A stretch of DNA of 27,763 nt from a virus. The position numbers and the translations under genes were made by a program. Positions 1 to 27,763 of the stretch are shown in pieces. The notes under the pieces were generated by a model that saw nothing but the letters and a program-made list of their open reading frames with translations, had not been told where the DNA came from and did no database searches. The stretch covers positions 1-27,763 of the IMG/VR virus record IMGVR_UViG_3300047477_000200. One strand, given 5' to 3'. How positions within the stretch are numbered: position 1 is the first letter of the stretch; every line of letters starts with the position of its first letter.

Positions 1-1240
1 CCACTGAGGTGCGTAGGTCTGGAGCGAAGGTGGTGAAGTCATTCTGCCAAGCTGATGTCAGCAGTGACTTCGTAGCCAGGATGATTGCAGGTGGTGCGCC
101 TTTACTTCGGCGCTCTGCAAAGTCGACGATCTCAACGGCTGTTTTTCCCGTGTTACCTGTCGCAAAAATGTACCCATTGTGTCGCAGCAGCAGGAAACTG
201 GTCGGGACTTCGAAGCAGTATTTGAATCCTTCTGGGTTGTCAATTTCAAAAACAGAAGTAGCCCGTCCTGGACCAATGAGCTGATCCTTAGCGCGAGCAT
301 GAACAACATACTCCAACATTTTTCCACGACCTTCAGCTGTTCTATCGCGATAACTGAACGTCAAAGAGCTTGGGCGTTTCGCTGCAGAAAACGCGTACTG
401 AGCAAAATTGGCTGTTGATTCAATGAACGTGCTAAAACGTGTTCCTGAGCTGGGGCGCTTGTCTTCAGCTGAATCCCAGTGAGGCAGTTCATCTGCAATT
501 ACTTCAAGTTGGTTTTGCGTGCTTCTCCACCAATCTGATTCAAATTCTTTTTGCCTACGCGGTGCTTCGAACGTAATGACTTGAAAATCAGGAGTACCAT
601 TGCATTGGCGCTCGTGGAACGGGATATTTGCTTGTTCAAGCAGCGCTTTAATCCGAACGATTTTGCGTGCTTTTTTCAAGCGCATCGTACAACGCAGAGT
701 TTTGCTGCCAAAGTGCCCATCTGCAATTACGGCGACCATTACTCTCAAATCCGCATCGCTTAAATCGAGCACGTTATGTCCTCGAACAGAGAAGGTGCTG
801 CAGAACTTGGCGTTAAAATGGCCAGGGCCTTTTTGATGCAGTGCTGCTTTGTAATCGGATGCACTCATTACGTCGTATGATCCGTCTTGCTTATAGAACA
901 GCACTCGATGCTCATGTGATAACCGTTGCGATGTACCTCGCACGGGAGCTATCGCTATCATTTTCGAGCAGGGGCGTTTCACGTATGCAATTGGCTCAAT
1001 GAATTCTATTTCACGTGAGTCGGGGTAGAACTGAGCTACTTTGTCGCCATTTGAATAGGCGTCAATTCTTTTCCATCCGTTTGGCGTTAAGAACTCAGTA
1101 TCAGCGCTCACGCACCCAGGGTCGCTCATATCGAAAACTTCGGGCTGAGTTCTCAGTAGCGCGAGACTTTGTTTCTGGTGCTTGAATAAACTTGGCACTG
1201 TGGAAGTGGGTTTGGCAGACCGGGCAGCCTTGGCGTTCAT
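1..1240 (-). CDS. P-loop helicase (SNF2/DEAD-like), N-terminal part, interrupted by an intein; 3' end outside the window
   Basis: The reading frame is open from ATG 1240 to the left edge (413 codons). An AAAGG Shine-Dalgarno lies 8 nt before the ATG. After the first 42 residues, which end in VFDMSDPG, the frame enters an intein (152-1114) and resumes with TGKTAVEIVDFAERRSKG. Joined, the exteins read SDPG+TGKT, a complete Walker A motif, preceded by LFKHQKQSLALL, which resembles the Q-motif region of superfamily 2 helicases, and followed by PAIILATKSLLTSAWQNDF, the motif Ia region. Such helicases unwind or remodel DNA using ATP; in phages they sit with replication genes, as here. Subfamily cannot be fixed because motifs II-VI lie outside. 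It is the last visible gene of the minus-strand early arm. Confident for P-loop helicase, less so for subfamily. Confidence 0.85.
   Translation of the reverse strand, partial: MNAKAARSAKPTSTVPSLFKHQKQSLALLRTQPEVFDMSDPGCVSADTEFLTPNGWKRIDAYSNGDKVAQFYPDSREIEFIEPIAYVKRPCSKMIAIAPVRGTSQRLSHEHRVLFYKQDGSYDVMSASDYKAALHQKGPGHFNAKFCSTFSVRGHNVLDLSDADLRVMVAVIADGHFGSKTLRCTMRLKKARKIVRIKALLEQANIPFHERQCNGTPDFQVITFEAPRRQKEFESDWWRSTQNQLEVIADELPHWDSAEDKRPSSGTRFSTFIESTANFAQYAFSAAKRPSSLTFSYRDRTAEGRGKMLEYVVHARAKDQLIGPGRATSVFEIDNPEGFKYCFEVPTSFLLLRHNGYIFATGNTGKTAVEIVDFAERRSKGAPPAIILATKSLLTSAWQNDFTTFAPDLRTSV
152..1114 (-). other. Intein, 321 aa, LAGLIDADG type, inside the helicase Walker A motif
   Basis: The element begins at Cys1 (CVSADTEFLTPNGWKRI, splicing block A) and ends at FLLLRHNGYIFATGN, followed by extein Thr. 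Block B reads QRLSHEHRVLF around residues 63-73. A LAGLIDADG-like segment, RVMVAVIADGHF, sits at about residues 124-135. The region from about 190 to 270 (DWWRSTQ, VIADELPHWD, MLEYVVHARA) resembles the rest of such endonucleases, but I cannot place a clear second LAGLIDADG motif. The penultimate residue is Gly instead of the usual His, as in other inteins ending in TGN. The frame has no stop. Its removal restores SDPGTGKT, so splicing should be required for helicase activity. The endonuclease part would cut intein-less alleles; whether it is active is inferred only. Confidence 0.88.
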
Positions 1241-1297
1241 GAGTGGCACCTTTAGAGCAACGTGATTTACGAGCGTTAACTGCGAAGCATCTGGCGC

Positions 1298-1465
1298 TCA
1301 TGCGTCAGGGCCTTTGATCCATCCTTCGCGGATACAGCGCTCGTAAGCCTGTTGTGAGCGCTTGAGGTCTATGTACATCGTTGTTGAGATCACGACGACT
1401 GCTAGTGCAAAGAGGACCGCCAGCAGCAGAAATACGCCGGCCAAAGTTGTGATGATGGTGATCAT
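1298..1465 (-). CDS. Small membrane protein, 55 aa
   Basis: Start ATG 1465 follows an AGGAG Shine-Dalgarno at 7 nt (AGGAGTCTGAAA), a much better context than the upstream in-frame codons. The product begins MITIITTLAGVFLLLAVLFA and continues with a long hydrophobic stretch to about residue 27, then a charged tail (YIDLKRSQQAYERC) ending GPDA. This predicts one N-terminal transmembrane helix with a short soluble tail. The start lies 3 nt before the end of the upstream nuclease gene, so the two are probably translated together. No family is recognised and no function can be given; small single-pass proteins of this kind are common in phage early regions. Confidence 0.7.
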   Translation of the reverse strand: MITIITTLAGVFLLLAVLFALAVVVISTTMYIDLKRSQQAYERCIREGWIKGPDA

Positions 1466-1467
1466 TT

Positions 1468-2166
1468 TCAGACTCCTGATTTGCAGTGGCCCGTGCCGCC
1501 TGGTCCGTACGGACACCAGCGACAGCTGTGCTCATTTGGGTTTGGTTTGAAGTCCGTCGCGGATGTCATGCGAAGACCTCGTCTGTCGAAGTTCTTAAGG
1601 TATCTGAGGCCTTGTTCACGAGAGAGTGTCAGAGTCGTGATGTCGTCTGCGTCGAGATACCAGAGTTCTGCCGTCACCTTGGTGATCTTGTCGTTACGCA
1701 AGAGCATGGCCAGTGCATAGAGCTGCAGCTGTTCGGCGTGCTTGAGTTCGTTGCCGAACTTCTTGCCTGTTTTGTAATCAATCACCACAGCGTGTGTTGG
1801 GCTCAGCATGACGGATGCGTCCAGCTTCATACGAAGCCATCCCGTCTTCCAGTCGTGTGGGGTCCACAGATTGTTGAACGCCCAGTCTTCTTCCAATGTG
1901 GCTTGCTTGGCGAGGAACTTCTCGCGCAGGCTCTTGTATTCATCAGCGAACTTGTTCAGTTCTTTCGGCAAGGTCTTGATCTTGCCGCGGACAAAGTCTT
2001 CAGCCAGTTGGTGTATGGCTGTTCCACGTTCTGCGGCTGGACTGGGTCTTGGATCAGGGATGCGTTCCCCGTACTTGAGCCAGGCTTTGAAACGACAGCT
2101 TTCAAAGTCAATGAGGCGCGAGTAGGACCAGGACTTGATTGTTTGATTTGGGCGGGGCGCGTTCAT
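1468..2166 (-). CDS. Cas4/RecB-like PD-(D/E)XK nuclease with a predicted Fe-S cluster, 232 aa
   Basis: The protein starts MNAPRPNQTIKSWSYSRLID. Nuclease landmarks are in order: RGTAIHQLAEDF (His52), KLDASVM (Asp116), VVIDYKTGKKF (Asp130, Lys132) and AEQLQLYALAM (motif QxxxY, about 145-150). Four cysteines are placed as in Cas4 and AddB: one at the N-terminus (ESCRF, Cys24) and three at the C-terminus (SCRWCPYGPGGTGHC, Cys215, 218, 228), the signature of a 4Fe-4S staple. Members of this family are DNA exonucleases or endonucleases of recombination and repair. The start codon overlaps the stop of the upstream HNH gene (ATGA). Its place beside a helicase, exonuclease and dUTPase suggests a role in phage DNA processing; there is no CRISPR array in the window, so a CRISPR-linked role is not supported. 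Confidence 0.87.
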   Translation of the reverse strand: MNAPRPNQTIKSWSYSRLIDFESCRFKAWLKYGERIPDPRPSPAAERGTAIHQLAEDFVRGKIKTLPKELNKFADEYKSLREKFLAKQATLEEDWAFNNLWTPHDWKTGWLRMKLDASVMLSPTHAVVIDYKTGKKFGNELKHAEQLQLYALAMLLRNDKITKVTAELWYLDADDITTLTLSREQGLRYLKNFDRRGLRMTSATDFKPNPNEHSCRWCPYGPGGTGHCKSGV

Positions 2167-2666
2167 TTTAAGAGACCTTTCGATGCTTTTCGTTTTTGAT
2201 AACTGACTGCTTCTCGTTTACGCCGCTGTTCTCTTGCTTCACGACTTTCGTTTTTTACCCGTTTTGAGTCGCATGCTTTGCAGATCGTGGATTTTCCGGT
2301 TGTTCGTCTGTTGTCAGAAACGAAGTCATTGAGTGTTTTTTGTTGTTTGCACACATAGCATCTACAAACCCCGTTATTGGCTAAGCGTTTGTCTTTTGCG
2401 ATGTTTTCTGTTAGAGGTATAACTTGCATATTTAAAAGATCGTAGTGGCCGTTGTTATCTATTCGATCAATAGAACATCTCTCGAAATCTCTCGCCATGA
2501 ACCATTTAACAAAATCTTCTTTTGATACCAACACTTGAACGCCTTTATAGGATGCGTTCTTCGACGTACGGGTGTTTTTCACTCGGTGGCACATCATGTA
2601 ATAACGTGCCAGCGCTCGATGTCTTCCGCCGATAATCTTGTGCCGATTGTCATTTTTGCTCGGCAT
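2163..2666 (-). CDS. HNH endonuclease with C-terminal zinc-binding module, 167 aa
   Basis: The central part reads RCSIDRIDNNGHYDLLNMQ and VIPLTENIAKDK, the usual core of HNH homing-type endonucleases, at about residues 63-95. A C-terminal module with CRCYVCKQQKTLNDF followed by STICKACDSKRVK gives two CxxC pairs that should bind zinc. The tail is rich in Lys and Arg. The gene is visibly more AT-rich than its neighbours, consistent with recent acquisition as a mobile endonuclease. It is coupled to the downstream Cas4-like gene by an ATGA overlap and follows dUTPase by 2 nt, so it sits inside the operon without breaking it. The related HNH gene at 10368 has a similar zinc module at its N-terminus. 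Confidence 0.82.
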   Translation of the reverse strand: MPSKNDNRHKIIGGRHRALARYYMMCHRVKNTRTSKNASYKGVQVLVSKEDFVKWFMARDFERCSIDRIDNNGHYDLLNMQVIPLTENIAKDKRLANNGVCRCYVCKQQKTLNDFVSDNRRTTGKSTICKACDSKRVKNESREAREQRRKREAVSYQKRKASKGLLK

Positions 2667-2668
2667 GT

Positions 2669-3109
2669 TTAACGGCCTGTATGGCCGAAGCCGCCAGCGC
2701 CACGTTCAGTTGAACTGAGTTCGTCGACTACTTCAAAGACCGCCTGTTGGATGGGCAGGATCATGGCTTGGGCGATGCGGTCGCCGTGTTTGATGTGAAG
2801 GCCGCAATCAGGTGTGTCTACTGTGAGTTTCACTTTCACTTCACCGCGGTAATCGCTGTCAATCACACCAACGCAGTTGGCCAGACGCACACCGTAGTTG
2901 AACCCGTGGCCACTGCGGCTAAAGACCAGCATGACGTGATCTTGAGGAACTTCGAACGCCAGGCCTGTGGCGATAACATCAGGCGCGTATTGACCCACAT
3001 GGTATGTTGCACTCAATGAGAGGGCATGTAGGTCAAAGCACGCTGCACCGGGTGTTGCATAGGTAGGAATGATTGCTTCGGGGTGCAGCTTCTTGATTTT
3101 GACTTGCAT
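2669..3109 (-). CDS. dut: dUTP diphosphatase (dUTPase), 146 aa
   Basis: This is a trimeric-type dUTPase, which hydrolyses dUTP to dUMP and pyrophosphate and so keeps uracil out of DNA. All five family motifs are present in order: ATPGAACFDLHA, FSRSGHGFN, GVIDSDYRGEV, GDRIAQAMILP, and the C-terminal RGAGGFGHTGR loop that closes over the active site. Length matches the family (about 140-155 residues). A GAGGA Shine-Dalgarno lies 8 nt before the ATG. Upstream is the gene-free stretch at 3110-3855; downstream the HNH gene begins after 2 nt. Confidence 0.95.
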   Translation of the reverse strand: MQVKIKKLHPEAIIPTYATPGAACFDLHALSLSATYHVGQYAPDVIATGLAFEVPQDHVMLVFSRSGHGFNYGVRLANCVGVIDSDYRGEVKVKLTVDTPDCGLHIKHGDRIAQAMILPIQQAVFEVVDELSSTERGAGGFGHTGR

Positions 3110-3240
3110 GACTTTGTCCTCGTTAAAGTTGAAGTGAGTGGGCGACTAGGAACCCCTGATCCGACACAACTGTCCTTGCTTTCATCGGCACCTTTATCCG
3201 AATGCACGGAGGTACAAGGTAAGGCGATTCAGTGTGCTTA

Positions 3241-3376
3241 ACCCACAAAGCAGCGCCCTTCTCCGGCCGGAACGGCTACCGTGCAAGTCTGTTTGGTCTC
3301 TTGCGGATTCCAAGGCCAGTATGCAACTCGCCAAAAGGGTGCTGCTTTGTAGGTGCTGGTTTCTTTCCCACCAGCA
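3241..3376 (-). ncRNA. Structured RNA unit 4 of the tandem array
   Basis: Read on the minus strand, hairpin A is TGCTGGT (3370-3376 side) with loop GGGAAAGAA and ACCAGCA (3354-3360 side). It is followed at once by ACCTACAAAGCAGC (3354-3341), which pairs with GCTGCTTTGTGGGT (3254-3241): 14 bp with one T-G wobble. About 86 nt lie between the two arms, including GCAAG/CTTGC and ACGG/CCGT stems. The same hairpin and closing-stem layout occurs at 3502-3606 and 3727-3813 with different arm sequences. Confidence 0.55.
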
Positions 3377-3447
3377 AAGTCATGTGGGTGACCTATTCAT
3401 CATCGAGGTGCTTCCTCAGATTGGCATAATTGTCGATTAGCTCAGTC

Positions 3448-3490
3448 TCGCAGGCATGCCCTGCGAAACATAGTTACAGCGTCCTGTAAC
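3448..3490. other. Two adjacent perfect hairpins between RNA units 3 and 4
   Basis: TCGCAGG-CATGC-CCTGCGA (3448-3466) and GTTACAG-CGTC-CTGTAAC (3473-3490) are 7-bp perfect stems separated by 6 nt. Neither is followed by a T-run on either strand, so they are not simple terminators. They probably belong to the same structured transcript. Confidence 0.6.
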
Positions 3491-3501
3491 GATCCTCTTT
3501 T

Positions 3502-3606
3502 ACCCACAAGTCAAGCGCACTGGTCGCTACTCCAGTTGTCGGCATTCCGACGCACGCCTGCGTCTTCTGCGCTTGCTTGTAGGTGCTGGTTTCTTTCCCA
3601 CCAGCA
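3502..3606 (-). ncRNA. Structured RNA unit 3 of the tandem array
   Basis: Hairpin A (3584-3606) is identical to that of unit 4. On the minus strand it is followed by ACCTACAAGCAAGCGCA (3584-3568), which pairs with TGCGCTTGACTTGTGGGT (3519-3502): 17 pairs with one bulged A and the same T-G wobble. The enclosed segment forms three consecutive hairpins: 3549-3564 (6 bp, tetraloop), 3539-3550 (4 bp) and 3520-3535 (4 bp). The first two share 2 nt. The result looks like a multi-branched, cloverleaf-like fold. Confidence 0.55.
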
Positions 3607-3618
3607 AAGTCACCGATT

Positions 3619-3686
3619 CATGAGACTTGCGCTTTCGGTTAGCGAGTACGCCCGCTCATGTGGGGGCAGGTTTCTTCCCAGCCTGC
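3619..3686 (-). ncRNA. Structured RNA unit 2, diverged copy
   Basis: Hairpin A here is GCAGG/CCTGC (3682-3686 with 3666-3670) around a TGGGAAGAAA-type loop. Compared with units 3 and 4, one pair is swapped on both sides (CTGG/CCAG to CAGG/CCTG), so pairing is kept. The closing stem is shorter, CATGAG/CTCATG (3660-3655 with 3624-3619), and encloses a small CGCT/AGCG hairpin. The match to the other units is weaker, so inclusion in the family is tentative. Confidence 0.4.
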
Positions 3687-3726
3687 AAAGCCATGTGGGC
3701 ACATCTAATTAGATGGATCTAGCCCT

Positions 3727-3813
3727 ACCCACAGAACTGCATCCGAATGCCGCAAGTCGACATTATTGGCACTCAGTTGCAGTTCTGTAGGTGCTGGGGA
3801 GACGGCCAGCACC
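3727..3813 (-). ncRNA. Structured RNA unit 1 of the tandem array
   Basis: On the minus strand the hairpin is GGTGCTGG, loop CCGTCTCC, CCAGCACC (3813-3790), 8 bp. It runs into ACCTACAGAACTGCA (3792-3778), which pairs with TGCAGTTCTGTGGGT (3741-3727): 15 bp with one T-G wobble in the same place as in units 3 and 4. A further 7-bp stem (GAGTGCC/GGCATTC, one wobble) fits inside. The hairpin loop differs from the other units while the stem is kept. Confidence 0.55.
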
Positions 3814-3855
3814 GTTGTTGGTATTTGATCTACATAGCTAGCCCCCTCCGTGTTG

Positions 3856-4383
3856 TTAAGTCAGAGAATCGAAAAGTTCGAAGAGGTGCAGAACCTGGTC
3901 TTTAGCATCGTCGAGCGCGTTGTGGTGTGTGCCACTCCGCGTCATCTTGATGCTTGGGTTCATGTTCTTGAGTGTGCGATAGCAGCGGTTGTTGTAGAAC
4001 ATCCACGGCTGTTCGATACCGCAATTGCGTAACGCGCTGCCCAGGATCACGTTGTCGAAGTCAGCCCCGTTACCCCATACAACCATGTCCTTCTTGACTG
4101 CGCAGCCGAGAGCGAAGTGCATGAACGCGATGAGTGCGTCCGGCATGGTCTCGCCTTTACGTTGGAACGCAGCCCGTGCCTCGTCGCTCTGCTGCATCCA
4201 CCAGAGTACCGTGCTCGGGTCCATAGCTCCGCCGTATTCAACAGCGGATGCAAGGTCGATGACTTTGTAGAACTCCTTGCCGAGTTTCATCTTGACCGGG
4301 TCGAATTCCACAGCGCCGATGGCGATGATGGCTGCATTGGGTGTGTTACCCATGGTCTCCAGGTCGATCATGAGGTTCTTCAT
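3856..4383 (-). CDS. DEDDh 3'-5' exonuclease (exonuclease VIII/Rv2179c-like), 175 aa
   Basis: The N-terminus MKNLMIDLETMGNTPNA gives the first DEDD motif (Asp7, Glu9). The middle GNGADFDNVILG supplies the next Asp, and HHNALDDAKDQ gives the His-x4-Asp of DEDDh enzymes. PSTVLWWMQQSDEAR is the helix typical of the phage exonuclease family related to Rv2179c and RecE-type exonucleases. It should degrade single-strand DNA or RNA from the 3' end with two metal ions. Its start ATG overlaps the stop of the small upstream gene (AAATGAAG), so translation is coupled. The gene-free RNA-like array follows directly. Confidence 0.86.
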   Translation of the reverse strand: MKNLMIDLETMGNTPNAAIIAIGAVEFDPVKMKLGKEFYKVIDLASAVEYGGAMDPSTVLWWMQQSDEARAAFQRKGETMPDALIAFMHFALGCAVKKDMVVWGNGADFDNVILGSALRNCGIEQPWMFYNNRCYRTLKNMNPSIKMTRSGTHHNALDDAKDQVLHLFELFDSLT

Positions 4384-4529
4384 TTCTTTTCCCTTTTAGC
4401 GAGTTTGCGCATATGCCCGTCATGACAGACGAGGTATTCCGTGTCGTCGATGATGCGGATCTTCACGATGGTCAGACCGAAGTCTGTTGCCCATTTGCGC
4501 ATGAGATGCGCCTTGAGTTTGGTCAGCAT
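4380..4529 (-). CDS. Small basic protein, 49 aa, unknown function
   Basis: Translation from ATG 4529 gives MLTKLKAHLMRKWATDFGLT, then IVKIRIIDDTEYLVCHDGHM and a basic end RKLAKREKK. The stop TGA overlaps the exonuclease ATG and the start lies 3 nt after the stop of the upstream gene, so it fills the gap with correct operon spacing. No clear Shine-Dalgarno is seen, which suggests dependence on upstream translation. The pattern (short beta-rich core with basic ends) is compatible with a small nucleic-acid-binding protein, but that is only a guess. Confidence 0.65.
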   Translation of the reverse strand: MLTKLKAHLMRKWATDFGLTIVKIRIIDDTEYLVCHDGHMRKLAKREKK

Positions 4530-4532
4530 GGT

Positions 4533-4904
4533 TCAGAGCACCAACAAGGTCGGTTGATGTTCATTTTCATACCACGACCAACCGATGCAATTGCCCGGCT
4601 CATCGTCTAGATATTGAGTCAGCCAATTGATGAAATGACTAATCTCATCGTCGTAGTTTTTCAAATCACTGCGACTGAAGATGTACCCGTCGGCATATCG
4701 GCTGTTCGTCCACGGCACGTGGTAGTAGCTGTTCGAACGTCCAAGGGCCTGCCAGCGATCACACTTAAAGAATTGATGATCAGGCCATGTTTCTGGAGCA
4801 GGTTCCCCCGCGTCGTTAAACATGAAGTTCAAAATTGCCTCGACGTTGTCAGGGATTATTGATTTCACACGTGCTTTGAGCACAAGTTCTGTGTAGCTTC
4901 CCAT
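4533..4904 (-). CDS. Conserved phage protein of unknown function, 123 aa
   Basis: The start is placed at ATG 4904 (MGSYTELVLKARVKSI); the longer reading to 4985 would overlap the primase. GAGGG lies 9 nt upstream. The protein has many aromatic and acidic residues: DHQFFKCDRW, SYYHVPW, IFSRSDLKNYDDEISHF, and GWSWYENEHQPTLLVL at the end. I recognise this pattern as a family widespread in phages of Gram-negative bacteria, without a known role. It begins 2 nt after the stop of the primase-helicase gene, so it is part of the replication operon. Confidence 0.8.
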   Translation of the reverse strand: MGSYTELVLKARVKSIIPDNVEAILNFMFNDAGEPAPETWPDHQFFKCDRWQALGRSNSYYHVPWTNSRYADGYIFSRSDLKNYDDEISHFINWLTQYLDDEPGNCIGWSWYENEHQPTLLVL

Positions 4905-4905
4905 T

Positions 4906-7302
4906 TCATTTAACCCTCTTGAGTGTTTGACGTTGTGTTGTGGGCATGAGTGCCTTGCGTTCACGAGATGGCGTCTGCCATTCAATTTCTAATCCATAGA
5001 ACGCGCCGTTATCCACCTTCATCTTTTTTGTGCTGATGCCATGGTGACGAAGCATGCTTGTGAGCTTGTTCGGACTACGTGGTGTGCCGCCACAGCAGTG
5101 CTCGAAGATCACACCCAGCTCGTCACGTGTAGCGCGGGTTATGGCTTCCTCGCTCCAGCGTTTCATCAAGGCTGCATACCCACGGGCGATCATGTTCTGG
5201 TCACCCATCTCCATCAGCAGGTTCTCGTCTGGCATGCAGCTGTGTAGTTGCTCAAAGTCCCCTGTGAGCAACGCACGTGCTGTTTCGTCGATGCTGGTGA
5301 GTGACAGCTCTTGAACCTTTGCTTTCGCCTCGGTCATCAGTGCTGTAGTTGCCGTGGTGACGCATGCTTTGCGCGTCATCAGGTAGTGAGTAAATGCACC
5401 CAACTCGCTTTGGAGTTTCTTGATGAATTCAACCGGGGTTATGCTGTAGCGCGTGCTCAGCATTTCTTTGAGCATGACTGTCTGGTAATCACCCACGTTG
5501 TAGCGACGATCATTCGGCGGGATGCGTACGGGCTGTGGCCTGTTTGCACTCATGATGATCATGGTGTAGCTACGGACTTCCTTTGCCGCCTCACGCATGC
5601 GCCTGACGCTGAACGTAGGCTCTGTCACCATGTTGCGGAGCATGCCTTCAGTGCTCTTGTTCGTCAGAGCGTCTGCTTCTATTTCGTCGATGAAGCCAAT
5701 GAGAGCGCGTTCAATCCATTCGTTGAATTGATCTTCAAGCTGACCAGCTGGTTTGATGGCGACGTAGTGGCCCAGGATTCCTCTGAGCACGACGTTGACC
5801 AAGATCCCTTTCCCTGTGCCTTCTATGCCGTGTAACACCCATGCAGTACCCGGCTTTTCACGTTTTTGAAACACCACAGCCAGGTGGTTCAAGAAGTGCT
5901 CAACACAATCCTTGTTCCCTCCGAGGACATGTTCGATCAGTGCTCTGACGCTATCCCACGACTTGCCTACATACTCTGTGTGACAACGTAAGAGTGGCGG
6001 ACAAATGAAAGTGTTGATGGTTTTGCCTTCAACATTCACCACGATGTCTGACTGTGGGTCGAAGGTGATTTCCCATGTCGGGATGAATGGCCCTGGGTTC
6101 CTGCCATGGCTCAACACCCAGTCGTTGAGTGCGTCCTTGCTCTTGACTCGTTTGAGCCAGAGCTGATGAGCTTCTGCGTTCCAGAGACAGCTGTAATACT
6201 CACTGTCTTCGCTGTTGCGGAACGCCAGCATCACATCGCCGTCTTCAGAGACTGAGGCGAGGTCGCCTTTCAGTTCACGTGTCAGCTCTGCGTAACGCTC
6301 AGGCATCACTTCCTTCATGAGCATTGAATCTTCGCCCTTGAAGTTGTGGATGAGTTCGAAGTTGTTGCGTGGATGGTAGTAAGCGCGAGAGTCACCCATG
6401 GTGCCGTCAGTGCGCATGAAATTGTAGTAGATGAACTCACTATCAAGGCTATCGAATACTTCGTAGCCGTTAACTTCCCCCAGGCCTTTCTGAATTGTGT
6501 ATTCGCCTTGCTGTGTGCTCTTTGTTGCGATCTTCTTCATTCCAGCAGCTTCACGCAGCTGGTTCCAGATCTCGCGTTTTTCCTTGGTCAACGCATCCAG
6601 TGCTTTGAGTGCGATGCGTGTGTGGGGCAGGGTGGCCAGTGATTTCTTTACGAGCTTCAGCCGGTCACTGGTTTTGATCGGACTGGTCATGTTCACGAAG
6701 ATCGGCTCTGCGATGTAGAGCAGGCGGTCGTTCTGACAGAGTGTGATGTCCAAGCTGAAGTGCAGTCCTGATCCGGCAGAGTTTGTCAGAGTCAGTGCGT
6801 TGCGCAACGGCTTCAATGTGAAGTTGCTGTACATCAGCCAGGCTTTGAGCTGGCTCGGTTGCATGGCTTTGTCGAGCATGCAGATGATGTGACAGCTGAG
6901 GGTTTTGTCCTTGGGATTGAGCTTGTAGCTGGAGCTGTACTGGATGATGTAGCTCACATCATCGAGCTTCATGGCCAGCATGAACTCTTCAGGACTGCTG
7001 AATGGCGCTTTGTCCAGGTCGAAGCAGACCCATGTTGTGTTGGTGTTACTGCTGGTTGATCCAGCACGTGACTCGTTTCTGAGTTCCCGCTGGATAGTGC
7101 CTTTGAGCAGGCATGGCTTGGCCGGGTCATTCACAGCCGCCTGGATGACTTCAAACATGTCGTTGAGAGACTTCACCGTGTGAGTCTTGCTGGTGAAGTT
7201 GGCTACATGAGGGTAGCTGTCTTTCGTGATTGAACCATCACGGTTCTTCACTATCCGCTTGGTCAGCGGCACAGAAGCGTAAAGAAAGGTGAGTTTGATC
7301 AT
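4906..7302 (-). CDS. Primase-polymerase / SF3 helicase fusion, 798 aa
   Basis: The N-terminal part looks like an archaeo-eukaryotic-type primase (PrimPol): WVCFDLDKAP at about 91-100 provides the paired aspartates and LSCHIICMLDK (His138) the nucleotide-binding His. The C-terminal half is a superfamily 3 helicase with Walker A HGIEGTGKG (491-499), Walker B LIGFIDEIEA (Asp539, Glu540), motif C-like MIIMSANRPQP (582-591) and arginine finger PPNDRR. Phage proteins of this build unwind the origin and prime or copy DNA without host DnaB/DnaG. It is the largest gene of the early arm and has its own candidate promoter at 7329-7357. The start ATG 7302 has a modest context (GAGAGACTCCC). Confidence 0.88.
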   Translation of the reverse strand: MIKLTFLYASVPLTKRIVKNRDGSITKDSYPHVANFTSKTHTVKSLNDMFEVIQAAVNDPAKPCLLKGTIQRELRNESRAGSTSSNTNTTWVCFDLDKAPFSSPEEFMLAMKLDDVSYIIQYSSSYKLNPKDKTLSCHIICMLDKAMQPSQLKAWLMYSNFTLKPLRNALTLTNSAGSGLHFSLDITLCQNDRLLYIAEPIFVNMTSPIKTSDRLKLVKKSLATLPHTRIALKALDALTKEKREIWNQLREAAGMKKIATKSTQQGEYTIQKGLGEVNGYEVFDSLDSEFIYYNFMRTDGTMGDSRAYYHPRNNFELIHNFKGEDSMLMKEVMPERYAELTRELKGDLASVSEDGDVMLAFRNSEDSEYYSCLWNAEAHQLWLKRVKSKDALNDWVLSHGRNPGPFIPTWEITFDPQSDIVVNVEGKTINTFICPPLLRCHTEYVGKSWDSVRALIEHVLGGNKDCVEHFLNHLAVVFQKREKPGTAWVLHGIEGTGKGILVNVVLRGILGHYVAIKPAGQLEDQFNEWIERALIGFIDEIEADALTNKSTEGMLRNMVTEPTFSVRRMREAAKEVRSYTMIIMSANRPQPVRIPPNDRRYNVGDYQTVMLKEMLSTRYSITPVEFIKKLQSELGAFTHYLMTRKACVTTATTALMTEAKAKVQELSLTSIDETARALLTGDFEQLHSCMPDENLLMEMGDQNMIARGYAALMKRWSEEAITRATRDELGVIFEHCCGGTPRSPNKLTSMLRHHGISTKKMKVDNGAFYGLEIEWQTPSRERKALMPTTQRQTLKRVK

Positions 7303-7328
7303 GGGAGTCTCTCAGCGCGAGGTTCGTA

Positions 7329-7357
7329 CTCTGACAGAAAGCATCAGAGAGTGTCAA
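7329..7357 (-). promoter_or_regulatory. Candidate sigma70 promoter for the primase-helicase gene
   Basis: On the minus strand: TTGACA (7357-7352), 17-bp spacer, TCAGAG (7334-7329). The -35 box is perfect but the -10 box is poor. The -10 area contains CTGTCAGA, the same half-site seen at other promoters of this phage, so an activator or repressor may act here. Confidence 0.5.
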
Positions 7358-7389
7358 ACAAGAAAAGTGGGGACAGAGTTGGGTGAGGG

Positions 7390-7605
7390 TTAGTAGTTTC
7401 CGTCAGCCAGTATTCTTACATTTGGCTCTTTTACTGGGAAATGTTCAAAGTCCGCAGCTTTGGCTGTTGGTTTTAATCCAACTTTTACCAGTTCATTGTT
7501 CAAAAGATTTGCAGCTTCTTCTTTTGTTTTTGTTTTTGCTGCAACCACGGCTGATGTTCCTACAGGGTAGAAGCCTTCAAATTTGGTATTGATCCAGGTT
7601 TTCAT
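7390..7605 (-). CDS. Conserved small phage protein, 71 aa
   Basis: The product starts MKTWINTKFEGFYPVGTSAV and ends PNVRILADGNY. The KFEGFYPVGTSAVVAA start, a Lys/Ala-rich helical middle (KEEAANLLNNELVKVGL) and the LADGNY end match a small family I recognise from many phages of Gram-negative hosts, with no assigned role. Its ATG overlaps the stop of the upstream gene (ATGA), showing coupling. It is more AT-rich than the late genes. Confidence 0.8.
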   Translation of the reverse strand: MKTWINTKFEGFYPVGTSAVVAAKTKTKEEAANLLNNELVKVGLKPTAKAADFEHFPVKEPNVRILADGNY

Positions 7606-7826
7606 TTCAAGTGCTCCAAGACATTCAGTGCGCGGATGTGATTCTCTTGGTTATTTCGTAGAGGATTCATCTTGTTGTGCAGGACAGCCACGCATTCGAG
7701 TAAATAGGGCATGAGTTCGTATGCGTGTCGGGTAAACGTCTGGCTCAGGTTGTATCTTATTCCCGGTTCCCATTCACTTCGAAGAAGCTCTTCATAGGCT
7801 GTGCGTAAGGCGTCGATTTTGGTCAT
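7602..7826 (-). CDS. Hypothetical protein, 74 aa
   Basis: The likely start is ATG 7826 (MTKIDALRTAYEELLRSEWE) because GGGG lies 6-7 nt upstream; a TTG at 7838 in the same frame is less likely. The sequence is mostly helical, with a conserved-looking middle (FTRHAYELMPYLLECVAVLH). It is the first gene downstream of the GGAAC-repeat region and is coupled to the next gene by an ATGA overlap. No family is recognised. Confidence 0.7.
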   Translation of the reverse strand: MTKIDALRTAYEELLRSEWEPGIRYNLSQTFTRHAYELMPYLLECVAVLHNKMNPLRNNQENHIRALNVLEHLK

Positions 7827-7860
7827 TTTTAACCCCAAAAATATTAGAACCAGATTGGAA

Positions 7861-7899
7861 CCAAAGTTCCGAAATTTGGGCTAAATTTCGGAACTTTGG
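7861..7899. repeat. Perfect 17-bp inverted repeat with 5-nt spacer
   Basis: CCAAAGTTCCGAAATTT (7861-7877) and AAATTTCGGAACTTTGG (7883-7899) are exact reverse complements around GGGCT. It consists of two facing iteron copies and could form a cruciform or bind a dimeric initiator or repressor. No T-run follows on either strand, so it is not a typical terminator. Confidence 0.9.
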
Positions 7900-7905
7900 G
7901 TGATT

Positions 7906-7955
7906 TTACTGTCAGTTTCAAGTTGACAAAGTGTCAGGTGCAATCTGACAGTAAA
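7906..7955. repeat. 12-bp inverted repeat carrying CTGACAG half-sites
   Basis: TTTTACTGTCAG (about 7905-7915) and CTGACAGTAAAA (about 7945-7956) are exact reverse complements about 29 nt apart. A TTGACA lies between them on the plus strand (7923-7928), and a TTGTCA-15-TAAAAT promoter-like pair faces the minus-strand genes. This may be an operator pair for the early genes. Confidence 0.6.
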
Positions 7956-8146
7956 ACTGGTCAAAAACAGGTCAAATTTCGGAACTTTAGAACTTTTTGG
8001 AACCTCTGAGAGCCTTGCTGCGTAAGGCTGGTACCGAAGTTCCAAAAAGTTCCGAAATTTATAAGTTAATGTGTGAAGAAAAATAAAAGGACTTTCTGTT
8101 TTTACTATACTAATGCGGACAAAGATCGGAACATTTCGGAACCGGC

Positions 8147-8392
8147 CTATTTTCGCACTGTAGCCTGTCGTCCCATGAATATGCCAGCCAGAAGTGCTGC
8201 GACTGTCGCTGAAAAGCCACCTGTCATGGTTCCACCATGTAGCGAAAAAACGAGAATAAAGATTCCAACTTCTATGCAGAATGAGAATAGCTTCAAGCGA
8301 CGCAGTTTCCACCACATGGAGTAGATGCCGAAGAAGATCACCACGCCGTAGATGAGGGGCATGATGTCGATGTGAGCGAGGAATGCGTTCAT
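8147..8392 (-). CDS. Small membrane protein, 81 aa
   Basis: The protein starts MNAFLAHIDIMPLIYGVVIF. It has two or three hydrophobic segments: MPLIYGVVIFFGIYSMWW (about 11-28), LFSFCIEVGIFILVFSL (about 35-51) and a glycine/alanine-rich end (FSATVAALLAGIFM). Basic residues (KLRRLKL) between the first two segments fit a cytoplasmic loop. It lies downstream of the terminator at 8424-8454, so it may have its own promoter or depend on read-through. No family is recognised. It is the last gene before the repeat-rich region. Confidence 0.65.
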   Translation of the reverse strand: MNAFLAHIDIMPLIYGVVIFFGIYSMWWKLRRLKLFSFCIEVGIFILVFSLHGGTMTGGFSATVAALLAGIFMGRQATVRK

Positions 8393-8423
8393 GATGTCCG
8401 TCCCATGTTCGGTTGATCAATGC

Positions 8424-8454
8424 AAAAACTCACCACCATTAACTTGGTGGTGAG
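8424..8454 (-). terminator. Rho-independent terminator
   Basis: On the minus strand, CTCACCACC, an 8-nt loop, GGTGGTGAG and then TTTTT. The 9-bp GC-rich perfect stem plus T-run sits just after the stop of the 323-aa gene. Confidence 0.88.
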
Positions 8455-8463
8455 TGGTCACAA

Positions 8464-9435
8464 CTAGCTGAGTGCAACCTCGCCAGTCTTGACGCGGATG
8501 CGCTTGGTGGGCACTTTGATTCCCAGTGACTTCGCCAAGAGCTTGTCATTGGGAGACAGCGTGTCGCCAGAGGCAATGGCTGCTTCGATACGAACGCGGT
8601 GGGCTTTCTCTTCCTGATGAAGTTTGAACTCTTCATCATTCTGCTGGTTGATCTCTTCGTCGACCTTAGCCGGCAAGCGACCTTCGGCGTTCTTCAGAGC
8701 CAGCTCGACTTCCTTCATCGCTGCGTTGATCAGCGGGATGTCGGAGAGCGAGGCACCGCGGCTGCGACGCATGACTGCGAGCAGGGCGTTGTCACGCGCC
8801 TTGTTGAGCGAGTCGCTCAGCTTGCTGACCACGCTGACCTGCGTGTCGTGCGAGAGCCGGTCGAACATGTCGGTATCCTCGTCGTAGAGGAAGCCAATGT
8901 CGCCAGGGCGAGGCAGGGACTGGATCACTTGCATGATGTCGTGACGCTTGGCAGCGAGTGCGGCGCGTTGTTGCGCTTGGTCGATGCTGTTGAGGCGAGC
9001 CAGATCCTCGGCGGTGATACCGCAGTCGAGCGCCGCGGCCAGCCCTTCGAGCATTTCCTTGGGCATGGCACGTGCCTCGCCCGAGATCATGAACTTCATG
9101 GTGTCGTTGAAGGGCAGGACTTCGTTGTCGTTGACTTCCAGCGCGAGCATCTCGCGGTAGTCGTCACGCAGTGCGCTGAGCCAGAGCAGGTCGTGCCACG
9201 TGTTGTGGCCGGTGCCCAGCTCAGCACGGAGCATGGCGTCCTCTGCGGTCTTGGCAAAGCCGTTGACCACTTCGGTGCTCACGTCGCTGTCGTTACGCTC
9301 GATAGCTTGAACGATGCGCGAGCAGGCGCCGATGATACGAGCGTTGAGGGAACCAACGATGCCATAGAGAACAGTGCGCTTGGCTTGTTCAGGCAGGTTG
9401 TTGGCAAGGTTCTTGATGTCGATATGTACAGTCAT
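8464..9435 (-). CDS. Phage protein of unknown function, 323 aa
   Basis: The protein begins MTVHIDIKNLANNLPEQAKR and ends TKRIRVKTGEVALS. It is predicted largely helical and acidic, with no membrane segment and no catalytic motif I can identify. The middle (GDIGFLYDEDTDMFDRLSHD) and the Glu/Gln-rich helix (KVDEEINQQNDEEFKLHQEE) look like a structural or binding protein. A strong AAGGAG site lies about 8 nt before the ATG and a strong terminator follows, which suggests high expression as a separate unit. It is more GC-rich than the rest of the early arm. I do not recognise the family. Confidence 0.8.
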   Translation of the reverse strand: MTVHIDIKNLANNLPEQAKRTVLYGIVGSLNARIIGACSRIVQAIERNDSDVSTEVVNGFAKTAEDAMLRAELGTGHNTWHDLLWLSALRDDYREMLALEVNDNEVLPFNDTMKFMISGEARAMPKEMLEGLAAALDCGITAEDLARLNSIDQAQQRAALAAKRHDIMQVIQSLPRPGDIGFLYDEDTDMFDRLSHDTQVSVVSKLSDSLNKARDNALLAVMRRSRGASLSDIPLINAAMKEVELALKNAEGRLPAKVDEEINQQNDEEFKLHQEEKAHRVRIEAAIASGDTLSPNDKLLAKSLGIKVPTKRIRVKTGEVALS

Positions 9436-9578
9436 GATGAAGCTCCTTGAGATTGCTTTACGTAGTAATGAGGTTATGTGCTGGTTACAGCGTCCAGCGC
9501 CGTTGGGCTGTGATGCACGGCTGTTGGGTAGAGGTGAGCAGGTGATCCTACGGCCACGTCATGACCGATCTCCTGTGA

Positions 9579-9749
9579 CTACTTGAGTAGCGCGACAAGC
9601 TGTGCCATCAGCTCGGGTTGCTTCTCGACGAGAGCAGTGAATTCTTCCGGCGTGTACTCGACTTCCACATCAATTGGACCAACGTTGACGTCAACGCCTT
9701 CGCTGGCCTTCTTCGCAGTGAAGCCTTGCATGGTGAACTTGAGGTGCAT
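9579..9749 (-). CDS. Small acidic protein, 56 aa
   Basis: From ATG 9749 the product reads MHLKFTMQGFTAKKASEGVD, then VNVGPIDVEVEYTPEEFTAL and ends QLVALLK. An AAGGAG site lies 7 nt upstream. The start is 11 nt after the stop of the preceding gene, so it is the third of three small genes in one transcript (10161, 9952, 9749). A beta-rich first half and a helical second half can be guessed; no function is known. Confidence 0.75.
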   Translation of the reverse strand: MHLKFTMQGFTAKKASEGVDVNVGPIDVEVEYTPEEFTALVEKQPELMAQLVALLK

Positions 9750-9760
9750 GGTGTTTCTCC

Positions 9761-9952
9761 TTAGTGGAACGTGACGCGTTTGCGAGCAGTGCGCTCTTTG
9801 AGCAGCTCCGCCAGCGCGGTGAAGAACGCTTCGTCAGCGTCCTCTTCACGCGCCAGCAGGATGTGCAACGGATCAAGCGTTTCATCCGCTGGATCAAGGA
9901 CGAACTGGGCAGCCTCGCCCAACTCGTCTTCAGTCATGAAGATCTTGGCCAT
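9761..9952 (-). CDS. Small acidic protein, 63 aa
   Basis: The product begins MAKIFMTEDELGEAAQFVLD, is rich in Glu and Asp (LLAREEDADEAFFTALAELL) and ends with a basic patch (RTARKRVTFH). It is probably all helical. It lies 2 nt after the upstream gene and 11 nt before the downstream one. No family is recognised. Confidence 0.75.
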   Translation of the reverse strand: MAKIFMTEDELGEAAQFVLDPADETLDPLHILLAREEDADEAFFTALAELLKERTARKRVTFH

Positions 9953-9954
9953 GA

Positions 9955-10161
9955 CTAGCGACGTGCGCCGCGTGCCTTGGGTGCAGGCATTTGGTCGTCA
10001 GGGATGTAGACGTTGCCGCGCAGTCCCTGCCAGAAGCCGCGACCGGATGCCTGAGTAGCCTTGATGCTGCTGTGGATCATGAGGCCGGCAACGTTTGCTA
10101 CTTGCTCAGCATCCAAAGGACGGGATTCTTCGGTCTTCGCTACTTGATTGAGGTAAGCCAT
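9955..10161 (-). CDS. Small protein, 68 aa, first gene of the minus-strand arm
   Basis: The product begins MAYLNQVAKTEESRPLDAEQ and ends PAPKARGARR with a basic tail. A central segment (VANVAGLMIHSSIKATQASG) is probably helical, and RGFWQGLRGNVYIPDDQMP may form a loop. It is the first gene on the left side of the divergent region at 10162-10367, with about 200 bp of leader that contains two hairpins. No function is known. Confidence 0.75.
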   Translation of the reverse strand: MAYLNQVAKTEESRPLDAEQVANVAGLMIHSSIKATQASGRGFWQGLRGNVYIPDDQMPAPKARGARR

Positions 10162-10367
10162 GATGTGTATCTCCAGATGATTGAGAAGGAACTACACAAC
10201 AAGAGATCAAGGGATTCGGGTGCTTTTCCCGAATCCAAAAACGAAATCCGAACCCACCACCCCGTTTTTAGAAGGGGTGGGAGGGATGTACCGCGAATAA
10301 ATTAGAGCTATATATTTGGAATTCACTCTGATAGAATCGAAATACGAAATACAGAGAGTGTAAGAGA
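10162..10367. promoter_or_regulatory. Divergent control region between the two arms
   Basis: Both arms start from this 206-bp gap. It holds a perfect 9-bp hairpin (GGATTCGGG/CCCGAATCC, 10212-10236), a 7-bp hairpin (CCACCCC/GGGGTGG, 10257-10280) and an AT-rich stretch. An extended -10 element (TGATAGAAT) faces the plus strand just before the HNH gene. A clear minus-strand promoter could not be fixed, and neither hairpin has a T-run. Confidence 0.5.
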
Positions 10368-10940
10368 ATGAAGAAATGCACGCGGTGCGGGGTTGAAAAG
10401 ACGAGTGATTGCTTCAGTGTGAGGCGGGCGTCAAAGGACGGGCTTAACGCCGCGTGCAAAGACTGCCGATGCGCAACGGATAAAGCTAAGTACGCTGAAG
10501 ACGTTTCATTCAGAGACAAAGCTAAGCAGCGCTCTCGGGACAGGGCAAAGACTGATGAAGGTAAAGAGTCGTCAAAAAGGTGGTACGCAACTCATTCCTC
10601 TTCGCACAAGAAGCGCGTGTATTTGGCGCAAAGAACGCGTAAAGACAATGACCCTGCATGGAGAAACGCTGACAACGTATGGCGCGCCATGCGGGCAGTG
10701 GGTCGTGTACCTGGGTGGGCAAATAAGTCCGACACAATGCCTTTCTATGATCTGGTGGCGATCTTAGGGCCGGGTTGGGTGGTTGATCACATTGTCCCCA
10801 TTAACGGTGAAACAGTTTGTGGGTTACATGTTCGTCAAAACCTGCAGGTGGTGAGCGCTCATACCAATTCCACAAAAGGGAACCGCTTCAACGGTGAGCT
10901 TGAAATCATGGGTGTTACTGAACCGAAAGTGCGTAGGTGA
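10368..10940 (+). CDS. HNH endonuclease with N-terminal zinc-binding module, 190 aa
   Basis: The first 35 residues contain KCTRCGVEKTSDCF and AACKDCRCATDKAKY, a zinc-binding module seen in phage HNH proteins. The middle is very basic. The C-terminal part, VVDHIVPINGETVCGLH and RQNLQVVSAHTNSTKGNRF, is the HNH nuclease core. The gene is more AT-rich than the late genes. Two readings fit: a mobile homing-type endonuclease, or the terminase-linked HNH protein that helps DNA packaging in some phages, since the terminase genes follow on the same strand after 216 bp. The zinc module and AT-rich composition favour the first. Confidence 0.82.
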   Translation: MKKCTRCGVEKTSDCFSVRRASKDGLNAACKDCRCATDKAKYAEDVSFRDKAKQRSRDRAKTDEGKESSKRWYATHSSSHKKRVYLAQRTRKDNDPAWRNADNVWRAMRAVGRVPGWANKSDTMPFYDLVAILGPGWVVDHIVPINGETVCGLHVRQNLQVVSAHTNSTKGNRFNGELEIMGVTEPKVRR

Positions 10941-11010
10941 GCACCGCAAACAACTTCATCCCAAATTTCTCAGAACTTCGTACCTAGAATATGACATTTA
11001 GAACTTAGCT

Positions 11011-11035
11011 TCAAAGAGGATATTTCCCTCTTTGA
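11011..11035. other. Perfect 9-bp hairpin upstream of the terminase genes
   Basis: TCAAAGAGG, loop ATATTTC, CCTCTTTGA. It lies between the HNH gene and the terminase promoter. No T-run follows on either strand, so termination would be weak. Confidence 0.6.
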
Positions 11036-11098
11036 TTCCAATCCCAACCTACCCCGTACCTCGTCCAAAGTCAGGCCTCTCAAAATTTTTCTAAAAAA

Positions 11099-11127
11099 TT
11101 GACGGTGAACTCGGCTTGCGCTAGTCT
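11099..11127 (+). promoter_or_regulatory. Candidate sigma70 promoter for the terminase operon
   Basis: TTGACG (11099-11104), 17-bp spacer, TAGTCT (11122-11127). Three CTC(T/C)GACA-like repeats spaced 10-11 bp follow up to the start codon (11126-11156), the last being CTCTGACAGAG. A near-identical -35/-10 pair precedes the major capsid gene. Confidence 0.55.
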
Positions 11128-11156
11128 CTGACGAACTCCGACACACTCTGACAGAG

Positions 11157-11621
11157 ATGGCCAAGCGCAAGAACTCCGTACTCACCGAGAAGCAGGAAGC
11201 CTTCAAAGAGGCAGTGCTCGACGGTATGACCCCTGCCCAGGCGGCAGAGGCTGCTGGGTACTCACATCCAAGTACCGCCGGCCAAGTGCTCATGGCTCCA
11301 GATGTGAAGCGGGCGCTGGCCGAGGCACGCAACGAGTTGTCCAGCGCTGCACAGATCACCCGAGGCGACATGCTGTCAGTGATGATGGATGCCATCGACA
11401 TGGCCAGGCTCCTGGCTGATCCGCAGTCGATGATCAAAGGTGCTTCCGAGGTCTCGAAGATGCTCGGTTTCTATGCTCCAGAGGTGAAGAAGGTCGAATT
11501 GAGCATGAGCCAGGCCCGTGTGCGCTCGAAGCTGATCTCCATGACCGACGAAGAGCTTCTGCTCATGGCTTCAGGCCAAGAACCCCTCACGATTGACATG
11601 GAGCCTCCCGTTGAGCACTGA
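11157..11621 (+). CDS. terS: Terminase small subunit, 154 aa
   Basis: The first third is a helix-turn-helix of the small-terminase type: SVLTEKQEAFKEAVLDGMT followed by PAQAAEAAGYSHPSTAGQVL and DVKRALAEARNEL. The rest is helical and probably forms the oligomerisation core and the large-subunit contact (IDMARLLADPQSMIKGASEV). It recognises the packaging site and stimulates the large subunit. Identity is supported by the overlapping large terminase gene downstream. The start codon directly follows CAGAG with no proper Shine-Dalgarno spacing, so translation could be inefficient or nearly leaderless from the promoter at 11099-11127. Confidence 0.85.
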   Translation: MAKRKNSVLTEKQEAFKEAVLDGMTPAQAAEAAGYSHPSTAGQVLMAPDVKRALAEARNELSSAAQITRGDMLSVMMDAIDMARLLADPQSMIKGASEVSKMLGFYAPEVKKVELSMSQARVRSKLISMTDEELLLMASGQEPLTIDMEPPVEH

Positions 11622-13428
11622 ATTCCGCGAGTGCTCGGTGTGCCACACCCAGCGAGACCGCGCCACGCTGGTCTACGGGGTCTGTCCTTTTTGCACAGAT
11701 GCAACAGCTGTTGTAGAAGAGCCACTCAAAAAGACCCGTCAGAAGCGGTCTACCTCTGTAAAACTGGCAGAAACACCCACGCCAAGCCCCTCAGAACCGC
11801 TTCCAGGCGCTCAAACGGCTCCGGACGCCCCATACACGCCCCCGGCCTTCGATAACGCGGCAGCGGCGGCAAATCCACAGGCGGAATTGGCTGCCCGTGA
11901 GCTGGCCAGGCGCCGGTTGATGCACTTCATCAAGCGGTTCCGGCCCAAGTATCTGGCCGGCTGGGTCCACGAGGACATTTGTCGTCGGCTGGAGAGGTTT
12001 CTTCGTGCTGTTGAGGCTGGAAAAAGCCCCCGCTTGTTGATCCTATGCCCTCCACGCCTGGGTAAATCGGAAATAGGATCAAGACACTTCGTACCTTGGG
12101 CGCTGGGTCAGCATCCTGATTGGGAGATCATCGCTGCCAGCCACACCGCCAGCCTAACCCTCTCATTCAGTCGGTATATTCGGGATCTTCTGCGCGATCC
12201 TGCATATCACGCACTGTTCCCGGACTGCAAGTTGGACCCGTCTAGCCAGAGCACTGAGAACTGGAACTTGACCATGGGTGGCGGGTATTTGGCCGCTGGC
12301 GTGGGCTCAGGGATTACTGGAAGGGGCTGTCATATCCTTTGTGTGGACGACGTGGTAAAAGACATGGAGTCGGCAGACTCCCAGACGATACGCGACAACA
12401 TCTGGGAGTGGTACTGCTCGACGGCATACACCCGCCTCGCCCCAGGCGGTGGAGTGCTGGGGATTTTGACCCACTGGCATGAGGAAGACTGGGCCGGAAA
12501 GATCATGCAAGCGATGGATACGGGCGACGGCGATACGTTTGAAATCGTGCGTTACCCAGCCATCAACGACCACGGCGACGAGTATCTCCTGCCTGACGAC
12601 AGGATTTTGCAGATAGCTCCACCTGATGTTGTGCCAGAGGGCGCGCGGTTGACCCGCGCACATGGCACGGCGCTACATCCAGCGCGCTATGACACCGAGG
12701 CGGTCACGCGAATCAAGCGGAATCTGTACGCCAGCGGCCAGCAGCGGGTGTGGTCAGCCCTATACCAGCAGAGCCCCGCTCCAGACGAAGGGTTGTTCTT
12801 CACGAAGGACATGTTCCGCTATTACGGCTCGCCGCCCCCGCGCCAGGATCTCTACATCTATCAGGCATGGGACTTCGCAATCAGCACTGGCAAGGAGAGC
12901 GACTACACCGTGGGCGTGACCTTGGGCCAGGACCACCGCGACAATCTGTACGTGCTCGACGTGCGGCGGTTCCGCTCGGACAACTCTCTCATCATCGTGG
13001 ACCAACTCGTTGAGTACGCCCGCGAGCACGACGCCACCTTGGTGGGGTTTGAGGACGGTCAGATATGGAAGACGCTTGAAGCTCAGTACTTGAAGCGCTG
13101 CGACGAACTGCGTTACTACCCCAGCTACGAGGTATTAAAACCGCTGACAGACAAGATGGTCCGGGCCAGCCCCCTGCGAGGGCGCATGCAGCTAGGCAAG
13201 GTGTACTTCGACGAAAAAGCACCTTGGTTCCGGGACTTGTTCTTTGAGTTCACGCGTTTCCCGGCAGGCAAGCACGACGACATCATAGATTCCATGGCCT
13301 GGGCCGTGCGCCTCACGCTCACGCGCGCCGCGCCAAGGCAGAAGGACACACAACCCAAGACGAAGAGCTGGAAGGACAAGCTCAACCAGTACACCGGCGA
13401 GGCCGGTGGCTCCCACATGTCAGCGTAA
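11611..13428 (+). CDS. terL: Terminase large subunit with N-terminal zinc ribbon, about 605 aa
   Basis: Packaging ATPase and nuclease that cuts concatemers and pumps DNA into the procapsid. ATPase motifs: LILCPPRLGKSE (Walker A, about 144-154), HILCVDDVVKD (Walker B, about 241-251) and GILTHWHEEDW. Nuclease motifs: QAWDFAISTGKESDYTVG (Asp421), VGFEDG (about 479) and KHDDIIDSMAWAV. I start at TTG 11611, which has GGAG at 7 nt and overlaps the small subunit by 11 nt; TTG 11593 is possible. There is no ATG before residue 104, so a non-ATG start is needed. Unusually, residues 8-28 (ECSVCHTQRDR then GVCPFC) form a CxxC-x13-CxxC zinc ribbon, followed by a Pro-rich linker before the ATPase domain. 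Confidence 0.93.
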   Translation: MSTEFRECSVCHTQRDRATLVYGVCPFCTDATAVVEEPLKKTRQKRSTSVKLAETPTPSPSEPLPGAQTAPDAPYTPPAFDNAAAAANPQAELAARELARRRLMHFIKRFRPKYLAGWVHEDICRRLERFLRAVEAGKSPRLLILCPPRLGKSEIGSRHFVPWALGQHPDWEIIAASHTASLTLSFSRYIRDLLRDPAYHALFPDCKLDPSSQSTENWNLTMGGGYLAAGVGSGITGRGCHILCVDDVVKDMESADSQTIRDNIWEWYCSTAYTRLAPGGGVLGILTHWHEEDWAGKIMQAMDTGDGDTFEIVRYPAINDHGDEYLLPDDRILQIAPPDVVPEGARLTRAHGTALHPARYDTEAVTRIKRNLYASGQQRVWSALYQQSPAPDEGLFFTKDMFRYYGSPPPRQDLYIYQAWDFAISTGKESDYTVGVTLGQDHRDNLYVLDVRRFRSDNSLIIVDQLVEYAREHDATLVGFEDGQIWKTLEAQYLKRCDELRYYPSYEVLKPLTDKMVRASPLRGRMQLGKVYFDEKAPWFRDLFFEFTRFPAGKHDDIIDSMAWAVRLTLTRAAPRQKDTQPKTKSWKDKLNQYTGEAGGSHMSA

Positions 13429-13438
13429 GGACAGGATC

Positions 13439-13633
13439 ATGTACCAGATGCCTCTGCAGTTGGACAACACCTACGGGGTCTCAAGAGAGACGCTGAACCT
13501 GGTCAAGCGGTACTCGTCGAGGGCGTTTACGCGTGACGAGCTGCTCATGGTGTGGTTCGAGGATGAGCATGCGGAGTTCGAGACGGTGTGCGGCAAGCGC
13601 ACCTCTGTGCGCTACGAGGACATGCAGCCATGA
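13439..13633 (+). CDS. Small protein, 64 aa
   Basis: The ATG at 13439 is preceded by AAGGA at a good distance (TAAGGACAGGATC). The product begins MYQMPLQLDNTYGVSRETLN and ends CGKRTSVRYEDMQP, with an acidic centre (LMVWFEDEHAEFE). It starts 10 nt after the large terminase stop and its stop overlaps the next ATG (ATGA). No family is recognised. Confidence 0.65.
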   Translation: MYQMPLQLDNTYGVSRETLNLVKRYSSRAFTRDELLMVWFEDEHAEFETVCGKRTSVRYEDMQP

Positions 13634-13821
13634 GGCTACTCCCCCACATCCGCAAGCAGGGCTCGCGCTGGCTCTGCACGACGTGCTGGCTCCCGGAGTA
13701 CGAGGGAGCGGGGCCCACGCCGCGCGAGGCGTACGAGAGCTGGAAGCAGGTGCACTTCGCCACACCCCCGTCGGTCGTGGTGAACGCGCTGTGGGCGTAC
13801 AGAGAGCGGAGCACAGCATGA
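13630..13821 (+). CDS. Small CxxC protein, 63 aa
   Basis: Starting at ATG 13630 the product reads MRLLPHIRKQGSRWLCTTCW, then LPEYEGAGPTPREAYESWKQ. The SRWLCTTCW...TPREAYESW pattern recalls small Lar-like zinc proteins of phages, but only one CxxC pair is present. Both ends overlap neighbours by 4 nt (ATGA at 13630 and 13818), so three genes are translationally coupled. Function unknown. Confidence 0.6.
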   Translation: MRLLPHIRKQGSRWLCTTCWLPEYEGAGPTPREAYESWKQVHFATPPSVVVNALWAYRERSTA

Positions 13822-16418
13822 CCCTTCCGCGCTTGATACTCCCGGATAGCGAGCAGGAGACCGTCGCAGCAGGTGTGCTCGGCGTAGGCCTCTGGCGCAG
13901 GCTCGTGGCCACATTGAAGCTCCTTGGCGGCGGCTCGCGCAAGCAGGTCATCGAGCACGACGGCTACGAGGTCATGGTAGAGGCCACGCACCAGCACGGC
14001 CAGGACTCAGGGCGGGTGAGGGTGGAGGGTGGCGGGTATGCTTCGTTCATACACTTGCCGGACGTAACGCCTTACAAGAAATTGATGATCGAGCGCAGCA
14101 TGCGGCCAACAAGCGGAAACGTAGCGGGTTTCTTTTCAACAGGCACATACCCGAACCATCAGTATTACGACCTTGTGACTCGTCTGGTTGTAGGGACTAC
14201 GGGCGAGGTTTTGGCTGAGGTCGTCACGCGAATGGATCAAACTATAGACGGCCGCTTGTACGACGTATTTTGCTTCATGTATGAAGACTGGTATTTCGAC
14301 GATTTCTACCTTGAGGGTTTCGGCTTGGTGTTTCAGAACATCAAGTCTCTTGCTTCAGCAGGGCCAGAGAACAGCTATAGGCGAGCTGATCTAAACTTGA
14401 TTCCCGGTTCATTTAGATATGCCAATTGGACGTATGCGTACCCTAGCGACCCTGCTTATAGCAGCAGTGATACTGAGTGGAACGGCGGCACGACAAAGAT
14501 AGCCGTCCCTCTGCGCGAGGACGTGTTTTACAATTTCAATTACGCAGTCTTGTTTCGGAATTCGCTAAGCGAGTTGTACGCCAATGATTGGATGGGTGAC
14601 GCGGGCTATCATCTTTGGCCGGAGGATATGAGCGAGCAGCGCGGCGAAAATTTTCACGAAGTTACGCTGTTATATGAGCGCGCGGCATCCAGTTATTATG
14701 GTTATGCCGGTAATTTGGCCACAACCAGTGTGGTTGGGCGAGTGGAGTGGGAGTCCTCCGTAGCAGACGAAAAGGTTTACGGAAAAGGTCTCACGTTAGA
14801 TCAAGTCACTTATAGCGACTTTCCCACTCGTACTACGTTCAATAAACAGAAGGGGTTACCGTGCGCGTCACCACTTATAAAGTTGCTCAACGGCAAGGCG
14901 ACGGTTTTGAGAAAAACGGAGGACGCGGTTGGGGAAGGGGTGGTAATCAAGTCGAACGTGTCGTGGCGAACGCCGTTTGAACACAGCGCATTTGACGAAA
15001 TGGCAGGGGCGACTTCCCCTGTCGGGAATGCGAATTTGGCTGCGGGCGACTTGGTAGATGTACGAACCTCAATTGGACCGGTGCGTGATCTAAGAAGAAA
15101 GCAGGGCGTAACGGCGACTAAAGTTGTGCTGGACCAGCTACGAGACGGGTCGGCGCCAGCTAAGTGGTTAGACACTTGCAGGGAATACTTGTATGACAAC
15201 TATGTAGATAGGGCGAAGTACGAATTGGCGCAAGGATCGACTGAGTGGGACTATTCGGTTGCAGTAGCTGAATACGGCCCGAGGTATTCGACGCCAGTAT
15301 CCAGTGTCCCAGCGTACGAGTGGATTAAGTTTGAAGCAGTGAGCACTTTGACGTTAAAAAGTAAAATGTCAGAAAAAGCGTTTGCTGCATTGGTTGTACC
15401 TGATGGGGTGAGCCCGAGCTGGGGCAGCGGCGAAGCGAAGCTTGTTTGTGAGGTCAGGGGCACCTTGATTGTTTCCGGTGGGAATCCTGTTACCGGAAGC
15501 GCTCCCCGCCTGATGTTTGATGATTTTCCCACCCCACCTGCTGGTTCATCAGAAGACGTGTATTTTTTTGAGTCACATGACGTATCCGCGGCATCTTGGG
15601 CCAAGCGTAAGCGCGGGTGGTGGTCCACCTCATTCATGCAGGACGAAAGCTCTATCTGCCCGCCAGGGCGAGTGAGCGGCGAGTACGTGTACGGTAGGTT
15701 TGACCACTTGGCGTCATCCAAGGTTCTATCCAGCGACCTGATTTATCAACTATTCCGTAAGTTTGATATCTCAGGCGACTGGTGGTACTCGTATTCGTTA
15801 TCTAGCCGAGATAGTTATATAAACACAAGTTCTTCGGCTTATATCTCTTCTTTGTCTTTCAAGCCGGCGAGTATCGTGGAGCTTCTACCTCAAGTTACAC
15901 ATCCGGTGAAACGGTTAGGGCCAGTTGAGCCCTTAACGGACTCGGCGGTTGCGTTTTGTATCCCAGACGGCTTAAGGATTACTTTAGAGTTGTTCGGCAC
16001 AAAAAACGGGGGATTGTATGGAGACCCCTCTCAGGAAGAAGATCTGGTGGTTTACGGCACTCTGCATTTGAAATGGAGCGCAAAGGACCATAGGTGTATT
16101 TTTGAGCGGTGGCAAGGGTTGTTAAAAGCAGACGGGTCTCCCGTCGAAGAATTTGGCGTTCCTTATGACAACCAGCACGCCCGAATGGGTAAAAATAAGA
16201 TAAACCCTGTAACTAGCACTTCTTTCCGATACCGGTATTACTTATTCCAAGGGGATGTGCTGTACCCGTTTGACGGCGGGGAGCTGAAGAACGCTATTAT
16301 CAGGTTCGCTTGTGCGACAGGGTCTGAAGATAACGTTGAGGGCGAAAAAGGGCTGTTTAAGTCGTTCGGTCTTTACGCGGATGTCCAGCGGGCTTTCCAA
16401 GCGTGCGCTAAGAGTTAG
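13818..16418 (+). CDS. Large protein of unknown function between terminase and portal, 866 aa
   Basis: The start is ATG 13818 (MTLPRLILPDSEQETVAAGV), coupled by ATGA to the gene before; the frame is open further upstream only because it runs through the two small genes. There is no signal peptide and no motif I recognise. The product is rich in Tyr, Trp, Ser and Gly, with many short beta-like segments (WWYSYSLSSRDSYINTSSS, FRYRYYLFQGDVLYPFDGG), as in surface-exposed virion or receptor-related proteins. The first 75 codons or so share the GC-rich codon use of the terminase genes. From about 14040 onward the base composition drops and AT-ending codons (TTA, GAT, TAT) become common, so the gene looks like a chimera. 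A tail-linked, virion or host-modifying role are all possible. Confidence 0.75.
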   Translation: MTLPRLILPDSEQETVAAGVLGVGLWRRLVATLKLLGGGSRKQVIEHDGYEVMVEATHQHGQDSGRVRVEGGGYASFIHLPDVTPYKKLMIERSMRPTSGNVAGFFSTGTYPNHQYYDLVTRLVVGTTGEVLAEVVTRMDQTIDGRLYDVFCFMYEDWYFDDFYLEGFGLVFQNIKSLASAGPENSYRRADLNLIPGSFRYANWTYAYPSDPAYSSSDTEWNGGTTKIAVPLREDVFYNFNYAVLFRNSLSELYANDWMGDAGYHLWPEDMSEQRGENFHEVTLLYERAASSYYGYAGNLATTSVVGRVEWESSVADEKVYGKGLTLDQVTYSDFPTRTTFNKQKGLPCASPLIKLLNGKATVLRKTEDAVGEGVVIKSNVSWRTPFEHSAFDEMAGATSPVGNANLAAGDLVDVRTSIGPVRDLRRKQGVTATKVVLDQLRDGSAPAKWLDTCREYLYDNYVDRAKYELAQGSTEWDYSVAVAEYGPRYSTPVSSVPAYEWIKFEAVSTLTLKSKMSEKAFAALVVPDGVSPSWGSGEAKLVCEVRGTLIVSGGNPVTGSAPRLMFDDFPTPPAGSSEDVYFFESHDVSAASWAKRKRGWWSTSFMQDESSICPPGRVSGEYVYGRFDHLASSKVLSSDLIYQLFRKFDISGDWWYSYSLSSRDSYINTSSSAYISSLSFKPASIVELLPQVTHPVKRLGPVEPLTDSAVAFCIPDGLRITLELFGTKNGGLYGDPSQEEDLVVYGTLHLKWSAKDHRCIFERWQGLLKADGSPVEEFGVPYDNQHARMGKNKINPVTSTSFRYRYYLFQGDVLYPFDGGELKNAIIRFACATGSEDNVEGEKGLFKSFGLYADVQRAFQACAKS

Positions 16419-16440
16419 TGGAGGCTAAACCACCTGCTTC

Positions 16441-16469
16441 TTGACAAGCCGTAAACCTCTCTGTCAGAC
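16441..16469 (+). promoter_or_regulatory. Candidate promoter for the DUF5856-portal-scaffold genes
   Basis: TTGACA (16441-16446), 17-bp spacer, TCAGAC (16464-16469). The layout matches the primase promoter on the other arm (TTGACA-17-TCAGAG, both preceded by CTG). The -10 box is poor and overlaps the inverted repeat at 16454-16494. Confidence 0.5.
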
Positions 16470-16494
16470 TCTGACGGACTCTGACAGAGAGGTT
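16454..16494 (+). promoter_or_regulatory. 15-bp perfect inverted repeat covering the ribosome-binding site
   Basis: AACCTCTCTGTCAGA (16454-16468) pairs with TCTGACAGAGAGGTT (16480-16494) around an 11-nt loop. The right arm contains AGAGAGG, the Shine-Dalgarno of the ATG at 16497. It could be a DNA operator, an RNA hairpin that hides the ribosome-binding site, or both. Confidence 0.75.
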
Positions 16495-16496
16495 CT

Positions 16497-16853
16497 ATGA
16501 TCGGCGAACTCATCATGCGGTTGTTTCATGCACGGACAGCAGCTCACGTCCTGCATTTGAAATCACGCTCCTACGCGCAACACAAGGCTCTCAACGAGTT
16601 CTACGACGAGGTCGTAGGCCTGGCCGACACCATCGCCGAGGCATGGCAGGGTGCGCACGGTCTCATTTCAGAGTACCCAGGCCGCTTCACTCTGCCCGCA
16701 GAGCCAATTCCCATGCTCGAAGAGCTTTGTGCCTGGGTCAAGAACAACCGGTACAAGGAAGTCGACCGCGCCGAGACGAACATTCAGAACGAGATCGACA
16801 ACGTCGTGACGTTGATCGACTCCAAGCTATACAAGCTGAGGCACCTCAAGTGA
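16497..16853 (+). CDS. DUF5856-type (Dps/ferritin-like) phage protein, 118 aa
   Basis: The product contains HARTAAHVLHLKSRSYAQHK, then ALNEFYDEVVGLADTIAEAW and QGAHGLI. The His and acidic residues set on long helices resemble the ferritin-like or Dps-like fold of DUF5856, a family known from many phages with no proven role. The remainder is helical (VKNNRYKEVDRAETNIQNEI). The Shine-Dalgarno AGAGAGG is inside a hairpin. It is the first gene of the portal-scaffold group, so it may be late-expressed. Confidence 0.8.
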   Translation: MIGELIMRLFHARTAAHVLHLKSRSYAQHKALNEFYDEVVGLADTIAEAWQGAHGLISEYPGRFTLPAEPIPMLEELCAWVKNNRYKEVDRAETNIQNEIDNVVTLIDSKLYKLRHLK

Positions 16854-17071
16854 AAACCCTCTTGATCGACGCAATCGTCGGCGTTGGCTTCCCATCAGCG
16901 CTGCTGGCTGTTGAAGCTGAGCGAGCAGGTATGGCCTCTGGCGGTGAGTGGATGCGAGAGCGGCTTATTCACTGTGAAGAACCCCAGCTTCAGGCTCTCT
17001 ATCAGGCTCTGAGAGAAGCTCGTGAAGAGGCTGCAGCCGAGCCGGAAAGTGTGATCATCCATGCCCATTGA
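16850..17071 (+). CDS. Small helical protein, 73 aa, GTG start
   Basis: From GTG 16850, which overlaps the stop of the gene before (GTGA), the product reads MKTLLIDAIVGVGFPSALLA, VEAERAGMASGGEWMRERLI and ends ESVIIHAH. It is mainly helical with a Glu/Ala-rich stretch (ALREAREEAAAE). The last 11 nt overlap the portal start, so it is coupled at both ends. No function known. Confidence 0.65.
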   Translation: MKTLLIDAIVGVGFPSALLAVEAERAGMASGGEWMRERLIHCEEPQLQALYQALREAREEAAAEPESVIIHAH

Positions 17072-19517
17072 TGCCGACAAGACGAACGAGCAGTGGGCGC
17101 GATTCCAGTTCTGCGTATCTGGAGAGGCAAAGGTGGTCACTTCCGTGGGCTACGTGGCCTTGAAGAACATAACCGCTGAGCATTTGGTATTTGACGGTGT
17201 GGAGTTTGTGGCTTGCGACGGGGTGGTGTCAAAAGGGGAGAAGCCCTGCGTTCGAATTGACGGCATAGAGATGACCCCAGACCACAAGGTGTTATCAGAG
17301 GGTGAGTGGGTGGAGGCTCAAACATTCCCGCACCTGGGCCGTGACTATGCGCTGCGCTTCAACGTGGGTTCCAGATCGGTGTTCGACATTCTGAACTGCG
17401 GCCCTCGCGCGCGTTTCGCAGTGGTTGGCGATACAGGCTTGGTGATCGCGCACAACTGTCGTGACAGAGGGCATCTGGATTTCGTCCAGAAAGCCGACAA
17501 GTGTGACAAGTACGTCATTGGCGAGCAGTGGCTCCAGACGGATCTGAACACGCTGCAGCTACAGCGCAGGCCGGCAATCACTGTGAACAAGATTTTGTCC
17601 ACGATCAGCACGATCCTGGGTGAGCAGATATACAACCGCACTGAGGTGTTGTTCCGCCCGTCCAACGGTGCGCCGGACGGTGTGGCTGAGGCGCTGAACA
17701 AGGTGTGGATGCAGATCAGCCAGGACAACCAACTGCCTTGGGTACGCTCTGACGTGTTCTGCGACGGCATCATCCGCTCACGGGGCTTCTACGATGTCCG
17801 CATGGACTTCGCTGACGATATGCAGGGTGAGGTCAGCATAGACCTGCTCAACAGCAAGAACGTCATTGTCGACCCGGATGCCGAGGAATACGACCCGGAC
17901 TATTGGAATGACGTGTTCATCACCAAGTGGCTCACTTGGCAGGATGTGGCGGTCCTCTACAACGAGGAAGACGCGGAGTACCTGCGTGACTTCGACGTGT
18001 CAGGTTACCCGTACGGCTACGACTCTATCGAGCGCGTGCGTGATCGCTTCGCCGGGGCCATACCCATGGGCGGCTACTACGGTGTCGGCGACAGGGTAGG
18101 TGAGCGCCGGAATATCCGCGTGCTGGAGCGCCAGTACCGCAAGCTCGACAAGCAGGAGCACTTTGTCGACGTGGTGACGGGTGACATGCGCCCCATCCCG
18201 CTTGACTGGGACCGCAACCGGATCGCTGCGCTGCTTGAGAAGGCAGGTGGTCAAATCTCAACGGTGAAGAAGCTCATCAAGCGCATCCGCTGGATGGTCA
18301 CTGCAGGCAACGTCGTGCTGCATGACGACTGGAGCCCGTACAAGCACTTCACCGTCGTGCCTTTCTTCCCCCACTTCCGCTACGGCCGCACGGTCGGCAT
18401 TGTCGAGAATCTGCTCGGGCCACAGGAGATACTGAACAAGGTCTCCAGCCAGGAACTGCACATCGTCAACAGCACAGCGAACGGCGGCTGGAAGATTGAG
18501 GAAAACAGCCTCGTCAACATGAGCGTTGAAGAGCTTGAAGTCTCCGGTGCCCAGACAGGGCTCGTCATTGAATACAAGAAAGGTGCTCAGCCGCCTGAGA
18601 AGATCCAGCCAAATCAGACACCGACAGGTCTTGACCGGGTGTCATACAAGGCTGAAGAGCACATCAAGACGATCAGCAACGTCAGTGACTCGATGCAGGG
18701 CTTTGACCGCGAGGACGTAGCTGCCAAGGCTATCGCGTACAAGCGCCAGCAGGGCTCGGTCAATCTGACCAAGGTCATGGACAACCTGCAGCGCACGGAC
18801 TGGATCCTGGCCAGGAACGTGCTGGATCTGGTGCAGCAGTATTACACCGAAGAGCGGGTCATCCACGTCACGCACGAGGATGTCACCCGTGAGGCTGAGC
18901 GGATCACAGTCAATCAGCCTGACCCTTCCACAGGGGCCATCCTGAACGACCTTACGCTGGGTGAGTACAACATAGTCATCACCACCACGCCGTACCGCGA
19001 CAGCCTGGAAGATAGCCAGTTCGAGCAGGCGCGAGCCCTCCGTGAAATGGGTGTGGCGATCCCTGATGACGTGCTTATCGAGAACAGTCGCTTGCAGCGC
19101 CGTCAGGAAATCATCAAGCGCATGGCCGGTGATGAGGCCGCTGCCGCACTCAAGCAGCGGGCAGACGAAGCCAACGTGGCGAACCTGGAAGCAGATGTCC
19201 AGACGAAGCAGGCCGACGTGCTGCTCAAGCAGGCCAAGGCTCAGAAGGAAGCGCAACCAGAAGGCGACCAAGACCCGCAAGCGGAGTTCGACCTCGAACG
19301 CTACAAGATTGAGCAAGACGCGGCGCTTAAGCGCGAACAGATGGATCAGGAGTTCGCTCTCAAGCGTGAGCAGATGGAGCGCGAATTCGCCCTCAAGCAA
19401 GCCCAAGCAGCCCAGGAAGCTGAGCTGCGTGCGCGCGAAAGCGCCGCACAACAGGAAGCGCAGCGGGCTGCCGCGCTTCGTCAGAGTTCTCAACCCACCC
19501 CCACAAAAGAGGAATGA
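17061..19517 (+). CDS. Portal protein precursor, 818 aa, with mini-intein
   Basis: The portal forms the dodecameric ring at the capsid vertex through which DNA enters and to which terminase docks. Apart from residues 18-132 (a mini-intein at 17112-17456) it matches the P22-like portal family: NEQWARFQF+CRDRGHLDFVQKADKCDKYV, GEQWLQTDL, QRRPAITVNKILSTISTILGEQI and VIVDPDAEEYDPDYWND. The C-terminus is a long Glu/Lys/Gln/Ala coiled coil (about 690-800) with a near-repeat, LKREQMDQEFALKREQMERE. Spliced length would be 703 aa, which fits the family. The gene starts inside the end of the previous one and its stop lies 2 nt before the scaffold start. Confidence 0.92.
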   Translation: MPIDADKTNEQWARFQFCVSGEAKVVTSVGYVALKNITAEHLVFDGVEFVACDGVVSKGEKPCVRIDGIEMTPDHKVLSEGEWVEAQTFPHLGRDYALRFNVGSRSVFDILNCGPRARFAVVGDTGLVIAHNCRDRGHLDFVQKADKCDKYVIGEQWLQTDLNTLQLQRRPAITVNKILSTISTILGEQIYNRTEVLFRPSNGAPDGVAEALNKVWMQISQDNQLPWVRSDVFCDGIIRSRGFYDVRMDFADDMQGEVSIDLLNSKNVIVDPDAEEYDPDYWNDVFITKWLTWQDVAVLYNEEDAEYLRDFDVSGYPYGYDSIERVRDRFAGAIPMGGYYGVGDRVGERRNIRVLERQYRKLDKQEHFVDVVTGDMRPIPLDWDRNRIAALLEKAGGQISTVKKLIKRIRWMVTAGNVVLHDDWSPYKHFTVVPFFPHFRYGRTVGIVENLLGPQEILNKVSSQELHIVNSTANGGWKIEENSLVNMSVEELEVSGAQTGLVIEYKKGAQPPEKIQPNQTPTGLDRVSYKAEEHIKTISNVSDSMQGFDREDVAAKAIAYKRQQGSVNLTKVMDNLQRTDWILARNVLDLVQQYYTEERVIHVTHEDVTREAERITVNQPDPSTGAILNDLTLGEYNIVITTTPYRDSLEDSQFEQARALREMGVAIPDDVLIENSRLQRRQEIIKRMAGDEAAAALKQRADEANVANLEADVQTKQADVLLKQAKAQKEAQPEGDQDPQAEFDLERYKIEQDAALKREQMDQEFALKREQMEREFALKQAQAAQEAELRARESAAQQEAQRAAALRQSSQPTPTKEE
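17112..17456 (+). other. Mini-intein, 115 aa, in the portal protein
   Basis: Begins with Cys1 (CVSGEAKVVTSVGYVALKNI, block A). Block B is IEMTPDHKVLSEGEWV with Thr55 and His58 of the TxxH motif. The end reads FDILNCGPRARFAVVGD then TGLVIAHN (blocks F and G, His114-Asn115), followed by extein Cys. Every residue needed for standard splicing is present, and there is no room for an endonuclease. Removal joins RFQF to CRDRGHLDF, restoring the portal family sequence. Composition is like the host gene. Confidence 0.9.
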
Positions 19518-19519
19518 TC

Positions 19520-20482
19520 ATGCTCGCGGAAGACATTGACCTGGACACAGCTGACCGTGGTAACGACGTAGTGGGCGCTGTAGAGGCGCCGGACCGCACG
19601 GACACCGACGCACAGGCTGAGAAGGATCTGGCCGACCTCAAGCAAGAGGCTGTTGAAGAAAAGGTCGAAGAGAAAACCGACGACACTCCCGAAGACAAAC
19701 CCCGGAATGACAAGGGTCAGTTTGAGGCCAAGATCCCCAAGTCGCGTTTCGACGAGGCGGTGGGCAAGGAGCGCGCAGCCCGTGAGGCGGCTGAGCAGCG
19801 CTTGGCCGAGGCTGAGCGCAAGCTCAACGAGCGTGAGGCGGAGCAGGCGAAGAGCGTCAAGTTCGACGAGATGGAAGAGGCAATCTCGGAGCTTGAGAAG
19901 AAGCATACGAAGCTGCTGCTTGATGGAAACGAAGACGAGGCGGCGAAGGTGATGAAGCAGATTCGCCACTCTGAGCGCCAACTGGCTGCAGCAGAGGGTG
20001 AGGCCCGTGCAGTCGCGCGAGTCTCCGAGACCCTTGAGCGAGAGCGCCTGAACCTTGTTGTTGCTCAGCTGCAGGCGGACCACCCGGTTCTCAACGACAA
20101 GTCGGAAGAGTACGACGACGACATCACTGAGTTCGTGCTTGCTAAGCAACGGACCCTGATGAACAAAGAAGGGCTCAGCCCGTCTGTGGCGTTGAAGCGC
20201 GCGGCTGACGACGTTTTGAGTCGTTTCGCAAAGCCAGCCGAGGTCAAGGAAGAAGCCAAAGGGTTGGATTCGGCGGCGGCAGTCACCGAGCGCAAGCAGG
20301 CCCAGGTGGCGAAGAATCTGGACACAGCGCGGCGCCAGCCCGCAAGCCTGAAAGAGTCCGGCTTGGACTCAGATAAGGCAGGCCAGACAACGCAACTGCC
20401 GGATGCCGCCAAGATGACCGAAGCGGAGTTCAGCGCCTTACCTGAGACAGTCAAAGCGCGAATGCGCGGGGACATCATCTAA
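19520..20482 (+). CDS. Capsid scaffolding protein, 320 aa
   Basis: I place the start at ATG 19520 (MLAEDIDLDTADRGNDVVGA), which has AGAGGA 7 nt upstream; ATG 19514 touches that site. The protein is very acidic at the N-terminus, then KIPKSRFDEAVGKERAAREA leads into a long coiled coil (AEQRLAEAERKLNEREAEQA), which is typical of scaffolding proteins that go with N4-gp56-like capsids. The C-terminus (KMTEAEFSALPETVKARMRG) resembles the end of phage scaffolds that contacts the capsid protein. Position after the portal agrees. The capsid gene itself is delayed by the lysis genes. Confidence 0.85.
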   Translation: MLAEDIDLDTADRGNDVVGAVEAPDRTDTDAQAEKDLADLKQEAVEEKVEEKTDDTPEDKPRNDKGQFEAKIPKSRFDEAVGKERAAREAAEQRLAEAERKLNEREAEQAKSVKFDEMEEAISELEKKHTKLLLDGNEDEAAKVMKQIRHSERQLAAAEGEARAVARVSETLERERLNLVVAQLQADHPVLNDKSEEYDDDITEFVLAKQRTLMNKEGLSPSVALKRAADDVLSRFAKPAEVKEEAKGLDSAAAVTERKQAQVAKNLDTARRQPASLKESGLDSDKAGQTTQLPDAAKMTEAEFSALPETVKARMRGDII

Positions 20483-20517
20483 CCATGCCTACGGGCTACG
20501 ACTGCCAGGAGCTAGAC

Positions 20518-20943
20518 ATGGACCACCCCAAAGGGGCGTGCCCCGACATGGCCCACATCAAAGACAAGATCGACAGCATGGCCGAGCAGATAGAGCGCTT
20601 GGCCGCTTTGATGGAGCGACAGATCCGGCTCGAAGAACAGGCAGCTAACCATGCGGCTGCGGTAGGAAGAGCATTCACCCAGCTTGGAAACTTAGATCAG
20701 CGTGTCGGCGCTCTTGAGAAAACTGAGACGTATGTGCGCGGCGGCGTTAGGTACGCGGGGATCGCCGCAGTAGCGACCATCGGAATACTCGGGTGGGCCC
20801 TGAAAACACAAATGGATATCGTGCAACAGCTCCCGGTGCGATTGGACCGCATCGAGCGGCAGCAGGCGGAGGAAATCAAGATCGATGAGCGGCTGACTAC
20901 CGAGATCGAACGACTAAAGGCGGCTGATCATGCTCCACGCTGA
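20518..20943 (+). CDS. Coiled-coil protein with one membrane segment, possible holin-related, 141 aa
   Basis: ATG 20518 has AGGAG at 6 nt; ATG 20485 is in frame but lacks such a site. The N-terminal half is a coiled coil (IDSMAEQIERLAALMERQIR), then one transmembrane segment (GVRYAGIAAVATIGILGWAL, about 85-104) and a charged amphipathic tail (RLDRIERQQAEEIKIDERLT). Its place as first gene of the lysis cassette, overlapping the holin start by 14 nt, suggests a role in holin function or its control. No enzyme motif is present. Confidence 0.65.
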   Translation: MDHPKGACPDMAHIKDKIDSMAEQIERLAALMERQIRLEEQAANHAAAVGRAFTQLGNLDQRVGALEKTETYVRGGVRYAGIAAVATIGILGWALKTQMDIVQQLPVRLDRIERQQAEEIKIDERLTTEIERLKAADHAPR

Positions 20944-21133
20944 TTGGAAAAACATTCTCAAGCGCGCCTGGTCCATCCGCTGGATGGCGCTTGCCGCGTT
21001 GTTTTCGGCGGCAGAGGTCATGGTGCCGATGTTCCCAGACAAGATGCCACGTGGTTTATTTGCGATCCTGACGGGGGTCGCCGTGGGCGGGGCGTTTATC
21101 TCCAGACTGATGGCACAACGTGATGTCGACTGA
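20930..21133 (+). CDS. Holin (DUF7940-like), 67 aa
   Basis: The product begins MLHADWKNILKRAWSIRWMA, then LAALFSAAEVMVPMFPDKMP, a second hydrophobic segment RGLFAILTGVAVGGAFISRL, and ends MAQRDVD. Two transmembrane helices, a short basic start and the LHADWK opening fit a small holin family I associate with DUF7940. Holins form lesions in the inner membrane at a set time and let the endolysin act. It is coupled to both neighbours by overlaps. Confidence 0.78.
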   Translation: MLHADWKNILKRAWSIRWMALAALFSAAEVMVPMFPDKMPRGLFAILTGVAVGGAFISRLMAQRDVD

Positions 21134-21581
21134 CCGCACAATCACCCTCAAACGCAAGACTGCCGCGGCAGGATTCACCCTCGGCATTTTGACGATGGGC
21201 GCGCTCGGATCTGCGGGGATCTATCAGTACAACACCGTCGAGGACGCGGTGCGGAAGCTGAGCAACTGCACGCAGACGACCTGCACCGGGAAGATCGACG
21301 GCAAGACGGCGATCCCAGCAGGCCGGTACGAGATCCGCGACACCTACTCTCCGCGATTCAAAAAGCATGTGCTTGAGCTGGTCGGCGTACCTGGATTCCA
21401 GGGAATCCGCATTCACTCAGGTAACACCGCAGACGACTCAGAGGGATGCTTGATCCTCGGGCTGAAAGGCACGGAGTTCGGCGTTGCCGAGTCCCGCGCA
21501 GCAATGGCGCAGTTCAACGCAGACGTTCGTAAGGCACTCGCCAAGGGGCGGGTGTTTATCGTTATTGAGGATGCGAAATGA
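21123..21581 (+). CDS. DUF5675 protein with N-terminal SAR-like segment; endolysin candidate, 152 aa
   Basis: After a basic start (MSTDRTITLKRKTAAAG) comes a weakly hydrophobic stretch rich in Gly, Ala and Ser (FTLGILTMGALGSAGIY), as in signal-anchor-release domains. The rest matches DUF5675: TAIPAGRYEIRDTYSPRF, ELVGVPGFQGIRIHSGN, DDSEGCLILG. The conserved His and Cys of IHSGN and EGCLI recall the arrangement in L,D-transpeptidase-like enzymes, but activity is not established. No lysozyme, amidase or transglycosylase is seen elsewhere in the cassette, so this is the best candidate for cutting peptidoglycan. ATG 21123 overlaps the holin stop. Confidence 0.72.
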   Translation: MSTDRTITLKRKTAAAGFTLGILTMGALGSAGIYQYNTVEDAVRKLSNCTQTTCTGKIDGKTAIPAGRYEIRDTYSPRFKKHVLELVGVPGFQGIRIHSGNTADDSEGCLILGLKGTEFGVAESRAAMAQFNADVRKALAKGRVFIVIEDAK

Positions 21582-22126
21582 TCTACCTGATTGCAACCCT
21601 CGCGGTCGTATTGGTCGCCTTTGCGCTCATCCCTGGCGGTCTGCGCTGGCTCGCGCTGCTGATCCCCCACATCGTCGTCAAGATTGCCGCTTGGTCGCTA
21701 GCCTACGTCGCAGTCAAATGGTTCTCGACCGAGGACGGACGCTCTTTGCGCTGGCCGCTCCGCTGGATGATGACCAAAGACGCGGATCTGTTCGGCGATA
21801 GCTACTGGCAGATTGAGTGCCGCGAGAAGGGGATCGACCCGAGGTCTGACGCAGCACGCATTGCTTGGTTGCGGCGAAACGGCGGACATACCGTCAATTA
21901 CGGGCTGCTCGGCGTCGATGTAACCCAGGACTGGGTCGATAAGTACCGCGACCCTATGACGCACTGGATCAGCGGCGGGCCGCTGTGGATCAGCGACAAC
22001 GCATTCGAGCTGTGGGTCTCAATCCTCGGTGTTGATTTCATGGCCGGATGGAACCTGATTGGCCATCAGCACGGCCGGGCGAAATACTGGGCGCAGATCC
22101 GGCGCTCCAAACCCCTGAATCCGTAG
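21578..22126 (+). CDS. Membrane protein of unknown function (DUF7338-like), 182 aa
   Basis: The N-terminus MIYLIATLAVVLVAFALIPG and LRWLALLIPHIVVKIAAWSL form two transmembrane helices. The rest is soluble, Trp- and Arg-rich (SYWQIECREKGIDPRSDAAR, IAWLRRNGGHTVNYGLLG, GWNLIGHQHGRAKYWAQIR). I associate this pattern with DUF7338, found in phage lysis or late regions without a known role. It overlaps the DUF5675 gene by 4 nt (ATGA) and precedes the spanin genes by 9 nt. Confidence 0.7.
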   Translation: MIYLIATLAVVLVAFALIPGGLRWLALLIPHIVVKIAAWSLAYVAVKWFSTEDGRSLRWPLRWMMTKDADLFGDSYWQIECREKGIDPRSDAARIAWLRRNGGHTVNYGLLGVDVTQDWVDKYRDPMTHWISGGPLWISDNAFELWVSILGVDFMAGWNLIGHQHGRAKYWAQIRRSKPLNP

Positions 22127-22135
22127 GAGCTGAGC

Positions 22136-22654
22136 ATGCTGAACTACCTTGGCTTGTGGTGGGTGAAGGCGGTGATTGTAGGCGCGCTCGTGGCAGCGGT
22201 CGGCTGGGAAACCTACCAGGCTGGTTATGACCGATGTTTCAAGACCTCCAGCCTTCAGGTGACGGCCTTGACCAAGAAGGTGAGCGATATCGAAGCACAA
22301 CGCCTTCGAGACGTGGCAGACCTGAGCGAGCGCAACCGGCTCCTGGAGCGGGCCTGGGCGGCAGATGTCGCACAGATCGACAAAACCATGACGGAGAAAC
22401 TACACCGTGAAACCGCTAAACGTAATAGTGCTGTCGCTGGTATTCGGCTTGGCACAACTAGCCTGTTCGTCCCCGTTGCCAAAGCCGATTGTTCAACCGG
22501 CAGCGTTACCGATCCCGCCAGCGGAGTTGATGGTGCCTATCGAGCCGAACTTTCTGACGAGGCTGCTGAATTTCTTATCAACCTCGCCTCAGAGGCCGAT
22601 GCCTGTGCCATCAGACTTACCGCCGCCCAGGAATTGATCAAGAGTGAGCGTTGA
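22136..22654 (+). CDS. i-spanin (Rz-like), 172 aa
   Basis: The product has one N-terminal transmembrane segment (WWVKAVIVGALVAAVGWETY) and a periplasmic coiled coil (VTALTKKVSDIEAQRLRDVA and following), as in Rz-type inner-membrane spanins. GAGCTGAGC precedes the ATG. A second gene is embedded in another frame at 22407-22637, the usual Rz/Rz1 arrangement. Spanins fuse inner and outer membranes in the last step of lysis of Gram-negative hosts. Confidence 0.82.
   Translation: MLNYLGLWWVKAVIVGALVAAVGWETYQAGYDRCFKTSSLQVTALTKKVSDIEAQRLRDVADLSERNRLLERAWAADVAQIDKTMTEKLHRETAKRNSAVAGIRLGTTSLFVPVAKADCSTGSVTDPASGVDGAYRAELSDEAAEFLINLASEADACAIRLTAAQELIKSER
22407..22637 (+). CDS. o-spanin (Rz1-like lipoprotein), 76 aa, nested in the Rz gene
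   Basis: From GTG 22407 the product reads MKPLNVIVLSLVFGLAQLAC, then SSPLPKPIVQPAALPIPPAE. A signal sequence ends in LAQLAC, an acceptable though not ideal lipobox, followed by a proline-rich stretch, as expected for an Rz1 outer-membrane lipoprotein. A GGAG site lies about 10 nt upstream. It is wholly inside the Rz gene in the +1 frame. Confidence 0.78.
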   Translation: MKPLNVIVLSLVFGLAQLACSSPLPKPIVQPAALPIPPAELMVPIEPNFLTRLLNFLSTSPQRPMPVPSDLPPPRN

Positions 22655-22661
22655 TTTTTGC

Positions 22662-22691
22662 TTGACGCTCTCACGCTCTCTGTTGTAGTCT
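22662..22691 (+). promoter_or_regulatory. Candidate sigma70 promoter for the major capsid gene
   Basis: TTGACG (22662-22667), 18-bp spacer, TAGTCT (22686-22691), immediately followed by GACAGAG. Same -35 and -10 hexamers as the terminase promoter, again with the CTGACAG element at the -10 edge. Confidence 0.55.
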
Positions 22692-22711
22692 GACAGAGCG
22701 AGAAATTTAGT

Positions 22712-22832
22712 TGCTGGGCAATTCACCGCCCAGCAGCCTTGTTCGCCCCGCTTAGCCACCAGCGACACAGGTGGCCGGCTCGTCCCCGTCATAAGTCGTT
22801 CGAAGTTTCCGCAAGTTGCCAGCGACACGGCA
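22712..22832 (+). promoter_or_regulatory. Structured leader of the major capsid mRNA
   Basis: Three stem-loops lie in the 5' leader: TGCTGGGC/GCCCAGCA (22712-22735, 8 bp), GCCACC/GGTGGC (22755-22775) and TGCC/GGCA (22817-22832). The last two share the loop AGCGACAC within a 10-nt repeat CCAGCGACAC (22759, 22819). None has a T-run. The leader is about 190 nt long. Confidence 0.55.
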
Positions 22833-22888
22833 CCGCAAGGATCACGTTGATCCGAAACCCGTTCGACATATTCGATGGAGGCGCCGAC

Positions 22889-24001
22889 ATGGCCCAAACC
22901 AATTTCGCACAGCTCACCTCTGAGCAAAAGACAGTGTGGTCGCTGGACTTCTGGAAACAGGCCCGCAACCTTTCGTTCATCAACAAGTTCCTTGGCAAAG
23001 ACGCCAACTCGATGATTCAGCACATTACTGAGCTGAAGAAGACCGAGAAGGGCGCCCGTGCCGTCATTACCCTGCTGGCCGACCTCGAAGGTGACGGTGT
23101 GGCTGGGGACCGCACCCTGGAAGGCAACGAAGAAATCCTGAAGTCTTATGACCAGGTAATTCGCATTGACCAGATGCGTAACGCTAACCGCCACGAAGGT
23201 CGCATGGCGGACCAGAAGTCGGTGGTTACCTTCCGCGAGAACTCGCGTGACAAGCTGGCCTACTGGCTGTCTGACCGCATGGACCAGATGGCGTTCCTGA
23301 CTCTGGCTGGTAAGTCTTACGCCTACCATCCGAACGGCACGACTCGTGTGGGCTCAGACCTCAAGAATCTTGAGTTCGCAGCTGACGTAGTGGCGCCGAG
23401 TGCCAAGCGCGTAGGTCGATGGGATAACACCGCCAAGTCCTTCGTTGTTGGTGGTGGTGCAAATACCGTTGTTGGAACAGACACCCCGGCTTGGGAGCTG
23501 TTCGTTGCGCTCAAGGCGTACGCCAAGGAAAACTACATCCGCGGTGTGGTCGCTGACGGCGGGGAAGAAACCTACCACGCCTTCTTGTCACCGCTGGCAA
23601 TGGCCAAGCTGAAGCTCGACCCGGTCTATCGCGACAACCTGCGTTACGCGCAGCAACGCGGTTCGCAGAACGAGCTGTTCACCGGTTCCAGCGTCAAGCT
23701 CGATGGCATCTACTTGCACGAGTTCCGTCACGTACCGAACACGCGACTGGCTGCATCCGGTAGCAAGTTTGGTGGCACCGGTACGGTGGACGGCTGCCAG
23801 ATTCTGTTCTGCGGCGCCCAGGCGCTCGGCATGGCAGACATCGGCAACTCTGAGTGGGTGGAGAAGGAGTTCGACTTCGACAACCAGCCTGGCATCAGCA
23901 TCGCCAAGATCCTCGGCTTCCTGAAGCCTCAATTCGCCACACAGTACAGCGGCGGCACCAAAGAAGATCACGGTGTCATCTCTGCCTACGTGGCTCAGTA
24001 A
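22889..24001 (+). CDS. Major capsid protein, N4-gp56-like, 370 aa
   Basis: I start at ATG 22889 (MAQTNFAQLTSEQKTVWSLD) because GGAGG lies 7-8 nt upstream; the longer reading runs into the structured leader. The family pattern is clear: VWSLDFWKQARNLSFINKFL, a segment with TELKKTEKGARAVITLLADL, DRTLEGNEEILKSYDQVIRI, MRNANRHEGRMADQK and the end (DFDNQPGISIAKILGFLKPQ). It forms the icosahedral shell with an HK97-type fold. It has its own promoter-like sequence and leader, in line with the need for high expression. The scaffold gene is about 2.4 kb upstream, separated by lysis genes. Confidence 0.92.
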   Translation: MAQTNFAQLTSEQKTVWSLDFWKQARNLSFINKFLGKDANSMIQHITELKKTEKGARAVITLLADLEGDGVAGDRTLEGNEEILKSYDQVIRIDQMRNANRHEGRMADQKSVVTFRENSRDKLAYWLSDRMDQMAFLTLAGKSYAYHPNGTTRVGSDLKNLEFAADVVAPSAKRVGRWDNTAKSFVVGGGANTVVGTDTPAWELFVALKAYAKENYIRGVVADGGEETYHAFLSPLAMAKLKLDPVYRDNLRYAQQRGSQNELFTGSSVKLDGIYLHEFRHVPNTRLAASGSKFGGTGTVDGCQILFCGAQALGMADIGNSEWVEKEFDFDNQPGISIAKILGFLKPQFATQYSGGTKEDHGVISAYVAQ

Positions 24002-24013
24002 GGAGTAACGAAC

Positions 24014-24454
24014 ATGGCTCTTCTTCAAGCTGCACGAACTGCACAGTGGCCGTTGCTTGCCACTTTTACCTTCAACTTTGATGACACCATCAAGGACATC
24101 AACGGCGTGACAAAGACCTTCGGGGCTGTGGTTGGTGATGCCGTGGTGTGCCAAGCGATCAACCTGCCGGAAGGCGCAGTGGTTGTCGGTGGCGAAGTCG
24201 TAGTTGAGACCGCAGGTGTTGGGCCGACTGTGTATACCGTCAGCCTGGGCGACTCTGCCTCGGCCACTCGGTATGCCAACGCTGTCAACTTGCTCTCTGC
24301 GGCCCGCACGGCGCTCACTCTGACGGGGTTCCGCACGTCGGAAAACATCCGCTTGACCATTGCTTCAACGGTGGCTAACGCAACCGCGGGCAAGGCAACG
24401 GTCCGGGTGCTGTACGAGATCCCGAACCGCGCAAACGAGACCATCCCTAACTGA
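24014..24454 (+). CDS. Head-associated structural protein, probable decoration protein, 146 aa
   Basis: The product begins MALLQAARTAQWPLLATFTF and is rich in Val, Ala, Gly and Thr with alternating beta-strand patterns (AVVVGGEVVVETAGVGPTVY, KATVRVLYEIPNRANET). It follows the capsid gene after 12 nt with an AAGGAG-type site (TAAGGAGTAACGAAC). Position and composition fit a capsid decoration or cement protein, but no specific family is identified. A hairpin follows the stop. Confidence 0.75.
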   Translation: MALLQAARTAQWPLLATFTFNFDDTIKDINGVTKTFGAVVGDAVVCQAINLPEGAVVVGGEVVVETAGVGPTVYTVSLGDSASATRYANAVNLLSAARTALTLTGFRTSENIRLTIASTVANATAGKATVRVLYEIPNRANETIPN

Positions 24455-24464
24455 TCTTGACCAC

Positions 24465-24487
24465 GGCGGGCTTCGGCCCGCCAATTT
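24465..24487 (+). terminator. Hairpin with TTCG tetraloop, weak terminator or mRNA-stability element
   Basis: GGCGGGC-TTCG-GCCCGCC (24465-24482), a 7-bp GC-only stem, followed by AATTTC. The T-run is poor, so it may only reduce read-through or protect the 3' end of the capsid message. Confidence 0.55.
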
Positions 24488-24501
24488 CAAAGGAGGTAGA
24501 A

Positions 24502-24876
24502 ATGCCGCTCTATGTATTGAATCGAGACTACTCGCTGCGCACCGTTGACGGCGTGGTCAGTTTCGTCAAAGGCGAGCCCACCTGGGTTACTCCGTCGATG
24601 GTGAAGCACGCTGTGTCAATTGGCGCTGAGCGCGTGGACCAAAGCACTGAGGTGGATCTGATCGGTGAGCCTGTTGCGAAAGAGCAGCTGAGCGCAGAGG
24701 ACCGCCAAGCGTTGCTTCAGGCAGCGTTCGAACAGATTGAAGCCACAAACGATACCAAGGATTTCTCAGGCGCAGGTGTGCCCACCGTTAAGGCCGTCGA
24801 GAAGATCACAGGTTTCGACGTGGACCGCGTTGAAGTCACCAAAGCGTGGGCTGAGTACCGCGCAGCGAAGGCTTAA
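24502..24876 (+). CDS. Phage structural-region protein of unknown function, 124 aa
   Basis: ATG 24502 (MPLYVLNRDYSLRTVDGVVS) has a near-perfect AAAGGAGGTAG site at a good distance; the longer reading would run through the hairpin. The N-terminal half is beta-rich (FVKGEPTWVTPSMVKHAVSI), the C-terminal half acidic and helical (SAEDRQALLQAAFEQIEATN, VEVTKAWAEYRAAKA). Located between decoration and adaptor genes, it may be a head-completion or virion-associated protein. Confidence 0.75.
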   Translation: MPLYVLNRDYSLRTVDGVVSFVKGEPTWVTPSMVKHAVSIGAERVDQSTEVDLIGEPVAKEQLSAEDRQALLQAAFEQIEATNDTKDFSGAGVPTVKAVEKITGFDVDRVEVTKAWAEYRAAKA

Positions 24877-24882
24877 AAGCCA

Positions 24883-25563
24883 ATGACCCCGAATGACCTT
24901 TACCTCGCGTTTCGTGCAGACGTAGTTGATGTAGCCGCACCGTATCTTTGGAGTGATGAAGAGGTGTGGCGCTACATGAATGACGCCTACATGACGTTCT
25001 GGCGCAAGGTAGGGGGCATTCCTGACTTCACCTCGACAGCTTGCAGCGTGCCCATCGTGGCGGGTGTTGAGAGCAGCAGGCTAAACCCCTCCATCCTACG
25101 CATCATGTCCGCTTCCCGAGCGAGTGATTTCGGAAAGGTAGAGGTCATCAACTCGACGGATCTCGGGCGCTTACGGTCATCTGACTACGGCCAGATGAAA
25201 GAGGTGCGCCTCGATAAAGCTGCGGGTCAAGTGCGGTACATGGTTATCGGCATGCGGAAGAACCAGGTGCGGTGGGTGCAAGTGCCGGAGAAGGATGACG
25301 TGTGCAATCTGGTGATTCACCGGCTTCCGTTGGAATCCCTTACTCCACAAAGTGAAGAGATTGATGAGCTTGAAGAGATCCATCATTCGCGCTTGCTGTT
25401 GTGGATGAAACACTTGGCATATTTGAAGCAGGACGCAGAGACTTTTGACAAAGGTCGCTCGGATGTAAACGCCGCGGAGTTCAACGCCTACTGCTCTGAG
25501 TGCGTTGCCGAGAAGTCGCGCTACATGCACAAAACACGGGTGGTGCAATATGGGGGTATCTAA
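24883..25563 (+). CDS. Head-tail adaptor-like protein (DUF6682-like), 226 aa
   Basis: The start MTPNDLYLAFRADVVDVAAP and the segment SDEEVWRYMNDAYMTFWRKV are typical of adaptor proteins that bind below the portal: helical bundle first, then beta strands (QVRYMVIGMRKNQVRWVQVP, VCNLVIHRLPLESLTP), then further helices (ELEEIHHSRLLLWMKHLAYL, KQDAETFDKGRSDVN). I associate it with DUF6682. It should seal the portal channel and connect the tail. It begins 6 nt after the previous gene and overlaps the next by 14 nt. Confidence 0.78.
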   Translation: MTPNDLYLAFRADVVDVAAPYLWSDEEVWRYMNDAYMTFWRKVGGIPDFTSTACSVPIVAGVESSRLNPSILRIMSASRASDFGKVEVINSTDLGRLRSSDYGQMKEVRLDKAAGQVRYMVIGMRKNQVRWVQVPEKDDVCNLVIHRLPLESLTPQSEEIDELEEIHHSRLLLWMKHLAYLKQDAETFDKGRSDVNAAEFNAYCSECVAEKSRYMHKTRVVQYGGI

Positions 25564-26152
25564 ACAGAACCTGAAGCTGCAGGCCGGCGCGACAAACACG
25601 CTCGTCATCCGGTGGGAGGATGCGGACCACTTGCTGTACAAGCAAGTCACGGCAGTTGTTTCCCAGATACCGCTACGCCTCACAGTACCTGGTCACGGGA
25701 TTCCTGATGGTTGGAGTGCGGGATTTATAGGGTTCTCCGGCGTGAATTTCAATGCAAAAACAATGCCCCCTCGCCCTGTAGATATGCGAGAGGTCACTGT
25801 AATCGACGCCAACACAATTGAGTTTAATGATCTTGTGGTGACGACCGCCCCTGGCATCTCAAACGCGATTTTGGTGTTCTACGTTCCGCGTGAATTGGCG
25901 GGATATACGGCGCGTATGCAGGTTCGTGCGAGTGCGAACTCAGAGGTCGCTCTGTTGAGTCTCACGAGCCCATTAGACGGCATCATTGTCGATGCAGCAA
26001 CGTACAAAACAACTGTGACAGTTAAACCAAGCGACACAGAAAATGTTACGTGGTTCAACGGTGTGTATGACGTTGAGTTTGTCTCAGGTTCTGGTGATGT
26101 TGTCCGAGTGCTTCAAGGCGATGTTGTGCTCGAAAAGGAGGTAACGCGATGA
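25550..26152 (+). CDS. Tail or neck structural protein, 200 aa
   Basis: ATG 25550 (MGVSKQNLKLQAGATNTLVI) lies inside the end of the adaptor gene. The protein is almost all beta-like, with repeated Ig-like strand patterns (YTARMQVRASANSEVALLSL, YKTTVTVKPSDTENVTWFNG, VYDVEFVSGSGDVVRVLQGD). Phage neck and tail proteins of this type are common after the adaptor. No specific family is named. Confidence 0.72.
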   Translation: MGVSKQNLKLQAGATNTLVIRWEDADHLLYKQVTAVVSQIPLRLTVPGHGIPDGWSAGFIGFSGVNFNAKTMPPRPVDMREVTVIDANTIEFNDLVVTTAPGISNAILVFYVPRELAGYTARMQVRASANSEVALLSLTSPLDGIIVDAATYKTTVTVKPSDTENVTWFNGVYDVEFVSGSGDVVRVLQGDVVLEKEVTR

Positions 26153-26304
26153 TGTACGTGAATGAGGATGTGAAGTCTGCGTCCATCTCTGCAGTGAAGA
26201 TTTTGGCAAACGGCGAGCGAGTGGATCTCGGCGTAATCGCGTTTTATCACCGCAACCCGCTTAAGCGTTTTGCGTTTTACATACGAAAATTGTTTGGAGC
26301 ATAA
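26149..26304 (+). CDS. Small basic protein, 51 aa
   Basis: ATG 26149 overlaps the previous stop (ATGATG/TGA), with a strong AAAAGGAGG site 7 nt upstream. The product reads MMYVNEDVKSASISAVKILA, NGERVDLGVIAFYHRNPLKR and FAFYIRKLFGA, a beta-rich body with a basic, aromatic tail that could touch a membrane or nucleic acid. It ends 2 nt before the next gene. Function unknown. Confidence 0.72.
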   Translation: MMYVNEDVKSASISAVKILANGERVDLGVIAFYHRNPLKRFAFYIRKLFGA

Positions 26305-26306
26305 CC

Positions 26307-26675
26307 ATGGCAACAATCCTAGCAAATACCGGCAAAGCCCTGATGACTTCGCGCATGAAGGGCCTGGGCACCGAGCCGACCTTCGTGGCGTGGGGGACCG
26401 GCGCGGGCACGGCGGCAGCCGCGGACACCACGTTGTTTACAGAATCGGCAGAGGCTCGTGTCAGCGGGACAAGCTCGCAGGCCACCACCACAACTACCAA
26501 CGACACCTATCAGGTCGTCGGAACGATCACCGCCTCCGCAGGGCGGACGATTACGAATGCCGGTTTGTTTGACGCAAGTACAGCTGGGAATTTGTTTGTC
26601 AAAGGTGACTTTACCGGGGTTGCTCTGAATACGGGCGAGTCCATCCAATTCACCATTGGCGTGCAGCTGACCTAA
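26307..26675 (+). CDS. Virion or tail-fibre-related protein, 122 aa
   Basis: The protein begins MATILANTGKALMTSRMKGL and has a Thr/Ala-rich, beta-strand pattern: SAEARVSGTSSQATTTTTND, TYQVVGTITASAGRTITNAG, LFDASTAGNLFVKGDFTGVA, LNTGESIQFTIGVQLT. The ending GESIQFTIGVQ is shared by a family of phage structural proteins found near tail fibres. GGAG lies 8 nt before the ATG. Exact role unknown. Confidence 0.75.
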   Translation: MATILANTGKALMTSRMKGLGTEPTFVAWGTGAGTAAAADTTLFTESAEARVSGTSSQATTTTTNDTYQVVGTITASAGRTITNAGLFDASTAGNLFVKGDFTGVALNTGESIQFTIGVQLT

Positions 26676-26693
26676 TTACAAGGAGGGCACGCC

Positions 26694-27763
26694 GTGGCCG
26701 ACTCGATTTACACCGGGAGAGTTGGTTCAAAGCTGAGCGTGCTCGGGAAGATGCAGCTTGCGGGTAACCCATCTGCATTACCCCCTCAGAGTTTCCTCAT
26801 GACGCTTCTGGCCGCAACCAGCCCGGTGCCTCTTTCCGCCCGCTTATTGAATAGAGGCCTGTTGGCCGCTAAGTCTTCAGCTGTGAAGATAACGCGCTCG
26901 GTAGCGAAGGTGGTTCGCGCTGCACAGCCCTCAGCCGGCAGGCTTACTCGTTTGGTGGCCAAGAAGTTGCAGGTTACGACGATTACAGCGGGTGTTGTGC
27001 TTGCAAAGAAGGTTCTGATGCGGACTCTCTTAGCCGCGCAGTCGTCAACCGCGAAGCTCTCGCGTCTTATTACAAAGCGAATTCGCGCGGCTCAGTCGTC
27101 AACCGGAAGGTTGGCCCGCTCAATATCAAAGAAGGTTCAGGCTGTGCAGTCTTCAGTCGTGAAGCTATCGCGCTTGGTGGCAAAGCGGCTTCGTGCTTCC
27201 ACGTTGTCTGTAAGCAGTCTGTTTTCCAAAAAGGTTCTGATGCGGTTGCTTTTAGCTACCCAATCTACAACAGGAAGGCTTGCTCGCTCGGTAACCAAAC
27301 GACTTCGCGCGGGGCAGTCTTCAGTGGGGAGCCTGGCTCGCGTGGTGGCCAAGAAGATTCAGTTCACCCAGGGTTCATCTGGGAGGCTGTCCCGCTCGGT
27401 GGGCAAGAAGCTGAGGGCGACTGCGTTAACAGCAAGCAGCTTGTTCACCAGAAAAGTTTTCATGCAGGTGCTTTTGGCCACTAAGTCTTCATCCGTGAAG
27501 ATATCCCGTTCGATATCAAAGAGGGTGCTTTCCACGCGTGTGTTGTTGGTCACAGTGAGGCGGCGAATATCCTTAAAGGTTTTAGCCACCTCAATCGTGC
27601 TGAGTGAACTGCTTCGCCGTTTGCCGGTGAAGTTGTTTGTGAGCGTGGGCGGCTCTGCCGCTCTGTCCGGCTTGTTTGTCGGGATATCCGCAATCAACGA
27701 ATATGTTGTACGGATAGTGGCTCGTTCAACTGCTTTTGTGAGAATCAATGCGCATTCGGCAAG
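26694..27763 (+). CDS. Repeat-rich basic phage protein, GTG start, 3' end outside the window
   Basis: The frame is open from GTG 26694 to the right edge (356 codons). AAGGAGG lies 7 nt upstream; no ATG start of comparable quality is present. From about residue 52 the protein consists of roughly 18-20-residue units of the form L-A-x-Q-S-S-x-x-(K/R)-L-x-R-x-V-x-K-(K/R)-L-R-A. They are grouped in a higher-order repeat of exactly 74 residues: VLMR at 107 and 181, VFMQ at 255. The segments are basic and amphipathic. Similar repeats occur in large phage virion proteins; a tail or ejected protein is likely but not shown. The last 70 residues are more hydrophobic and less regular. Confidence 0.8.
   Translation, partial: MADSIYTGRVGSKLSVLGKMQLAGNPSALPPQSFLMTLLAATSPVPLSARLLNRGLLAAKSSAVKITRSVAKVVRAAQPSAGRLTRLVAKKLQVTTITAGVVLAKKVLMRTLLAAQSSTAKLSRLITKRIRAAQSSTGRLARSISKKVQAVQSSVVKLSRLVAKRLRASTLSVSSLFSKKVLMRLLLATQSTTGRLARSVTKRLRAGQSSVGSLARVVAKKIQFTQGSSGRLSRSVGKKLRATALTASSLFTRKVFMQVLLATKSSSVKISRSISKRVLSTRVLLVTVRRRISLKVLATSIVLSELLRRLPVKLFVSVGGSAALSGLFVGISAINEYVVRIVARSTAFVRINAHSA

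Follow-up and report, generated by a model that had tools for sequence, protein, structure and literature searches.

A short conserved RNA module, possibly a pseudoknot, in an untranslated phage array and in other phage RNAs

What a virus keeps in a gap of about 750 nt between two genes of the same strand is the question raised by IMG/VR record IMGVR_UViG_3300047477_000200, a virus record of 27,763 bases that was analyzed over its whole length (the window). Judged by its genes, which include a terminase, a P22-like portal, a capsid protein, a dUTPase, nucleases and a DUF5906 protein, the source virus is a tailed phage. The gap lies on the minus strand between the gene for a protein with an Rv2179c-like 3'-5' exoribonuclease domain (3856-4383; PF16473, E 8e-55), upstream in the transcript, and the dUTPase gene (2669-3109; PF00692, E 2e-23), downstream, after which the next open reading frame (ORF) is HNH/endonuclease VII-like. 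A protein-coding reading of the gap was rejected, as no minus-strand ORF of at least 60 aa touches 3208-3855, where the longest has 46 aa, and the plus-strand ORFs (65 and 68 aa) oppose the direction of both flanking genes. In one frame the repeated hairpin would read DFAGGKETS, seen in several loci; a peptide was also rejected, because the hairpin stem covaries as base pairs and the same hairpin sits in tmRNAs.

Elsewhere in the window, the portal protein (17061-19517, plus strand) carries a Hint/mini-intein-like insert near its N-terminus (residues ~18-135), ahead of the P22-portal domain, whose first residue is 140. The first residue of the insert is Cys, its end reads VIAHN/C, and residues 37-87 give a weak PHROG endonuclease match; these sequence features suggest that the insert may be an intein.

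The gap is filled by untranslated structured RNA units on the minus strand. In order of transcription these are unit A, a linker, module B, module C with its domain, a structured linker, and module D with its domain. Unit A starts with a hairpin of its own kind (3790-3813), whose 8-bp stem carries a loop lacking the conserved core of the other copies and which was missed by our covariance model R1, even among matches at E up to 5; the closed domain behind it (3727-3792) is an inverted repeat forming a long helix that ends in UGUGGGU, with arms (3727-3751 and 3768-3792) that are 84% complementary. Module B (3663-3693), a diverged copy, scores 37.5 bits against R1, whose training set included its sequence, and is followed by a weakly structured stretch (3613-3662). 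Module C (3582-3612), which reads UGACUUU-GCUGG-UGGGAAAGAAA-CCAGC-ACC, and module D (3352-3382) both score 51.9 bits and are identical over a direct repeat of 36 nt (3347-3382 and 3577-3612, 100% identity, with a 75% copy at 3658-3693). Module C leads into closed domain C (3502-3584), where the arm behind the hairpin pairs with a stretch starting at 3502, and module D into closed domain D (3241-3354), whose arms (3241-3260 and 3335-3354) are 90% complementary; the linker between the two units (3383-3508) is itself structured (fold z -4.4, 0 of 200 shuffles) and has ends, UGUGGGU and ACCCACA, that are able to pair. The copies of the repeat lie 81 and 230 nt apart with large domains between them, and a CRISPR array was rejected on this irregular spacing and on the pairing of the stretch behind modules C and D with a downstream arm.

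Folding energies set the array apart from shuffled sequence. The region 3110-3856 has a fold z of -7.4 for the minus strand and of -5.4 for the plus strand, with 0 of 20 shuffles as good in either case, and on the minus strand unit A (3727-3813; z -6.9, 0 of 200 shuffles as good), unit C (3502-3612; z -4.5, 1 of 200) and unit D (3241-3382; z -5.2, 0 of 200) each exceed background, while the fold of unit B (3613-3693) is equalled by 51 of 200 shuffles (z -0.7). Good support exists for domains A, C and D, in the last two from their closing helices as well as from the folds of their units, and is lacking for the stretch following module B. The plus-strand values are -5.0 for A, -5.5 for C and -4.2 for D, so that C folds relatively better on the plus strand and energy alone does not orient every unit. 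Orientation is given by the closing ACCUACA/UGUGGGU stem of A, C and D, in which one position is a U-G pair when read on the minus strand and becomes a C-A mismatch when read on the plus strand, by the direction of the flanking genes, by the U-G and G-U pairs of the wider family, which fit the same sense, and by the tRNAs that ARAGORN calls in stretches around related modules, 15 of 15 of which lie on the strand of the module. For module B, a closing helix appears only at an offset of 2 nt (0 of 60 shuffles as good; 1 of 40 in a repeat test) and uses an arm also used by domain C. The ACCCACA just before module D (3383-3389) and the UGUGGGU that ends unit C (3502-3508) are complementary, as are the CCCACA just before module B (3694-3699) and UGUGGG at 3728-3733, the latter pairing being weak (z -1.1); each can form as an alternative to the closing stem of the preceding unit.

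An earlier, sequence-only reading had proposed four tandem, diverged copies of one structured RNA. The long closing helices of A, C and D bear out part of this proposal, but A lacks the conserved loop and B folds like shuffled sequence, so that one RNA conserved in four copies is not supported. The pairing of distant arms in three units was upheld by the inverted repeats of A and D and by the helix of C, although not as the exact pairing it had been taken for, since the C helix is bulged and the arms of A match incompletely. The gain in energy was seen for the whole array and for A, C and D and failed for B; the argument from the U-G pair was confirmed, as was the change on both sides of the inner hairpin in the second unit, whose stem reads GCAGG/CCTGC.

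Judging from the loci compared, the part conserved between phages is only a module of 28-31 nt, not the whole unit. A pattern derived from hairpins B, C and D retrieved 12 stretches from IMG/VR, one of them from the same virus, and further scans used looser and stem-free patterns. For the first two of the loop types named below, a module was kept if four or more of its 5 stem positions pair (45 modules) or if 3 do, both inner pairs among them, together with a UGGG loop (1). Nine stretches (L134, L136, L137, L312, L315, L323, L325, L330 and L333) were dropped as false by eye or by stem, as were most unpaired matches of the stem-free scanning and matches outside the consensus; near-duplicates were also removed (L009/L265, which are the same virus, L010, L011, L135, L151, L155, L167, L170, L309, L310, L332 and L334), and L185, with a spacer of 6 nt, was left out of the module alignment and covariation counts. 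The family comprises 56 distinct modules in 53 records, with three loop types: the UGGGAAAG and UGGGAGAG types account for 46 modules in 44 records, including 3 from the window, 6 from tmRNAs and 16 with AGAG, and the AGUUCAAAG loop for 10, one of which lies in a record already counted (L145). The consensus is UGA-CUUU-[5 nt]-UGGGAAAGAAA-[5 nt], with a stem of 5-6 bp and about 18 near-invariant positions in 28; outside the module, information content falls to about zero except for a weak ACC behind it and a weak GC before it. With two tRNA-Gln genes and the overlapping entries of the window itself set aside, comparison of the domains that follow the modules found next to no sequence in common between phages.

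Several loci carry individual features. The structured stretches behind the modules of L012 and L141 share an exact 13-mer, CGGGTCGCAACCG (E 0.015), and L141 has a second hairpin, GCCGGGAAAGACCGGC, followed by ACCATCAC...GTGATGGT. In L147, L162, L303 and L307 the second position of the stem is a U-U mismatch (GUnGG/CCnUC), and L141 has it together with one further mismatch. On the minus strand of L145, about 170 nt separate two modules that differ in loop type (3057-3089 and 2889-2919), the second directly before a tRNA-Phe.

The stem of the module covaries, as the sequence-only reading had expected of the hairpin family. Across 35 distinct modules, 47 cells are changed on both sides of the stem against 11.3 in shuffles, and the covariation score is 0.425 against 0.168 (0 of 500); nine sequences with the AGUUC loop give 13 two-sided cells against 4.3 (1 of 500) and a score of 0.444 against 0.171 (0 of 500), and sliding the stem partner by 1-3 columns removes most of the signal in both sets. 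The modules in these counts were chosen partly for stem pairing, and matches from stem-free scanning, which are unselected, provide a separate check: at least 4 of 5 stem pairs are present in 21 of 34 with an AAAG loop, in 15 of 18 with AGAG and in 10 of 13 with AGUUC (9 in one register and 1 in another), compared with 7 of 43 at other spacer lengths and 7.5% of random 5-mers. Together these results make the module family well supported.

In contrast to the free sequence of the stem, the letters of the loop are nearly fixed, and AAAG in the loop is the complement of the CUUU that precedes the stem, which would allow the module to fold as a compact H-type pseudoknot. The CUUU faces either AAAG or AGAG: when a scan left some letters of both elements free (NYYY/RRRN), CUUU was present at every one of the 25 places found, facing AAAG at 16 and, through a U-G wobble, AGAG at 9, and U-G at the third CUUU position occurs in 12 of the 35 distinct modules. 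Most scans fixed the letters of CUUU and AAAG, and two-sided change in these pairs was never seen among the modules compared; the pseudoknot therefore rests on invariance and wobble-compatible change rather than on covariation. These data suggest a small H-type pseudoknot formed by CUUU and the loop AAAG or AGAG, a layout that looks sterically plausible if the last U is counted as a one-letter loop. Part of the UGGG- and AGUUC-type loops also fits U-N-N-R-A, the T-loop signature, a resemblance that is a lead only.

The density of near-invariant positions invites comparison with small aptamers, where it is similar, and the fixed loop letters of a small riboswitch or self-cleaving ribozyme would be a ligand pocket or active site, a reading that the leader position of many members would suit. 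It is nevertheless very unlikely in our view: neither kind of element is matched among known classes, the known classes of self-cleaving ribozyme are longer than the module, and a ligand switch would be odd inside tmRNAs and before tRNAs. A gene-specific riboswitch was rejected because those downstream genes that have named matches are unrelated.

No family in Rfam accounts for the RNA of the window, which agrees with what had been supposed before any database was searched. Rfam 15 at gathering score gave no match in the window and only tRNA and tmRNA in 30 related loci that were fetched (tRNA alone in sets of 7 and 13 loci, tRNA and tmRNA in a set of 10), and permissive searches yielded weak matches far below gathering scores, or none. 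Neither ARAGORN nor Rfam found a tRNA (RF00005) in the window units or a tmRNA (RF00023) in the window, with no tmRNA match at E up to 10 in 3100-3870; the units differ from tmRNA in having neither a tRNA-like domain nor a tag reading frame. The GGA in the loop led us to consider a CsrA sponge, CsrA binding following a GGA rule, and this was rejected because one loop type lacks GGA. GOLLD, ROOL and OLE are large structured RNAs present in phages near tRNAs, and phage T4 encodes RNAs C and D, stable non-tRNA RNAs in a phage tRNA cluster to which the present units can be likened by description alone. The first three, named in PMC12286853, resemble the array as large structured non-coding RNAs, but gave no Rfam match in the window or the scanned loci.

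Two further families were compared. The antitoxin RNAs of type III toxin-antitoxin systems (ToxI and relatives) are described in PMC5086642 as tandem RNA copies with an H-type pseudoknot; the window has three modules in tandem, but with irregular spacing, added domains and a pseudoknot that is putative, and a type III antitoxin was rejected because the gene directly downstream is that for dUTPase, followed by the HNH/endonuclease VII-like ORF, rather than a toxin endoribonuclease. Theta (HDV-like) ribozymes are pseudoknotted phage RNAs adjacent to tRNAs, for which processing of the tRNA 3'-trailer is postulated (PMC10879173); the module, by contrast, lies 5' of the tRNA, measures 28-31 nt and occurs also in ORF leaders, and, as Rfam recognized no nested double pseudoknot core of this kind in the window or the related loci, a theta ribozyme was rejected as well. 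No description of the motif was found among titles and the opening portions of abstracts in the open PubMed Central literature. Within that scope, and as the window units lack the defining features of every known family considered, we rate the module family as new, while its general kind, a conserved RNA structure of phages, is already known.

The distribution of the module was traced in phages and in bacteria. Searching 23 records whole with the model gave one strong copy in 22 (E 1.7e-4 or better), matches that arise by construction since the model was trained on most of these modules, a weak copy in the record of L133 (E 0.02) and a second, weak copy in that of L145 (E 0.06). The tandem array was seen in this virus only, among the records searched; it recurs whole only in L009/L265, where identity is 100% over 15.3 kb, and, being the same virus, that copy lends no independent support. 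With unit A lacking a module, B lacking a domain and the other records searched whole holding at most one strong copy, the array is exceptional. The nearest named phages by primase are KPP25 (34.5% aa identity) and phiR18, neither of which is among the 15 named-phage BLAST records matching the hairpin, and the gene block examined in KPP25 contains no gap of the size of the array. A module is present in the named Gordonia phage PatrickStar (KU998252, 70908-70938, minus strand), which with its relatives was found by BLAST only at E 0.1 and independently by the IMG/VR pattern (L151); this type of module has 4 of 5 stem pairs and CUUU/AAAG, with a tRNA-Leu and a tmRNA downstream. In PatrickStar (L138, ~1755-1850) a tRNA-like sequence with a long variable arm, recognized by eye and carrying neither an annotation nor an ARAGORN call, lies between the module and the tRNA-Leu.

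Bacterial genomes yielded little. In the classes surrounding a Pseudomonas, a Rhizobium and a Pontibacter genome, the exact pattern occurred in 0 of 369, 1 of 385 and 1 of 395 genomes, respectively; the first of the two matches has 0 of 5 stem pairs, and the second has 4 of 5 but scores 24.0 bits, against 37.5-51.9 for the window modules, and lies antisense inside an ORF of 168 aa. Both were judged to be chance, the second less surely, and a bacterial origin of the module was rejected on these two matches in 1149 genomes. A model search of six further bacterial genomes gave at best 25.0 bits (E 0.33, among 150 candidates scored per genome), BLAST with one 35-nt module matched no E. coli genome, and plasmids gave four weak matches. 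A contig scan with too loose a pattern gave at least 118 stretches; among the 118 listed, three (L029, L091 and L106) have CTTT before the stem, without the UGA spacing. AT-rich leaders in which a Shine-Dalgarno sequence is missing suggest that some of the records come from Bacteroidota phages.

Modules occur in four contexts: in gene leaders, immediately before tRNAs, ahead of closed non-coding domains, and at the position of the fourth pseudoknot (PK4) of phage tmRNAs. In the third context, a closing helix begins 0-1 nt behind the module in window units C and D and in L001, L002, L006, L012 and L193 (0 of 60 shuffles of the downstream sequence as good in each); in 15 of the 22 members tested no significant helix lies directly behind the module, and in L157 one starts 10 nt further on (1 of 60 shuffles as good; 0 of 40 in a second test). 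Among the AAAG-type records, 9 of 22 lie within 500 nt of a same-strand tRNA, against 2.5 expected, and 3 of 22 directly upstream of one, against 0.08, expectations that are on the high side as they were computed from fetched loci, which surround modules; of the AGAG-type records, 0 of 16 lie so near. The module directly precedes an ARAGORN tRNA in L007 (Gln), L145 (Phe) and L154 (Gln) and, by eye, a tRNA-Leu-like sequence in L008. The tRNA cluster that holds the module in L006 also contains an ARAGORN tRNA with the stop anticodon TTA (10629-10701, plus strand).

Among AGAG-type loci a leader position is seen instead: in 9 of 16, the distance from the start of the module to the first ATG ORF (at least 40 codons, or running off the stretch) is 44-65 nt. 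Pfam and PHROGs were each searched with 10 downstream proteins, seven of them common to both and 13 distinct in all; the named matches are unrelated to one another (an Acb2/Tad1 hairpin domain, a DnaA C-terminal domain, a DNA-polymerase exonuclease-like protein and a weak transposase), and the others had no named match in either. The Acb2/Tad1 hairpin-domain gene (PF24729), of an anti-CBASS family, is the ORF at 8997-9236 (plus strand) of L307, which starts 55 nt after the start of an AGAG-type module at 8942. A promoter at the module itself was rejected, as no enrichment of -10 or -35/-10 elements was found upstream of 39 modules, and no promoter was found in the window between 2600 and 4500.

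Loop letters that stay fixed while the stem varies, and three copies in the window, would be expected of a binding site for a putative RNA-binding protein, acting as a cis regulator in leaders and as a sponge or decoy in the array, a reading that also explains the repetition. We consider it improbable: the downstream genes that can be named are unrelated, we know of no candidate protein, and, against a sponge, each of the other 23 records searched whole holds at most one strong copy.

The same core sits inside six distinct phage tmRNAs (L140, L175, L183, L203, L228 and L257), before the 3' tRNA-like domain and thus at the PK4 position, and these modules align with the free ones gap-free, with the same core and stem layout. 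The likeness is one of the module and does not make the window units tmRNAs; nor does the module appear to be the usual bacterial PK4, since 1149 bacterial genomes gave no convincing match to the core pattern. That the module is a stable pseudoknot that spread from phage tmRNA by recombination and has no function elsewhere would account for the shared core, but covariation and fixed loop letters persist outside tmRNA and two loop types are unseen in its tmRNA members, so that we give this origin little credence.

Placement before coding and non-coding RNA alike, with a fixed loop and a free stem, suggests recognition of shape and loop by a factor common to the hosts. We tentatively favor, at somewhat less than an even chance, the reading of the module as a portable 5' tag by which the processing or stability of phage RNAs would be set. 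Within a polycistronic transcript such a tag would decide what becomes of the RNA that follows it, most likely as a stable structure recognized by a protein or RNase that marks a site of cutting or protection. In the window, the transcript running from the exonuclease gene to the dUTPase gene might yield short stable RNAs, each headed by a pseudoknot and closed by a terminal helix of its own; in tmRNA the use of the module would be structural. Stem covariation, the putative pseudoknot, the sharp edges of the module, the proximity to tRNAs, the closing helices directly behind some modules, the placement in leaders and the unrelated downstream genes argue for a 5' tag, which explains leaders, tRNAs and array and fits the tmRNA site poorly, as the module there is near the 3' end. 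Further points against it are that promoter-like sequences show no enrichment ahead of the modules, that 15 of the 22 members tested have no helix starting right behind the module, and that unit A has no module and unit B no domain.

Leaders, tRNAs and array would be explained about as well by antitermination, in which the nascent pseudoknot would modify RNA polymerase so that transcription passes untranslated, hairpin-rich stretches, as the put RNA of phage HK022 alters RNA polymerase. The enzyme is common to all hosts, modules precede tRNAs, structured domains and ORFs on the same strand, and terminator-like hairpins exceed shuffles in 2600-4500 (7 against 1.6), though six of the seven are on the plus strand. 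The place of the module near the 3' end of tmRNAs is again a poor fit, the first unit transcribed in the window, A, has no module, and no paper on put RNA was found in the open PubMed Central literature; we regard antitermination as unlikely. A more far-reaching reading, which we think rather doubtful, is that phages at large use the UGA-CUUU pseudoknot as an RNA signal, read by a machine that diverse bacteria have in common, such as RNA polymerase, the ribosome or a core RNase. It would then be attached alike to mRNA leaders, tRNAs, tmRNA and purely structural RNAs, and would head a locus that gives several new small RNAs from one transcript.

The module is directly testable, since the motif is short, has a strict consensus and is present in a named isolate, Gordonia phage PatrickStar. 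If the finding is borne out, phages share a previously undescribed, very small pseudoknot that is reused in four kinds of RNA. This would explain non-coding gaps in a number of phage genomes and would suggest that phages have one step of RNA metabolism in common and share a target in the host.
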